From NCBI GenBank assembly GCA_012729835.1, contig JAAYCK010000129.1, positions 1-59,095 of the forward strand: DNA of 59,095 nt, read 5' to 3'. Every line of letters starts with the position of its first letter. The first letter of the stretch is position 1. Under the pieces are notes generated by a model that was not told the DNA's origin, ran no database searches, and saw nothing but the letters and a program-made list of their open reading frames with translations. Below are positions 1 through 59,095 of this stretch, in pieces. The stretch comes from Syntrophomonadaceae bacterium. GTDB lineage: Bacteria > Bacillota > Syntrophomonadia > Syntrophomonadales > Syntrophomonadaceae. Made by a program: the position numbers and the translations under genes.

Positions 1-1
1 A

Positions 2-184
2 TCGATTGGACCATTCCCAGAAACACTTCAAAATGTATGGGGTAGAATATATTCAGAGTGGTTTCCGTCTTCCGGATATGAGGTAGCTCCTGGCCCTGAA
101 ATTTTGTGGAACGAGAGTCCAGACACTGGAAACCCAAAGTATCGAAGCGAAATCTGGATTCCGGTTAAGAAAAAAGACTATTGA
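2..184 (+). CDS. GyrI-like/AraC effector-binding domain protein, C-terminal part (cut by window edge)
   Basis: Frame 2 is open from the first base to a TGA at 182-184 and gives about 60 residues. The tail contains [16 protein letters not shown] and ends [10 protein letters not shown]. This is typical of the last strands of the GyrI-like small-molecule-binding domain found in AraC/MerR-type regulators and in stand-alone effector-binding proteins. The N-terminal part, including any helix-turn-helix, lies outside the window, so the full protein type is unknown. The next sequence is a broken methyltransferase fragment, so the gene may sit at the edge of a decayed stretch. Confidence 0.7.
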
Positions 185-192
185 TTACATAC

Positions 193-345
193 CTTGGATT
201 CTGCAAGAAAGGTGATTTTGGTGTGCTTTCGCCTGAAAATCGGATGGCCTTACTCAAAAAAAAATACCGTGGCTTAAAACATGGCGGTTTATTTGTTATG
301 GATGTTTTCACACCAAATCTGTGCCCGTATGCTGCAGGATCGTGA
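193..345 (+). pseudogene. Remnant of a class I SAM-dependent methyltransferase
   Basis: In frame 1 a 50-codon stretch reads GDFGVLSPENRMALLKKKY and then LKHGGLFVMDVFTPN before a TGA at 343-345. This matches the motif around the post-I strand of small class I methyltransferases, where the usual form is YRALKPGGLFVMDVFTP. There is no start codon, no ribosome binding site and no SAM-binding GxGxG segment. The remainder of the gene is missing on both sides, so I read it as a decayed fragment. The family call rests on pattern memory alone. Confidence 0.6.
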
Positions 346-409
346 GTCGCGTGGTATAAAATTATCCTAACCAGGAGTATCAGCAAATTTGACGGGGATG
401 AGGTGTGTT

Positions 410-874
410 ATGCAATATAAAGGGACATTGATTGCTGTCAGCGACATGGAAGAAAGCAAAAAATTTTATCAGGATTTATTGGGAATGCAGGTGGTTGGAG
501 ATTTTGGTGCGAATGTGCAGTTGGAGAACGGCCTTTTTTTGCAAACGAAGGACACTTGGGAGAATTTTATAGCAAATAAAGAAATTAAATTAGAACATAA
601 CGCTGGTGAATTATATTTTGAAACCCAAGACATGGATACGTTTCTTAAGTTATTGAAAACATTTCAAGTTGAATATGTCCATGAACCGAAAAAACAAAGC
701 TGGGGGCAGAGAGCTGTGCGTTTTTATGACCCCGACCATCATATAATCGAAGTGGCTGAAGACCTGGTGATGGTTATGAAGCGCTTCGCCGATAGCGGAA
801 TGACGGTGGAAGAAGTAGCTGTTCGCATGGATGTGCCGGTGAGCTATATCAAAGAACATTTAGGTATAATTTGA
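410..874 (+). CDS. VOC (glyoxalase/bleomycin-resistance) superfamily protein
   Basis: The 154-residue protein begins MQYKGTLIAVSDMEESKKFY, the usual first strand and helix of a vicinal-oxygen-chelate fold. The second half carries WGQRAVRFYDPDHHIIEVAED, where His and Glu positions are typical metal ligands. After residue 125 an extra segment (MTVEEVAVRMDVPVSYIKEH) looks like a helix-turn-helix-like tail, unusual for a plain VOC protein. The start at ATG 410 follows AGGTG at 401-405; a TTG at 389 in the same frame is possible but has no better site. The substrate cannot be told from the sequence. Confidence 0.8.
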   Translation: MQYKGTLIAVSDMEESKKFYQDLLGMQVVGDFGANVQLENGLFLQTKDTWENFIANKEIKLEHNAGELYFETQDMDTFLKLLKTFQVEYVHEPKKQSWGQRAVRFYDPDHHIIEVAEDLVMVMKRFADSGMTVEEVAVRMDVPVSYIKEHLGII

Positions 875-1182
875 GTTTGCATGTGAGTTGCCGCACCAAG
901 GTCAAGGGGACGGGATTGTTGATAACCTCGCTTGATACTGGCAAAAAGAAAGGTGTATCCCTTACGAATTCTTAAAAGGGGTTCACCTTTTCACGAAATT
1001 GCGCATTTACGCAGATTGGACTTGCAGAAAATCAGGTGGCTTGACAAACTGGTGGATGAATTGGCAAAAGGCAAACCAATGAAGATTTTGAGAAGCTGAC
1101 AGTGAATAGTACTATGCCAACGGAGATGGTTTCTTGTTTTCATGCTTTATTTTCAGCCACTGCCATGAAGGTGGTCTTGTTA
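875..1182. other. Intergenic stretch without a convincing gene
   Basis: About 308 bases lie between the VOC gene and the convergent end of cls. A hairpin can form from AAAGGTG at about 949 with CACCTTT at about 983, with AAGGG/CCCTT inside. It could be a weak terminator for the VOC gene, although no clean T-run follows. An open plus-strand frame reads about 50 codons before a TGA near 1100 (for example RLDLQKIRWLDKLVDELAKG), but it has no start or ribosome site and I do not recognise it. Confidence 0.5.
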
Positions 1183-2742
1183 TCAGAACAACGGGGCAAA
1201 GACTCGCAGAAAACCCTGTAAGATCTTAATGTGCAGTGGCCGTTTCCTCCAAGTATCCAGGTCTATCTCCTGGCATACTGAGAAAATATGCAACAGATCA
1301 TTCTTTATTTCCTGCAATGCTGGAGAGCCGCAGATCCAAACTGCGTTTTCAAAGTGTAGGAAAAAGCTGCGGTAATCCATGTTTATACTGCCGATAACCG
1401 CATTATCGTCATCGCTCAATATGATTTTCGAGTGGATAAAGCCCGGGGTGTATTCATATATTCTTACTCCCCCAGACAGAAGATCATCGTAGTTTGACTG
1501 GGTGACCATATGCACATACCAATGATCCCATATCCGCGGAGTCACGATCCGCACATCGATACCCCCCTTGGCCGCCATACAGAGAATATCCTTCATGGCA
1601 TTGTCCACCACCAGATAGGGAGTAGTTATATATACATATTGGTGGGCATTCGCTATGATCTGGGTGTAGGTTTCGGCCGCTGGATTGATCGGGTTATTAA
1701 CCGGACTGTCAGCAAAGGGTTGGTAATAACCGATCCCATCGCATTGTGGATCCGGCTTGTAGTGGCAGTAATTAGACTGTGAGTCGTTCACCGCATCCCA
1801 CATTTGCAGGAAAGTAACGGTCAGTCCCCACACAGCGTCTCCATCCAGACGAATGGCACAATCCTTCCAGTGCCCTAAGCGCCGGATAATGTTGGCATAT
1901 TCATCAGCTATATTTGTACCGCCGGTATAACCGATATTACCATCGATAATGGCTATTTTTTGATGATTACGATAGTTAATCAGCAAGGTAAAAACATTGA
2001 CATGGACCGGGTTGAAACGGACCGCCTGGATACCTTCCTGGCGGAGTTCTTTGGTAAAGTTATCAGATAGATTGCGCAAACTGCCGAAATCATCAAGCAT
2101 TATCCGTATTTCTACACCCTCTTTAGCCTTCTTGATCAGAATGTCTTGGATGCGGTCCCAGAGTTCTCCTTCTGATATAATGTAATACTCCAGAAAAATG
2201 AACTTACGAGCCTGTTCCAAATCACTAATTAGTTGCTCAAACTGGAGCTCGCCGACCGGGTAGTATGAGCATCTGGTATTACGATAGACTGGATAACCGT
2301 TATTGGCGAGATAGGTGCCCAATCGCCGACGGGTGGGGTGATCGACGAGAAAATCATCATATACATCGGGGTCCTGCTCTAGAAAGTCCATACTATAACG
2401 GATATTATGGCGAATCTTTTTGCTTTCCGTGCTATTGAAACCAGTGGTTCCCCAGAAGAGGAATAATAGATAGCCCACAACTGGTAATATTGCCATTACA
2501 ATAAGCCAGAAAATTGTGTAGGATGAATTTCGGTCGTTGGCGACGATAATCATGATGGTAGCTGCACCGGCAATTTCGAGAAAGAAATAGAGATATACCG
2601 CATTCTGTTTGAGCAGGCCAACAATGTAGACCAGAAGCATTACCTGAGCGATCAGAGCCAGAAATACGATGATAACCCGCATAGTTCCCGGGGTTCGTTT
2701 TTTTCTTTTTTTATTGGACGGGTTTATAGAAGTATAGCTCAT
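1183..2742 (-). CDS. cls: Cardiolipin synthase (phospholipase D superfamily)
   Basis: The 519-residue protein has hydrophobic N-terminal segments at about residues 20-45, 48-68 and 75-95, followed by two phospholipase D catalytic motifs: NHQKIAIIDG in the middle and HSKIILSDDDNAVIGS near the C-terminus, each with the H-x-K-x4-D signature. This is the architecture of ClsA-type enzymes, which join two phosphatidylglycerol molecules into cardiolipin and glycerol at the membrane. The length is normal for the family. The ATG at 2742 has a GGGAGTG ribosome site seven bases upstream. A terminator hairpin lies between the upstream small gene and cls, so cls may have its own promoter. A psd-pssA pair elsewhere in the window belongs to the same lipid network. 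Confidence 0.95.
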   Translation of the reverse strand: MSYTSINPSNKKRKKRTPGTMRVIIVFLALIAQVMLLVYIVGLLKQNAVYLYFFLEIAGAATIMIIVANDRNSSYTIFWLIVMAILPVVGYLLFLFWGTTGFNSTESKKIRHNIRYSMDFLEQDPDVYDDFLVDHPTRRRLGTYLANNGYPVYRNTRCSYYPVGELQFEQLISDLEQARKFIFLEYYIISEGELWDRIQDILIKKAKEGVEIRIMLDDFGSLRNLSDNFTKELRQEGIQAVRFNPVHVNVFTLLINYRNHQKIAIIDGNIGYTGGTNIADEYANIIRRLGHWKDCAIRLDGDAVWGLTVTFLQMWDAVNDSQSNYCHYKPDPQCDGIGYYQPFADSPVNNPINPAAETYTQIIANAHQYVYITTPYLVVDNAMKDILCMAAKGGIDVRIVTPRIWDHWYVHMVTQSNYDDLLSGGVRIYEYTPGFIHSKIILSDDDNAVIGSINMDYRSFFLHFENAVWICGSPALQEIKNDLLHIFSVCQEIDLDTWRKRPLHIKILQGFLRVFAPLF

Positions 2743-2760
2743 ATTTAAGCACTCCCAGCA

Positions 2761-2789
2761 AAATTAAAGCGGGGACCTGATGGCCCCCG
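2761..2789 (-). terminator. Rho-independent terminator after the 42-residue gene
   Basis: Read on the minus strand, CGGGGGCC-ATCA-GGTCCCCG (2789 to 2770) forms an eight-pair stem with one G-U pair and a four-base loop. It is followed by CTTTAATTTT. It sits between the stop of the small gene (2795) and the ribosome site of cls. Confidence 0.75.
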
Positions 2790-2794
2790 TTTAG

Positions 2795-2923
2795 TTAGTC
2801 CGTGGCTCCTCTTGCCCTCTTAAAACTTGCATCAAACCCGATAAATTCTTCATGGGGATGGTGCTCGGTAATACCGTTCAGGGCAGTGGCATTTGGCTTT
2901 TGCGGAGTTCTGTGCTTGTTCAT
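2795..2923 (-). CDS. Small hypothetical protein of 42 residues
   Basis: This short gene reads MNKHRTPQKPNATALNGITE, then HHPHEEFIGFDASFKRARGATD. The ATG at 2923 is preceded on the minus strand by GAGGTGATAAAAAA, a strong ribosome site at good spacing, and the stop is followed by a clear terminator. These signals and its place directly behind two MaoC genes on the same strand make it a likely real gene, probably the last of that operon. It is hydrophilic and has no membrane segment or cysteine. I do not recognise a family. Confidence 0.65.
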   Translation of the reverse strand: MNKHRTPQKPNATALNGITEHHPHEEFIGFDASFKRARGATD

Positions 2924-2989
2924 TTTTTTATCACCTCATTATTTTAAAATACGAGGTTATTTTGCCCACAAGAACGGTTATCTATTTGT

Positions 2990-3466
2990 TTATACCCCGA
3001 GGGAATTATTGAGTTTTTCCTGTTGTTGCAGGGCGGCCTCTTTCATCTCTCTGGTAACCGGCATCATTTTGGCCTCGCCTTCAATAACCAGATCACCCTT
3101 CTGATTTGTGCACCAGGTACGCAGCCAAACCCGATTCTTTCCACCATCAAGTTTTGTCACCTTCACATTAGCTGTTATGGTATCACCGATAAAAACTGGT
3201 TTCATAAAACTACAGTCCAGACTCAATGTTATACTCCCCGGGCCGGGAAGTTGAGTACCTAAAATATTGGAGATAAAACCGATAGATAAAATACCATGTG
3301 CAATGGTCTTACCGAAGGCTGTCTCAGCAGCGTAAACCGTATTTATATGGGCTGGATTAAAATCTCCGGTAATGCCGGCGAACGAGTAGACATCATACCC
3401 GGTAACAGTTTTTGTAAAATCGGCCGATTCACCGATCCTGATTTCTTCTATGGTTTTGCCCAACAA
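2990..3466 (-). CDS. MaoC-family (R)-hydratase, downstream copy
   Basis: The protein has about 158 residues and a single hot-dog fold. The hydratase motif YDVYSFAGITGDFNPAHIN carries the Asp and His expected for (R)-specific enoyl-CoA hydration, as in PhaJ or MaoC. It probably adds water to trans-2-enoyl-CoA to give (R)-3-hydroxyacyl-CoA in the cytoplasm. I place the start at TTG 3466, behind a GGGGGG site, because it aligns with the start of its neighbour (M-L-G-K-T-I-E-E). A longer reading to TTG 3508 has no ribosome site. The copy continues past the paralogue's end with a charged tail of about 20 residues. It is a close tandem duplicate of the gene at 3517-3942. Confidence 0.9.
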   Translation of the reverse strand: MLGKTIEEIRIGESADFTKTVTGYDVYSFAGITGDFNPAHINTVYAAETAFGKTIAHGILSIGFISNILGTQLPGPGSITLSLDCSFMKPVFIGDTITANVKVTKLDGGKNRVWLRTWCTNQKGDLVIEGEAKMMPVTREMKEAALQQQEKLNNSLGV

Positions 3467-3516
3467 AAGACCAAACCCCCCATAATTAGTAGTAATTAGA
3501 TGATGCAATTATATAC

Positions 3517-3942
3517 TCAGGATTTTTTACGCGGCGGCATCATTATTGCCTCGCCGTCGACCACGATATCACCGTTTTGGTTGGTACAATATGTGTGAAG
3601 CCATACTCGGTTTTTAACATCGTCCTTTTGGGTGACTTCAACAGTGGCTTTTATGGTGTCACCAATAAATACTGGCTTTTTGAAGTCACATACCTGCCTG
3701 ATGTAAATACTGCCTGGACCGGGGAGTTGAGTACCCAATACATTTGATATGAAGCCTACTGATAGAATACCATGGGCGATAATTCTGCCGAAGGAAGTCT
3801 CGCTGGCGTATACGGTGTTGATATGAGCGGGATTGAAATCACCGGTTATACCCGCGAAAGAGTAGACATCATATTCAGTCACACTTTTTACAAAATCAGC
3901 AGTGTCGCCGATATTGATTTCCTCAATTGTTTTACCGAGCAT
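3517..3942 (-). CDS. MaoC-family (R)-hydratase, upstream copy
   Basis: The protein has about 141 residues and the motif YDVYSFAGITGDFNPAHIN, identical over this stretch to the copy at 2990-3466. The two proteins agree at most positions, so they are a recent tandem duplication or a heteromeric pair. The start at ATG 3942 has AAGGTGG at ideal spacing; an upstream ATG at 3978 lacks a ribosome site. The probable role is (R)-specific enoyl-CoA hydration in fatty acid or polyhydroxyalkanoate metabolism. The chain length preference cannot be told. About 50 bases separate it from the downstream copy, so both are probably cotranscribed. Confidence 0.9.
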   Translation of the reverse strand: MLGKTIEEINIGDTADFVKSVTEYDVYSFAGITGDFNPAHINTVYASETSFGRIIAHGILSVGFISNVLGTQLPGPGSIYIRQVCDFKKPVFIGDTIKATVEVTQKDDVKNRVWLHTYCTNQNGDIVVDGEAIMMPPRKKS

Positions 3943-4124
3943 TCTTTTCCACCTTTCATATTCCGTGTTTGCTGACATCCAGAGACAGGAAATCTTTTAT
4001 TGGTTTTAAGTATATCGCGTTTTATTGGTATAAACTATAGTAAAATTAACGGCTAATGGACTAATTGGAACGGAACGATGCAAACATTATATTGTATTGT
4101 TATCAAGTGGGAAGAGGTGACACA

Positions 4125-4403
4125 GTGGAAAGAATAACTCGTTTAATCGAGGGAAGGTATTATGTTAATGACGCTGCCATTGATCACCATAGCCAAGGGT
4201 ATCTTGGCGAAGCCATCAACCGGCTGGCCGTTTTTGAAAATATAGTAGAGGAATTGATGACCAGTCAAAAGCAAATATCAGAGGATCTTGAAAAGCTGCG
4301 CGGTCAGGGCAAGGAGAAATCAGTCAGATTCAAGGAATTGATGGTAAAGAAGCTTACAAATATAAATACCTTAATTCTTTTCAAATCATATGGGATCGAA
4401 TGA
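4125..4403 (+). CDS. Hypothetical protein of 92 residues, phage-like small protein style
   Basis: The protein starts MERITRLIEGRYYVNDAAID and continues with LGEAINRLAVFENIVEEL, then a charged, helical C-terminal half. The pattern of a short beta-like head followed by an R-L-A-x-[YF]-E motif resembles small proteins common in Firmicutes phages and mobile regions, but I cannot assign a function. GTG 4125 is chosen because GAGGTGACACA precedes it; the same frame opens at 4065 without a ribosome site. The C-terminal half is predicted to be helical, possibly coiled coil (residues 35-70). Confidence 0.6.
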   Translation: MERITRLIEGRYYVNDAAIDHHSQGYLGEAINRLAVFENIVEELMTSQKQISEDLEKLRGQGKEKSVRFKELMVKKLTNINTLILFKSYGIE

Positions 4404-4466
4404 TTTGACAAAACCCTATTCACAATAGTAACAGTACAAGCGCTAATAATCCGGCAGAACAAATGT

Positions 4467-4495
4467 TTGTCATTATCCCGACAACATGTTACTAT
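4467..4495 (+). promoter_or_regulatory. Promoter of the radical SAM / DUF4130 operon
   Basis: TTGTCA at 4467-4472 and TACTAT at 4490-4495 are separated by 17 bases, a good housekeeping-type promoter. The expected start of transcription falls about 4502, next to the LexA-type palindrome at 4504-4517. Confidence 0.65.
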
Positions 4496-4503
4496 TAAGC
4501 AAG

Positions 4504-4517
4504 CGAACTAACGTTCG
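4504..4517 (+). promoter_or_regulatory. SOS box (LexA operator)
   Basis: CGAACTAACGTTCG is a perfect palindromic match to the Gram-positive LexA operator CGAAC-N4-GTTCG. It lies nine bases downstream of the -10 element, where bound LexA would block transcription. The start codon of the radical SAM gene follows 26 bases later. A lexA gene is encoded at 23207-23824 in the same window with a similar box. Confidence 0.85.
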
Positions 4518-4542
4518 CGATTAATGGCATGAGGTGAGTGTT

Positions 4543-5769
4543 GTGGATACCATGACCAAGCTATCCGTTTTGACCGGGGCTGCAAAATACGATGTTTCGT
4601 GTGCTTCCAGCGGGGTATCCCGAGGAAACATGGGGAAAATGGGAAGCACCAGAGAATGCGGGATCTGTCATGCTTGGTCTGATGATGGCAGGTGCATTTC
4701 TTTATTAAAAGTTCTCCTAAGTAATGACTGCATCTATGATTGCCGCTATTGCGTAAATCGGCGATCAAATGACCTACCCCGGGCCAGTTTCACTGCCAAT
4801 GAGATCGCAGACCTTACTATGCAATTCTATCGCCGCAATTATATTGAAGGACTATTCCTCAGTTCAGCGGTCGAAAAGTCACCTGATTACACGATGGAAA
4901 AGATTATCAAGGTGCTGACCCTGCTGCGCAAGACTCACGAATTTTTTGGTTATATCCACGTTAAGGTCCTGCCGGGTGCTGATCCGGTCCTGGTACGCCA
5001 GGCTGGTCTCCTGGCTGATCGCATGAGTGTCAATATTGAACAACCCAGCGAGCAAAGTCTTCGTCTGATGGCACCACAAAAAACCCTGCCTATGGTTTAC
5101 ACTCCCATGGCTCAGGTGAGGGATGAGATACGCCTTTATAAGGAAGATCGCAAAAGACTCCGTCATACCCCCAGATATGTTCCCGGGGGGCAGTCCACTC
5201 AAATGATCATCGGTGCTACCAGTGATTCGGATCTGACCATTCTGCAGACTACCAGCAAACTGTATGAGACCTTTGGCTTGAAACGGGTATATTACTCGGC
5301 ATATGTACCAGTCAACCAGGATTCCAACCTGCCGGCACTGGCAACCGCCCCACCGCTTCTGCGTGAGCATCGCCTTTATCAATCAGATTGGCTGCTGCGG
5401 TATTATCATTTTGATGTGGAAGAGATAGTCGACCCCGTACATGCCAACCTCGAGACCGAGATAGATCCCAAGATGTCATGGGCTCTTCGCCATCCGGAGT
5501 TTTTTCCGCTGGAAATCAATCGGGCTTCTTATGAAGAACTGCTGCGGGTACCTGGCATAGGCGTAAAATCAGCTCAGAGAATACTCAGGCAACGCAGATT
5601 GGCAGCGGTTTCGGGTGATGAGTTGAAAAAGCTAGGGGTTGCTTATAAGAGAGCGCAATACTTTATTACCTGCAAAGGTATCTACGGTGGTAGTCAGCCA
5701 TTTGACCCGACAAAAGTACGCACGATATTAGCTCCGCAACCGCAGGCCACGCAACTATCATTGTTTTAG
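4543..5769 (+). CDS. Putative DNA modification/repair radical SAM protein
   Basis: The protein has 408 residues. An N-terminal cysteine (GICHAW) is followed by CIYDCRYC, the C-x3-C-x2-C motif that binds the radical SAM [4Fe-4S] cluster. The C-terminal part carries a helix-hairpin-helix DNA-binding segment (ASYEELLRVPGIGVKSAQRI). This is the architecture of the radical SAM family that occurs beside, or fused to, a uracil-DNA-glycosylase-like partner (TIGR03916 as I recall it). The role in DNA repair is inferred in the literature from context; the reaction is unknown. The next gene is its usual partner. GTG 4543 is preferred over GTG 4534 because GAGGTG then lies six bases upstream. The SOS box just upstream supports damage-induced expression. 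Confidence 0.88.
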   Translation: MDTMTKLSVLTGAAKYDVSCASSGVSRGNMGKMGSTRECGICHAWSDDGRCISLLKVLLSNDCIYDCRYCVNRRSNDLPRASFTANEIADLTMQFYRRNYIEGLFLSSAVEKSPDYTMEKIIKVLTLLRKTHEFFGYIHVKVLPGADPVLVRQAGLLADRMSVNIEQPSEQSLRLMAPQKTLPMVYTPMAQVRDEIRLYKEDRKRLRHTPRYVPGGQSTQMIIGATSDSDLTILQTTSKLYETFGLKRVYYSAYVPVNQDSNLPALATAPPLLREHRLYQSDWLLRYYHFDVEEIVDPVHANLETEIDPKMSWALRHPEFFPLEINRASYEELLRVPGIGVKSAQRILRQRRLAAVSGDELKKLGVAYKRAQYFITCKGIYGGSQPFDPTKVRTILAPQPQATQLSLF

Positions 5770-5785
5770 GTCAGGTGAGCTGGTT

Positions 5786-6556
5786 ATGGATTATTTATAT
5801 GATGGCAGTTTTGATGGATTGTTGACCTGCATCTACCATAATTATTATCTGGAAAAGGCTGATGGCATCTACGTCCAGGAACTATATCAGCCTGCTCTAT
5901 TGATCGAAAGCTATTCTGTGGTCACGAATGAGCAATTGTCTTCACGAGTTTATAAGGCTATTGAAGATAAATTGTCGGATGAGTCTCTCCATCATATCTA
6001 TCATGCCTTTTTATCCAAGTATGTTGATAGGGAGAATATAATCTTGAAATATTTGCGACTAGGATTCCGTATGGGCCCCAGAATTGACTCTTATCATACA
6101 CATCCGGATGTGCAGCCATTGCATAAGATAGCCCGCAAAGTAACTACTGAAGTGCACCGATTTTTAGGATTACTGCGTTTTACGGACAATGGTTCATTCC
6201 TGCATGCCAGGTTAGCGCCGGACCATAACATTCTGTGCATGTTGGCTGATCATTTTGCTGAGCGTCTGAGGAATGAGCGTTGGATTATTGAAGATGAGAA
6301 GCGAAATCTGGCCGTGATCTATGATGGTATGACCAGGAACAGGGGATCCAAGCAGCGGCATTGGTATATTATTTGTTTAGATGCTCCGCTAGTGTATCCT
6401 GCTCAAGGATGCGATCCCTATCAGGAACTATGGAAGCTATATTTTAACCGAATTAGTATCGAATCCCGCAGCAATCCAAAGCTTCAGACCCAGTTTGTAC
6501 CCCTGCGTTATCGTGGTAATCTGGTCGAATTTGAACCATTAATGAATGAAACATAA
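5786..6556 (+). CDS. DUF4130 / TIGR03915-type DNA metabolism protein
   Basis: The 256-residue protein begins MDYLYDGSFDGLLTCIY and contains HPDVQPLHKIARKVTTEVHR and the segment ARLAPDHNILCMLADHF. These are hallmarks of the DUF4130 family that accompanies the radical SAM repair protein and in other genomes is fused to a uracil-DNA-glycosylase-like domain. It starts 16 bases after the upstream stop with AGGTGAG in front, so the two genes form an operon under the SOS box at 4504. No glycosylase domain is fused here: the protein ends at the usual end of the DUF4130 part. The activity is unknown. Confidence 0.85.
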   Translation: MDYLYDGSFDGLLTCIYHNYYLEKADGIYVQELYQPALLIESYSVVTNEQLSSRVYKAIEDKLSDESLHHIYHAFLSKYVDRENIILKYLRLGFRMGPRIDSYHTHPDVQPLHKIARKVTTEVHRFLGLLRFTDNGSFLHARLAPDHNILCMLADHFAERLRNERWIIEDEKRNLAVIYDGMTRNRGSKQRHWYIICLDAPLVYPAQGCDPYQELWKLYFNRISIESRSNPKLQTQFVPLRYRGNLVEFEPLMNET

Positions 6557-6664
6557 ACCTTGTCTAGCTATTTTCTACAAAAGACATGTTAAGCAGGTAT
6601 GGTGATTTGCAGAGAGATAAATAATGATATGTAATGACAATAATAACATAGGATTATTTATTGA

Positions 6665-6693
6665 TTGAAAACCCTGAAATATGTTGATAATAC
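6665..6693 (+). promoter_or_regulatory. Promoter of the selenoprotein gene
   Basis: TTGAAA at 6665-6670 and TAATAC at 6688-6693 are spaced by 17 bases. This is a near-consensus promoter about 55 bases upstream of the selenoprotein start codon. Confidence 0.65.
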
Positions 6694-6748
6694 CGGTATT
6701 AGCTGATATTATCCAGGTAGCTAAACCGCAAGTTTGAGGAGGTATTTT

Positions 6749-7102
6749 ATGTCAGACAATAACTCCGCCGTATTGGTGGAGATACTTAACGGTACCAACT
6801 CTGGGGGTGGTGGTTGAAGTGCATGTGGCTCAGCAGGCAGCTGTGGCACCAACCCCTATGAAGAATTACAGGAGATCGCCGAGAAACTTACCGGTGAACT
6901 CAAAGAAGCCTACGGTGACAAGGTAGAGGTCAAGTACATCAATGCGGATAACACTGGATTGGCCGATTATCCGTTGGTAAGCCGGGTATTACAGATGGGT
7001 TACCCTTATCCGATCACTCTAATTAATGGAGAGCCCAAGTTTGCTGGCGGCATTATGGGACCCGATATCAAAGGCAGCATAGATGAAATCCTGAATCAGT
7101 AA
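6749..7102 (+). CDS. Selenoprotein with a thioredoxin-like fold (in-frame TGA read as selenocysteine)
   Basis: From ATG 6749, behind the strong site GAGGAGG, the frame runs 22 codons to a TGA at 6815-6817 and then stays open to TAA at 7100-7102, giving 117 residues if TGA is selenocysteine. The local sequence GGGG-U-SACGSAGSCG is a glycine- and cysteine-rich redox motif, with cysteines following the Sec by 3 and 9 residues. The remainder (EELQEIAEKLTGELKEAYGD, then YPLVSRVLQMGYPYPITLIN) fits a small thioredoxin-like fold, broadly like the YuzD family. A hairpin at 6825-6849 has the geometry of a bacterial SECIS element. No alternative start follows the TGA. Promoter and terminator flank the gene, so it is monocistronic. 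The function is probably thiol-selenol redox chemistry; the substrate is unknown. Ordinary reading would miss this gene. Confidence 0.85.
6818..6849 (+). promoter_or_regulatory. Bacterial SECIS-like hairpin
   Basis: GTGGCTCAGC (6825-6834) pairs with GCTGTGGCAC (6840-6849) with two mismatches and a five-base loop AGGCA. The two loop G residues lie about 19-20 bases after the TGA, close to the spacing in E. coli fdhF. The position and the GG in the loop are the features SelB recognises. Confidence 0.7.
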
Positions 7103-7122
7103 AGAACTATTAATAATGAATC

Positions 7123-7160
7123 AAAAAAACTGTATTGCTTCGATGCAATGCAGTTTTTTT
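7123..7160 (+). terminator. Rho-independent terminator of the selenoprotein gene
   Basis: CTGTATTGC and GCAATGCAG form a nine-pair stem (one G-U) with loop TTCGAT, preceded by an A-run and followed by TTTTTTT. Confidence 0.9.
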
Positions 7161-7202
7161 GTGGACCAAAAGGACCGTAGCTTTTTCTTTTGAAATTATT
7201 AC

Positions 7203-7211
7203 TGCTATAAT
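7203..7211 (+). promoter_or_regulatory. Probable extended -10 promoter of miaB
   Basis: TGCTATAAT at 7203-7211 is an extended -10 element. The upstream -35 region is poor, which is common for extended -10 promoters. The miaB start lies about 67 bases downstream. Confidence 0.45.
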
Positions 7212-7277
7212 TATCTAGTCCGCTAGATGATAAGGTCATTCTGTCGGTTAACATGGACTCAACTAGGTGGTGTACAA

Positions 7278-8621
7278 GTGAAAATCAGTGACGCGGAAGT
7301 ACTCGGTGCTCAAAAAACCTATACTATTCTGACCTATGGCTGCCAGATGAATGTCAGGGATTCTGAAATTATCGCGGGTATGCTCGAGGGTATTGGATAC
7401 ATTCGAACTCTTTCAATTGAAAACGCAGATTTAATTGTATTCAATACGTGCAGTGTCAGGCATTCAGCTGAAAATAAGGTGTTCGGCAAACTTGGTGAAG
7501 TTGCTCTAATGAAGAAGAAAAACCCTGATCTGCTGATAGCTTTGGGTGGATGTATGGCGCAATTGCCGGAAGTTAAACCGAGATTAAAAAAAAGCGGCGT
7601 TGACATAGTTTTTGGCACCCATAATATTCATGAGTTGCCCTTTTTAGTACAGGACGCGGCTGCCAAGCGAACTTATCATTACCAGGTATGGAGTGAAAAT
7701 AGTGAAGTCATCGAATACGAGAGATCGATCCGCCGACCAGGCGTTAGTGCTTTCATAAACATAATGTATGGGTGCAATAATTTTTGCGCCTACTGTATAG
7801 TCCCTCATACCAGAGGGCGAGAGAGAAGCCGGCACCCGGAAGAGATTATCAGAGAAACCAAAGAGATAGCCGAGGCTGGTTATAAAGAGATAACACTGCT
7901 GGGGCAGAATGTGAATTCTTATGGAAAAGGCCTGGATTCAGGGGTCGATTTTGCTGACTTATTACGGATGGTCAACGACGTGGATGGTATAGAACGCGTA
8001 CGCTTCACCACTTCGCATCCCAAGGATGTAAGCGATAAACTGATCCATAGCATAGCCAGCCTGAATAAGGTATGCGAGCATATCCATATGCCATTGCAGG
8101 CAGGAAACAATGAAGTCTTGCAGGCCATGAACCGCAAATATACCCGTGAACATTACCTGGAACTAGTCAATAAAGTACGTACTGAGATTCCCGGGGTAGC
8201 GATTACCAGTGATCTTATAGTCGGTTTTCCCGGAGAAACCGAGGAACAATTCGAAGATACGCTGGATATGGTAAAGAGGATCAGATTTGACGCGGCTTTT
8301 ACCTTTATGTATTCCATTCGCACCGGCACAAAAGCAGCTTCGATGGAAGCGCAGGTAAACCTGGAAGAAAAACGCCGCCGCCTGACTAAACTGAATCAGG
8401 TTCAATATCAGATAGCCGAAGAAATCAATCAGCAATGGGAAGGAAAGATCGCTGAGGTTTTAGTCGAAGGCACCAGCAAGACCAACCGGCAAAAAATGAC
8501 GGCTCGAACTCGAAGCAATCAAATAGTTATTTTTTCTGGAGATGAGGACTTAATAGGAAAACAAATTAATGTTAGAATAACTAAAGCAAAGACTTTTTCA
8601 CTTTTTGGTGAAATCGTATAA
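7278..8621 (+). CDS. miaB: tRNA-2-methylthio-N6-(isopentenyl)adenosine synthase
   Basis: The protein has 447 residues. The N-terminal UPF0004 domain has cysteines in YGCQMNVRDSE, NTCSVR and LGGCMAQ, which bind the auxiliary [4Fe-4S] cluster. The radical SAM motif YGCNNFCAYCIVPHTRGRER follows, and a C-terminal TRAM domain closes the protein. MiaB adds the methylthio group at C2 of i6A37 in tRNA, after MiaA has prenylated it; miaA is at 17501 in this same cluster. GTG 7278 is preferred to the upstream ATG 7227 because AGGTGG lies seven bases before it. Length and motifs are normal for MiaB rather than MtaB or RimO. Confidence 0.95.
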   Translation: MKISDAEVLGAQKTYTILTYGCQMNVRDSEIIAGMLEGIGYIRTLSIENADLIVFNTCSVRHSAENKVFGKLGEVALMKKKNPDLLIALGGCMAQLPEVKPRLKKSGVDIVFGTHNIHELPFLVQDAAAKRTYHYQVWSENSEVIEYERSIRRPGVSAFINIMYGCNNFCAYCIVPHTRGRERSRHPEEIIRETKEIAEAGYKEITLLGQNVNSYGKGLDSGVDFADLLRMVNDVDGIERVRFTTSHPKDVSDKLIHSIASLNKVCEHIHMPLQAGNNEVLQAMNRKYTREHYLELVNKVRTEIPGVAITSDLIVGFPGETEEQFEDTLDMVKRIRFDAAFTFMYSIRTGTKAASMEAQVNLEEKRRRLTKLNQVQYQIAEEINQQWEGKIAEVLVEGTSKTNRQKMTARTRSNQIVIFSGDEDLIGKQINVRITKAKTFSLFGEIV

Positions 8622-8654
8622 TTGATTGATTATTGATTTTAGGAGGAGCTTATT

Positions 8655-9032
8655 GTGCAAACTGAGGAAATTATCCATCTGGCTTTGGAGTTGGGAAATG
8701 CTATTGCAGAATCCAATGAGGCTGCTGAATTGAAAGCCATCCAACTAAAACTGGCCGACGATCCCGAGGCCTATGAACTCATTGTTAAATATCAGGATGT
8801 CCGTGAGAAGATTGAGAATAAGATAGAAGATGGTTTGACTATAACCAAGTCTGAAGAAGACCATATGGATATACTCGAACAGCAGCTCAATTCTAATACA
8901 ATGGTATTGGACCTGATTCAGGCCCAGGATAGATTCAATAACCTGATGCAGGCAATATTCTTTACTATTAATCAAGCAGTGTCAGGTGGTTGCTCCAGCG
9001 GCTGTGATTCCTGTGACGGGATGTGCAGCTAA
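8655..9032 (+). CDS. ylbF: YlbF/YmcA family regulator with C-terminal cysteine cluster (RicF-like)
   Basis: The 125-residue protein is mostly helical (DUF964) and ends with CSSGCDSCDGMC, a C-x3-C-x2-C-x3-C cluster. In Bacillus, YlbF (RicF) with YmcA and YaaT forms a complex carrying [4Fe-4S] clusters that affects RNase Y-dependent RNA processing, competence and sporulation. The cysteine tail points to RicF rather than the cysteine-poor relatives. GTG 8655 follows AGGAGGAGC. It sits directly behind miaB, 33 bases away, and before mutS, a common neighbourhood in Clostridia. Whether the complex partners exist cannot be seen here. Confidence 0.85.
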   Translation: MQTEEIIHLALELGNAIAESNEAAELKAIQLKLADDPEAYELIVKYQDVREKIENKIEDGLTITKSEEDHMDILEQQLNSNTMVLDLIQAQDRFNNLMQAIFFTINQAVSGGCSSGCDSCDGMCS

Positions 9033-9055
9033 CATAGATCCGTTTGGGGAGGAAG

Positions 9056-9103
9056 GACTTGACCGCTAAGACAAGTCTTATCTTGCTGGGTACTTAAGCA
9101 AGA
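9056..9103 (+). other. Two adjacent small hairpins between ylbF and mutS
   Basis: GACTTG (9056-9061) pairs with CAAGTC (9072-9077), and TCTTGCT (9081-9087) pairs with AGCAAGA (9097-9103). The pair may be part of the 3' end of ylbF mRNA or of a small leader. A minimal 12-codon frame (TTG 9060 to TAA 9096) with GGGGAGGA upstream overlaps them, but I would not call it a gene. Confidence 0.4.
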
Positions 9104-9143
9104 ATAAAGATTATGAAAATATTCTAAAAGGTAAGGCATAATT

Positions 9144-9190
9144 AAAGCCCGTTAATTTTCGTACCTTAGTGCGTGATTGAGCGGGCTTTT
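9144..9190 (+). terminator. Probable terminator between ylbF and mutS
   Basis: AAAGCCCG (9144-9151) pairs with CGGGCTTT (9182-9189), followed by one more T. The loop is long, about 30 bases, so efficiency may be partial. Confidence 0.6.
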
Positions 9191-9261
9191 GATAATGATG
9201 CAAAGAGATATCTGATAAACAATGACCCATAACATATCGGTTGTTCCTGGAGGAATATTCA

Positions 9262-11823
9262 ATGGTCCAGTATACTCCAATGCTGCAGCAGTATTTGCAG
9301 ATTAAAAATGACTATCCAGATACGATTCTATTCTTTCGGCTCGGAGATTTCTATGAGATGTTCTTTGAGGATGCCCGGATCGGATCCCGCGAACTGGAGA
9401 TCGTTCTAACTGCCCGGGACGGCGGAGAAGAAAAGGTACCTATGTGTGGTATTCCTTACCATGCGCTGGATAATTACCTGGCCAAACTGGTTTCTCGCGG
9501 TTTTAAGGTGGCTATTTGTGAGCAGGTAGAAGATCCCCGTGAAGCCAAAGGGGTAGTTAGGCGAGAGGTTACCCGGGTAGTAACCCCGGGAACGGTTTTA
9601 GAAGCTGGGTTACTAGAGGACAATCGCAATAATTACTTAGCAGCCGTAATCGAGGAAAATGAAATTATCGGTCTAGCCTGGGCAGATATCTCAACCGGAG
9701 AATTCCGGGTAAGCGAGCTGGAGGGGCCCGCTGCCGTTTCGCGGCTTAAAAGCCAGCTGCAGAGATTATCACCAGCCGAATGCTTGATCAGGGAGTGGAA
9801 TGGTCTTATAGCCGATACCGCCATCGATAACTGGCCAGAACGACTAAAGCTTAGTATTATAAACGACTCGGCCCTTAACGTGGATAGAGCGCGCCAGATT
9901 CTCCTCAAACATTTCCGGGCTGCTTCCTTGGAAGGCTTTGGACTGAAGGATTATACTTCCGGCACCATTGCTGCCGCAGCTATTGTTCTATTTATCGATG
10001 AGACCTGCAAGACCAACCTGAAACACCTGACCAGCCTGGGGGTTTACCTGGATCGTGATTACATGGAGATCGACTATTCCAGTCGTCGAAACCTTGAACT
10101 TAATGCAAGTTTACGCGAAGGTAAGCGTGAAGGTTCACTGCTGGGGATCTTGGACAACTGCGCTACTGCCATGGGAAAGCGTACCATTCGAAAGTGGATG
10201 GAACAACCGCTGCTGGATATCGACAAGATAACCAGTCGCCAGGATGCAATTGCCGAACTACTGGAGAACATGTCACTGCGCGGGCAAATTAAAATTGGCT
10301 TATCGGCTATATATGATCTGGAACGGATAGCAGCGCGGATCGGAGCTGACCTGGCTAGCCCGCGGGATCTTCTTGCTCTAAGAGACTCTATAGCTGCGGT
10401 CCATGATCTGGCCAATATCATCGTGGATTGCCATAGTTCTTTATTGAAAGAGATAGCCGGCCTGGATCGTTTGGACGATATCTATGTACTGTTGGAACGA
10501 TCAATTAAAGAGGAGGCTCCTCTAACCGTCCGCGAGGGCAATATAATAAAAACCGGATATCATCCAGAGATAGATGAGCTTCGCAGCCTATCGCATGAGG
10601 GATCGCAATGGCTGATCGATTTTGAGAACCGTGAAAAGCAGCGCACCGGCATTAAATATCTCAAGGTCGGTTTTAACAAAGTATATGGTTATTACATTGA
10701 AATCAGTAAATCCAGCCTGTCACAGGTGCCGCCAGATTATTACCGTAAACAGACATTGGTAAACAATGAACGCTTTATCTGTGAAGAGTTAAAAACCTAT
10801 GAAGAAAAGATATTAGGGGCACGCGAGAAACTCTACAACCTTGAATATGATGAATTCATAATAATCCGCGATTCACTGGTAGGTCATTTAGGGCGCATAT
10901 TAGAAACTGCATCACATGTAGCAGCCCTTGACGTTTTGCACAATCTGGCTGAAAAGGCTTACTTAAATGATTACCGCCGACCAGTGGTGGATCTGAGTAC
11001 AGACATTGCGATACATAACGGACGACATCCAGTGGTCGAACACACCCTGCGAGATGGTCGTTTTGTACCTAATGACCTCCACCTTCATAATGATCAGTGT
11101 TTTGCCATCATAACCGGCCCGAATATGGGAGGGAAGAGCACCTTCATGCGCCAGACCGCCCTCATAATTATCATGGCCCAGATGGGGTCCTATATACCAG
11201 CTGAGAGTGCCCGCATCGGATTAGTAGAACAGGTATTCACCCGGGTAGGGGCGGCTGACGATTTGGCAGCTGGTCAGAGCACCTTTATGGTCGAGATGGT
11301 TGAAGTGGCAAATATACTGAACAATGCACGCAAAAATAGTCTGATTATCCTGGATGAGATCGGACGCGGCACCAGCACATACGATGGTCTTAGCATTGCT
11401 CAGGCGGTTGCCGAATACATACACCGAAACATCGGTGCTCGTACGTTGTTTGCTACCCATTATCACGAGATAACTGCTCTGGCCGATCACTTGCCCGGTA
11501 TATTCAATTTAGCGGTTTCGGTGTTGGAGAAAAATGACACCGTGGTTTTTCTAAAAAAGGTCTTGCCCGGGAAAGCTGACAAGAGCTACGGATTGCATGT
11601 AGCCTCGCTGGCTGGGGTACCGGAAGCTGTAGTAACAAGAGGGCAAGAATTGCTGGAGAACCTGGAAACGGCCCCGGCCAAGCCAAGGAAAAGAGTGGTG
11701 CAACCTGGCTTATTCACTCAGGAGGATAGTGTAACCCAGGAACTCAGGGATCTCAATCCAGATAATCTGAGTCCACGGGAAGCACTTGATCTGATATATC
11801 GCTGGAAAGAGCTGCAAAAGTAG
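9262..11823 (+). CDS. mutS: DNA mismatch repair protein MutS
   Basis: The protein has 853 residues. The N-terminal mismatch-recognition motif FYEMF (in LFFRLGDFYEMFFEDA) holds the conserved Phe and Glu. The ATPase has Walker A TGPNMGGKSTF and Walker B LDEIGRGTST, and a C-terminal helix-turn-helix region ends in REALDLIYRWKEL. It binds mispaired bases and recruits MutL, encoded at 14882. The ATG at 9262 has GGAGGA ten bases upstream; the TTG at 9241 is in frame but less likely. Length is typical of MutS1 and not MutS2. Confidence 0.97.
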   Translation: MVQYTPMLQQYLQIKNDYPDTILFFRLGDFYEMFFEDARIGSRELEIVLTARDGGEEKVPMCGIPYHALDNYLAKLVSRGFKVAICEQVEDPREAKGVVRREVTRVVTPGTVLEAGLLEDNRNNYLAAVIEENEIIGLAWADISTGEFRVSELEGPAAVSRLKSQLQRLSPAECLIREWNGLIADTAIDNWPERLKLSIINDSALNVDRARQILLKHFRAASLEGFGLKDYTSGTIAAAAIVLFIDETCKTNLKHLTSLGVYLDRDYMEIDYSSRRNLELNASLREGKREGSLLGILDNCATAMGKRTIRKWMEQPLLDIDKITSRQDAIAELLENMSLRGQIKIGLSAIYDLERIAARIGADLASPRDLLALRDSIAAVHDLANIIVDCHSSLLKEIAGLDRLDDIYVLLERSIKEEAPLTVREGNIIKTGYHPEIDELRSLSHEGSQWLIDFENREKQRTGIKYLKVGFNKVYGYYIEISKSSLSQVPPDYYRKQTLVNNERFICEELKTYEEKILGAREKLYNLEYDEFIIIRDSLVGHLGRILETASHVAALDVLHNLAEKAYLNDYRRPVVDLSTDIAIHNGRHPVVEHTLRDGRFVPNDLHLHNDQCFAIITGPNMGGKSTFMRQTALIIIMAQMGSYIPAESARIGLVEQVFTRVGAADDLAAGQSTFMVEMVEVANILNNARKNSLIILDEIGRGTSTYDGLSIAQAVAEYIHRNIGARTLFATHYHEITALADHLPGIFNLAVSVLEKNDTVVFLKKVLPGKADKSYGLHVASLAGVPEAVVTRGQELLENLETAPAKPRKRVVQPGLFTQEDSVTQELRDLNPDNLSPREALDLIYRWKELQK

Positions 11824-11854
11824 GGAAGGCAATTCGGAATGGAGGTGGCCCTGA

Positions 11855-13537
11855 TTGCTGATTGGAATTGATGTGGGAGGAACCTATACTGATGGCGTTA
11901 TTTTTGATCAGGGTGAAATTAAAGCGAGCACTAAAGCATCCACGGACAGTGAAGACATCAAAGGCAGTGTTCTAAGAGTCCTGGAACAACTCCTGGGAGC
12001 AAGGAATCCCCAGGACATTCAGAGAGTGGTCCTGGGGACGACTCTGGTTACCAACATATTAGCAACTGGAAGGGGAGAACCTGCAGGACTGCTGCTATTA
12101 CCCGGCTATGGTTTGCCTCATGATGCGTATAGTATATCGCCACATACCTGGTATCTCAAAGGCGCAGTTGATTTTCGCGGACGTGAGATAGAACCACTGG
12201 ATCAAAAGGAATTGGCCGAAGCCCTTCGGGCCATCAGCGCTAAAGGATTGAGCCGAGTTGCGGTGGCAGCCAAATTCGCCAATCGGAATAGTAAACATGA
12301 ACAGGAAATAAGAGAATATATACTGGAAAACTATCCGGATATCAAAGTGTCAATTAGCTCCGAGGTATCTGGCAAGCTCAACTTTCCCCGCCGGGCAGTG
12401 ACTACCTATTTTACTGCCATGACTCTCAGCGAGTGGAATAAATTTGCTGACGAGATAGAATCTGCCCTGCAGCAAAGGGGAATAGATACATCGGCAGATA
12501 TTCTTAAGGCTGATGGCGGCACCGTTTCACTAGCTTCTTCGCGTATTATGCCCTGCGAAACTGTTTTCTCCGGACCGGCAGCCAGTACCATGGGGGCGTT
12601 GGCCTTGAACCGCGATAAATTAAACTCTGTGGTTATAGACGTGGGCGGCACTACCTCAGATATATCATTAATCATCGATGGCGAACCTCTGTATGCTGCC
12701 AAGGGGGCAGTAATTGAGAATCACCTGACGCATGTTAACGCCTTTGCAGTTCGTTCACTGGCTTTGGGCGGTGATAGTCCTATAATCGTCGTAAATGGTA
12801 TCCCAGAATTATCCCCAATACGGCAGGGACCAGCCGCCTGCTTCGGAGGTCAAGTCCCTACCGTTATCGATGCATTTAATATCCACTATGCATTAAATAT
12901 CGGGGATGCTGAGGCATCACAAGTCAAACTAGCCAGTATGGCAGGCGATCATGCTCTAAGTCTTGATCAGATGACTGCAGTGATTGTGGAAAAGGTCACT
13001 GAGCGTTTGATGAAGGCTATAGAGGAGATGTTTAGCCAATGGGAGAAGGAGCCCGCATATAAAGTCTGGGAGGTCATCCATCGGCGCAAATTCGAATTAC
13101 AGCAGTTGATTGGCATCGGGGCTGCTGCTGAAGCTATTTTGCCTCCTCTGGCGGAAAGGATGGGCGTGCATCTTTTTATGCATAAGTATTCGGCGGTGGC
13201 TAATGCCCTTGGAGCCAGTGTGGTACGTCCCACACTCAGCGTACAGGTGCATGTTGATACTGCGGCTAATATCTGTACGATAGATCCCGGGGGAAAACAG
13301 GCACCACTGCCGCAGGGTGCCAAAACTCAATTAGAGGATGTCAAGGCATTGGCCTGTAAATACCTGGTGGGGATCGGCGGTGAACGTGGCATGGGCGATT
13401 ATACCGGCGAATACAAGTTTTTTATGCAAGAACAATTTAACACCATCAGAGGATACAGCGGTTCTGGAAAACTGTTCGATGTGGGTGTCCAGGTCAAGCC
13501 TGGATTTATAAAAGAATACAAGGGGGTGAGATCATGA
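11855..13537 (+). CDS. Hydantoinase/oxoprolinase family protein (HyuA-like)
   Basis: The 560-residue protein starts MLIGIDVGGTYTDGVIF and has a second phosphate-binding signature VIDVGGTTSDISLIIDG, the ASKHA-like ATPase core of hydantoinase A / 5-oxoprolinase enzymes. Members hydrolyse cyclic amides such as hydantoins or 5-oxoproline with ATP; related proteins are acetone or acetophenone carboxylase subunits. No HyuB partner follows, so the substrate is open. The TTG at 11855 has GGAGGTGG upstream. It overlaps the HDAC-family gene by four bases, so the two are translationally coupled. Their position between mutS and mutL is odd for metabolic enzymes. Confidence 0.85.
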   Translation: MLIGIDVGGTYTDGVIFDQGEIKASTKASTDSEDIKGSVLRVLEQLLGARNPQDIQRVVLGTTLVTNILATGRGEPAGLLLLPGYGLPHDAYSISPHTWYLKGAVDFRGREIEPLDQKELAEALRAISAKGLSRVAVAAKFANRNSKHEQEIREYILENYPDIKVSISSEVSGKLNFPRRAVTTYFTAMTLSEWNKFADEIESALQQRGIDTSADILKADGGTVSLASSRIMPCETVFSGPAASTMGALALNRDKLNSVVIDVGGTTSDISLIIDGEPLYAAKGAVIENHLTHVNAFAVRSLALGGDSPIIVVNGIPELSPIRQGPAACFGGQVPTVIDAFNIHYALNIGDAEASQVKLASMAGDHALSLDQMTAVIVEKVTERLMKAIEEMFSQWEKEPAYKVWEVIHRRKFELQQLIGIGAAAEAILPPLAERMGVHLFMHKYSAVANALGASVVRPTLSVQVHVDTAANICTIDPGGKQAPLPQGAKTQLEDVKALACKYLVGIGGERGMGDYTGEYKFFMQEQFNTIRGYSGSGKLFDVGVQVKPGFIKEYKGVRS

Positions 13538-14880
13538 AACCAACTGGAATTTTGTTTTTTCCTGCGTTTGACTGGGCTATCAGTCCAACCCACCCCGAGC
13601 GAGAAGAGCGTTTGCTCTATACTCGGGACCAGATTTTTGAGGAAGGAATCATGGATCTCCCTCAGATACGCGAATATGAGCCGGGTATTGCCAGTCATAG
13701 CGATGTAGCACGTTTGCACTTCTGCATACCAGATGTAGCTGCGCAGGTGACCGAGGCGCATCTGATCTCGGCTGGTTCGTCTCTGCGGATAGCTGATGCG
13801 GTTATGCAAGGTGAAGTACGTAATGGCTTCGCCATAGTAAGACCCCCGGGACATCATTCCATGACAGTTAGTCATGGGAACCGCGGCTTCTGCAATATCA
13901 ACAACGAAGCCATATTGGTGGAATACCTCCGTCATAAGTACAATATAAAAAAGGTGGCAATTGTTGATACCGATGTTCACCACGGTGATGGCACCCAGGA
14001 GATATTTTGGGATGATCCGGACGTCTTATTTATTTCTTTTCATCAGGATGGACGCACTCTGTATCCCGGCAGCGGATTTCTTGATGAATTGGGAGGACCG
14101 CTGGCCTACGGTACTACTATTAATCTGCCGTTGCGGCCGCGTACCACTGATACCGGAATCCTTTATGCACTGGATGAATTAATAATGCCGCTCTTGGATG
14201 AGTTTAAGCCTGAGATCGTCATAAATTCGGCAGGGCAGGACAACCACTATACCGATCCCCTGGCTGATATGGCCTTTACTGCCCAGGGGTATGCTAAACT
14301 AAATTCGCGCCTGGCACCGGATATCGCCGTGCTGGAAGGCGGGTACTCGGTAGAGACAGCCCTTCCCTATATCAATATGGGCCTCATCATGGCTATGGCC
14401 GGGATGGATTACAGCTCTCTTCGAGAACCGGATTTCAACCCTGTACGCTTTCAGGAGTCCTCGGGCAATCTGGAATATATTAAACAGATGGTGGACCGGC
14501 AGCTTAATGCTTTCCGCCACCGGGAAGAAGTAATAAATGCCAACCGCAAAAAGGGCGATGATTTCTTCAAGAGTCAACGCAGCATATTTTATGATACCGA
14601 GTATATATCGGAAGACCAACGCATCAGCCTGAGAAACTGCAACAAATGCGGGGGATTCCGAATTATTGATTCAAGTGCTCAGCATCATGATGGTAAGTAC
14701 TACACGGCTTATTGCATATCAGTGCCATTCTGGGCCTGTGATGGATGCCAGCAGGAAGCTCGATCGTTATATGCTGATGTACTGCGCAAAACACCCAACC
14801 GGCAGGTTTTCTTACAGGACCGCCCTGCCAATCAGTTCCGCTGCTATGATGTGGAAACAGAAAAGGAAACGATTTTGTAG
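13534..14880 (+). CDS. Histone-deacetylase-family amidohydrolase with C-terminal Cys4 segment
   Basis: The protein has 448 residues. The HDAC fold is marked by RPPGHHSM (catalytic His 107-108), NINNEA, VDTDVHHGDG (zinc ligands Asp147 and His149), an Asp at 236 in AGQDNH and GGY at 269-271. Such bacterial proteins deacetylate acetyl-polyamines, acetyl-lysine or similar amides. After residue 360 an extra segment with C369, C372, C402 and C405 forms two CxxC-type pairs and probably binds zinc; this is not part of standard HDAC enzymes. It overlaps the hydantoinase gene by four bases and ends one base before the mutL start codon. Both upstream enzymes cleave amide bonds, so a shared pathway is possible. 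Confidence 0.88.
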   Translation: MKPTGILFFPAFDWAISPTHPEREERLLYTRDQIFEEGIMDLPQIREYEPGIASHSDVARLHFCIPDVAAQVTEAHLISAGSSLRIADAVMQGEVRNGFAIVRPPGHHSMTVSHGNRGFCNINNEAILVEYLRHKYNIKKVAIVDTDVHHGDGTQEIFWDDPDVLFISFHQDGRTLYPGSGFLDELGGPLAYGTTINLPLRPRTTDTGILYALDELIMPLLDEFKPEIVINSAGQDNHYTDPLADMAFTAQGYAKLNSRLAPDIAVLEGGYSVETALPYINMGLIMAMAGMDYSSLREPDFNPVRFQESSGNLEYIKQMVDRQLNAFRHREEVINANRKKGDDFFKSQRSIFYDTEYISEDQRISLRNCNKCGGFRIIDSSAQHHDGKYYTAYCISVPFWACDGCQQEARSLYADVLRKTPNRQVFLQDRPANQFRCYDVETEKETIL

Positions 14881-14881
14881 T

Positions 14882-16684
14882 ATGCCGATTAGACTGCTTG
14901 ATGATAAGTTAATAAACAAGATAGCAGCTGGAGAGGTCATAGAAAAACCAGCTTCAGTAGTAAAAGAACTGGTGGAGAATGCTCTGGATGCTGGCGCCAG
15001 CGCAATCAAGGTTACAATCGCTGGCGGAGGCCTGCAGCTGATTGATATCGAAGATGACGGCAGCGGACTGAACTATGATGAGATTCCGCTGGCTTTTCTA
15101 CGCCATGCCACCAGTAAATTGAGTGCTGAGGCAGATCTGTTTGATATTAACACTATGGGGTTCAGAGGAGAGGCTCTGCCGAGTATAGCCTCAGTATCCC
15201 GGATAGAGGTTTTTTCCAAGGCATATTACAGCGAAGGGGTCTATGCCAGACTGGAAGCGGGCAATATGGAAGAGATCATGAATTATCCGTGTCCGGAAGG
15301 GACCCGTATGGTTATTAAAGACTTGTTTTTCAATACCCCGGCCCGTAAAAAATTTATGAAATCACCGGTAAGTGAAGGCAATGCGGTGTATGACACCATT
15401 GTCAAATATGCTCTGGCCCGTCCCGATGTATGCTTCACCTTCAGCAACGATAAAAAGACTTTCTTCAAAACTCCAGGCAACGGACGTCTGCGTGAAACAG
15501 CGGTGGCTCTGTTCGGAGCCGATTATGCCGGACACCTCATAGAAATAGAACACAGCTATGAGGCTACCAGTTTGCATGGATTGATAGGAGCCCCGGAACT
15601 GACCAGGGCTAACAGGAAACATGAATTTTTTTGTGTAAACCGTCGCCCGGTGCGCAGCCCGATGGTTTATCGCGCGCTTGACGCTGCCTATGCCGGATTT
15701 CTGCTCACACGTGAATACCCGGTGGTTATGCTAAACTTAAGCTTACCCACCAATACCATAGATGTGAATGTGCATCCGCAAAAGAATGAGATCCGTTTTC
15801 AGGATGAAAAAGCCATCTTTGATTATATCTATGGAGTACTGCGAGAACGCTTGAAAGGGGCGGACTTCAGTCCACGGCAAATACCGATTTCCGAAGGTTT
15901 AAGTCTGCAGCGTCAAGCTGGATATTATACAAATAATATATCAAACATGGTAGCTGAGGGAGAGCTTCCGCTATCATTCCGAGAAAATAAGGTATGGGGG
16001 TTGGGAACCTCCGGAGATAAAACAATGTTTAGGGACTCCCGACGACTTGATAGCAGCGATAACACTCCAAATGTATATCTAAGTACACCATCTGCTGAGA
16101 GCGATACCCTGAGTATTGAGCCCGGCCAAGAGTTGCAGATCATTGGTCAGACACTCAATTCCTACATTCTGATCGAGGCGGGGAACAGCTTATGGCTGAT
16201 AGACCAGCATGCTGCCCATGAAAGAATCATATATTCCGGGCTCCTGGAAGCAGTGGCCATTAAGGACGAACCGTCACAGATACTGGCTTTGCCGCTGACT
16301 CTGGAACTCTCCACCCGGGATATGGATAATGTAGAGAAGCATACGCACTTATTCGAGGAACTTGGTTTCCATGTTGAAGCGCTGGGACCCAATACCCTTG
16401 CCGTTAGGTCGGCACCGGCATTGATATCCGGCAGTGAGGATGAAGTAATTGCCGAGATATTAGATGCCATCGAGGAACGAGGACAGGTAAACATAAAAGA
16501 GAAAGCCCTGGCACTAATGGCCTGCAAGAAAGCGATAAAGGCCGGAGAGAGACTAAACTTCAATCAAATGGAAAGGTTGGTCATTGACCTTTTGTCCAGT
16601 AGTGATTATAAGAACTGTCCGCATGGCAGACCTACCATGATGAAGTTGAGCCACCGGGATCTTGATCGCATGTTTAAAAGGTAA
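14882..16684 (+). CDS. mutL: DNA mismatch repair protein MutL
   Basis: The protein has 600 residues. The N-terminal GHKL ATPase begins MPIRLLDDKLINKIAAGEVI and carries ELVENALDAGA, DDGSGL and GFRGEALPSI. The C-terminal dimerisation/endonuclease domain contains QHAAHERI, ACKKAIKAGERL and CPHGRPTM, the metal-binding and beta-clamp-type motifs of MutL with nicking activity, as in Firmicutes that lack MutH. The same frame extends upstream to 14666 but that part lies over the HDAC gene in another frame and has no ribosome site, so ATG 14882, one base past the HDAC stop, is chosen. Translation is probably coupled. Confidence 0.96.
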   Translation: MPIRLLDDKLINKIAAGEVIEKPASVVKELVENALDAGASAIKVTIAGGGLQLIDIEDDGSGLNYDEIPLAFLRHATSKLSAEADLFDINTMGFRGEALPSIASVSRIEVFSKAYYSEGVYARLEAGNMEEIMNYPCPEGTRMVIKDLFFNTPARKKFMKSPVSEGNAVYDTIVKYALARPDVCFTFSNDKKTFFKTPGNGRLRETAVALFGADYAGHLIEIEHSYEATSLHGLIGAPELTRANRKHEFFCVNRRPVRSPMVYRALDAAYAGFLLTREYPVVMLNLSLPTNTIDVNVHPQKNEIRFQDEKAIFDYIYGVLRERLKGADFSPRQIPISEGLSLQRQAGYYTNNISNMVAEGELPLSFRENKVWGLGTSGDKTMFRDSRRLDSSDNTPNVYLSTPSAESDTLSIEPGQELQIIGQTLNSYILIEAGNSLWLIDQHAAHERIIYSGLLEAVAIKDEPSQILALPLTLELSTRDMDNVEKHTHLFEELGFHVEALGPNTLAVRSAPALISGSEDEVIAEILDAIEERGQVNIKEKALALMACKKAIKAGERLNFNQMERLVIDLLSSSDYKNCPHGRPTMMKLSHRDLDRMFKR

Positions 16685-16687
16685 CAT

Positions 16688-17470
16688 ATGAAGATAATCA
16701 TTACTACTACACAGGCAGGAAGAGAACCGAATAATTTATTAAAATCTTTCATTGATGAATCGATGTTATCTTTCGTTGAGCGAAGACGCAAGGCACTGCC
16801 GATGCTAATGGAAGAGCACCAAGCGGACGCAGTCATAGTTTGGAGGGCAGAAGGGCCGGTTCTATACAGCGGACACGATATGGAAGAATTCTATTTCCAC
16901 CCCAGCATGGCCAAGAACCGATTGTCTTCCCTTAGAAAACTCGCTCTGCCGGACCCCTTTATTAATGCCTGTGGATTAAAGCGAGACTCTACAGTCTTGG
17001 ACTGTACCATGGGACGTGGAGCGGATGCCATTGCAGCCAGTTATATATGCGGATCAGGCAAGGTTCTTGGGCTGGAATCAGTTTTTGCTATAGCTCTGGT
17101 GATGAAATGGGGGATGAAGCTTTACCGCTCTCGAATGCCCTGGTTGGATGAAGCTATTCACGGTATAAAGGTGGAATATGCCGACCATAATACTTATCTT
17201 AAAGAAGCGAAGGATAATTCCTTTGATATAGTCTATTTCGACCCCATGTTTCGGCAGCCCCGCCATAAGAGCCAACCTATCTCTCCACTGCGCCAGCTGG
17301 CCGACCACCGACCGCTCGAAACTAGCGCGATAAGAGAGGCTTGCCGGGTTGCCCGCAAGAAGGTAGTGGTAAAGGAGACTTTCTCCAGCGGTGAATTCGA
17401 GCGATTGGGTTTTAAAAAGATCATGGGTAGCCATCACAATCCTATAAATTATGGGGTTATCGAGTTGTAA
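16688..17470 (+). CDS. Class I SAM-dependent methyltransferase (RsmJ-like)
   Basis: The 260-residue protein has the SAM-binding motif VLDCTMGRGADAIAAS, a motif II region, and VYFDPMFRQPRHKS, a D-P-M-F motif resembling that of RsmJ-type rRNA guanine-N2 methyltransferases. The N-terminal 90 residues (TTTQAGREPNNLL) form a small extra domain. It starts three bases after mutL and precedes miaA, a conserved order in many Clostridia. I expect an RNA-modifying role, but the substrate cannot be shown from sequence. Confidence 0.8.
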   Translation: MKIIITTTQAGREPNNLLKSFIDESMLSFVERRRKALPMLMEEHQADAVIVWRAEGPVLYSGHDMEEFYFHPSMAKNRLSSLRKLALPDPFINACGLKRDSTVLDCTMGRGADAIAASYICGSGKVLGLESVFAIALVMKWGMKLYRSRMPWLDEAIHGIKVEYADHNTYLKEAKDNSFDIVYFDPMFRQPRHKSQPISPLRQLADHRPLETSAIREACRVARKKVVVKETFSSGEFERLGFKKIMGSHHNPINYGVIEL

Positions 17471-17500
17471 TTTACATTAATACACAAGAGGTGAACGTGG

Positions 17501-18433
17501 TTGGATAGATTGGCGGCCATTGTAGGGCCGACAGCCTCCGGTAAGAGCGCCGTTGCTATCGAAGTGGCCAAGATGATCGGAGCCGAAATCATTTCCTGTG
17601 ATTCGATGCAGATATATCGCGGGATGGATATTGGTACCGCCAAAGCCGGTGCAGCAGAACGGGCGGAGATTCCCCATCATCTGATTGACGTGGCCGATCC
17701 GGATGAAAACTATAATGTTTCCAGATATCAGACCGCCTGTCAGTCTCTTATCCAAGAGATAAACCAACGCGGAAAGATACCATTGCTGGTTGGTGGGACG
17801 GGACTGTATTACCAGGCGGTGGTCGACAATTACTGTTTTGTTCCCATGGAATCGAGAATGACTGTACGTGAAAAGTGGAATGATCTTATTCAGCAGCATG
17901 GGCTATCCTTTGCCTATAATAATCTCGTTAATTTCGATCCACAATATGCAGAAAAGATCAAACCACAAGATCAGAAGCGAATAGTACGCGCACTGGAGGT
18001 CTATGAACTCAGCGGTGACACCTTTTCCTCCACCCAGACAAAAGAGGTTGACTATTACCGACTCGCAGTTGTTGGACTCTATCTTCCCCGACCCCAGCTT
18101 TACGCCGCTATCGAAGACCGGGTGGACCGAATGCTGGAAGAAGGTTTGGTCGAAGAAGTGTCCTGGCTCAGGGAAAAAGGCTGCAACCTATCTCTCAACT
18201 CAATGCAGGCCTTAGGCTATAAACAGGTGATGTATTATCTGGATGGGCTAATAAGCAGGGAACAAATGGTTAATGATATAAAGAAGGAAACTCGACGCTA
18301 TGCCAAGCGTCAACTGACCTGGTTCAAAAAGGACGACCGAATCAACTGGATCGATAGGTCCGAATATTCTGAAACAAAAAAAATAGCCGAAAATATTTCG
18401 AACCGGATTGAAGGACAATTGCGGATGGTGTAA
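17501..18433 (+). CDS. miaA: tRNA dimethylallyltransferase
   Basis: The 310-residue protein has the P-loop GPTASGKSAVA, ISCDSMQIYRGMDIGTAK, and VGGTGLYYQAVV, all standard MiaA motifs. MiaA prenylates A37 of tRNAs that read UNN codons; MiaB from the same cluster then adds the methylthio group. The start at TTG 17501 is preceded by AGAGGTGAACG. Length is normal. hfq follows, as in many bacteria. Confidence 0.96.
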   Translation: MDRLAAIVGPTASGKSAVAIEVAKMIGAEIISCDSMQIYRGMDIGTAKAGAAERAEIPHHLIDVADPDENYNVSRYQTACQSLIQEINQRGKIPLLVGGTGLYYQAVVDNYCFVPMESRMTVREKWNDLIQQHGLSFAYNNLVNFDPQYAEKIKPQDQKRIVRALEVYELSGDTFSSTQTKEVDYYRLAVVGLYLPRPQLYAAIEDRVDRMLEEGLVEEVSWLREKGCNLSLNSMQALGYKQVMYYLDGLISREQMVNDIKKETRRYAKRQLTWFKKDDRINWIDRSEYSETKKIAENISNRIEGQLRMV

Positions 18434-18556
18434 AATCATATAGATGTTTAAGATTCTGTCCGGTTTGCCTAAGCGTGTTAATTTACTGGCGCAAGCTGCC
18501 GGGGTGATGAATATACTTTGAATTAGGTCATTATTTTGAAATGGGGGACATTTATA

Positions 18557-18808
18557 ATGGGAAAGACTCAGATAAATTTACAAGATGCCTTCTTAAATCA
18601 GTGTAGAAAGGAAAAAGCACCGGTAACCATCTTCCTGGTTAATGGTTTTCAAATAAAGGGCGTTGTGAAGGGATTTGATAATTTTACAGTTATTGTAGAG
18701 TTGGACAGCAAGCAGCAGTTGGTTTACAAGCATGCTATCTCTACGGTTGCGCCGCTCAAGAATATTGGCATGTTAGTCCTTGAACCTAGAAACGAAGAGG
18801 ATGACTAA
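18557..18808 (+). CDS. hfq: RNA chaperone Hfq
   Basis: The 83-residue Sm-like protein carries [20 protein letters not shown], the Sm1 motif with [16 protein letters not shown], and the Sm2 motif YKHAISTV. It forms a hexamer that binds small RNAs and A-rich RNA. ATG 18557 has GGGGGA eight bases upstream; the frame opens earlier at 18536 without support. A terminator follows, closing the miaB-to-hfq cluster. Confidence 0.95.
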
Positions 18809-18846
18809 AATCAACTCTGAAGTATCGAAATAATTCTTAGCATGAA

Positions 18847-18884
18847 AACACTGCTTAGCACCATGCGAAGTGGTGTTTTTTTGT
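18847..18884 (+). terminator. Terminator after hfq
   Basis: AACAC...CTT pairs with AAG...GTGTT with a two-base mismatch, followed by a run of seven T residues. Confidence 0.7.
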
Positions 18885-18956
18885 TTTAGTATGGCAAAAG
18901 AATATTTAGCACAAATATTGATTCATCTAAGGAGGAGCGCGTTTTTACTAAAAGTG

Positions 18957-19009
18957 TCACCACTTCTATCTGCCTGGAATATGATAATCCAGACGATAAG
19001 GAGTGGTGA
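18957..19009 (+). promoter_or_regulatory. Leader hairpin that covers the spoVK ribosome site
   Basis: TCACCACT (18957-18964) is the exact reverse complement of AGTGGTGA (19002-19009), and TATC (18967-18970) pairs with GATA (18995-18998). The only Shine-Dalgarno-like sequence of spoVK, AAGGAGTGGTGA, lies in the 3' arm and the internal loop. The structure could hold translation down until it is opened. Confidence 0.5.
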
Positions 19010-19015
19010 TGTTTT

Positions 19016-19915
19016 TTGCAGATCTCACTGAGATACTCTGAACCTGAAGCCAGTTCGACTGCTGCTGAAAGCATAGCAGTACCCGCTAATTTCCCTCAGA
19101 AAGATTCATTCAAGGAACTGGAGCACTTGATCGGGTTACAAGAGGTTAAAAGAGTACTTGCCGAAATTACAGCCTTTGTTATGGTACAAAACAAGAGGAA
19201 ACAAGAGCAGCTTCGCACCGATGCCACTGCGCTGCATATGGTATTCAAAGGCAAGCCGGGCACTGGCAAGACCACCGTAGCCCGAATACTGGGAAGGATA
19301 CTCAATGATATCGGCGTGCTGCCCAGGGGGCATCTGGTCGAAGCCGAAAGAGCTGATCTGGTAGGGGAATACATTGGTCATACTGCCCAGAAGACTCGCG
19401 AAATGATCAAGAAGGCGCAGGGTGGCATTCTCTTTATCGATGAGGCCTATACCTTGGCGCAGGGCGGCGAGAAAGATTTCGGACGGGAAAGCATCGGCTG
19501 TTTGGTAAAAAGCATGGAAGACAACCGGGATAATCTTATCATAATCCTGGCCGGGTATTCTGATGAAATGGACGGCTTTCTGCGCAGTAATCCGGGCCTG
19601 CGATCGCGTTTTCCACTGCATATTAACTTCAGTGATTACGATGCTGAAGAGCTTTTTCATATAGCCCTGCAGATGTATGGGGATCGTGATTATGAACTCT
19701 CTAACCGTTGTCGCTGGAAGCTTAAACAGATGCTTGCAGAATTCGTGCGTAGCCGACATCCGCACAGCGGAAATGCTCGTTATGTTCGGAACCTGGTGGA
19801 GAAATCTATTCGCCTGCAGGCATTGCGCATCGTAGATCGCGAGAACCTTAAGCGACGAGACCTTGTCATAATAGAGCAAACCGACCTGCCGGATCCATTC
19901 AGCATACAGGCGTAA
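19016..19915 (+). CDS. spoVK: Stage V sporulation protein K-like AAA+ ATPase
   Basis: The 299-residue CbbX/SpoVK-type AAA+ protein has Walker A GKPGTGKTT (about 79-87), Walker B ILFIDEAY, the stretch HLVEAERADLVGEYIGHTA almost as in Bacillus SpoVK, and an arginine in GLRSRFP. SpoVK is made in the mother cell and is needed for late spore development; its exact target is unknown. An in-frame TGA at 19007-19009 forces the start downstream of that point, and TTG 19016 is the only early candidate. Its presence suggests a sporulating host. The upstream hairpin may regulate translation. Confidence 0.85.
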   Translation: MQISLRYSEPEASSTAAESIAVPANFPQKDSFKELEHLIGLQEVKRVLAEITAFVMVQNKRKQEQLRTDATALHMVFKGKPGTGKTTVARILGRILNDIGVLPRGHLVEAERADLVGEYIGHTAQKTREMIKKAQGGILFIDEAYTLAQGGEKDFGRESIGCLVKSMEDNRDNLIIILAGYSDEMDGFLRSNPGLRSRFPLHINFSDYDAEELFHIALQMYGDRDYELSNRCRWKLKQMLAEFVRSRHPHSGNARYVRNLVEKSIRLQALRIVDRENLKRRDLVIIEQTDLPDPFSIQA

Positions 19916-20001
19916 CCACGGTTTTGCCATTTACTCTGGCTTGGGATATGATATTGGATATAACATCAGATTCAATCGAAAAATGAAAGTGGTGCACAAA
20001 A

Positions 20002-21231
20002 TTGGAGCCAATAGGCATAATTCGCCATGCGGAGAAAAAACTGGCTGGACTATATGCAGAACTAGAAGAAACTGCTTATTATAATCAAATTAAGATATTG
20101 GAAGCATTTCAGGCTGAGAAAATCAGAGATTACCACTTCAGCCCGTCAAGTGGTTATGGTTATGGTGATATAGGACGAGATTCCTTGGAAAGCGTTTACG
20201 CGAGAGTATTCGAAAGCGAAGACGCACTGATCCGCAGCGGCATAGCCTCGGGCACTCATGCCATATCCATATGCTTAATGGGATTACTCAGGGACGGAGA
20301 TTCCCTCCTATCGATCTGCGGAAGCCCTTACGATACTCTGGGCAGGGTTATCGGAAAGGGGGGCGCGGCCAGGGGTACCTTGATTGATCGGGGGATAAGC
20401 TATTCAGAAGTCGCCCTAGACAACGAGGGGAAGCCGGACATCGAAAGAATTGCTCAGAACGTTGGTCCAAGCACTTCCATGGTGCTGATCCAGAGGTCAC
20501 GCGGTTATAGTCTGCGTCCGGCACTCAGCATAGCCCAACTGGCTGAACTATCTCGAGTGGTGAGACAAAAAAATCCACAAGCTATCATTATGCTTGATAA
20601 TTGTTATGGTGAGTTTACCGAAAAAGCTGAGCCGGGGAGAATTGTTGATATCATGGCCGGGTCGCTTATCAAGAATCCTGGCGGCGGGCTGGCTACCGGA
20701 GGCGGATACATCTGCGGAAAGGCAAACCTGGTAGAACAGGCAGCCTGGCAGCTTACCGCACCCGGTTTGGGTAAGGAACTGGGATCAAATCCCGCCGGAC
20801 ATCGCACTTATTATCAGGGATTGTTTATGGCTCCGCATACCGTGCTGCAAGCATTAAAAGGAGCCATATTATTAGCTTACGTTTTTGAGGAAATGGGTTA
20901 TAATACCCTGCCTAAATGGAACGAAGCAAGGCCGGACATCGTACAGGTAGTCCAGCTGAAAAACGAAAGCGAGGTATTAAGGTTCTGCCAGGTGGTACAA
21001 TCCGGTTCGCCGGTCGATAGTGATCTGAGGTTGGAGTTTGCCCCCATGCCAGGTTATGAGGACCGCGTGGTAATGGCGGCGGGCACCTTTATTCAGGGCT
21101 CGTCGATAGAACTATCCTGTGATGCGCCGTGCCGGGAGCCTTATTCAGTATATATTCAGGGCGGTCTGACTTATGAGCACTGCCGTTATGTTGCATGTAG
21201 ATTATTAGAGGAATTTAATCAGAGGAGTTGA
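20002..21231 (+). CDS. ynbB: Methionine gamma-lyase family PLP enzyme (YnbB, aluminium-resistance family)
   Basis: The 409-residue fold-type I PLP enzyme has SGIASGTHAISICLMGLLRDGD for cofactor phosphate binding and GSLIKNPGGGLATGGGYICG containing the PLP lysine. This is the YnbB branch, often called aluminium-resistance protein and related to Cys/Met-metabolism lyases; the substrate is unproven. TTG 20002 follows AAGTGGTG. It sits upstream of glnA, as ynbB does near glnRA in Bacillus, which supports the family call. Confidence 0.87.
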   Translation: MEPIGIIRHAEKKLAGLYAELEETAYYNQIKILEAFQAEKIRDYHFSPSSGYGYGDIGRDSLESVYARVFESEDALIRSGIASGTHAISICLMGLLRDGDSLLSICGSPYDTLGRVIGKGGAARGTLIDRGISYSEVALDNEGKPDIERIAQNVGPSTSMVLIQRSRGYSLRPALSIAQLAELSRVVRQKNPQAIIMLDNCYGEFTEKAEPGRIVDIMAGSLIKNPGGGLATGGGYICGKANLVEQAAWQLTAPGLGKELGSNPAGHRTYYQGLFMAPHTVLQALKGAILLAYVFEEMGYNTLPKWNEARPDIVQVVQLKNESEVLRFCQVVQSGSPVDSDLRLEFAPMPGYEDRVVMAAGTFIQGSSIELSCDAPCREPYSVYIQGGLTYEHCRYVACRLLEEFNQRS

Positions 21232-21235
21232 AGGG

Positions 21236-21721
21236 ATGAATACAGATACTCTGATCCTGGGCTTAGCTATCATTTTTTTGCTATTAGGGCTGGCAGGTAT
21301 CATAATCCCTGCAGTGCCAGGAGTAACGCTGATATTTCTGACCATAGCAGCGTATGGCTGGTATGAAGGGTTTCACAGTATAACAGCCTATTATCTCATC
21401 ATTTTGGCCGGTCTTACTTTGCTATCACATGTGGTCGAATATATCTCGGCGTATTGGGGCGCCAAAAAGTATGGGTCGGGTAAAAATGGCACCTGGGGTG
21501 CGCTTATAGGCATGTTCCTGGGCATTTTTGTATTCCCGCCGCTGGGGATATTTATAGGCGCCTTTGTTGGTGCCGTACTGGGTGAGTATATTACCTGCCG
21601 AGAGTGGGAGAAAGCGACGCGAGCAGGGCTGGGCAGCCTGGTGGGCATATTGTCCGGCATGGCCTTTAACATCCTGCTGGCCCTGGGCATGATAATATCA
21701 TTCTTGATATTTGTTTTTTAA
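21236..21721 (+). CDS. DUF456 membrane protein
   Basis: The 161-residue, very hydrophobic protein has about four membrane segments, with a glycine-rich middle (GALIGMFLGIFVFPPLGIFI) that is characteristic of DUF456. It starts five bases after ynbB and has GAGGAGTTGAAGGG upstream, so the two are cotranscribed. The function of the family is unknown. Confidence 0.82.
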   Translation: MNTDTLILGLAIIFLLLGLAGIIIPAVPGVTLIFLTIAAYGWYEGFHSITAYYLIILAGLTLLSHVVEYISAYWGAKKYGSGKNGTWGALIGMFLGIFVFPPLGIFIGAFVGAVLGEYITCREWEKATRAGLGSLVGILSGMAFNILLALGMIISFLIFVF

Positions 21722-21809
21722 AGTATTATTGTATTTTGTTTGGAATCAGCAGGGGAATATGATAAAGTAATTAAGGCCAAAACGACGGTTAAATGGAGGT
21801 TTATGTATA

Positions 21810-23138
21810 ATGAATAAAGAATACATTATGCAAAAGGTGAAAGAAGAAAATGTCAAGTTTATTCGCCTGCAGTTTACAGACATCATGGGAGTACTTAAGG
21901 CAATATCCATAACCGATGATCAGTTGGAAAAGGCATTGAATGGAGAGCTTATGTTCGACGGTTCTTCGATAGAAGGCTTTGTCAGGATCGAAGAATCTGA
22001 TATGTATCTCAGGCCCGATCCCAGCACCTTCCTGATCCTACCCTGGGAATCAAACATCTCTCCGGCTCGTACTGCCAGGATCATTTGTGATATATATGAT
22101 GACAAAGGCCAGCCCTTTTTAGGCTGTCCCCGCCAGTGCCTGAAACGTGCTGTGGATAAAGCCGATGAGATGGGCTATAGCATGATGGTCGGTCCCGAAC
22201 CTGAGTTTTTCATGTTTGAAGTCGATGAAGAAGGGCAACCCACCCTGAAAACCAATGACAAGGCCAGTTATTTCGATTTGCCCCCGGTAGACAATGGGGA
22301 AGAGGCTAGACGTCATATGGTTGAGGTATTGCAGTCGCTCGGTTTTGAGATCGAGGCTGCCCATCACGAGGTGGCTCCGGGGCAGCATGAGATAGACTTC
22401 AAATATACTGATGCCCTTAAAACGGCGGATAACATAGTGACCTTCCGTATTGCAGTGAGGATCGTTGCGCAAATGCATGGTCTGCATGCCACTTTTATGC
22501 CTAAACCGGTCTTTGGGATCAACGGTTCGGGTATGCATATGCATTGCTCATTGTTCAAAGACGGTGAAAACACTTTTTATAATCCGCAGGCTGCTGACGG
22601 ACTCAGTGAGAACTGCCGTTATTTCATCGGAGGAGTTATAAAACATGCCCGGGCTATAGCAGCGATAACTAATCCTACGGTCAACTCTTACAAACGACTG
22701 GTGCCCGGATACGAAGCACCTGTATATATTGCTTGGTCATATCGTAATCGAAGTCCTTTAATCAGGATCCCGGCTAAACGAGGCATAAGTACCCGTATAG
22801 AGGTTCGCAATCCAGACCCCAGTTGTAATCCCTATCTGGGTATGGCGGTTATTCTCACTGCCGGCCTGGACGGCATAAAGAACAAGATCGTCGCGCCTGA
22901 ACCGGTAGAACAGAATATCTATGAAATGGATCTAGCTTCCCGTAAAAAACACGGCATCCACTCACTGCCGGAGAATCTGTATGAGGCTCTGGATGAACTA
23001 AGCAAGGATACCCTGATTCAAGAGGCATTGGGCCCCCATATTTACGATCGTTTTGTTCTGGCCAAGACCAAGGAATGGGAGAATTACAGTTCGCGGGTCT
23101 ATGATTGGGAGATTGCAGAGTACCTGCAGAAGTTTTAA
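21810..23138 (+). CDS. glnA: Glutamine synthetase, type I
   Basis: The 442-residue protein carries the beta-grasp N-terminal region, FDGSSIEGF, the metal-binding EAAHHEVAPGQHEID, the NGSGMHMHCS ATP-site segment and RIPAKRGISTRIEVRNPD. Length and motifs fit the short GSI-alpha form of Firmicutes, which is regulated by feedback and not by adenylylation. It makes glutamine from glutamate, ammonia and ATP. ATG 21810 follows GGAGG at 21793-21797. No glnR is found beside it in this window. A hairpin terminator follows. Confidence 0.96.
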   Translation: MNKEYIMQKVKEENVKFIRLQFTDIMGVLKAISITDDQLEKALNGELMFDGSSIEGFVRIEESDMYLRPDPSTFLILPWESNISPARTARIICDIYDDKGQPFLGCPRQCLKRAVDKADEMGYSMMVGPEPEFFMFEVDEEGQPTLKTNDKASYFDLPPVDNGEEARRHMVEVLQSLGFEIEAAHHEVAPGQHEIDFKYTDALKTADNIVTFRIAVRIVAQMHGLHATFMPKPVFGINGSGMHMHCSLFKDGENTFYNPQAADGLSENCRYFIGGVIKHARAIAAITNPTVNSYKRLVPGYEAPVYIAWSYRNRSPLIRIPAKRGISTRIEVRNPDPSCNPYLGMAVILTAGLDGIKNKIVAPEPVEQNIYEMDLASRKKHGIHSLPENLYEALDELSKDTLIQEALGPHIYDRFVLAKTKEWENYSSRVYDWEIAEYLQKF

Positions 23139-23154
23139 GAGAAGAAACCAACCA

Positions 23155-23187
23155 AAGGGGGCTTTCCCAAAGCGGGTTAGCCCCCTT
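23155..23187. terminator. Bidirectional hairpin between glnA and lexA
   Basis: AAGGGGGCT (23155-23163) pairs perfectly with AGCCCCCTT (23179-23187). The two genes converge here. No long T-run follows on either strand, so strength is uncertain. Confidence 0.7.
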
Positions 23188-23206
23188 AATATACATTAAT
23201 AGCCCT

Positions 23207-23824
23207 CTACATACGCCTGAGCAGGCCGGTAACTTTACCGACGATCTGGACTTGATCACTAATAATGGGCTGCATGGCAGAGTTCTCCGGTCTTAGTTCG
23301 ATATATTTTTCCCGGCGATAGAAGCGTTTCACAGTAGCCTCGTCTTCGATTAATGCCACCACGATCTCACCGTTGGAGGCTATTTCTTGTTGATGGACGA
23401 TGAGATAATCACCATCCATAATACCTGCTTCAATCATACTTTCACCGGCTACTTTGAGCAGAAAGTGGGTTCCCGAGCCAATAAAATCATCAGGGACTGA
23501 CATATAATTATCTATGTTTTGTTCAGCTGTAATAGGCACACCGGCGGCCACCTTGCCTACTATCGGGAGTGATATAGACTGACTAAGCATATCATTATCA
23601 TTATCAACCGGGATTATTGCGCGGGGTTTAGCCGGGTCACGCCTCAAGAAGCCTTTTTGCTCCAGATGTAGCAGATGAGCATGCACTGTTGAACTAGATT
23701 TTAAACCTACCGCTTCGCCGATTTCACGAACTGATGGGGGATAGCCGTCAATTCTTATTTTATATTTTATATAATTCAGAATATCTTGCTGCCTTGATGT
23801 TAGGTTATTATCATCAATGACCAT
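23207..23824 (-). CDS. lexA: LexA repressor
   Basis: The 205-residue protein has an N-terminal winged helix (LTSRQQDILNYIK, GYPPSVREIGEAVGL) and a C-terminal S24 peptidase domain. The cleavage site is Ala94-Gly95 in KVAAGVPI, and the catalytic pair is Ser129 in AGESMIEAGI and Lys166 in EATVKRF. RecA filaments stimulate self-cleavage and so induce the SOS genes. ATG 23824 has GGGGAGGATAATAAT upstream. A LexA-type box overlaps its promoter, so autoregulation is likely; another box sits before the radical SAM gene at 4543. Confidence 0.96.
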   Translation of the reverse strand: MVIDDNNLTSRQQDILNYIKYKIRIDGYPPSVREIGEAVGLKSSSTVHAHLLHLEQKGFLRRDPAKPRAIIPVDNDNDMLSQSISLPIVGKVAAGVPITAEQNIDNYMSVPDDFIGSGTHFLLKVAGESMIEAGIMDGDYLIVHQQEIASNGEIVVALIEDEATVKRFYRREKYIELRPENSAMQPIISDQVQIVGKVTGLLRRM

Positions 23825-23853
23825 ATTATTATCCTCCCCGTATATTTGTTCCC

Positions 23854-23890
23854 ATTATAGCATTAGTTAATAATTGAAAACAGGTGTTCG
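23854..23890 (-). promoter_or_regulatory. lexA promoter with overlapping SOS box
   Basis: On the minus strand CGAACACCTGTTTT (23890-23877) matches the CGAAC-N4-GTTYG-type LexA operator except near the end. Seventeen bases further comes an extended -10, TGC-TATAAT, with TATAAT at 23859-23854. The box therefore covers the -35 region. Confidence 0.7.
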
Positions 23891-23937
23891 CGATAAATTC
23901 CAGTAAAATCGCAGATATGGAAATGTGAATATAGGTA

Positions 23938-24660
23938 TTAAGACCAAAAATCCTCTGACCTTACGTTCTCAATGCTGGCCAGAAACTTTCGTCGCGCTCC
24001 GGGGTGGATTTTCTCGATCTGGTTCACGATATCCCCAGTTTCAGCACGTTTAGTTAGTCCGTCCGCCGGACATAGGTTCTTAACCGGTTGGATTTCGAGA
24101 TAAGTGCAGAGCGCGCGGATGTCTTTTTCTTCTACATAGATCAGCGGTCTAATAGCATACAGATCAGCACGGTCAAGATGGGTGATAGGCTTAAAAACAT
24201 GATAACGACCCTCGTAGAGCATCGACATGAAGAGGGTATTGACTACATCATCCATATGATGGCCCAGGGCCAGTTTATTACAATCATGAGCCGAAGCCAG
24301 ACGGCATAAAGCGCCGCGGCGCAGATGAGAACAAAGCGCACATGGATTGTCGCTTTTTTTGTTTTCAAAGACTACTTTGCCTACATTGCTTTCCTGTATT
24401 ATCAACTCGTAGCCAATATCTCGGCAAAAACTGGCGATGGCAGCAGCATCGTTGCCAAACCCCATATCCAGGTAAAGCGGTTTTATTTCAAAGAGCAGGG
24501 GAGTGTGTTTTAACAACAGGTCCAAAAAATACAGCATGACAATACTGTCCTTGCCGCCGGACATGGCCACGGCGATCTTATCACCGCTCTCAACCAGATG
24601 ATACTTGATATTCGCGTCCCGCACCTGGCGAAACATACGTCTGATAAGCCTTTGACTCAA
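23938..24660 (-). CDS. TtcA-like PP-loop tRNA sulfurtransferase
   Basis: The 240-residue protein has the ATP-pyrophosphatase PP-loop SGGKDS (34-39), the C-x2-C pair CALC (107-110) and a further cysteine 119, and LALGHHMDDVVNTLF. These match the TtcA/TilS-like family that activates tRNA by adenylation for thiolation; TtcA makes 2-thiocytidine at position 32 and uses an Fe-S cluster. The assignment to TtcA itself rather than a related paralogue is uncertain. TTG 24660 has AAGGAG upstream at good spacing. Confidence 0.82.
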   Translation of the reverse strand: MSQRLIRRMFRQVRDANIKYHLVESGDKIAVAMSGGKDSIVMLYFLDLLLKHTPLLFEIKPLYLDMGFGNDAAAIASFCRDIGYELIIQESNVGKVVFENKKSDNPCALCSHLRRGALCRLASAHDCNKLALGHHMDDVVNTLFMSMLYEGRYHVFKPITHLDRADLYAIRPLIYVEEKDIRALCTYLEIQPVKNLCPADGLTKRAETGDIVNQIEKIHPGARRKFLASIENVRSEDFWS

Positions 24661-24820
24661 ATTAATAACTCCTTGTACCGGTTATGATCTTATGATTGAC
24701 AGCTGAAATTGATTCATTCTCGGAAATCGTCTGTTTGTATACTGTATAAAGCGTTTTTGCAGCTTCTAAAGTTACCCAGACCATTATATAATAAACGAAA
24801 ATACTACTAATAGGACAGTG

Positions 24821-24860
24821 AAGTCCTTCCGATGGGTTAGTTAATCTTTCGGGAGGGCTT
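24821..24860 (+). promoter_or_regulatory. Attenuator-like leader hairpin before the PEP-synthase-like gene
   Basis: AAGTCCTTCCGA (24821-24832) pairs over all twelve bases (two G-U) with TCGGGAGGGCTT (24849-24860), followed by TATTTTG. It resembles an intrinsic terminator or a ribosome-site blocker in front of the coding region. It hides the GGGAGGG that would serve TTG 24865 but leaves the site for GTG 24886 free. Confidence 0.55.
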
Positions 24861-24885
24861 TATTTTGTTGGAGGGAGTGTACGAC

Positions 24886-27489
24886 GTGAGTGATCCGATA
24901 GTGTCTACTGGTAAAACTGGTATTGATAAGATCGTTGATTCACTTAGGCTCGGAGATAATGTTGTCTGGCAGTGTGACAGCATTGATGACTATGCTGGCA
25001 TGGTAACCGCATATGCCCGGCAAGCGAGGAGAGATAAACGAAACCTTGTATATTTATGTTTTGGCCAGCATGTACCTCTGCTAGATGAAGGTGAGGCAAC
25101 TACAACTTATTATCTTAATCCGACCCTGGGATTTGAAGCCTTCTCCACGTCCGTACACGAAATAGCAACCCGGGAAGGGCGCTATGCTTTTTATGTCTTT
25201 GACTGTTTATCAGATCTACTTTCCTCCTGGGCCAATGATCTTATGATAGGCAATTTCTTCAGAGTCACCTGTCCCTATCTATTTGAATTAGATACAGTAG
25301 CCTACTTTGGCATACTGCGTAATCGAAATTCGATGGATACGATAGATAGGATCAGGGAGACCACTCAACTGTTCGTAGATCTACTGCGAGTGGATGATGA
25401 GTGTATAGTTTATCCTCGTAAGGTTTGGAAACGCTATTCATCCACCATGTTCATGCCACATATGCAGATTGGTGAAACATATGTCCCGGTAAACAGCAGT
25501 TTGCAGGCATCACGCATGCTTGCCCGGTCACAAGGTCTGTACCCGGGCAAGTTTGAAGGGAAGCTGGACTACTGGGACAAAATGTTTATGCGAGCCCGCG
25601 AGCTGATTGGAATTGAGGAACCTAATCACACAATCGCTGAAGAAACCAAGGGGATGCTGGAACAGCTACTACACATGATGATTTCACGCGATGAACTGGT
25701 GCTGGAACTGGCCCGAAAATATTTAAGGCTGGAAGATCTGCTGGATATACGTGATCGTTTGATAGGTTCAGGGTTTATAGGCGGTAAGACAGCAGGAATG
25801 CTCCTTGCCCGAAAGATACTGGAATCTGAAGCAAACCCGGATTGGAATAGGTGGTTAGAGCCGCATGATTCTTTCTATATTGGTTCTGATGTTTATTACA
25901 CTTATCTGGTGGAAAATGGAGCATGGAAGTTGCGTGTTGAACAGAAGAGTGATGAAAATTACTTTTCACTGGCGGGAAGTCTCAAGGAGATCATCCTTTG
26001 CGGGTCTTTTCCAGAGTTTATTCGCAGGCAGTTCTATCAAATAACTGAATACTACGGGCAGGCTCCGATCATTGTGAGATCCAGCAGTCTTCTGGAGGAT
26101 GGATTCGGCAACGCATTTGCAGGAAAATATGAAAGTATTTTTTGTGTGAATCAGGGGAGCACGGAACAACGTTTTGATGCTTTCGAAAATGCTGTCAAAC
26201 GAGTTTTTGCCAGTACCATGAATGAAGATGCCTTGACTTACCGCAAAATACGGGGAATGGCTGCCAGAGATGAACAGATGGCATTACTGGTACAGAGGGT
26301 ATCGGGTTCGCAGCATCAACAATACTTCTTCCCTGATCTGGCTGGTGTGGCCTTGTCTCATAATTCATATGTATGGAGAAATGATATCGATCCAGCCGAA
26401 GGCATGATGAGGATAGTAGTCGGTCTTGGCACCAGGGCGGTAGACCGGGTGGAAGAGGATTACCCAAGGATAGTCGCCCTGGATCGGCCCCTGTTAAGAG
26501 TCGACAACAGCCCAGAAGGGCTACGTAAATTCTCCCAGCATCGCATGGACGTATTGGATACTGTCAGCAATATGGAAGCAGTCATCAGTATAAACAGCAT
26601 TGATCCAAGCCTGGCAGATATGGCTTATTGGGATTTGATTGCTGAAAGGGACCATGAGACGGCGAACCGTATGCGTAAATTGGGACTGGGCCCGGAAGCC
26701 TGGCTAATCAATTTTGAAAAGCTATTCATTGAAACAGATTTTGTGGAAAAGATGAGAAAGATGCTAAAAGTCCTGGAGAATGCTTATAATCATCCAATTG
26801 ATACTGAATTTACACTAAATTTTACATTAAACAATGAAATGCATTTGAACCTTCTACAATGCCGCCCCCTTCAGACTATAAAGACTTCAAGCGGGGCTGG
26901 TGTATCAAGGAACCGGAAGTCAGACGAAATACTATTGTTCTCAACCGTAGGCAAATATATGGGTTGGGGTATAGAGACGCCGTCACGCTATGTGATTTTC
27001 GTTGATGAAAGGTCATATAAATCACTGGTTAATAGAGAAAAGTACATGATAGCGCGCTTGATCGGCAGTTTGAATCGACTGCTTAAAGATAACAAGTATG
27101 TTTTAATCGGTCCTGGGAGATGGGGGAGCGGTATTCCTAGTCTTGGTATACCAGTATCATTCGCCGAGATCCATCATGCCGCAGCTTTGGTTGAATATGC
27201 TGTGAATAATGATGGGTACATGCCTGAGTTGTCTTATGGAACTCATTTCTTCAATGATCTGGTCGAGACCGGCATTTTATATGTGGCGTTGTTCCCGGGC
27301 GAAGGAACAAGTGCACTCGAGTTTGATGTCATAAGTAATTATCATAATTGTCTTTCAGATTTAAATGGGGAATGGAGTGAATATGCTGACACAGTCAGGG
27401 TTCTTGACCTTGAAGAAGTGAAAAAACAGCTCTGGATAGATATCGATCATAGTTCAAAAAGCCTGAAAGCATTTATAGAAGATATCTAA
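24886..27489 (+). CDS. PEP/pyruvate-binding domain protein (PEP synthase-like, incomplete set of domains)
   Basis: The protein has about 867 residues. The first 240 residues resemble a RecA/KaiC-like fold (GIDKIVDSLRLGDNVVWQ, FYVFDCLSDLLSSWANDLMI) but show no Walker A lysine. The middle is a PPDK/PEP-synthase ATP-grasp domain: GGKTAGMLLARKILE, then IIVRSSSLLEDGFGNAFAGK. The C-terminal 200 residues contain VLIGPGRWGSGIPSLGIPVS. The swivelling phosphohistidine domain and the TIM barrel of true PEP synthase are absent, so it cannot be a normal PEP synthase. The role is unknown. I favour GTG 24886, with GGAGGGAG upstream, over TTG 24865, whose site lies in a hairpin. Confidence 0.75.
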   Translation: MSDPIVSTGKTGIDKIVDSLRLGDNVVWQCDSIDDYAGMVTAYARQARRDKRNLVYLCFGQHVPLLDEGEATTTYYLNPTLGFEAFSTSVHEIATREGRYAFYVFDCLSDLLSSWANDLMIGNFFRVTCPYLFELDTVAYFGILRNRNSMDTIDRIRETTQLFVDLLRVDDECIVYPRKVWKRYSSTMFMPHMQIGETYVPVNSSLQASRMLARSQGLYPGKFEGKLDYWDKMFMRARELIGIEEPNHTIAEETKGMLEQLLHMMISRDELVLELARKYLRLEDLLDIRDRLIGSGFIGGKTAGMLLARKILESEANPDWNRWLEPHDSFYIGSDVYYTYLVENGAWKLRVEQKSDENYFSLAGSLKEIILCGSFPEFIRRQFYQITEYYGQAPIIVRSSSLLEDGFGNAFAGKYESIFCVNQGSTEQRFDAFENAVKRVFASTMNEDALTYRKIRGMAARDEQMALLVQRVSGSQHQQYFFPDLAGVALSHNSYVWRNDIDPAEGMMRIVVGLGTRAVDRVEEDYPRIVALDRPLLRVDNSPEGLRKFSQHRMDVLDTVSNMEAVISINSIDPSLADMAYWDLIAERDHETANRMRKLGLGPEAWLINFEKLFIETDFVEKMRKMLKVLENAYNHPIDTEFTLNFTLNNEMHLNLLQCRPLQTIKTSSGAGVSRNRKSDEILLFSTVGKYMGWGIETPSRYVIFVDERSYKSLVNREKYMIARLIGSLNRLLKDNKYVLIGPGRWGSGIPSLGIPVSFAEIHHAAALVEYAVNNDGYMPELSYGTHFFNDLVETGILYVALFPGEGTSALEFDVISNYHNCLSDLNGEWSEYADTVRVLDLEEVKKQLWIDIDHSSKSLKAFIEDI

Positions 27490-27494
27490 TAAAT

Positions 27495-27523
27495 AAAGCC
27501 GCTGACAATTGCCGGCGGCTTTT
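27495..27523 (+). terminator. Terminator after the PEP-synthase-like gene
   Basis: AAGCCGC (27496-27502) pairs with GCGGCTT (27515-27521) and is followed by TT. The genes on both sides converge here. Confidence 0.75.
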
Positions 27524-27536
27524 AAGCATAAAAAGA

Positions 27537-28829
27537 CTATTTTTTCACTAAGGACTGCTGTAGACTGCGGTTGGCCAGAACTACCGGATGAACGACCTCA
27601 CAATCCCAGTGACTGCGCACCGTACCATATTTCAACTGCATGGTACAGCTAGGGCAGCAGGTAGCCAGTTTGGCAGCTCCGGTTGACATAGCACGATCCA
27701 TCTTCTTATCCAGGATCTTCATGGACAGATCGTAATGAGTCAGGCTGTAAGTGCCAGACCCGCCGCAACAGGTATTGGCACCCGGCATCTCTACTAACTC
27801 CACTTCGGGTATACGACGCAGTAACTCGCGGGGAGCGTCCTTGATACCCTGGGCGTTAGCCAGGTGACAGGGGTCATGATAGGTGACCCGGGTCTTTTTG
27901 GTAACATTCTTATCCGGCAGTTTTATATCCAGGACCTCTACCAGGAAAGTGGTCAGATCCATGACCTTATCGGAGAACTTAAACGCTTCATCCTCAATCT
28001 TGAGTCCTCCCAGCAGGAATTCAACATTCTTGTGGGCCAGCGCTGACGAGCAAGATGCGCAATCACTGATAATATAGTCCAGATTATATGAATTAAATAT
28101 CTTTACATTATGAGCCATAAGATTGCGCGCAGTATCCATCTTACCGTTGGCTATATGCGGCATACCGCAGCATTTCATATCTTTGGGTATTATTACATCA
28201 CATCCGAAATGGGTCAGGATATTCACAGTTGCTTTAGCAATCTCCGGATTCAGCAGATCGGTGGCGCAGCCCAGGAAGTAACCGACCGTATATTTCTTTT
28301 CCCCCTTGGCTCGATTGAATTTTGGTATCTGTTTACGAGCCGAGCGGGTTGGCACACTAGTCATAATCTTTTCCGCCTTGGGCATATCGCCGGGCAATAT
28401 CTTGGTTAGGCCCATATTTCTGGCCAAGGTCTGTAGTCCTAGTTTTTGCACTCCGCCCATCAGCATGGTGGTGGTGCGCAGGAAACCGGGACGTGTCCAC
28501 ATGGTATCAAAAATCAATTCCTTGCCTGCGCTGGGGTTCTTGTCATAGATATAGGAGCGCGCGGCAGCATTAAGCTCATGGATATCTATTCCTGACGGGC
28601 AATTAACACTGCAGGTCTCACATAGCAGGCAGTTGCCAAGCTTTTCATAGACTTCCTGTTTGGGTTCGACTATTCCATCACGCAGCATTCCGACCATAAA
28701 AACGTGTCCCCGGGGGGCGGCGGTTTCGTTTCTTATCTGTTCAAAAACCGGGCAAACACTGCGGCATTTTCCACAGCGGACACACTTCATGATCTGTTCT
28801 TTAACAGGCGGCAGCTTCTGGAATTCCAC
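27537..28829 (-). CDS. glcF: Iron-sulfur subunit of a glycolate/D-lactate-type oxidase (GlcF-like)
   Basis: The 430-residue protein begins with two ferredoxin-type clusters, CVRCGKCRSVCP and CLLCETCSVNCP. Two CCG domains follow, with CCGMPHIANG and CCGGSGTYSLTH, which carry electrons in heterodisulfide-reductase- and GlcF-like proteins. It probably takes electrons from the FAD subunit encoded just upstream. GTG 28829 has GGAGGGG upstream; the gap to glcD is about 20 bases, so the two are an operon. The divergent LarA-type racemase suggests lactate as the substrate rather than glycolate. Confidence 0.88.
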   Translation of the reverse strand: MEFQKLPPVKEQIMKCVRCGKCRSVCPVFEQIRNETAAPRGHVFMVGMLRDGIVEPKQEVYEKLGNCLLCETCSVNCPSGIDIHELNAAARSYIYDKNPSAGKELIFDTMWTRPGFLRTTTMLMGGVQKLGLQTLARNMGLTKILPGDMPKAEKIMTSVPTRSARKQIPKFNRAKGEKKYTVGYFLGCATDLLNPEIAKATVNILTHFGCDVIIPKDMKCCGMPHIANGKMDTARNLMAHNVKIFNSYNLDYIISDCASCSSALAHKNVEFLLGGLKIEDEAFKFSDKVMDLTTFLVEVLDIKLPDKNVTKKTRVTYHDPCHLANAQGIKDAPRELLRRIPEVELVEMPGANTCCGGSGTYSLTHYDLSMKILDKKMDRAMSTGAAKLATCCPSCTMQLKYGTVRSHWDCEVVHPVVLANRSLQQSLVKK

Positions 28830-28850
28830 GATAACCCCTCCTTCCAGGGT

Positions 28851-30251
28851 TTAAAATAGTTTACCAGGGTTCATGATACCCTTGGCATCAAAAGCATCCT
28901 TGACTCCCTGCATGTATTTGACCGCCAGTCCATGCTCTAATTCTGCATACTGGCGTCTGACTGCTCCCACTCCGTGTTCTCCAGTAGTGGTTCCTTCCAA
29001 TTCAACGGCCAAACGATGAATATCATCTACCAGTTGCAGGACCTTTTCGACCTCATCCGGGTTCTCCGGATTGATCACCGGTGCGGTGTGAACATTGCCG
29101 TCACCGATATGGCCATAGTTTACAACCTTAATGCCATATTTGTCACCCAAAGCTCTGATCTGGCGCAGGGTATCAGCGACCTTGGACAAGGGAACTGATA
29201 TATCTTCGCCGGCAAATATTCGACTGCCATCGGCTTTAACACGAGCAGCCGCCGTAGCAGTTATGCTGCGGCCTTCCCATAATTCTGCCATTCGTTTAGC
29301 TTCGGTGGACCATTCCACAGTACGTGCTCGTTTTCCCACTACCTCTTTAATAATATTGCCCTCAAATTCTACTCCGGGTGGGTTGCCATCCACTTCGAAG
29401 AGCAAGATGGCTTCAGCCTGCGGAAGATTGATCTGCGGTTTAAAACTATTAACCGCATTGATAGCCGAACTATCCAGGATCTCAATACCTGAAGGAAGAA
29501 TCCCTGCCTGATAGACATCCAGTACCGCGGCTGGTGCCTCATCTAGATTGTCAAATACCGCCATGGCGATGCCGCGAGCCCTGGGCTTGGGCCAACAGCG
29601 CAACCGTACCCGGGTCACTACGCCCAGTACGCCCTCGGAGCCTACCATAAGTTTGGTCAGGTTTAAACCTGAAACATTCTTTATACATTTGGCCTTCATG
29701 CCACCGGTGGTGATGATATCACCATTGGCCAGCACCACTTCCAAGCCAAGAATATATTGCTCAGTAGTACCATATTTCACGGCACGCAGGCCGCTGGCAT
29801 TGTTGGCTACCATACCGCCGATAGTGCACATCTGACTGCTGCCGGGGTCCGGCGGGAAGAAAAGATTGAATTTAGCCAGTTCTTCGTTGAGCTTGGCATG
29901 AATAACACCCGGTCTGACCAAAACCTGCATATTACTGGCGTCTATTTCAATGATCTCATCCCAGGTGGAAAGGTCCAGTACAATACCGCCGCGCAGGGCT
30001 ATACAGCCGCCGGTCTCACCGGTGCCAGCTCCCCGCGGGATTACCGGAATATCATTTTCAAAGGCAAAGCGCATAACCTGAGCCACATCTTCAGTAGAAC
30101 GCGGCATAACTACAGCCGTCGGATTGGCTGGTTCCAGTTTGGTCAGAAATGAACTATCATAGGAGTAATACATTAGGTCGAGATCCTCTGAGAGCACCTT
30201 TTCGTGACCCAACATCTTTACCAGTTCATTCTTGACAGCAGCCTTATCCAT
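28851..30251 (-). CDS. glcD: FAD-linked oxidase subunit (GlcD/D-lactate dehydrogenase type)
   Basis: The 466-residue protein has the PCMH-type FAD-binding domain (PRGAGTGETGGC, then GMVANNASGLRAVKYG) and the C-terminal FAD-oxidase domain with NYGHIGDGNVHTA and TTGEHGVGAVRRQYAE. It belongs to the GlcD/Dld2 family of 2-hydroxyacid dehydrogenases, which oxidise glycolate or D-lactate. ATG 30251 follows GAGGAGGAG. With GlcF it makes a two-subunit enzyme. It is divergent from larA, whose product would feed it D-lactate. The electron acceptor cannot be told; no EtfAB genes are next to it. Confidence 0.9.
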   Translation of the reverse strand: MDKAAVKNELVKMLGHEKVLSEDLDLMYYSYDSSFLTKLEPANPTAVVMPRSTEDVAQVMRFAFENDIPVIPRGAGTGETGGCIALRGGIVLDLSTWDEIIEIDASNMQVLVRPGVIHAKLNEELAKFNLFFPPDPGSSQMCTIGGMVANNASGLRAVKYGTTEQYILGLEVVLANGDIITTGGMKAKCIKNVSGLNLTKLMVGSEGVLGVVTRVRLRCWPKPRARGIAMAVFDNLDEAPAAVLDVYQAGILPSGIEILDSSAINAVNSFKPQINLPQAEAILLFEVDGNPPGVEFEGNIIKEVVGKRARTVEWSTEAKRMAELWEGRSITATAAARVKADGSRIFAGEDISVPLSKVADTLRQIRALGDKYGIKVVNYGHIGDGNVHTAPVINPENPDEVEKVLQLVDDIHRLAVELEGTTTGEHGVGAVRRQYAELEHGLAVKYMQGVKDAFDAKGIMNPGKLF

Positions 30252-30363
30252 CCGATCTCCTCCTCACAAGCAACAGATTCTTAGTTTTATGGCCTATTAC
30301 ATAAAATGTTGATTTGTTTGCTCTAAATACCAGCCTATTATATCATAAAGGCCGGTCAGGGGA

Positions 30364-30409
30364 TTATAAAAGAACTGTGAATACGGTATAATTTAAACGT
30401 CATTCACAG
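30364..30409 (+). promoter_or_regulatory. larA promoter with a palindromic operator
   Basis: TTATAA (30364-30369) and TATAAT (30387-30392) are 17 bases apart. CTGTGAAT (30375-30382) and ATTCACAG (30402-30409) form a perfect eight-base inverted repeat separated by 19 bases, placed on both sides of the -10 element. This is a likely repressor site. Confidence 0.6.
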
Positions 30410-30427
30410 AATTAGGAGAGATTAGTT

Positions 30428-31687
30428 ATGAAAACCCGATTTGCTCTCGGCAGGGAATATGTCGATTTCCAGGTTCCTGATGAAAACCTATTAGGATTAT
30501 TGGAGGTCAAAGCCAGCAACCAGACCTTAAGCAACGGGGAGTTGATTAAACAAGCGCTGGCCCATCCCATCGGCACACCGCAAATTAGGGATATTATAAA
30601 AAATAAGCAGGCCCGTAGTGCAGTTATTGTAGTAAATGATTTAACTCGTCCGACACCTTATCATGATATGTTGCCTCCACTGTTGGCCGAAATCGAGGAA
30701 GCAGGGATCGATCGCAGCAATATCGAGCTGATTGTGGCATTGGGAATACACAGACCGCATACGGCAGAAGATAATTTAGATACATTCGGTGAAGAAATAT
30801 GCAGTAATTATAAGATTATAAACCATGATTGTGATAACGATCTGGTTTCATTAGGGTATCTGCAGAACGGCATGGAACTAATAATAAATCGCCAGGTGGC
30901 AGAGGCCGATCTATTGATAACAACCGGTCTGGTAGGGTTGCATTACTTTGCCGGTTATTCTGGCGGTCGCAAGTCTATCCTGCCCGGGGTTGCAGCACGA
31001 CCTCTCATCGAAGCCAATCACCGGATGATGTCAGACCCCCGGGCTTGTCTGGGCAACTACCGAGATAATCCAGTAAATGATATTATGCTGCAAGCAGCCA
31101 GGATGGCAGGAGTGGATTTTATTCTTAATGTCGTTACTGCTGGCAGGGATCGCATTGTATTTGCATCAGCCGGTGACCTTGAGCAGGCTTGGATGGCGGG
31201 TGTACAGCACTGTGAGGAACTGGACGTTTTCTCTATTGATCAGAAGGCGGATATCGTTATTGCAGGATGTGGCGGCTACCCCAAAGATATCAATATGTAC
31301 CAGTCTCAGAAGGCTCTTGATGCTGCTTCTTTGGCGGTAAAGGATGGGGGAACCATACTGCTAATTGCTGAGTGCAGTGAAGGATTAGGTGAAGAGACCT
31401 TTGCTGAATGGATAGAGGACGCCGCTTGTCCAGAGGATATTGAACGGCGCTTTCATGATAAATTCGAACTGGGCGGGCATAAGGCCTATGCCATCTGTCG
31501 CACCTTAAAACATTGCCAGGTAATGCTTTATAGTATGCTTCCGGATGAAGTGGTTCTGAATATGTTCTTACAACCGGTCGAGAAAATCCAGAACACTATC
31601 GATACCTTGCTGGCTCATTACGGAAGCAAAGCCAGCGTCTGGCTCATGCCGGAGGCATCAAAAATAGCTGTACAGGCAAAGGTATAG
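30428..31687 (+). CDS. larA: LarA-family nickel-pincer racemase (lactate racemase-like)
   Basis: The 419-residue protein carries VVNDLTRPTPYHDMLPPLL, the His motif GIHRPHT, and HYFAGYSGGRKSILPGVAAR, whose histidine and lysine correspond to those that hold the nickel-pincer cofactor in LarA. LarA interconverts D- and L-lactate; other members of the family (DUF2088) racemise or epimerise different 2-hydroxyacids. Divergence from glcDF favours a lactate role. No larB/larC/larE maturation genes are seen in the window, so they must be elsewhere. ATG 30428 follows TTAGGAGAG. Confidence 0.85.
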   Translation: MKTRFALGREYVDFQVPDENLLGLLEVKASNQTLSNGELIKQALAHPIGTPQIRDIIKNKQARSAVIVVNDLTRPTPYHDMLPPLLAEIEEAGIDRSNIELIVALGIHRPHTAEDNLDTFGEEICSNYKIINHDCDNDLVSLGYLQNGMELIINRQVAEADLLITTGLVGLHYFAGYSGGRKSILPGVAARPLIEANHRMMSDPRACLGNYRDNPVNDIMLQAARMAGVDFILNVVTAGRDRIVFASAGDLEQAWMAGVQHCEELDVFSIDQKADIVIAGCGGYPKDINMYQSQKALDAASLAVKDGGTILLIAECSEGLGEETFAEWIEDAACPEDIERRFHDKFELGGHKAYAICRTLKHCQVMLYSMLPDEVVLNMFLQPVEKIQNTIDTLLAHYGSKASVWLMPEASKIAVQAKV

Positions 31688-31756
31688 GCACATCAGTTAT
31701 AATAGCCTGTTTATTGCCATAGAATAATTAGAAGAAGCTTATGCAGGAGATGGAAG

Positions 31757-32656
31757 ATGTATTCTGAGCTGTCAGCAATAGTAGGGTCTGAGGCAATAAA
31801 ATATAACCAATTAATGAGCGATTACACCACTTTTCAGATCGGCGGACCCATCGATGTACTGGTTGAACCTGATGACACGGAGCAACTATGCCGGGTGTTG
31901 GTGTGGTGCCGTGACAACAATATGCCATTTTTTATCTTTGGAGCGGCCAGTAACTTGCTGGTACGAGACAAGGGAATACGTGGTGTAGGCATTAGGCTCG
32001 CTGATCGCTTTAGTAGGTTCAAAGTGGAGGGCGAAAGCATCTTCGCCCAGGTCGGCATTCGCTTATCGGATTTGGCCAGGATTGCAGCAGATAATGAACT
32101 CACCGGTATGGAATTTGCGGAAGGTATCCCCGGTACCCTTGGCGGTGCCGTAGTTATGAATGCTGGTGCATATGATCATGAAATAAAAGAAATTCTGGCC
32201 GAGGTTGATGCAGTAGATTCAGATGGCAGGATAATAAATTTTAAGCCTGAGGACATGAAAATGGCTTATCGCCAGAGTGTTTTCCAGGAAAATAAAATGA
32301 CAGTAGTGTCAGCACGTATTGCTTTGAGCCACAGTAATAAAGAGTTAATTAACGCCAAAATGCAGGAATTAAGAGACTCCAGGGCCAGTAAACAGCCTTT
32401 AGATAAACCTAGCGCCGGGAGTGTATTCAGAAGGCCGGAGGGCTACTATGTTGGTCCTATGGTTGAAAAACTCGGATTAAAGGGCTTCCAGATCGGTGGT
32501 GCCAAAGTATCAAAAAAGCATGCCGGATTCATAATCAACGCTGGAAATGCCACAGCTGCAGATGTTTTGGCCTTGATTGAAGAGGTTCAACTTCGTGCCC
32601 GACAGGAATTCGGAGTTGATCTGCAGACGGAGATCAGGATCGTAGGTGAAGAATAG
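31757..32656 (+). CDS. murB: UDP-N-acetylenolpyruvoylglucosamine reductase
   Basis: The 299-residue FAD protein has TTFQIGGPIDVLVEP, GAASNLLVRD, and the C-terminal KPSAGSVFRRPEGYYVG with the catalytic Ser. It lacks the extra domain of type I MurB, so it is a type II enzyme as expected for Firmicutes. It reduces the enolpyruvyl group in peptidoglycan precursor synthesis in the cytoplasm. GGAGATGGAAG precedes the start. No other mur genes are adjacent. Confidence 0.94.
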   Translation: MYSELSAIVGSEAIKYNQLMSDYTTFQIGGPIDVLVEPDDTEQLCRVLVWCRDNNMPFFIFGAASNLLVRDKGIRGVGIRLADRFSRFKVEGESIFAQVGIRLSDLARIAADNELTGMEFAEGIPGTLGGAVVMNAGAYDHEIKEILAEVDAVDSDGRIINFKPEDMKMAYRQSVFQENKMTVVSARIALSHSNKELINAKMQELRDSRASKQPLDKPSAGSVFRRPEGYYVGPMVEKLGLKGFQIGGAKVSKKHAGFIINAGNATAADVLALIEEVQLRARQEFGVDLQTEIRIVGEE

Positions 32657-32674
32657 ATAATATATAGGTGTTAT

Positions 32675-34405
32675 ATGAAAGTCGTTCTATGTACCCTGAA
32701 TGCCAAGTATATACATTCTTCAATCGCGCTGCGATATCTCAAAAGTTATTGCGAGGATTCTTCCTGGAAGATAGATACAATTGAATTTACTATTAACCAG
32801 CCGCTGGAGGATATCCGAACCCGCCTCTTTATAGCCCAACCGGATGTATTATCGTTTTCCTGTTATATATGGAATATAGAGATCATCGCCGAATTATGCA
32901 GTGACCTTAAAGCACTGTTGCCGGAATGCATCATTGTTCTGGGGGGACCGGAAGTATCATTTGACGCTGCTGAACTTCTTGAACGTGATAAAAACGTCGA
33001 CATTGTAATAAGGGGAGAAGGAGAGGTTACTCTTAAAGAGTTGTTGGAGCACCTAAAGCAGAAGCTTTCTTTAGCTGATGTTGATGGTATTAGCTACCGG
33101 GCGGGATCTGACATCATTAATAACCATGATCGTCGCTTGATGGCGGACCTTAATGCTATTCCGCAGGTATATGATATGGATTTGGCAGAATTTGATGATC
33201 GCCTGCTTTACTATGAAAGTTCACGCGGCTGTCCTTTTAATTGTACATATTGCCTGTCCTCAACCTTTGCTGGAGTGCGCACCTTTTCTATGGAGCGGGT
33301 AAAGGATGATCTGAGACTGATTATGAAAAAAGGGGTTAGGACAGTCAAATTCGTTGATCGAACCTTTAATTGCAATGAGAAGCGTGCCCGAGCAATAATG
33401 GAATTCATCCTCGAGCATAATGAATCGACCAAATTCCATTTTGAGATCTGTGCTGATCTGATCAGCGACGAGTTCATGGAGTTTCTTCTTAAGATACCGG
33501 CCGGGATTTTTTCTTTCGAGATAGGCATTCAATCTACCTACTTACCGGCATTAGAAGCCGTCGACCGAAGTTGTGATATTCATCGCTTTACCAGTAATGT
33601 ACGCCAGTTAGCGGAAAAGGGGAATATACACCTGCATCTTGATCTCATTGCTGGTTTGCCCGAGGAGAGGTACACGGAATTCCGCCAATCTTTTAACCAG
33701 GTATACAATCTCTATCCCGATGTGATTCAGTTGGGATTTCTAAAAATGCTCAAAGGATCGCCCTTACGGAGGGATGCTGCTAAACACGGTTATATATATC
33801 AGGAACATGCCCCATATCAAGTATTAAACTCGAATTACATGTCATATCCAGAGTTTATAAAGCTATCAAATATTGAAAAGGTGTTAGAAAGATACTACAA
33901 TCTCGGGGAGTATAAAACAACGCTTAAGTACATTACGGAGATTATCTACCAAGAGAATGCCATGGCCTTTTTTGAAGCTTTCGCTGACTATTACCTGGAA
34001 AAGGGATGGTTTGGACAGGGACATACACGAGCCGACGAATGCAACATGTTGATGATCTTTATTGAAGAAAAACACTCTGAACATAGAGAAGTTGTGAATG
34101 AATACCTGAAATATGACTTTATAATCAACAATCGGCATAGTCCTTTACCAGATAGATTATCAGCCGTAATGCCAGCAAGGACAAAGGATAGACTATATGG
34201 ACTACTAAAAGACACTAATTTCGTTAGTAAGGCCTTGCCCGAATTGGCGCATCTTAGTAAATATGATCTCAGCAAACGGGTGCATTTGGAAATATTTAAC
34301 CGAGAACCGACCAACATAAACAGTCAAAAAACGGGTGAAAGAGCAGTATTATTTGTTTACCCGATCAATCAGAGAAAAGCAGAGCGAATAATATTTTTGG
34401 AATAG
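32675..34405 (+). CDS. B12-binding radical SAM protein with DUF4080
   Basis: The 576-residue protein has an N-terminal cobalamin-binding region (LCTLNAKYIHSSIALRYL, VLGGPEVSF), the radical SAM motif CPFNCTYC, and a C-terminal DUF4080 domain (residues 390-560) seen in this family. Members are methyltransferase-like radical SAM enzymes of unknown substrate. AGGTG lies six bases before ATG 32675. It follows murB after 18 bases and may share its transcript. Confidence 0.85.
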   Translation: MKVVLCTLNAKYIHSSIALRYLKSYCEDSSWKIDTIEFTINQPLEDIRTRLFIAQPDVLSFSCYIWNIEIIAELCSDLKALLPECIIVLGGPEVSFDAAELLERDKNVDIVIRGEGEVTLKELLEHLKQKLSLADVDGISYRAGSDIINNHDRRLMADLNAIPQVYDMDLAEFDDRLLYYESSRGCPFNCTYCLSSTFAGVRTFSMERVKDDLRLIMKKGVRTVKFVDRTFNCNEKRARAIMEFILEHNESTKFHFEICADLISDEFMEFLLKIPAGIFSFEIGIQSTYLPALEAVDRSCDIHRFTSNVRQLAEKGNIHLHLDLIAGLPEERYTEFRQSFNQVYNLYPDVIQLGFLKMLKGSPLRRDAAKHGYIYQEHAPYQVLNSNYMSYPEFIKLSNIEKVLERYYNLGEYKTTLKYITEIIYQENAMAFFEAFADYYLEKGWFGQGHTRADECNMLMIFIEEKHSEHREVVNEYLKYDFIINNRHSPLPDRLSAVMPARTKDRLYGLLKDTNFVSKALPELAHLSKYDLSKRVHLEIFNREPTNINSQKTGERAVLFVYPINQRKAERIIFLE

Positions 34406-34718
34406 AAAAGGAAGTTCCCCATAATAGCATATCACGATAAACAATTGTTTAAACGGAAGAAGCGTGATGGTGGGCCATTATTAAGCTCGCATAATAAATC
34501 TTATAAGCATAATGCTAGACTATTGATGGATGAGCCGGCTGTTTTATTTGCTGAAGTTTGTCGCTTAAAAAACATTTAGCTGGCTTGCTGTCCAATTAAG
34601 TAATATTATAGTCTAGAGGGAGCATGTCAATCATACCACGTTAAGTAAATGGAATATTCATATGCCAATAGCCGAGGCGTCTTTACAATGATCTTTGATT
34701 TTGCAGAGGAGCTGACTC
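34406..34718. other. Intergenic stretch with a probable psd promoter
   Basis: About 313 bases separate the radical SAM gene from psd. TTGCTG (34585-34590) and TATAGT (34607-34612), 16 bases apart, are a plausible promoter for psd. A short plus-strand frame of 44 codons opens at TTG about 34445 (MFKRKKRDGGPLLSSHNKSY) but has no ribosome site, and I do not count it as a gene. Nothing else is clear. Confidence 0.45.
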
Positions 34719-35372
34719 ATGTCGCACGACCATATTATTGCTCGTGAGGGTTGGGGATATATTTTGTTTTTCCTGGTCCTGACTGGTATTGCCTATTACT
34801 TTGAATATACCGTTGCAGCTGTCTTATTATTAATGATTTGCCTGTTTATTGTGTTTTTCTTTAGAAATCCGGCAAGAAAACCAGTGGATGATGAATTTGC
34901 TGTTATAGCGCCGGCAGATGGTCGGGTGCTTTCCATCGAACGTGTTATTGAGGACAGACACTTAAAGGGTGAATCAATTAAAATCAGCATATTTCTGAGT
35001 TTATTTAACGTACATATCAACCGATTACCAATCCAAGCAACGGTTGATTGGACCTTACGTGAAGGTTATTCATTTCTGCCGGCTTATAAAGCCGAGGCTT
35101 CTGATACAAATGTTCGAAACTATCTGGCACTCTCTTCAGCATTCGGGCGTTTACTGGTAGTACAGATCACAGGTTTAGTAGCACGGAGACTTGTGTGTTG
35201 GGTAAATGCAGGAGATAAATTGCCTGCCGGAGCCCGGTTTGGGCTTATTAAATTTGGTTCTTGTACCGAAATATACGTACCCGGAGATACAACAATTTTA
35301 GTCGATGCAGGTCAGCGGGTCCGGGGAGGAGAGACAGTGATTGGCCGATTTGATAACCAAAAGATGTGCTAA
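34719..35372 (+). CDS. psd: Phosphatidylserine decarboxylase proenzyme
   Basis: The 217-residue protein is the short type. Two N-terminal membrane segments (14-50) precede the catalytic part with VIAPADGRVLSIE and SLFNVHINRLPI. The self-cleaving motif is GLIKFGSCTEIYVP, where the G-S bond yields the pyruvoyl group. It turns phosphatidylserine into phosphatidylethanolamine at the membrane. GAGGAG lies at good spacing before ATG 34719. The gene overlaps pssA, its substrate-making partner. Confidence 0.93.
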   Translation: MSHDHIIAREGWGYILFFLVLTGIAYYFEYTVAAVLLLMICLFIVFFFRNPARKPVDDEFAVIAPADGRVLSIERVIEDRHLKGESIKISIFLSLFNVHINRLPIQATVDWTLREGYSFLPAYKAEASDTNVRNYLALSSAFGRLLVVQITGLVARRLVCWVNAGDKLPAGARFGLIKFGSCTEIYVPGDTTILVDAGQRVRGGETVIGRFDNQKMC

Positions 35373-35856
35373 TGTCGTAACCCTGATCAACATCGTCTTC
35401 GGATCGATGTCTATACTCTATACTATTAACCAAAGCTATCGCTATGCCGCGATATTTATTCTGCTAGCAGTGATGATGGATGGAATGGATGGCAGGATAG
35501 CTCGCAGATTTGACGCTACATCTGAACTGGGCCGGGAACTGGATTCATTATGTGATCTGGTTTCCTTTGGGGTCGCACCCGCCGTTTTGCTTTATGCGCA
35601 GGTACTGAGCTATAGCGCGGGTTATGAAAGCTTGATAATTGCCGTTTTCTATATAGCATGCGGTTGCTTCCGGTTGGCCCGATTTAACGTACTCCGGGAT
35701 GACAAACATTTCATGGGAGTCCCCATAACCATAGCGGGGTTATTGATGGCAATTCTATCATTGCTGGCTGCGCGTATCGACCCGACTGTTATAATGATAG
35801 GTATGGTATTGTTATCATTTTTAATGATCAGTAAACTGCGGCTAAAGAAGATTTAG
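35341..35856 (+). CDS. pssA: CDP-diacylglycerol-serine O-phosphatidyltransferase
   Basis: The 171-residue membrane protein has the CDP-alcohol phosphotransferase signature DGMDGRIARRFDATSELG, extended to RELDSLCD (D-x2-D-G-x2-A-R-x8-G-x3-D-x3-D). It makes phosphatidylserine from CDP-diacylglycerol and serine. The TTG start lies 32 bases inside psd, with GGGGAGGAGAG upstream, so the pair is translationally coupled. Confidence 0.93.
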   Translation: MADLITKRCANVVTLINIVFGSMSILYTINQSYRYAAIFILLAVMMDGMDGRIARRFDATSELGRELDSLCDLVSFGVAPAVLLYAQVLSYSAGYESLIIAVFYIACGCFRLARFNVLRDDKHFMGVPITIAGLLMAILSLLAARIDPTVIMIGMVLLSFLMISKLRLKKI

Positions 35857-35999
35857 GTACTGAAAATAGTTGGAGCGGACAATTAAATATGATAGATAAT
35901 ACCCCTGCAAATAGCTCTATTAAAACCTGGGGTAATAAATAGAATTATATTAGTAGGGGTGGAGTGTTTCTGCCTCTACTTTTTCTTTGGAGGGCTGTA

Positions 36000-37490
36000 A
36001 TGAAAGATACAACATACTCTGGTAATGAACCGGGCCAAAACAATGATGATTTCGAAAATAATCCTTACCATTTGCAGAACCTTTTCGCCGAGGGTCTTGA
36101 ACGGGTAGATGACCTTTTGTCCAAGGCTCCGGCATTAATATATATTATTCAGGGAAAGAATTTAATATATCTTAACAAGACATTTACTGTGATAAGTGGC
36201 TACGATTTTAAGGACATGAAAACAGAGAATATCTTCTCGTTTGTGCATCCTGACGATTTGGAAAAGGTGATTACCAGTTATAGAAGGAGATTGGCTGGTG
36301 AATATGTTCCGCCTTATGAGGCCAGGATTGCTATTAAAAATGGGGGTTACCTCTGGGTATATTTCTCGGCAGAAGTAATTCAATACCAGAATAAGCCGGC
36401 AGTGATGGGAATTGCCCTGGATTTAACTCCGATCAAGCAGACTGAACATGCTCTTCGTATGTCTGAAGAAAAATTTGCCAAGGCCTTTGAAACTAGCCCT
36501 AATGCGATGGCAATTTACACCTTATCAGAAGGGCGATTCATAGAGGTTAACGATCAATTCAGTCTTATATTGGGTTACTCTCGGGAGGAGACAATAGGCA
36601 ATACCGCTCGTGATCTCAATCTTTGGCTGAATAAAGGAGAAAGACTAAAGTGGATTAAAACCATCACCAAATTCGAATCGGTACGCAATATAGAGGTAAA
36701 AAATCTAAACAAAAGCGGTAAGTTAATTGAAGGGTTGATTACGGCCGAGCGTATTGAATTTAATGGCGAAACTTGTATCCTAATCGTTTACACCGATATC
36801 AGTGAACAAAAAAGGCTTACCCGAGAATTAGCGCGCTTGGATCAAATGAATATGGTAGGAGAGATTGCTGCCAGTATAGGCCATGAGATACGCAATCCCA
36901 TTACCAGCGTACGAGGGTTTTTGCAGTATTTCAATGAAATAGAGTCCATGCAGGATTACCAGGAATTTTTCGGCATCATGATCGAGGAACTTGATCGCGC
37001 CAACCAGATCATTACGGAGTTTCTATCTTTGGCAAAAAACAAAAGAATAGAATTAAAACCTAACAATATCAATGATATTATCATTGCTATGACACCCCTT
37101 ATCAAGATCGATTCTCTAAATCAAGATAAATATTTGGACATCTCTTTGCAGGATATTCCTGACATTATGTTGGATGGCAACGAGATCCGTCAGATGATTT
37201 TTAATCTCATTCTCAACGGTTTGGATGCGATGGAAAAGAACAAGACAATACACCTGCGCACAGAGCTGGATGATAATGGTGACGTCTTGCTTATTGTTGA
37301 GGATGAAGGAACTGGGATTAACAACGATGTTTTGCCCAACATATTTACCCCTTTCTTCACCACTAAGGAGTTAGGTACAGGTTTGGGGCTGGCGGTCTGC
37401 TACAGTATCGCCGTACGGCACCAGGCATTTATTCAGGTCGATACCGATAACTGCGGAACCAGATTTACCGTCAGGTTCAGTCAAAACTAG
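36000..37490 (+). CDS. Cytoplasmic PAS histidine kinase, sporulation-kinase-like
   Basis: The 496-residue protein has PAS domains at about 35-145 and 155-270. A HisKA domain follows with His295 in GHEIRNPITSVRGFLQYF and an HATPase with N406 (ILNGLDAM), DEGTGI and GTGLGL. The H-box is of the type seen in Bacillus KinA-E kinases that feed Spo0A, so a role in sporulation entry is possible. No membrane segments are present, so it senses an internal signal. ATG 36000 has GGAGGG upstream; the frame opens at 35964 without a good site. No response regulator is beside it, as is usual for orphan sporulation kinases. Confidence 0.85.
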   Translation: MKDTTYSGNEPGQNNDDFENNPYHLQNLFAEGLERVDDLLSKAPALIYIIQGKNLIYLNKTFTVISGYDFKDMKTENIFSFVHPDDLEKVITSYRRRLAGEYVPPYEARIAIKNGGYLWVYFSAEVIQYQNKPAVMGIALDLTPIKQTEHALRMSEEKFAKAFETSPNAMAIYTLSEGRFIEVNDQFSLILGYSREETIGNTARDLNLWLNKGERLKWIKTITKFESVRNIEVKNLNKSGKLIEGLITAERIEFNGETCILIVYTDISEQKRLTRELARLDQMNMVGEIAASIGHEIRNPITSVRGFLQYFNEIESMQDYQEFFGIMIEELDRANQIITEFLSLAKNKRIELKPNNINDIIIAMTPLIKIDSLNQDKYLDISLQDIPDIMLDGNEIRQMIFNLILNGLDAMEKNKTIHLRTELDDNGDVLLIVEDEGTGINNDVLPNIFTPFFTTKELGTGLGLAVCYSIAVRHQAFIQVDTDNCGTRFTVRFSQN

Positions 37491-37648
37491 ATGAATAAGT
37501 ATAATAGTCCAGTTAAACAGCCTATCCTTATCATGTTTCAATGAGCAGGGCAGGCCGTTTGTTTATTGCCCATAACCTACCGGATAAATTTGTTAAAGGC
37601 CAGTCGGGATATTATAATAAATATATTATTGCGAAGGCGGCCATATCA

Positions 37649-39325
37649 ATGATGATAAAAAAATCTGGTTTTGTAAGGTCCTTCACTATCCTGCGTTTGT
37701 TTATCGGCATATTCTGGTCTTTTTATTCTCTGAAATACTACCGGGTATTCAGGGGAAGCAGCTGGGTAGAAGCTCGGAGACAAGAACTATATGTTAGTGA
37801 AGCCAGGCGCTTTCGCCTGACAGCAGTAGAACTAGGGGGACTGCTCATAAAACTGGGGCAGTTTTTTAGTACCCGGGTAGATCTGCTGCCTAAGAATAGC
37901 ATTCAGGAACTGTCAGGCCTCCAGGATGAAGTCAGAGCGGAGGCATTTGTTGATATCCGACAAGTGATCGAAGAAGATTTTCAGCTTCCCCTTGAGCAGG
38001 TATATAAATATATCGATCCCCATCCACTGGCTTCGGCGTCATTGGGACAGGTCCATCAGGGTGAATTGGAGGATGGATCACAGATCGCCATCAAAGTACA
38101 GAGACCAAATATTGATCAACTGGTTAATATAGACCTTGGCGCGATTTGGCGTGTAATTTCACTTATTAAACTATTTACGGATTGGAACAAATTTATTGAT
38201 CTTGATGCCATATACAAAGAATTTGCCGTTACCATCCGAGCCGAACTCAATTATCTTCAGGAAGGTCGTAATGCAGAGACCGTCGCTGCCAATTTCGCTG
38301 ATGATAGTGAAATCATAATTCCACGGATTTTCTGGGAGTATACCAGAGCCAGAGTTTTGACTATGGAATATCTGGGCGGAATCAAGGTAAACGAAATTGA
38401 ACACTTACAAGCTGCCGATGTAGATTGCGCGAGAGTGGCTGAAAAGCTATTGGCTGCTTATGTTAAACAGGTATTGATCGATGGATTTTATCATGCCGAT
38501 CCCCATCCTGGCAATTTGTTTGTAAGTGAGGACGGCAAAATTATCATGCTGGACTTTGGCATGGTAGGCAGTATTACCCCGGCGGTTAGAAAAACGCTGG
38601 TAGAGATGTCACTAGCCCTGGTTAGCCGCGACTTTACCCAAGTAGTCAGCTATCTGGTCAAGCTGGGTTTTATTAGATCAAATGCAGAGAGTGATGCCCT
38701 GCTTCGTGCTATTAGTGTTTTTGTGGAAGGTTTTTTGGGTAACGGAGAAGAATTAACTGATACAGATTTCAGTGGTTTCCTTAAGGATCTGGAGGTATTA
38801 CTCTATGAACAGCCTTTTCAGATCCCGGCCAATTATACCTTCTTGGGCCGGGCACTCGGCACTCTTTATGGCATATGTGTAGGACTCAATCCCCAAATAA
38901 GCTTTATTGATGTTTCACGCCCATATGTAGACGAGATCGTACCCGGTAAAAACAGTATATTTACTTTAATAAAGGATCAATCCAAAAGGCTGGGAAAGTC
39001 GCTTATACAACTGCCAACGCTGGCAGAATCGGTACTAGTCAAAGCCGAGCGTGGTGATTTAAGTATAAATGTGCCTCTGCGGTCCTTGAACGACTCTCTG
39101 GACAACAATACTCGGGCCATAAGGATGGTAGCCTGGGCGATAATGTGGGGTGTAGCCTTGCTGGCCACGGTAATGCTACTGATAAATGGCTGGGAGAAGT
39201 ATGCCAAATGGACCGGGATATTTGCTATAATAGTGTTCCTGTTGTTTCTTAAGAATACTACGACGCCTTCCCGGAGGAGAGCTCCACATCCGCCGGTATT
39301 AATCAAGCGTGATAATAAATCCTGA
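37649..39325 (+). CDS. ABC1/AarF (UbiB-like) kinase family protein
   Basis: The protein has about 559 residues, with GGLLIKLGQFFSTRVDLLP, ASASLGQVHQGELEDGSQIAIKVQRP (the unusual A-rich loop and the ATP lysine), YHADPHPGNLFV and MLDFGMVGSI. Two membrane segments lie at the C-terminus. The family is an atypical kinase/ATPase linked to isoprenoid-quinone biosynthesis in other bacteria; its role in anaerobes is unclear. I favour ATG 37649 behind AAGGCGG, since the frame's first ATG at 37541 has no ribosome site. Confidence 0.85.
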   Translation: MMIKKSGFVRSFTILRLFIGIFWSFYSLKYYRVFRGSSWVEARRQELYVSEARRFRLTAVELGGLLIKLGQFFSTRVDLLPKNSIQELSGLQDEVRAEAFVDIRQVIEEDFQLPLEQVYKYIDPHPLASASLGQVHQGELEDGSQIAIKVQRPNIDQLVNIDLGAIWRVISLIKLFTDWNKFIDLDAIYKEFAVTIRAELNYLQEGRNAETVAANFADDSEIIIPRIFWEYTRARVLTMEYLGGIKVNEIEHLQAADVDCARVAEKLLAAYVKQVLIDGFYHADPHPGNLFVSEDGKIIMLDFGMVGSITPAVRKTLVEMSLALVSRDFTQVVSYLVKLGFIRSNAESDALLRAISVFVEGFLGNGEELTDTDFSGFLKDLEVLLYEQPFQIPANYTFLGRALGTLYGICVGLNPQISFIDVSRPYVDEIVPGKNSIFTLIKDQSKRLGKSLIQLPTLAESVLVKAERGDLSINVPLRSLNDSLDNNTRAIRMVAWAIMWGVALLATVMLLINGWEKYAKWTGIFAIIVFLLFLKNTTTPSRRRAPHPPVLIKRDNKS

Positions 39326-39361
39326 TCAAATAAACAGCTATTGTTAAAGGAGTTAAGTGGC

Positions 39362-39835
39362 ATGCAAAAACAACCCAGTTCTCGAACCTGTTTTATTTGT
39401 GGCCGAGAAAATGATGTTGGTCTGAAGATGGACTTTTATAATGATCACGAAGCTAAACAGGTAATATCAGAGATAATTATTCCTGAGCACTTCAATGGAT
39501 ACCCCGGAGTTGCTCATGGCGGCATCATCGGAGCGATTCTTGACGAGACTTCCGGACGGGCGATATTGCTGGACGGTAATAAGGATGATCTCTTTGTTAC
39601 CACAAAATTGGAGGTCAAATACAGGAAACCCACACCTACAGAAGAATCTTTAATCGCAGTAGGATGGATCATACGACGCGACCGTACTCGCGCCAAGGTG
39701 GCTGCCGAACTGCGCCGGGCTGATGGGACGGTAACCGCGCAATGTCAGGCGACCATTATAAAGCCGCCTAAGAGCTATCTGGAATCCTGCAATTGGGCTG
39801 AGGAAGACAAGTATTGGCGTGTTTATGAAGACTAA
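39362..39835 (+). CDS. PaaI-type hotdog thioesterase
   Basis: The 157-residue protein contains PGVAHGGIIGAILDETSGRA, the H-G-G-x8-D-E segment typical of the PaaI/YbgC-like hotdog thioesterases, and a short N-terminal segment SRTCFICGREN with a C-x2-C pair. It probably hydrolyses an acyl-CoA. AAAGGAG precedes ATG 39362 at nine bases. The N-terminal cysteine pair occurs in several clostridial members. Confidence 0.83.
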   Translation: MQKQPSSRTCFICGRENDVGLKMDFYNDHEAKQVISEIIIPEHFNGYPGVAHGGIIGAILDETSGRAILLDGNKDDLFVTTKLEVKYRKPTPTEESLIAVGWIIRRDRTRAKVAAELRRADGTVTAQCQATIIKPPKSYLESCNWAEEDKYWRVYED

Positions 39836-39861
39836 AATCTAAGGATTTCGGGGTGTTGTAA

Positions 39862-40155
39862 ATGCGAAATGATATACTTTTTCATGGAATTATCGAGGGG
39901 CAGGGGCGAGTTATTTCAGTTAATACAGCAGAGGCGGATCCCACGCTGATGATTGATGCATCAGCTTTCCCGGAGAGAGTGGATACGGATGAAAGTATGG
40001 CCGTCAATGGTGTTTGCCTGACCGTACAATCGGCCAGCAATGGCTTATTGACCTTTAATCTATGGCCGGCAACCTTGGAGAAGACAAATCTCAGCCAGTT
40101 GGAGCCTGGAATGGCTGTTAACCTGGAAAAGAATCGCCGAGCGTCAAGTAATTGA
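39862..40155 (+). CDS. Single lumazine-binding domain (half of riboflavin synthase)
   Basis: The 97-residue protein matches the N-terminal lumazine-binding repeat of riboflavin synthase (RibE): FHGIIEGQGRVIS at the start, ESMAVNGVCLTVQS, then PATLEKTNLSQLEPGMAVNL. A full enzyme has two such repeats (about 210 residues). Here the frame ends at RRASSN and no second repeat is found downstream before 40235. GGGGTG precedes the start. It could be a decayed gene or a stand-alone domain that binds flavin or lumazine. No other riboflavin gene is nearby. Confidence 0.75.
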   Translation: MRNDILFHGIIEGQGRVISVNTAEADPTLMIDASAFPERVDTDESMAVNGVCLTVQSASNGLLTFNLWPATLEKTNLSQLEPGMAVNLEKNRRASSN

Positions 40156-40234
40156 TTAAATGGTATATTAAGTTGATGAAAATAGATTACTTAGAGGTGT
40201 ATTATATAATAAATGAAAAGACGGGGGATGAGTT

Positions 40235-41275
40235 ATGCTGAACGACAGGGACGAAAATCAGACTAACATTGGTACCGGTAATGATCCGTGCCCCGTTTGC
40301 AATATCGATCCATCGTTTATCAAATGTAATCAGGTTTCCGCGGAACAGCTCTGTGTGGCAGGGATGGAACATTATGATGACGGTGAATTACTCAAAGCTC
40401 TCCAGTATTATATGACTGCGCTTTCACTCAAACCGGATTTCATTCCGGCGCTTTTAGGTACTACCTGTGTGCTGGTGGCTATGGAACGCTATGCTGAAGC
40501 CCAGACCTATCTGGATTATGTATTTGAATTGGATCCTGATATCAAGGATGCCAAATTGCTGAGGAATATTATCAATAATGCCAGAAGCGGTTTCCCAGTG
40601 CCGGAAGAAACGGTCGAAGATGAAGTAAGCGCGGCCCTGGAAGAGGACATCTTCGTTTCAGAACCATCGTTGTTGAAGAAGTATCAACCATATATTGTGA
40701 TTGCGATAGTTCTTGTTGTGTGCTATGTCTTGTCAGGTCCTTTTCTATGGGGTAAAAAGGCTGAGACCAAGACACCTGATATTGCTGATATCCGCAGCAG
40801 CCTGGGGGCGGAACCGGCCTTGCTGAAAAGTGACGTAAAAGCTGAGATGAAAGGTGAAAAAATCATTCTTTCCGGGCAGGTAGCCAGTCAAGCTGAACGG
40901 AGATTGGCGGTGGTTATTGCCGAGAATGCGGGACAACCCTTGAAAGTGGATGCAAGCCAGCTGAAGGTAGGTGCGGTAGCTGAATCAAAAAAGACAGCCA
41001 GCGCAGGGTCTGTATCTCAGAACCAAGCGCAGACTAAACCGGTGAGTAAAACCGAGCCTAAAGCCGAATCAAAACCAGTTTCAAACCCGCAGAGTTCCCA
41101 GCAGACCAGTAAAAAGGATTATTACACGGTAAAGCCAGGAGATATCTTGAGTCAAATCGCCCGTAATAAATATGGAGATGGTAAGTACTGGACCAAAATA
41201 CAGGCTGCCAATCCCGATCTTCTGAAGGATCCCGGAGACCTGGAACCGGGAATGGTTCTCCTTTTGCCTGATTAA
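40235..41275 (+). CDS. TPR - membrane - LysM protein
   Basis: The 346-residue protein begins with a cysteine-containing head (CPVCNIDPSFIKC) and a TPR-like helical part (40-115). One membrane segment follows (151-173), then a small extracellular domain (185-245) resembling a BON domain. A Ser/Pro/Lys-rich linker leads to a C-terminal LysM (296-345: YYTVKPGDILSQIARNKYGD). LysM binds peptidoglycan. With the N-terminus in the cytoplasm, the protein would link cytosolic TPR contacts to the cell wall. GGGGGATGAGTT precedes ATG 40235. I know no named homologue. Confidence 0.8.
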   Translation: MLNDRDENQTNIGTGNDPCPVCNIDPSFIKCNQVSAEQLCVAGMEHYDDGELLKALQYYMTALSLKPDFIPALLGTTCVLVAMERYAEAQTYLDYVFELDPDIKDAKLLRNIINNARSGFPVPEETVEDEVSAALEEDIFVSEPSLLKKYQPYIVIAIVLVVCYVLSGPFLWGKKAETKTPDIADIRSSLGAEPALLKSDVKAEMKGEKIILSGQVASQAERRLAVVIAENAGQPLKVDASQLKVGAVAESKKTASAGSVSQNQAQTKPVSKTEPKAESKPVSNPQSSQQTSKKDYYTVKPGDILSQIARNKYGDGKYWTKIQAANPDLLKDPGDLEPGMVLLLPD

Positions 41276-41346
41276 GCCTCTCAATGGATGACAAAACATG
41301 AACAAGGGCATAATAACTCAAAAAGCCGGAAGGCGGTGATTATGAG

Positions 41347-41505
41347 ATGGATGCCCCCAAAATGCAGGTCAAGTGTTCAGTAACCAATTGTGCTTATAAC
41401 AAAAAGAAACTCTGCTTTGCCGATAGTCTAGAGGTAAACGCCATGGGTGATGGTTTTGCAGACAGTAGTGAAGGTACTTGTTGTTCGACCTTTATCAATG
41501 AATAG
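41347..41505 (+). CDS. DUF1540 small cysteine protein
   Basis: The 52-residue protein carries VKCSVTNCAYNKKKLCFADS and ends CCSTFINE. The spacing of cysteines (C-x4-C-x7-C, then CC near the end) is the DUF1540 signature, a family of small proteins common in spore-forming Clostridia and often present as tandem copies. Function is unknown; a metal site is likely. GGAAGGCGG lies upstream of ATG 41347 and a terminator follows immediately. Confidence 0.85.
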   Translation: MDAPKMQVKCSVTNCAYNKKKLCFADSLEVNAMGDGFADSSEGTCCSTFINE

Positions 41506-41518
41506 GAAGCATATTAAC

Positions 41519-41545
41519 AAAGCCGGGGAAATATTCTCCGGCTTT
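41519..41545 (+). terminator. Terminator after DUF1540
   Basis: AAAGCCGG (41519-41526) pairs with CCGGCTTT (41538-41545). The enoyl-CoA hydratase gene converges from the other side. Confidence 0.8.
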
Positions 41546-41552
41546 ATGTATC

Positions 41553-42317
41553 CTATTCCATTGACGCTTGCACCTGGCGTAGGGTATTTTTTACTTCCTC
41601 GCTCACAAATGAATCCCCAAAAGGCTGCCAGTCACACTCCTCCAGCATCTGTTGCATGACAATGATCGCAGGACGCCGATGACTCTTTTTTAGCCTTATA
41701 AATGGACGACTGGGGGTATCGATTAATGCAGATACCTTTTGTTTGGCCCTTTCCAGTAAAAGTTCAGGCTGATCTACCAGTTCATCGATTATACCCATTT
41801 CCAGAGCCCTGACCGGATTAATGTTTTCTGCTTTAAATATGATGTCCTTATAGTTTTTAACACTACCCAGACCCCAACGCATGACCTCGGCTTCAATAGG
41901 AGTCAACGACAAACCAATCTTGATCTCACTCATACCGATCTTGATTCGATCATTGTTTAAAGCAATCAGATAATCACTGGTCAATGCAAAGATCATTCCG
42001 CCGGCTACAGTATGGCCGTTTAAACAAGAAACCACCGGTTTCGTACAACAGAATAGTTTCAATAATACCTGCTCTTCATATAAGAACCAGTCAATGGCTT
42101 GTTGGGCATCAGTGAAAATAGTCAGTTCAGGCAAACAAAAACCGCTGGAAAAAAAGCGCCCTTCGCCAATCAGGATTAGACCCTTGATATCTTCATCGTC
42201 GTTGACACGATCGAGTATTTTATCCAACTGCTTTAATACAGTAAGACTAATAGAGTTTGTCTTGGGGTTATTGAGTTTCGCGATAATAGTATTATCTTCG
42301 ATACTAAGATCCAGCAT
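41553..42317 (-). CDS. Enoyl-CoA hydratase/isomerase family protein
   Basis: The 254-residue crotonase-fold protein shows GEGRFFSSGFCLPEL (oxyanion hole region) and LNGHTVAGGMIFALTSDYLI (second oxyanion Gly). The first catalytic Glu position, in KIGMSEIKIGLSL, is present, but the second is less clear (PIEAEVMRWG), so it may be a hydratase-like relative such as a dienoyl-CoA hydratase or isomerase. ATG 42317 follows AAGGGGG; the TTG at 42335 is in frame without a site. It acts on a CoA ester. Confidence 0.82.
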   Translation of the reverse strand: MLDLSIEDNTIIAKLNNPKTNSISLTVLKQLDKILDRVNDDEDIKGLILIGEGRFFSSGFCLPELTIFTDAQQAIDWFLYEEQVLLKLFCCTKPVVSCLNGHTVAGGMIFALTSDYLIALNNDRIKIGMSEIKIGLSLTPIEAEVMRWGLGSVKNYKDIIFKAENINPVRALEMGIIDELVDQPELLLERAKQKVSALIDTPSRPFIRLKKSHRRPAIIVMQQMLEECDWQPFGDSFVSEEVKNTLRQVQASME

Positions 42318-42426
42318 AAGAACGGCCCCCTTCAAATCTGTCTGTATGGTATATCTTTATATTCTTTTCATATCGAATATTTCCTGCAAGTAATATCTAT
42401 GCCGACAATATAACATGATTGAAGTC

Positions 42427-42461
42427 AAAAAAAATGGCTCTTCCCGTTGGAGGGAAAAGCC
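42427..42461 (-). terminator. Terminator of the HTH-like gene
   Basis: On the minus strand GGCTTTTCCC pairs with GGGAAGAGCC, with loop TCCAAC, and eight T residues follow after CA. Confidence 0.85.
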
Positions 42462-42478
42462 TGGTGGAATTACTATAC

Positions 42479-42859
42479 TTATAAAACTTCCACATCCATC
42501 TTCACTCTGACTTGTTTATCTTCCAGATTGCTGATCACGCCCAGGATGTTGCTTACCATATTGCCCGGACCGGAAGTATCGATAGAAAAGCTGAATCCGG
42601 AACTAATCGAATGATCTAGCGATAAGGGCCGGGCAGTTTTGACTGGACGTTTTAGTTTGTTTTTACCTGAATCACCATTATGGCGACTTCCTTTTCGCTG
42701 TAAAGGAAGTCCTATCTCATGAGCAATGTTGTAATATACCGGCCGGGTTATACCCCAATGTTCTAAGATGTCATTGATGCTGCTTTCAGATCTGATCTCA
42801 GTCAGATATGTAAGCTTATCCTCCTTGGAAAGTCCTTTGAAATCCTGATATGAAATCAT
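42479..42859 (-). CDS. Hypothetical protein with a possible helix-turn-helix
   Basis: The 126-residue protein has MISYQDFKGLSKEDKLTYLT followed by SINDILEHWGITRPVYYNIA, which looks like a helix-turn-helix, then a basic linker and a C-terminal half with strands (FSFSIDTSGPGNMVSNILGV). The C-terminal SNLEDKQVRVKMDVEVL ends the chain. No named family is recognised; a DNA-binding regulator is plausible. ATG 42859 has GGAGG nine bases upstream. It is divergent from the DegV gene, and a repeat pair in the shared upstream region may be its operator. Confidence 0.6.
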   Translation of the reverse strand: MISYQDFKGLSKEDKLTYLTEIRSESSINDILEHWGITRPVYYNIAHEIGLPLQRKGSRHNGDSGKNKLKRPVKTARPLSLDHSISSGFSFSIDTSGPGNMVSNILGVISNLEDKQVRVKMDVEVL

Positions 42860-42914
42860 AAACTTCATCCTCCATATGTTTAATTAATAATAAACTTGCC
42901 AATAAATATTATGA

Positions 42915-42967
42915 ATATACCTGCAGTTTTATGTTTTTCTGTTTATGATATAAAAGGTATATGCAGG
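42915..42967. repeat. Inverted repeat in the region between the HTH-like gene and degV
   Basis: ATATACCTGCAG (42915-42926) and GGTATATGCAGG (42956-42967) share the pairs ATATACC/GGTATAT and CCTGCA/TGCAGG. The repeat sits in the divergent promoter region, where a regulator could bind. Confidence 0.4.
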
Positions 42968-43022
42968 ATTTAATTAAGGTTTGGCGAATTAAAGATTCAT
43001 CAAAATAAGGGGGATATCTGAT

Positions 43023-43883
43023 ATGGCTATAAAGATCTTGAGCGATAGTACTTCATACATAGATACAGAAACCCAAAAAGAACTTGACATTGAACTCTTT
43101 CCTCTTACTGTACACTTTCCCGATGAGAGCTTTAAGGAGACAGAAGTGGATTATGACTATTTTTATAGGAAAATTGAAAAAACCGGAATAATACCAACCT
43201 CGTCTCAACCTACGCCAGGTGACATATATGAGAAGTTTTACTCACTAGCTGAACAAGGCCATGATATCATGGCCATCTTCATTTCTTCTGCTATGAGTGG
43301 TACCTATTCAACAGCAGTGGCGGCCCGGGAGCAAGTGCTGGAGAAGTTTCCGGCTGCCAAAATTGTGATTTTTGATTCATACACCAATTGTATGGCCTTG
43401 GGATTACAGGTTATCGCCGCCGCACACCAGGTAAAGACCGGGGGAAGCTTGGAGTCAGTGATAAAGGCGGCTGAACACATCCGCGAATGCGTACATTTCT
43501 ATTTTGTTCCCGAAACGCTGGAGTATCTAAAAAAGGGAGGAAGGATGGGAACCGCTTCTGCATTGCTCGGCACGATTTTAAATATTCGTCCCATTTTAAC
43601 GGTGGATATGAAAAAGGGAATGACTCATCTCTATGAAAAAGCCAGAGGAACCAGTGCTGCCATCAAACGGATGCTTCAGCTGATCGAAGAAGACAACCGG
43701 AAATATGGTCTTGAAGAAATCATTGTCCACCATATCAACGCACCGGAAAAAGCCAAGGGTATCCGCGATTCACTGCAGGAACGCTATGGCAAACCGGTCA
43801 GAATCTGTTCTATCGGACCGGTGATCGGTCTGCACACCGGACTTGGTACGGTCGGCTTCGTATATTCTACAGAACGGGTATAG
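43023..43883 (+). CDS. DegV family fatty-acid-binding protein
   Basis: The 286-residue protein has ILSDSTSYIDTE, TSQPTPGDIYEKF, IFISSAMSGTYSTAV, and KKGGRMGTASALLG, all standard for DegV/FakB proteins. They hold a single fatty acid, and in FakAB systems hand it to the kinase FakA. No fakA is next to it. AAGGGGG lies upstream of ATG 43023. Length is normal. Confidence 0.9.
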   Translation: MAIKILSDSTSYIDTETQKELDIELFPLTVHFPDESFKETEVDYDYFYRKIEKTGIIPTSSQPTPGDIYEKFYSLAEQGHDIMAIFISSAMSGTYSTAVAAREQVLEKFPAAKIVIFDSYTNCMALGLQVIAAAHQVKTGGSLESVIKAAEHIRECVHFYFVPETLEYLKKGGRMGTASALLGTILNIRPILTVDMKKGMTHLYEKARGTSAAIKRMLQLIEEDNRKYGLEEIIVHHINAPEKAKGIRDSLQERYGKPVRICSIGPVIGLHTGLGTVGFVYSTERV

Positions 43884-44025
43884 TATCAACCAGCCTGCTT
43901 AAAATCTAAAAGCGATCTAACACAGATATCGTCCAGGACATCACCACTAATATCCAAATAGCTAATACAATTGCTCTATAGTATAATACAACAAAATACA
44001 ACAACAATTCCGGGAAGGTGAAGCC

Positions 44026-45129
44026 TTGCGCAAAATACCTATTACCTATGCCCTGGAAGGCATGCATCTTGGACGTACTATAATTGACAGCGAGGGGCAT
44101 GTAATGCTTCGGGCGGGTGTTTGTCTCGATGAATACTACATCAATCGCTTATATGAAATAGGCGTTAATTACGTATATATTTTCGATCCCGATTTTGAAG
44201 ATATTGAGGAAGACGATGTTATATCTGAGGAAACCAGGATCACCACAGTAAAATTGGTCAAGAAATCTTTTAGCAAACTGCAGCAGAACCGAAAACTAAA
44301 TACTGTTGCCCTGCGAAAAGTAGTTAATAATATATTGGATGAAATACTGGATAACAATAATGTCCTGATGACAATCACCGATATTTCTACATTGGATAAC
44401 GTGATTTTCTATCACTTGGTCAGTGTGTGCACTTTATCAATCATGACCGGGATTACTCTCGGCTATAACGAGAGCCGTCTGAAGGAACTGGGCATAGGCT
44501 CTCTTCTGCACGATATAGGTAAATCCAAGATAAATCAGGAAATCGTTAAAAGGGAAGGAAACCTAAGCGAAGAGGAATATGCTGAACTATGCCGCCACCC
44601 GGAAATAGGCTTTCAGATCATTAAGCAATATAATGACATGTCTCTACTGTCTGCCCATGTTGCCTACCAGCACCATGAAAGATGGGACGGTAAAGGTTAC
44701 CCGCGAAAACTACAGGGAAACGATATTCATGAGTATGCACGAATTGTAATGGTAGCCAACACTTATGACAATCTGATGACCGATCGCCCCAATCGTCCCC
44801 CTTATCAAGTCAATCAGGCTATTAAACTTCTCAAGCATATGTCGGGCATCTATTTTGATCCCAGGATAGTGACAGCAGTTGTTGCCAATATAGCCACCTA
44901 TCCCGTCGGCTCATTTATCAAGTTAAATACTGGGGAGATCGGGATTGTTTCGCAAAATAACCCGGAGAATCCACAACGTCCGGTGATAAGAATAGTGGTC
45001 GATGTTCACTTGCGACGAGTCAAGAAACCATATGAGGTAGATCTATCCCAGATGACGACGGTAATTCCGGTAGAGGTAATCAGTGAACGAGAACTGAGTC
45101 AATTGCTGCCGCGTACGACCGGTAATTAA
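44026..45129 (+). CDS. HD-GYP domain cyclic-di-GMP phosphodiesterase-type protein
   Basis: The 367-residue protein has the metal-binding HD in LLHDIGKSK (162-163), HHERWDGKGYP (216-226) and NTYDNLMTDRP, the full HD-GYP consensus. It should break cyclic-di-GMP to GMP. The N-terminal 110 residues (beginning RKIPITYALEGMHLGRTI) resemble a common HD-GYP-associated region. It has no membrane segment. The TTG start has GGGAAGGTGAAG upstream. The GGDEF gene follows after 11 bases, so synthesis and breakdown are encoded together. Confidence 0.9.
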   Translation: MRKIPITYALEGMHLGRTIIDSEGHVMLRAGVCLDEYYINRLYEIGVNYVYIFDPDFEDIEEDDVISEETRITTVKLVKKSFSKLQQNRKLNTVALRKVVNNILDEILDNNNVLMTITDISTLDNVIFYHLVSVCTLSIMTGITLGYNESRLKELGIGSLLHDIGKSKINQEIVKREGNLSEEEYAELCRHPEIGFQIIKQYNDMSLLSAHVAYQHHERWDGKGYPRKLQGNDIHEYARIVMVANTYDNLMTDRPNRPPYQVNQAIKLLKHMSGIYFDPRIVTAVVANIATYPVGSFIKLNTGEIGIVSQNNPENPQRPVIRIVVDVHLRRVKKPYEVDLSQMTTVIPVEVISERELSQLLPRTTGN

Positions 45130-45140
45130 GGGGTAAAAGC

Positions 45141-46511
45141 ATGCTTGATTCATCTGAAAAAAAATCGTTTCTGGAGGAAATGAGAGAAATCCATTCTGAA
45201 AATGAGCGCTTAAATGAAGAAATCTACCGTCTTAAAACCATTCAAGGCCAGGTTTTAAAGCTGAGAGGGGATAATCTTAAAGCGCTCAATCTCATATCAT
45301 ACTCACTACAACCTGATGGTTCTGCCAATTATTATATTGGTGCAGTTGCGGCAATTTCCGGTTATGAAGAAGAAGATTTCCTGAGTGGCAGTATAGCATT
45401 TACCAATCTGATACATCCGGAAGACCTGCCTTGCTACCATGAGTCGCGCAGCTTTATCACTCAGAAATTGGAGCCTGAGACACACCAGTATCGCATTGTA
45501 TCCGGTCAAGGTCAGATAAAGTGGCTGAATGATATGGCTGTACCAATAGTTGATGGACAAGGCCAACTGGTATCCATTGAAGGGATCATTCTTGATATCA
45601 GCATACAGAAACGCACAGAACTCGACCTTATGGAGAGACAGATGCAATTGGACAGTATACTGAACTCGGTCCAGGATGTCATATGGTCGGTAACGCCCGA
45701 TACCTTTGAGCTGTTATATATAAGTCCTTCAGCGGAAAATGTATATGGATACAGCCTGGCCGAAATCTATGAGGACGCTCATAATGGCTATCCGATCTTA
45801 AATACCCATTATTCTATCCTGGTGGATAACTTCAACACCCTTTTGCAGCAAGGCTGGTTTGAAGTTGAGTATCCGCTGGTTTTGCCTAATGGGGAGAGGC
45901 ACTGGCTTACCCGGCGCGCGCATTTCGCCAATGATTTAAATGGTAATATCGCCCGCATAGATGGCAGTGATATCGATATAACACGCCGCAAACAGGCGGA
46001 AGAATCGCTGCGATATATAAGTATCCATGATCCGCTGACTGGAGTGCTGAATCGTTTTGCTTTTGAGCAGGAAATGCGGGATATCGATAACACAGCCGGA
46101 TATAATATAGGCTTAATCGTATGTGATGTCGATGGGTTGAAGACTATTAATGATAATCTGGGGCATGAAGCTGGTGACTATCTATTAAAGGACTGTGCTG
46201 AGATCTTGAGGACATGCTTCATTAATGGGGAGATTGTTTCCAGGATTGGCGGTGATGAGTTTACTATTATAATCAAGGAATGTTCAAATGATGAACTTGA
46301 ATCACACGTCAAAAATCTGCGTGATACCATCGATCGATACAACCAGGGAGGTCCGAGATATCCTATTAGCCTTTCCATAGGTCATTCCTGCAAATCTTCG
46401 TCCGCTCAAACCATGAGTGAAGTATTCAGACATGCCGATAACATCATGTACTCCGAAAAACCAGAAAAAAAGAGAGCATTTCAAAAACTTTATCGCACTT
46501 TGAAACTATAA
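45141..46511 (+). CDS. PAS-PAS-GGDEF diguanylate cyclase
   Basis: The 456-residue protein has a coiled-coil head (10-45), PAS-type domains at about 45-160 and 165-290 (each ending in a DI-x-KR/RR motif), and a GGDEF domain with DPLTGVLNR at 297 and intact GGDEF at 370-374. It probably makes cyclic-di-GMP. The allosteric RxxD inhibition site is replaced by INGE, so product inhibition may be lost. It has no membrane segment. It shares an operon with the HD-GYP protein. Confidence 0.9.
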   Translation: MLDSSEKKSFLEEMREIHSENERLNEEIYRLKTIQGQVLKLRGDNLKALNLISYSLQPDGSANYYIGAVAAISGYEEEDFLSGSIAFTNLIHPEDLPCYHESRSFITQKLEPETHQYRIVSGQGQIKWLNDMAVPIVDGQGQLVSIEGIILDISIQKRTELDLMERQMQLDSILNSVQDVIWSVTPDTFELLYISPSAENVYGYSLAEIYEDAHNGYPILNTHYSILVDNFNTLLQQGWFEVEYPLVLPNGERHWLTRRAHFANDLNGNIARIDGSDIDITRRKQAEESLRYISIHDPLTGVLNRFAFEQEMRDIDNTAGYNIGLIVCDVDGLKTINDNLGHEAGDYLLKDCAEILRTCFINGEIVSRIGGDEFTIIIKECSNDELESHVKNLRDTIDRYNQGGPRYPISLSIGHSCKSSSAQTMSEVFRHADNIMYSEKPEKKRAFQKLYRTLKL

Positions 46512-46561
46512 CTCTAATATCGCAATACTAATAGCACCAATTTAGTATAAATTATTAAACA

Positions 46562-46590
46562 TTGACATTCTCTTTACAAACTCCTACATT
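46562..46590 (+). promoter_or_regulatory. Promoter of the DUF975 gene
   Basis: TTGACA (46562-46567) and TACATT (46585-46590) are separated by 17 bases, with the start codon 53 bases further. Confidence 0.6.
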
Positions 46591-46643
46591 TTGCATCATA
46601 GTCATATATATTAGTATTCAACAAATAACGAGGGGGGCATAAA

Positions 46644-47396
46644 ATGTGGACCAGACAGGATATCAAGTCCAAAGCCTGGGAAAACCTGCGCAGCAGTTAC
46701 TGGAAGGCATTCCTGGTCAGCCTGGTGATAGCTATTGTCGGAGGAAACGGTGGTAGCGGGTTCAACTTCAACACAGGTAGTTCTTCGTCTTCAGGGTTCC
46801 CCGGAGGAGGCGGGGGGGATGCCTTTTCGCCAGAACTTATCGCAGTTATTATTGTTGCCGTTTGCATCGGGATGCTGATATTTTTAGCTTTCCGCATCTT
46901 TATCGGTTATCCTCTGGAGGTTGGCGGCAGAAAATACTTTATAGAGGCTGAACAATTCAGATATGATATGAACCATCTTGGCTATATTTTTAATAAGGCA
47001 TACTATCTCGATGTTATTAAATCCATGCTTTGGCGGGCATTTATCAATTTTCTCTGGTATCTCTTACTGATCATCCCTGGTATAATAGCAACCTACGCTT
47101 ATCGAATGGTTCCTTACATTCTCGCTGAGAATCCGAATATCGGTTACAAAAGGGCCCTTGAACTAAGCGCCCAGATGACTAAAGGTCACAAATGGGGCAT
47201 TTTTGTCCTGGATCTATCATTTATCGGATGGATGATTCTCGGAATATTAGCTCTACTTATCGGCGTACTATTTGTGTTTCCATATATAAATGCTACTAAT
47301 GCTGAGCTTTACTTAATCCTCCGGCAACAGGCCTTGGATAATAGTCTTTGTATTCAGGAAGAGCTGTCATTAGCCTCCACGGGAGAAGTATTATAA
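46644..47396 (+). CDS. DUF975 membrane protein
   Basis: The 250-residue membrane protein starts MWTRQDIKSKAWENLRSSYW, typical of DUF975, followed by a glycine- and serine-rich loop (33-59) and about five membrane segments. The motif LLLIIPGIIATYAYRMVPYI and the following ILAENPNIGYKRALELS are typical of the family. The function is unknown. AACGAGGGGGGC lies upstream of the ATG. Confidence 0.87.
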   Translation: MWTRQDIKSKAWENLRSSYWKAFLVSLVIAIVGGNGGSGFNFNTGSSSSSGFPGGGGGDAFSPELIAVIIVAVCIGMLIFLAFRIFIGYPLEVGGRKYFIEAEQFRYDMNHLGYIFNKAYYLDVIKSMLWRAFINFLWYLLLIIPGIIATYAYRMVPYILAENPNIGYKRALELSAQMTKGHKWGIFVLDLSFIGWMILGILALLIGVLFVFPYINATNAELYLILRQQALDNSLCIQEELSLASTGEVL

Positions 47397-47445
47397 ATAG
47401 GAAGCAGAGGTAGGTTCATTGCAGTTACACATCGGTAATATCAGC

Positions 47446-47475
47446 TTGTCGGATAATACTATAAAAATGTATAAT
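47446..47475 (+). promoter_or_regulatory. Promoter of the ABC importer operon
   Basis: TTGTCG (47446-47451) and TATAAT (47470-47475), 18 bases apart, lie about 45 bases upstream of the substrate-binding protein gene. Confidence 0.55.
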
Positions 47476-47520
47476 AAAAGCGTTATTATGACCAAGAAAT
47501 AGAAAGGGAGTGTTTGCTAG

Positions 47521-48306
47521 TTGAAGAAATCCACTTATATCATTATGGCAGGCCTTTTGATCATGGGCTTATTAGTCGGGATCGGTGGCTGTAGCAAGAA
47601 AACCGCTGAACAACAACCCCAAAAGGAGAAAATCCTGCGGGTAATTACTGAAGCAGGTTTTGCTCCCTTCGAATTTAAAGAAAATAATGACGAGTTTAAG
47701 GGCTTTGACATGGATTTGATCAGAGCCATCGGTGCAGCTGAAGGTTACAAGGTCGAGATCTCCCACATGGGATTTGAATCTTTGATCCCGGCTTTGAAAG
47801 CAGGCAAGGCTGATTGCTCAATAGCTGGAATGTCAATTAATGAAGAGAGAAAAAAATCTGTTGATTTCAGCACTCCCTACTTTGATGCCGGATTAATCGT
47901 GGCAGTCTCGGAAGCTTCCAAGGATATCACCAAGCTAGATGACCTTATGGGCAAAAGGATCGGATGCCAGGTGGGTACTATCGGCGCCGATGCAGCTAAC
48001 AGTGTTAAAGCCAAGGATCCTAAAACAGAAGTAGTGGTCTTTGATAATATCGGTGAAGCCTTTATGGAAATGGAAAAAGGCGGCTTGGATGGCGTTGTTA
48101 ATGATCAGGCGGTAACAGCCTATTACATCATGACCACTGCTCAAGGTAAAGTGAAGATGGTCGGCGATGTATTCTCCGCTCAGGACCAGTACGGTATTGC
48201 CGTAAAGAAGGGTAATGCTGAGATGCTGAAAGTAGTCAATGATGGATTGGCTAAAATAAAAGCCAACGGCGAATATGACAAGATCTATGATAAGTGGTTC
48301 AAATAG
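47521..48306 (+). CDS. Amino-acid ABC transporter substrate-binding lipoprotein
   Basis: The 261-residue protein has a lipoprotein signal with the lipobox GIGGC (Cys 24) and a periplasmic-binding-protein type 3 fold: RVITEAGFAPFEFKENNDEF and GFDMDLIRAIGAAEGYKVEI, then CSIAGMSINEERKKSVDFS. This is the GlnH/HisJ-type polar amino acid binder. It is anchored to the outer face of the membrane. The TTG start has AAAGGGAGTG upstream. A terminator follows before the permease gene, which would give more binding protein than permease. Confidence 0.93.
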   Translation: MKKSTYIIMAGLLIMGLLVGIGGCSKKTAEQQPQKEKILRVITEAGFAPFEFKENNDEFKGFDMDLIRAIGAAEGYKVEISHMGFESLIPALKAGKADCSIAGMSINEERKKSVDFSTPYFDAGLIVAVSEASKDITKLDDLMGKRIGCQVGTIGADAANSVKAKDPKTEVVVFDNIGEAFMEMEKGGLDGVVNDQAVTAYYIMTTAQGKVKMVGDVFSAQDQYGIAVKKGNAEMLKVVNDGLAKIKANGEYDKIYDKWFK

Positions 48307-48319
48307 GTAGAAACATTAT

Positions 48320-48348
48320 AAAAGCGCGAGTGATTATCTCGCGCTTTT
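48320..48348 (+). terminator. Terminator or attenuator between substrate-binding protein and permease
   Basis: AAAAGCGCGAG (48320-48330) pairs perfectly over eleven bases with CTCGCGCTTTT (48338-48348). It probably sets unequal expression of the importer parts. Confidence 0.88.
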
Positions 48349-48379
48349 ATTTTACAGTCGGTTATTACTGGAGGTTATA

Positions 48380-49090
48380 ATGGATGGATTTTTGCCTGTT
48401 CTTTTAGGCATTACTCCCATGCAAAGCTTAATTGACAACCATGGATTTCAGGTTCTTACCAGCAACTTCAGCTCATTTCTATGGGGCGCATTAGTGACTC
48501 TGGAAATAACCGCCCTGGCCGTAGCATTTGGCATGATCCTGGGGCTATTCTTTGGCTTCTTAAAATATCTTAATCACATCAAAATAACCTATGCCTTAGC
48601 CACAATCTATATCGATTTCTTCAGGGGTACACCTCTTTTCGTTCAGATTCTGCTCCTGCACTTTGGCATTCTGCCGTTGCTAGGAGATTATACCACTTTC
48701 ACATCGGCAGTTGTGGCCTGCACCTTAAACAGTGGTGCTTATATAGCCGAAATCGTTCGTGCTGGTATCCAGGCTATAGATCGAGGTCAGATGGAAGCGG
48801 GCAGATCGCTGGGCATGAATTATCGCCAGACCATGTGGTATATCGTACTGCCTCAGGCCTATAAGGTCGTGATCCCTCCGTTGATCAACGAATTTATTGC
48901 TATGCTGAAGGACACTTCTCTGGTCTCCATAATTGGTGTTTCCGAATTGACGTTGCGGGGTAAATTAATCTATGCAAGCAGCTATGAACCAGCCTGGGTA
49001 TGGGGTGCGGTAGCCATAATGTATTTTGTAATGACCAAGCTCCTCGCTTTATTCGGTGATTACATGGAGAGGAGGCTGGCTACTGAATGA
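48380..49090 (+). CDS. Amino-acid ABC transporter permease
   Basis: The 236-residue protein has five or so membrane segments and the BPD-type motif [20 protein letters not shown], which is the ATPase-contact loop of His/Glu/Gln permeases. GGAGGT precedes ATG 48380. It overlaps the ATPase gene by four bases. Confidence 0.92.
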
Positions 49091-49815
49091 TTGATGTGAG
49101 GAATATCCATAAGAGTTTTGGTGAACTGGAAGTATTAAAAGGGGTAAGTTGTAATATAGCCCCGCGGGAAGTACTATGTGTGATTGGGCCAAGTGGCTCA
49201 GGCAAGAGTACTCTGCTCAGGTGCGTTAATCAACTAGAAAAGGTCAATTCCGGTCATATCTATATAGATGGCACTGATGTTACTGATCCTAAAATAAATA
49301 TCGACAAGGTTCGGCAGCAGGTAGGTATGGTATTTCAGCATTTCAATTTGTTTCCGCATAAAACTGCCTTGAATAACATCACTCTGGCCCCGATGCGGAT
49401 CCTTGGTCTTAATAAAATCGAGGCCCATGAGCGGGCCATGAACTTGCTGGGAAAAGTCGGCCTACTGGATAAGGCAGATGTTTTTCCTAATAAACTGTCG
49501 GGTGGTCAGAAGCAGCGGGTAGCTATAGCCCGGGCGCTGGCCATGCAACCAGAGGTGATGCTTTTTGATGAACCCACATCAGCATTGGATCCCGAAATGG
49601 TAGGCGAAGTCCTTGAGGTTATGAGAAATCTTGCACATGAGGGTATGACCATGATGGTCGTAACACACGAAATGGGATTTGCCCGTGAAGTAGGCCATCG
49701 TGTATTGTTCATGGATGAGGGGATCATCGTCGAAGAGGGAACTCCTGACCAAATCTTTGATAATCCTCAGAATGCAAGAACCCAATCATTTCTGAGCAAA
49801 GTATTGCGAGCTTGA
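49087..49815 (+). CDS. Amino-acid ABC transporter ATP-binding protein (GlnQ-like)
   Basis: The 242-residue ATPase has Walker [10 protein letters not shown], the Q-loop [11 protein letters not shown], the signature LSGGQKQR and Walker [14 protein letters not shown]. It is the standard partner of the permease upstream and is probably specific for polar amino acids such as glutamine or cystine. Stop and start overlap (ATGA), so translation is coupled. Confidence 0.94.
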
Positions 49816-49849
49816 TTAATGGTACACTAAGCCATTTAGCGAGGTAAAT

Positions 49850-50635
49850 ATGATTGAGATACTCGTGACGATTATCGGGTTGGTCATTGGTTCATTTCTA
49901 AATGTGTGTATATACCGAATACCCCGCAAGGAATCGATAGTTTTTCCATCGTCGCATTGTCCTGCCTGTGGACGCCAGCTCACCTTTTTTGATCTAATTC
50001 CAATAGTCAGTTATATTTTTTTGCTCGGACGCTGCCGTTCCTGTCAGGCCAAAATCTCAGCACGGTACCCGCTGGTGGAATTGCTGACCGGCATAGTATT
50101 TCTTTTTCTGTATTTAAAATATGGATACAGCATTACCTTTATGTTTATTACCATAATGATGGCTGTAATGATCGTGGTTTTTTTCATTGATCTGGATCAT
50201 TTAATCATACCTGACAAGTTGGTAATCTTCGCATCGATTATCGCCGGCTTGATGGTAGTTTACAACTTCTTCACTCCACTGGCGGTTTACGGTGACAGTA
50301 GCTGGTGGAATCCTCTATTGGGCGCCCTGATCGGTTCAGGCTCTCTATTACTGGTAGCACTACTAGGTTCTGTGCTATTTAAGACTGATGAAGCCATGGG
50401 CGGAGGTGACATTAAGCTCATGTTTCCCGTTGGGCTTGTTCTAGGGTGGAGACTGACTCTACTTACTTTATTCTTAGCCATAATGATAGCGGGCTTGTAT
50501 GGGCTCATATTGCTCGCATTAAAAAAGACCTCCCGAAAATCCTCCATTCCATTTGGGCCTTTTATAGTCCTCGCTTTCTTGATTGCTTCCATTTGGGGAT
50601 ATCAGATCATATACTGGTATTTGGGCGTCTATTAA
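49850..50635 (+). CDS. Type IV prepilin peptidase / methyltransferase
   Basis: The 261-residue membrane enzyme has an N-terminal segment GLVIGSFLNVCIYRIPR, a zinc-type cluster with C37, C40, C62, C65 (CPACGRQ, CRSCQAK), the catalytic Asp in FFIDLDHLIIPD, and MGGGDIKLM. It cleaves and N-methylates type IV prepilins and competence pseudopilins. The four cysteines mark the bifunctional PilD form. GAGGTAAAT precedes the ATG. No pilin or pil gene is nearby. Confidence 0.92.
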   Translation: MIEILVTIIGLVIGSFLNVCIYRIPRKESIVFPSSHCPACGRQLTFFDLIPIVSYIFLLGRCRSCQAKISARYPLVELLTGIVFLFLYLKYGYSITFMFITIMMAVMIVVFFIDLDHLIIPDKLVIFASIIAGLMVVYNFFTPLAVYGDSSWWNPLLGALIGSGSLLLVALLGSVLFKTDEAMGGGDIKLMFPVGLVLGWRLTLLTLFLAIMIAGLYGLILLALKKTSRKSSIPFGPFIVLAFLIASIWGYQIIYWYLGVY

Positions 50636-50713
50636 TTAACTTCGGTAAATTCATGATAATATATAGGGCTCCGCGTACAAGTCGAAGGGATATAACAGAC
50701 ACAGCAATTATTG

Positions 50714-50751
50714 AAGGAGCCAGTTGTTATTTGTAACAATTAGCTCCTTTT
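50714..50751 (+). terminator. Terminator after the prepilin peptidase gene
   Basis: AAGGAGC (50714-50720) pairs with GCTCCTT (50743-50749), and TTGTTA with TAACAA inside; it ends in TTT. Confidence 0.8.
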
Positions 50752-50792
50752 AAGTTGCCATAGTGTGGATTGAGGTTTGTTCAAATTCTAAT

Positions 50793-52922
50793 CTACCGCA
50801 TAATATCTTTGGCCTTGATCTCCGGATGGTGGTATCTTTCGTATTGTGGCGTTTTTTTGCCGTATTGCATGCACTCTTCGGGACACCACTGCAGGCAGGC
50901 GAAACATTGCTCGCAGCGATGATTCCATATCAGTTTATCGTCCTCGAGAGTAACATTATGTTCAGGGCAGAGTTTCACACATAATCCGCACCGGTTGCAG
51001 CGGTCATCCACCCAGAATTTATTATCCATTTTGGGGACCATATCGAAGGTCAAATTATATAACCAGGTGAATACTATTCGCTGCCAGAGGGGGCCCTTTT
51101 CTACCGGCATTTCCTTACGTTCTCTGATCCGACTGGCTACAGCGCTTAGCTTGATCCGGGCTTCTCTGAAGCGAACATTTTGTTCTTCTAGCGGTCCGGG
51201 ACCGCCCCATGGTATATAATTGGAAGGAAGGATGACCGACCAACCGGAGGAAAGCTTCATTCCTTTGCGTTCCATCATCTTCTGAAGCTGGATCAGGGTG
51301 TTGGACACCTGGCCGGCATTGTTGGCCACAGCAAAGATATATTCTGGCTGCATGTCTTTCAATTCATCAAGGAATTCCAGCACTTTATGGGGAACACCCC
51401 AGATATGGACGGGAAATACCAGCCCGATCACCTTACTCTTTATTTCCCGGCGATTTTCCATCCATTTATTTATGGAAATCAACTCGGTTTTGCCAAGATC
51501 CTGGGCCAGTACCCGCGCAGCCCATAATGAATTGCCAGTGCCGGTCAAATAGAAGATGGTAGTATCCGCTTTTGGTGCAGGTTTTTCTGGCACTGATACT
51601 TTATTATTAACCGCAGGTACTGGTTGAGCTTGGGTTGCTTTATCTGCGGGCTTTATGTCTTTTTTGAACTTCTGCACGGGCGCCTTCTGACTTACTGTCC
51701 TGACCTTTTCGGCATTAATAACAGTAGCTGCTGTCTTGGGTTTGGCCTTGACCGCAACAAACTGGCACCATTCAGCGATAGCAGCTTGATTTTCCGCGAA
51801 ATAATCCTCCGGTGGGAATTCCACTTCCTCGATCATCACCCCGATATGATTTTCTATCTCATAAAGGCTCATAATATCGTCACCGGTAACCAGTGAAACC
51901 GCACGTCCACCATTGCCAGCGCGACCGGTACGCCCTATCCGGTGGACATAGCCGTCATTTTCGATCGGCACGTCGTAATTGACTACCAGGGACAGGTCAT
52001 CGATATGGATCCCGCGAGCCGCAACATCGGTAGCTACCAAAAGGCGAAAATCACCATGCTTGAACTGATTTAGGGTCTTGAGCCTTTTATCCTGCGGGAT
52101 GTCTCCATGCAGGGCTTTGATATCATAACCCTGCCGGGAAAGGAAGCTCTGGATCTTATCAACCATAAATCTGGTGTTAGCGAATATCATACAGCTTTCC
52201 GGGCGCTCGATTTGCAGCAGGCGATTCAATTGTGTGTTCTTTTCGTTGGGATTGACCCGATAATACATTTGCTTGATCGTATCAACCGTCTTGGTGTCCG
52301 ATTCGATCTCAATCGTTACGGGATTTCTCATATTCTTGCTGCAGAGCTTTTGCACCTCGGGCGGTATGGTGGCTGAGAAGAGGAGGGTTACCCGATCCCG
52401 GGGCAAGGTCTTTATGATCTTCCAGACCTGATCGATAAAGCCCATATCCAGCATCCGGTCTACTTCATCTAGCACCAGATAACGTATGTTTTTGGTCACC
52501 AGGTTTCTTTGCCCGATATGATCAAATACCCGGCCCGGCGTGCCGGTAACGATGGCGACACCCTTTTTCAGATCCTGCATCTCGATATTTATACTGTGCT
52601 GCCCGTATACAGCGGTAGTTTTATGCGGCAGCCGCTTGGCCATCAGCTTAATATCGCTGTCCACCTGGACAGCCAGTTCGCGAGTGGGAGTAAGGATCAA
52701 TGCCTGGGGTCCGGGTGCTTCCGAATTTATGAGCTGTAGCAGGGGGACCCCAAAAACTGCGGTCTTGCCGCTGCCGGTCTTGGATATAACGATAAGATCT
52801 TTTTTAGCCAGAGCAGGGGGAATCGCCATGCTCTGCACCTCAGTCGGCGCCTCGAAGCCCATATCATCCAGGGCCTGCAGGATGGGATCAGCGATGCCGA
52901 GACTTTCAAAACTACTGTTCAT
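50793..52922 (-). CDS. DEAD-box RNA helicase fused to an EFR1-type flavodoxin/ferredoxin module
   Basis: This single open frame of 709 residues holds a complete helicase followed by a redox module. Residues 1-375: GFEAPTEVQ (Q motif), SKTGSGKT (47-54), PTRELAVQ, TPGR, DEVD (152-155, in place of DEAD), SAT, ATDVAARGIH and HRIGRTGRAG (327-336). Residues 385-452 form an Ala/Pro/Lys-rich linker. Residues 455-709 form an EFR1-type part: flavodoxin phosphate loop LTGTGNSLWAAR, then two [4Fe-4S] motifs, CNRCGLCVKLCP (642-652) and CEQCFACLQWCP (670-680). RNA unwinding joined to electron transfer is highly unusual. ATG 52922 has only a weak upstream site (AAGAAG). No stop or frameshift interrupts the join. 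Confidence 0.9.
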   Translation of the reverse strand: MNSSFESLGIADPILQALDDMGFEAPTEVQSMAIPPALAKKDLIVISKTGSGKTAVFGVPLLQLINSEAPGPQALILTPTRELAVQVDSDIKLMAKRLPHKTTAVYGQHSINIEMQDLKKGVAIVTGTPGRVFDHIGQRNLVTKNIRYLVLDEVDRMLDMGFIDQVWKIIKTLPRDRVTLLFSATIPPEVQKLCSKNMRNPVTIEIESDTKTVDTIKQMYYRVNPNEKNTQLNRLLQIERPESCMIFANTRFMVDKIQSFLSRQGYDIKALHGDIPQDKRLKTLNQFKHGDFRLLVATDVAARGIHIDDLSLVVNYDVPIENDGYVHRIGRTGRAGNGGRAVSLVTGDDIMSLYEIENHIGVMIEEVEFPPEDYFAENQAAIAEWCQFVAVKAKPKTAATVINAEKVRTVSQKAPVQKFKKDIKPADKATQAQPVPAVNNKVSVPEKPAPKADTTIFYLTGTGNSLWAARVLAQDLGKTELISINKWMENRREIKSKVIGLVFPVHIWGVPHKVLEFLDELKDMQPEYIFAVANNAGQVSNTLIQLQKMMERKGMKLSSGWSVILPSNYIPWGGPGPLEEQNVRFREARIKLSAVASRIRERKEMPVEKGPLWQRIVFTWLYNLTFDMVPKMDNKFWVDDRCNRCGLCVKLCPEHNVTLEDDKLIWNHRCEQCFACLQWCPEECMQYGKKTPQYERYHHPEIKAKDIMR

Positions 52923-53116
52923 TGTTATATTTTATCTTCTTTCATATTTGCTACGTTCTTTATTGTACCATTTGATTCCGGTTTGTTATATACGGTATAT
53001 GAGGTTTTCTGGCTTTTGCAATATTTACTGCTTGCATTTTACGTGACAGCGGCAAGAAATTCACATTATAATATCAATATAATTTATACGTATTTATGTA
53101 AAGGGGAGCGTAAGGC

Positions 53117-53530
53117 ATGCAATTCAAAGCGAGCAGAAGACATCTCTTGATATGCCTACTATTGTGCTCCTTATTCTTGACCAGTTACACAAGTGCTTTA
53201 AATGCCAACGGGACCATCTTTTCAGACGCAAGTATATTTGATGGGTCCTCCCTTAACGGAAGCAACCAACCATCAGCTATGAACAACGGAGCTAAGTCTG
53301 GTTTGGTCGACTATATAGCCGCCAACAGTTCCGCTATAAGTTTTTCCTCGATTTCAGTCAAGCAAGCACGATTGCCTTTTTCTAAAACTTATCTGAATCT
53401 CATAACTGCCTTAATAAGCCTGCAGATACTTTTTCTTGTCTGGTCTTCGCGGCTTTCCAATTCTGTCTGTCCTAAGTTCGATTCCATCCAAATAAGTATT
53501 TTTCTCCAAAAAAAAGATGGCATGAAATGA
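53117..53530 (+). CDS. Secreted or membrane protein of unknown function upstream of secD
   Basis: The 137-residue protein begins with a clear signal peptide: basic MQFKASRRH, then LLICLLLCSLFLTSYTSA. A Ser/Asn-rich part (28-80) follows, then a second hydrophobic segment (90-110: KTYLNLITALISLQILFLVW) and a short basic tail. AAAGGGGAGCG precedes ATG 53117. The layout, a small exported protein just before secDF, resembles the Vibrio arrest peptide VemP in position only; no similarity is claimed. No family is recognised. Confidence 0.65.
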   Translation: MQFKASRRHLLICLLLCSLFLTSYTSALNANGTIFSDASIFDGSSLNGSNQPSAMNNGAKSGLVDYIAANSSAISFSSISVKQARLPFSKTYLNLITALISLQILFLVWSSRLSNSVCPKFDSIQISIFLQKKDGMK

Positions 53531-53617
53531 ACTAAGCACACATGCCAGGGCGGTAAATGCTCTGCGATGGCTAAGTGCGCCCAAAATGCGTTTAGCCTTT
53601 GACTTTTCATGCATCAT

Positions 53618-53652
53618 GCCAGTGCCGCCATCTTTAAACACTGCGGCATGGC
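53618..53652 (+). promoter_or_regulatory. Leader hairpin before secD
   Basis: GCCAGTGCCGC (53618-53628) pairs with GCGGCATGGC (53643-53652), ten pairs with one bulged G. It ends about ten bases upstream of the secD ribosome site GGAGG. Confidence 0.5.
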
Positions 53653-53670
53653 GAGCAATATTGGAGGAAT

Positions 53671-54930
53671 ATGATGAATTCAAAACGTGTGTTTTTTGTG
53701 TCCGTTTTATTAACGGCGATTTTGTTCTGCATTTCTATATTCGGCATCAAAATAGGCAACTTCGAAATCAAGGGCGCTGACCAGATGCGATTCGGAATAG
53801 ATATACGCGGTGGTGTGGAAGCCACCTATGAGCCCAAGGACTTAGACCGGATACCGACCATAGATGAGTTGGATGCTGCCCGGTCTATTATTGAAACCCG
53901 TATGGATGCCAAAAATATAAGCGACCGAGATGTTACGATTGATAAGATCAATGGCAAGGTCCTGGTCCGTTTTCCGTGGAAATCTGATGAGGCTAACTTC
54001 GACCCGCAGAGGGCAATCTCCGAACTGGGGGAAACTGCCCGGCTCACCTTTCGGGATCCGAACGAAAAAATCATACTCGAAGGTACCGATGTAGTAAAAA
54101 GCTCAGCCCGCTTGAATCAGGATGCCAACAATCCGGTCGTAGTGCTTGAACTATCAAATACAGGCGCAGCTAAGTTTTCCGAGGCTACCGCCAGGCTGAT
54201 AGGGCAGAACATAGATATATATATGGATGAGATCCCCATATCAACAGCAACGGTAGAGACCCAGATAACCAACGGCAATGCCGAGATCAGGAACATGGAA
54301 AGCTTAGAGGCTGCATCGCAACTCTCCGAGAAGATCAATTCCGGATCGCTGCCTTTTTCACTAGTAGCCAAGAACTGCAACATCATAAGCCCGACTCTGG
54401 GCAGTAATGCCCTGGCAGTGATGGTGATAGCTGGCAAGGTGGCATTTGCATTGGTGTGCCTGTTCATGCTCATTTATTACCGTCTACCTGGCCTGGTAGC
54501 ATGTATAGCTTTGCTGTTGCAGATGAGCGGCCAGTTACTGGCGCTGTCAATACCCCAATTCACGCTGACTCTGCCCGGTATTGCGGGATTGATCCTCTCT
54601 ATAGGAATGGGAGTCGATGCCAATGTAATTATTTCCGAGCGTATCAAGGAAGAGCTCAACGCAGGCAAAACACTAGGAAGGGCTATTGAGACTGGATTTG
54701 AGAGGGCCTTTTCGGCGGTTTTTGATGGCAATATCACGGTGATCATCGTCGCCATCATCCTGATCTTCTTCGGCTCCGGGGCTATGTTATCTTTTGGATA
54801 TACGCTCCTATGCGGCGTTATAATGAACTTTATTGCTGGTGTAACGGCATCTCGCCTGATGATACGCTCACTAAGCAATTATGAAATCTTGCACAGACCA
54901 AAACTATTTGGAGCAAGGAGGGCGGTATAA
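53671..54930 (+). CDS. secD: Protein translocase subunit SecD
   Basis: The 419-residue membrane protein has six predicted transmembrane segments, a large extracellular domain after the first, and RFGIDIRGGVEATYEPKD, LSIGMGVDANVIISERIKEE and ETGFERAFSAVFDGNITV, the standard D1/D4 SecD signatures. With SecF it uses the proton or sodium gradient to pull exported proteins from the Sec channel. GGAGG lies six bases upstream of ATG 53671. The stop overlaps the secF start by one base. Confidence 0.95.
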   Translation: MMNSKRVFFVSVLLTAILFCISIFGIKIGNFEIKGADQMRFGIDIRGGVEATYEPKDLDRIPTIDELDAARSIIETRMDAKNISDRDVTIDKINGKVLVRFPWKSDEANFDPQRAISELGETARLTFRDPNEKIILEGTDVVKSSARLNQDANNPVVVLELSNTGAAKFSEATARLIGQNIDIYMDEIPISTATVETQITNGNAEIRNMESLEAASQLSEKINSGSLPFSLVAKNCNIISPTLGSNALAVMVIAGKVAFALVCLFMLIYYRLPGLVACIALLLQMSGQLLALSIPQFTLTLPGIAGLILSIGMGVDANVIISERIKEELNAGKTLGRAIETGFERAFSAVFDGNITVIIVAIILIFFGSGAMLSFGYTLLCGVIMNFIAGVTASRLMIRSLSNYEILHRPKLFGARRAV

Positions 54931-55856
54931 TGATAAGGTTCTACCAACATCGGTATATATTCTTTGCGATATCAATATCGCTTATTCTATTCGGCATGGT
55001 TGCAGCATTTGTAAATGGTATTCAACTTGATATTCAATTCAAGGGAGGAGCCATACTGAAGTATACCTATACCGATATTGTGAGTGCGGAACAAGCCGAG
55101 TCCATTGTCCGTCAAGCAGTCGGCAGGACAACCAACTGCCTGCTGCAATCGAATATGGCGAAACACGAAAAGATGCTTATTGTGAGCCTGGCCAGTAATG
55201 AGGCCTTGACCTCTCAGGAACAAGAAGCCGTCACAGATGCTCTTACCCGGGCATATCCTGATGCGCATCTGACATTGTCTGAATCGTTAACTGTCGAACC
55301 ATTTATCGGCAAACACTTTTTTACCAATGGGCTGATCGCGATCATCTTATCATTCATGCTTATACTGGGTTATGTCGCATGGCGCTTTCGGAATATCGGT
55401 GGCTTTTCGGCCGGGACTATGGCTATCGTTGCGCTGTTCCATGATGCCTTTGTCGTTACGGCCGTTTTTATCATTTTTAAGATACCATTGAATGATTCGT
55501 TTATCGCAGCGATGTTGACTATAATAGGCTTTTCTATCAATGACACTATCGTTATCTACGACCGGATAAGGGAAAATGAGCGTCTGATGGGTAAAAACGC
55601 AACGCCGGAGAAGCTGGTCGATACCAGTATAAATCAATCTATGATGCGCTCGATCAATACTAATATTGCGGTATTCGTAAGCATAGCTGTCATCTATATC
55701 TTTGCTCAAGTCTATGACATCGGATCGATCAGATCATTTGCACTGCCTATGATGTTTGGAACGCTTTCCGGCTGTTACTCCACCATTTGCATAGCAGGCC
55801 CACTGTGGACCATGTGGCAGAATCATAAGAGGGAAGGGGAGAGCAGCATCCATTAA
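54930..55856 (+). CDS. secF: Protein translocase subunit SecF
   Basis: The 308-residue protein has FKGGAILKYTYTD and FSINDTIVIYDRIRENER, the SecF D4-type motifs, and six membrane segments. It forms the partner of SecD. It is fused in Bacillus but encoded separately here, as in most Clostridia. The ATG uses the last base of the secD stop, so translation is coupled. Confidence 0.95.
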   Translation: MIRFYQHRYIFFAISISLILFGMVAAFVNGIQLDIQFKGGAILKYTYTDIVSAEQAESIVRQAVGRTTNCLLQSNMAKHEKMLIVSLASNEALTSQEQEAVTDALTRAYPDAHLTLSESLTVEPFIGKHFFTNGLIAIILSFMLILGYVAWRFRNIGGFSAGTMAIVALFHDAFVVTAVFIIFKIPLNDSFIAAMLTIIGFSINDTIVIYDRIRENERLMGKNATPEKLVDTSINQSMMRSINTNIAVFVSIAVIYIFAQVYDIGSIRSFALPMMFGTLSGCYSTICIAGPLWTMWQNHKREGESSIH

Positions 55857-55895
55857 CATGTTTAAATAGCTCCTTCTAACAATAATACGAAACCG

Positions 55896-55955
55896 AGTGC
55901 TCCCTGAAAGGAATTCAAGTTAGAAAACCTGCTGCCAAATCGGGGAGCACTTTTC
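55896..55955 (+). terminator. Terminator after secF
   Basis: AGTGCTCCC (55896-55904) pairs perfectly with GGGAGCACT (55943-55951), followed by TTTT. An alternative pairing, TTCTAAC (55874-55880) with GTTAGAA (55919-55925), interlocks with the first arm. Confidence 0.75.
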
Positions 55956-56094
55956 TTCATTTCATCCTGGTACAGGTATTTCAACGGCTTGGTTTATTTG
56001 AAACTAACAGCACAGTGTATCTCGGCGAAAAGAGTACAATAGAGTTAGATAATGTCATATAATAGCATAACTAAGAGGTTGGGGGAGGGGCTTT

Positions 56095-56457
56095 ATGAGC
56101 TTTATTGGCAATGTCATCTGGTTGATCTTTGGCGGCTTAATTGGATTCCTGACCTGGGTCATCGCCGGCCTGTTGTGGTGCCTAACCATCATCGGCATCC
56201 CGTTCGGTATCCAATGTTTTAAAATCGCCCGATTGGTACTCTGGCCATTTGGCAAAGAGGTGGAATCTGGCAACTTCGGAGCAGGAGGGTTAATCGGGAA
56301 TATAATCTGGCTTATACTGTTCGGCTGGGAATTAGCAATATCCCATCTCATAATAGGGCTGATTTTTTGCTTGACGATTATTGGTATACCATTCGGACTT
56401 CAGCATTTTAAGTTTGCGCAACTCAGCCTGATACCATTTGGGGCGGAGATCCACTGA
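56095..56457 (+). CDS. YccF domain membrane protein
   Basis: The 120-residue protein has two copies of a related repeat: IGNVIWLIFGG with LTIIGIPFGIQCFKIARL, and IGNIIWLILFGWEL with LTIIGIPFGLQHFKFAQL. This is the YccF (DUF307) family of small inner-membrane proteins with unknown function. GGGGGAGGGG precedes the ATG. Confidence 0.9.
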   Translation: MSFIGNVIWLIFGGLIGFLTWVIAGLLWCLTIIGIPFGIQCFKIARLVLWPFGKEVESGNFGAGGLIGNIIWLILFGWELAISHLIIGLIFCLTIIGIPFGLQHFKFAQLSLIPFGAEIH

Positions 56458-56548
56458 TTAGATTATAGCGTCATGGGCATACGGCGGGCACCTGTGAGAA
56501 GCTTTGTGAATAGATTATTACTAACAAAACCTTTTAGGGAGATGCCAT

Positions 56549-56890
56549 ATGCCCGCTTTACTTAAATACAGGTATACTACCGGCCCCATCAGTGGAAGCC
56601 AGTATCACAACAATATTCGTATAGTTGCTTTGAATAACGGAACCAAGAGGCACAGTGTGCGGATAAAAATCTATAATCTTGACCACTTGCCAAAAGAATT
56701 GGTATATGAAGAAACCTTCACTGTATCATCAAAGACTCAGATCAAAACTGAATATATACCGTCCTTTGAATTATATGAAGTGCAGCTTCTAACTGACAGT
56801 TCTATGGTGTACTTCTGGGTGGGCGGGCGATCCGGTAATGAAAACCTGCCGGGTAATACTGTTCTTAATCAGGAATTAATTCGCTTCTAG
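56549..56890 (+). CDS. Hypothetical protein of 113 residues
   Basis: The protein is soluble, rich in beta strand (HNNIRIVALNNGTKRHSVRI, LVYEETFTVSSKTQIKTEYI), and ends in LNQELIRF. The strand pattern suggests an immunoglobulin-like or jelly-roll sandwich, but I recognise no family. TTAGGGAGATGCC lies upstream of ATG 56549. There is no signal peptide. Confidence 0.65.
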   Translation: MPALLKYRYTTGPISGSQYHNNIRIVALNNGTKRHSVRIKIYNLDHLPKELVYEETFTVSSKTQIKTEYIPSFELYEVQLLTDSSMVYFWVGGRSGNENLPGNTVLNQELIRF

Positions 56891-56951
56891 TTTATTTTGT
56901 CAGGGATAAGATAACACTATTCAGGTACATTTCGTGCAAATCTAATGAAAT

Positions 56952-57935
56952 TTAAGTATAAAGTCTAAAAAGCAGACTGATCACTATTGCCACGAGGGCA
57001 GAAGAGGGGATAGTGACTACCCAGGCAATAAGAATCTGCCGAGCAATATTCCAGCGGACCCCCCGGAAACGTTTTGCGACACCTACACCCATTATAGATG
57101 ACGATACCACGTGGGTAGTACTAACTGGAGCACCTATTACACTGGCTGACCATATTATAGCTGAAGCAGTGAAATCCGCGGCAAAACCATTTATGGGCTC
57201 AATCTTAAATATTTTACCTCCCATAGTTCTGATAATCTTCCAGCCACCAAATGCAGTTCCTGATGCCATCGCTATGGCACAGGCCACCTTCACCCATAGC
57301 GGAACACTAAAGCTTCCAATAATACCTCCGCTGAATAGCATCAGGGTGATGATACCCATTGTCTTTTGAGCATCATTTGAACCGTGGGCAAATGATGCCA
57401 TGCATGCTGAAGCGATTTGGAGTTTTCTAAAATAGTTGTTTACCCGAGCCGGGGAAGAGCCAGAAAAGATCCAGAATAGTAATGTCATGATAATGCCGCC
57501 AACTATCAGGCCTAAAATCGGTGAGATAAGCAAGCCTACCAGTATCTTGCCAAACCCATACCACTTTACCTGTTCCCAACCAAAAAAGCCCAGGACGGAA
57601 CCAGTAAGACCACCTATTAAAGCATGTGATGAGCTGCTAGGTATTCCGTAGTACCAGGTAAACAGATTCCAGAAGATTGCACTTATCAAGGCGGCTATCA
57701 ATACACTTGGAGTAACGATATCCGGTGTTACTATACCTTTTCCTATAGTAGCCGCAACTGCCGTGCCGCTAAGAGCTCCGATCATATTAAGCGTTGCTGC
57801 TATAAGGATGGCAGACCTGGGACTCAAAGCCTTGGTAGAAATTGAAGTAGCGATCGCATTGGCGGTATCATGAAATCCATTTATATAATCAAAAACGAGA
57901 GCCAGAACCACAACGATTATGATCATTGTCAGCAT
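56952..57935 (-). CDS. Inorganic phosphate transporter, PiT family
   Basis: The 327-residue membrane protein has YINGFHDTANAIATSIST near the N-terminus and GSNDAQKTMGIITLML in the second half, the paired PiT motifs that bind phosphate, plus STTHVVSSSIMGVGVAKR. It moves phosphate with a cation. ATG 57935 has GAGGTG six bases upstream; a TTG three codons earlier has no site. No PhoU-like partner (DUF47) is next to it. Confidence 0.93.
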   Translation of the reverse strand: MLTMIIIVVVLALVFDYINGFHDTANAIATSISTKALSPRSAILIAATLNMIGALSGTAVAATIGKGIVTPDIVTPSVLIAALISAIFWNLFTWYYGIPSSSSHALIGGLTGSVLGFFGWEQVKWYGFGKILVGLLISPILGLIVGGIIMTLLFWIFSGSSPARVNNYFRKLQIASACMASFAHGSNDAQKTMGIITLMLFSGGIIGSFSVPLWVKVACAIAMASGTAFGGWKIIRTMGGKIFKIEPINGFAADFTASAIIWSASVIGAPVSTTHVVSSSIMGVGVAKRFRGVRWNIARQILIAWVVTIPSSALVAIVISLLFRLYT

Positions 57936-58051
57936 ATATAACACCTCTCAAGTATTTGCTATTTAGATAATATCAAAACTATGTAAACTAGGCCTCCTGC
58001 TATGTAAAAATAACTATAAACAAATGTAAAATTTGATAACAATCTTATTAG

Positions 58052-58213
58052 TTCACTTCTGTAATAAAGTATTGTGCTTATGTAAACCAATACTACATAG
58101 AAACACGCTATCCTGCAGATTTTCCATTGGAAGTATCCGATGAAGAGGCCTCAGAGTGTCTTACAATTGCTAAGCGAATCTTAGATTATATCAGAACCAT
58201 TGCTCCTCAATAA
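58052..58213 (+). pseudogene. Remnant of a HEPN-domain protein
   Basis: An open stretch of 53 codons ending at TAA 58211-58213 reads YVNQYYIETRYPADFPLEV and then SDEEASECLTIAKRILDYI. This matches the C-terminal helix pair of HEPN proteins (typical form YYIPTRYPD followed by EEAEEALELAEEI), which pair with MNT nucleotidyltransferases as toxin-antitoxin systems. There is no start codon or N-terminal half, and no MNT gene is nearby. I read it as a decayed fragment. Confidence 0.6.
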
Positions 58214-58247
58214 ATCAGAGGGATGGACTATGGAGCAACACCTCATT

Positions 58248-58320
58248 AACATTAATGTAAACTAGCCCAAGAGAGAAAAGGCTGATTCATTAGCATCGGT
58301 TGGCTAGTTTACATAATGTT
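58248..58320. repeat. Long inverted repeat
   Basis: AACATTAATGTAAACTAGCC (58248-58267) and GGCTAGTTTACATAATGTT (58302-58320) are near-perfect reverse complements with one extra base and a 34-base spacer. Another copy of TATGTAAACTAGGCC lies about 57980-57993. It may be a transcript hairpin or the trace of a mobile element. Confidence 0.6.
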
Positions 58321-58420
58321 CATTATCGGAAGTAGCAAAAGTGGTAAAAATCGTGCAAATATTGGTTGCATAGGCCTTGGCAAGTATTCTAACACTAATA
58401 AAAAATGCCGGGAGATTATT

Positions 58421-58546
58421 ATGGAAAAGCATGTGTCCAGAAAAGACAACCAGGATCCTGATGAACCTATCGTAACTTATCCAAAGACGGTTGAGTACCC
58501 CACCAAGAAATGCAATAACGATCACTTAGAAAAACGACCTCAATAG
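58421..58546 (+). CDS. Small hypothetical protein of 41 residues
   Basis: The frame reads MEKHVSRKDNQDPDEPIVTY, then PKTVEYPTKKCNNDHLEKRPQ. GGGAG lies about seven bases upstream of ATG 58421. The same frame opens at 58316 but the upstream part has no support. It is charged, with no membrane segment. The next small gene follows after about 30 bases and has a strong site, so the two may form a tiny operon. Family unknown. Confidence 0.4.
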   Translation: MEKHVSRKDNQDPDEPIVTYPKTVEYPTKKCNNDHLEKRPQ

Positions 58547-58577
58547 CAGAGCTTGGTTGAATAGGAGGTGTTACAGC

Positions 58578-58685
58578 GTGGATGATATGAATCAAAAGAA
58601 AAAGATACCAGACATGCCACTGAAACCTTATCCGGCTACTACAGATTATCAATCAGACAAAATAACGCCTAATTCTTGTATATAA
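58578..58685 (+). CDS. Small hypothetical protein of 35 residues
   Basis: GTG 58578 follows AGGAGGTG, one of the strongest ribosome sites in the window, at eight bases. The frame reads MDDMNQKKKIPDMPLKPYPA and ends TPNSCI. Like its neighbour it is hydrophilic, proline-containing and holds a K-x-YP-like motif. It is too short to assign to a family. Confidence 0.4.
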   Translation: MDDMNQKKKIPDMPLKPYPATTDYQSDKITPNSCI

Positions 58686-59095
58686 TAACCCATATTTGCG
58701 GAATTAATCATATTCACTACAGAATGACTCGCTAAGAGATTTTATGCTTCTTATGGCTTAAACATCATCCATCTCGGTTTGGGAGCTCGTATGGGCTCGT
58801 GGCGGCAACCATTTAATGGCATATGTATCAAATCTGGCAATTATCTAAAAATAGGCCGGTTTTATCCGGTCTATTCTTATGTGATTATTAATTGAACAAA
58901 TGATGTATAGTACTAATAGAAATTCAATCCGCAAAAAGTCTATTTATCACCGAGCGAAGAGCCTTCGTTTATTAATCGAGGATTTTGCATACTAAAAAGC
59001 CCTGAAAAAACGGGGAATCCAGAAGATTAAAAAAGGACTTCACCCCCATATTTGCCGAATTTATAAGGTGACTAAACCAAAAACACAAACAAACA
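58686..59095. other. Non-coding tail of the window
   Basis: No gene is seen in the last 410 bases. A hairpin AATAGGCCGG-TTTTAT-CCGGTCTATT sits at about 58850-58875. Two imperfect 20-base direct repeats of the form CCCATATTTGC(G/C)GAATT lie at 58689-58708 and 59045-59064. I recognise neither as a known element. Confidence 0.5.

Follow-up and report, generated by a model that had tools for sequence, protein, structure and literature searches.

The contig JAAYCK010000129.1 of a Syntrophomonadaceae bacterium (assembly GCA_012729835.1) contains a short frame that opens with an ATG, meets an in-frame TGA early on and then stays open. Does the TGA end the protein or is it read as selenocysteine (Sec), and, if it is read through, what kind of protein results? 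The window analysed here is the whole stretch of 59,095 nucleotides around this frame. A previous sequence-only reading had proposed an unannotated small selenoprotein with a thioredoxin-like fold, flanked by its own promoter and terminator and carrying a SECIS-like hairpin, and had left its family and substrate open.

Homology and selection across the in-frame TGA

The ATG at 6749, the TGA at residue 23 and the TAA at 7100-7102 were all confirmed in the window (Table 1). The read-through product is 117 amino acids long and has the glycine-rich motif GGGGUSACGSAGSC, in which Sec is followed by two cysteines, Cys26 and Cys32, as had been described. Ordinary ORF calling does lose the gene, with no ORF of at least 80 amino acids listed at 6749-7102, and 94 open codons past the TGA would arise by chance with a probability of about 0.005 at this GC content. 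Of the two flanking elements claimed, the terminator stood out strongly from background, while promoter-type matches were near chance level (3 found versus 2.0 expected in a scan), so that the upstream promoter is a plausible but weak match. An Rfam scan of the window at gathering thresholds gave no match.

Table 1. Positions of the selenoprotein gene, its associated elements and its downstream neighbours in the window.
Feature	Positions	Strand	Basis or remark
Putative sigma-70 promoter TTGATA-17-TATTAT	6684-6712	+	TG before second hexamer; 10/12 matches
Shine-Dalgarno AGGAGG	6737-6742	+	Direct reading
Predicted selenoprotein gene, 117 aa, thioredoxin fold	6749-7102	+	Homology, selection, model
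In-frame TGA, predicted Sec23	6815-6817	+	Cys or Sec aligned there in 76/76 relatives
SECIS-like hairpin	6825-6849	+	Apical loop AGGCA 6835-6839, spacing 17 nt
Intrinsic terminator hairpin and T run	7122-7161	+	-22.3 kcal/mol, z -7.3
miaB (radical SAM, UPF0004, TRAM)	7227-8621	+	Downstream neighbour, conserved in Syntrophomonadaceae
YlbF/YmcA family gene	8655-9032	+	Conserved neighbour
mutS	9241-11823	+	Conserved neighbour

The relatives match the read-through protein over its full length, across the TGA, and carry Cys or TGA at residue 23, as the earlier reading would have it; in the alignment of 76 relatives this residue (Cys/Sec), P88 and G100 are invariant. Sec and Cys are thus equivalent at this site. 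A paralogue in the same genome, 63% identical, has TGC at the Sec codon, and Syntrophomonas palmitatica encodes a tandem pair in which one copy has Cys and the other TGA. Compared over the 94 codons past the TGA, the window gene and its TGA-bearing counterpart in S. palmitatica gave a pN of 0.16 and a pS of 0.89, which indicates that the downstream part is under purifying selection at the protein level. Homology across the TGA settles the read-through, and the gene is almost certainly a selenoprotein gene. Plasmid searches found no family members.

Some peculiarities were seen along the way. A Cys-type homologue (L059:5001-5360; the same gene in L019 and L077) has an in-frame TAG at residue 12 (VEV*QGTQ), a site with an aliphatic residue in relatives, probably a nonsense change or an assembly error. 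The YlbF/YmcA family protein of the window has a cysteine cluster, SGGCSSGCDSCDGMC, at its C-terminal end. In a 709-aa ORF on the minus strand (50793-52922), a DEAD-box RNA helicase (PF00270, PF00271) is joined to an EFR1-like C-terminal region that opens with the flavodoxin-like sequence FYLTGTGNS and has two 4Fe-4S motifs, an unusual fusion if it is not an assembly artefact.

Sec machinery and SECIS-like hairpins

The genome encodes the machinery for Sec insertion, with tRNA-Sec (70.9 bits), selA (577 bits), selB (380.6 bits) and selD (384.7 bits) all on contig C186. Hence neither homology ending at the TGA nor a genome without selABC was encountered. The selD gene itself (L070, G000:C186:53571-54494) has an in-frame TGA and probably encodes a selenoprotein too. 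In a sample of 398 genomes of the phylum, the family was present in 65. Among these, selA was over the cut-off in 55, or 56 when counting G171, where it is split across two contigs. TGA members occurred in 30 of the 56 genomes with selA versus none of the 9 without it (G020, G167, G217, G233, G242, G290, G331, G392, and G394), with a Fisher p of 0.003 that is indicative only, because related genomes are not independent. The distribution of tRNA-Sec nearly matches that of selA; the exceptions are G331, which has tRNA-Sec, and G017, an 82% complete genome with a TGA member and selA in which tRNA-Sec was not found.

The hairpin noticed earlier lies 8 to 32 bases past the TGA, with GG at 6836-6837 in its loop and a minimum free energy (MFE) of -10.1 kcal/mol, within the published limits for bacterial SECIS (bSECIS) elements (loop of 3-9 nt, stem of at least 4 bp, G in the first two loop bases, spacing of 16-37 nt, and MFE of -7.5 or lower; PMC13188914). 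However, it was equalled by 40 of 200 dinucleotide shuffles and by 20% of synonymous-codon shuffles, so that alone it is weak evidence, unremarkable against shuffled sequence. The sequence-only reading gave too much weight to this single hairpin and to the promoter, and it is the comparative evidence that carries the case.

Across the family, we compared the best bSECIS-like hairpin past the Sec or Cys codon with synonymous-codon shuffles under a simple energy model. The mean z was -2.42 for TGA members (n = 44) versus 0.06 for Cys members (n = 52), and the Mann-Whitney p of 1e-11 is overstated because the sequences are related and some loci repeated, but the contrast is still large. Members of the family with a TGA are therefore constrained to keep a SECIS. 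In Syntrophomonadaceae a recurrent hairpin, YAGYUG-UGGNN-CARCUR, was 95.8% paired, versus 64% at most in slid controls, and two of its pairs showed compensatory changes; the count leans in its favour since the rows were chosen by that pattern. Most members there have the hairpin loop fixed on the conserved S-C-G codons, with the TGA 17 to ~35 nt upstream, a distance that varies because Sec stands where either the first Cys of the protein loop or a later one would be. The window and S. palmitatica genes have a different hairpin, further upstream in the motif, at a spacing of 17. On a quick tree built from the C-terminal core, with the motif excluded, 16 Sec/Cys changes were needed, of which well-supported branches force only 2; such a number indicates that Sec and Cys were exchanged repeatedly.

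Two further hairpins deserve mention. The Cys copy of S. zehnderi (L051:5001-5366) keeps a perfect one, GCTAGTTGT-GGA-ACAACTAGT, likely a fossil SECIS left after a change from Sec to Cys. A distant clade with the motif GUGPxQSQxE (L138:4929-5258, minus strand; L141, L151, and L148) has very strong hairpins past the TGA, of up to 14 bp with loop GGC and a spacing of 17, and may deserve the status of a separate selenoprotein family.

Fold, gene neighbourhood and possible role

AlphaFold2 returned a thioredoxin fold (mean pLDDT of 77-79), with the Gly/Cys loop at about residues 19-33 below a pLDDT of 50. The order of strands and helices in the model, assigned with DSSP, is that of the thioredoxin fold, and the conserved proline P88 precedes strand 4. 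Fold matches were moderate (TM of 0.45-0.57), the best PDB entry being 1xg8, followed by thioredoxins and ArsD (larger-alignment model), and the family profile found 1xg8 at an E value of 1.9e-8. The fold that had been suggested from the letters was thus recovered by model, profile and fold matches, and thioredoxin-fold thiol/selenol chemistry is a highly probable activity.

The gene precedes miaB-ylbF-mutS on the same strand at about a dozen loci in Syntrophomonadaceae; other relatives in this family of bacteria are located elsewhere, so the miaB neighbourhood is not obligatory, and close relatives in other lineages sit at ligA-gatA. We also compared 80 family loci, with 5-kb flanks, with 40 control stretches of the same genomes, mostly ~30 kb away. 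ACR3 or ArsA was found within 5 kb at 19 of 80 family loci versus 0 of 40 controls, and any of ACR3, ArsA, an ArsP-like permease or ArsR at 31 versus 2, target counts that are biased upward somewhat by the picking of the query genes from family loci. TGA members occur at six of the ACR3/ArsA loci. This enrichment comes from distant members, across several families of the phylum. In several operons the family gene comes directly after arsA, and several of these ars operons also hold a true ArsD, so the family gene is an extra component there; a simple replacement of ArsD was rejected on the same ground.

Given that the genes of distant relatives recur beside those for arsenic efflux, we favour a thioredoxin-fold selenoprotein that serves anaerobes as a selenol/thiol redox or metalloid-handling protein, and regard this as the probable explanation as a whole. 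SelB and tRNA-Sec would read the UGA at 6815 as selenocysteine, assisted by the hairpin just past it. Sec23 would then lie close to Cys26 and Cys32 in the flexible, glycine-rich loop that links strand 1 to helix 1, and the invariant P88 would take the position of the thioredoxin cis-proline. As for substrate and partner, we infer that the selenolate would attack or bind some soft electrophile, which may be a disulfide or else a trivalent metalloid; a neighbouring Cys would then either share this ligand or resolve the product as a selenenylsulfide. The more specific proposal of a Sec-based metalloid-handling family, in which selenolate and nearby thiols capture As(III)- or Sb(III)-like species in anaerobes, is a tentative one. 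Close relatives are found at miaB and not at ars loci, which makes the metalloid role an extrapolation from distant members. The genome studied here has no ArsD and no ACR3, and its ArsA-profile matches are weak and partial, none of them convincing; for this organism, a part in metalloid handling is accordingly doubtful, a lead suggested by analogy.

Other explanations were weighed against this one. It is hardly credible that translation truly stops at the TGA and that what follows is a separate gene or one that has decayed. The unremarkable window hairpin would suit such a stop, but past the TGA synonymous sites are saturated and replacements few, the TGA recurs in many homologues, either at this site or at a Cys site close by and always in genomes with selA, and the hairpins are specific to TGA members. 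More serious, if still on the unlikely side, is a general thioredoxin- or glutaredoxin-like selenol reductase without a metalloid role, the ars linkage being a later recruitment. Such an enzyme might act on disulfides or peroxides, or in the repair of proteins, in oxygen-sensitive anaerobes. The housekeeping sites of the close relatives (miaB-ylbF-mutS and, in other lineages, ligA-gatA) and the lack of ars efflux genes in this genome agree with it, and thioredoxin-fold redox proteins make up most catalogued selenoproteins (PMC13188914). It leaves aside, however, an ars enrichment that several families of the phylum share and that the controls do not show, and a fixed CxxC is not kept in the loop.

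A metallochaperone of the ArsD type, with Sec among its ligands, is improbable, even though ArsD structures are among the fold matches (TM of 0.54), the gene directly follows arsA in several operons and weak ArsD profile matches occur (E of 0.023 in NCBIfam and 0.089 in Pfam for the window protein, 2.1e-5 for the best relative). Against it, the window protein scores 13.5 bits versus a cut-off of 27 for the Pfam model (PF06953) and 15.2 versus 90 for the NCBIfam model (NF033727), a true ArsD occurs alongside the family gene in ars operons, and a convincing ArsA partner is lacking in this genome. The redox or metalloid-handling selenoprotein that we favour adds an apparently undescribed family, present in 65 of 398 genomes and TGA-bearing in 30, whose genes model-based annotation would tend to shorten or miss at the TGA. 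With its repeated Sec/Cys exchange, the tandem Cys and Sec copies of S. palmitatica and a Sec that moves between two positions of the loop over a single SECIS, the family offers a good natural test set for asking why selenocysteine is retained in bacteria, and the arsenic-efflux linkage of the relatives raises a testable selenium-arsenic connection.

Relation to known thioredoxin-fold families

The window protein fell below every cut-off in the Pfam and NCBIfam scans, and single-sequence searches of Pfam, NCBIfam and PDB gave sub-threshold matches only; those to RseC_MucC, TraK_2, Metallothio_2 and RHS were set aside as apparent chance matches, either short or due to Gly/Cys-rich sequence. In classical thioredoxins, helix 1 starts with a CxxC or UxxC whose place is fixed. 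Unlike them, the family shifts or loses the Cys after residue 23 in relatives, although the window protein has UxxC, and C32 is ~90% conserved. The nearest solved structure belongs to DUF1462 (YuzD-like, PF07315; 1xg8, S. aureus SA0798). This family shares the thioredoxin fold and a similar length, and PF07315 was matched by 31 of 76 relatives at an E value of 0.01 or lower (best, 1.8e-8), but the window protein scores 13.9 bits versus a gathering cut-off of 25, so that DUF1462 counts as remote kin and not as its established family. Literature searches found no description of a Gly/Cys-rich loop or Sec in DUF1462 and nothing relevant on DUF1462/YuzD, and the deep-Sep main text is silent on both names.

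ArsD (PF06953; 3mwh, 3kgk) is alike in its thioredoxin fold, in having cysteines in the loop that leads from strand 1 to helix 1 and in the ars-operon setting that is frequent among the family's relatives; it differs by the scores given above, and a literature search on ArsD together with selenoproteins returned nothing relevant. SaoT (NF040730), HUIPC (NF047660) and Brachyspira Sec.1/Sec.2 (PF13192) are, like this protein, small selenoproteins of the thioredoxin fold that have homologues with Cys (PMC13188914; PMC5330540), but the window protein matches none of their models even at an E value of 10. Its relatives matched HUIPC at an E value of 0.0013 at best and PF13192 at 0.027, but gave no match to SaoT, so the organomercury-associated SaoT was rejected as its identity. 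Table 1 of PMC13188914 lists 119 selenoprotein families and subfamilies. As the window protein matches none of the NCBIfam and Pfam models of catalogued families at an E value of 10, and DUF1462 is absent from that table, we take the family as uncatalogued; it is apparently undescribed as judged against the catalogue families with such models, rather than against RefSeq annotations. What the locus adds to the thioredoxin-fold redox proteins that dominate the catalogue is, apparently, a new selenoprotein family of a well-known kind.
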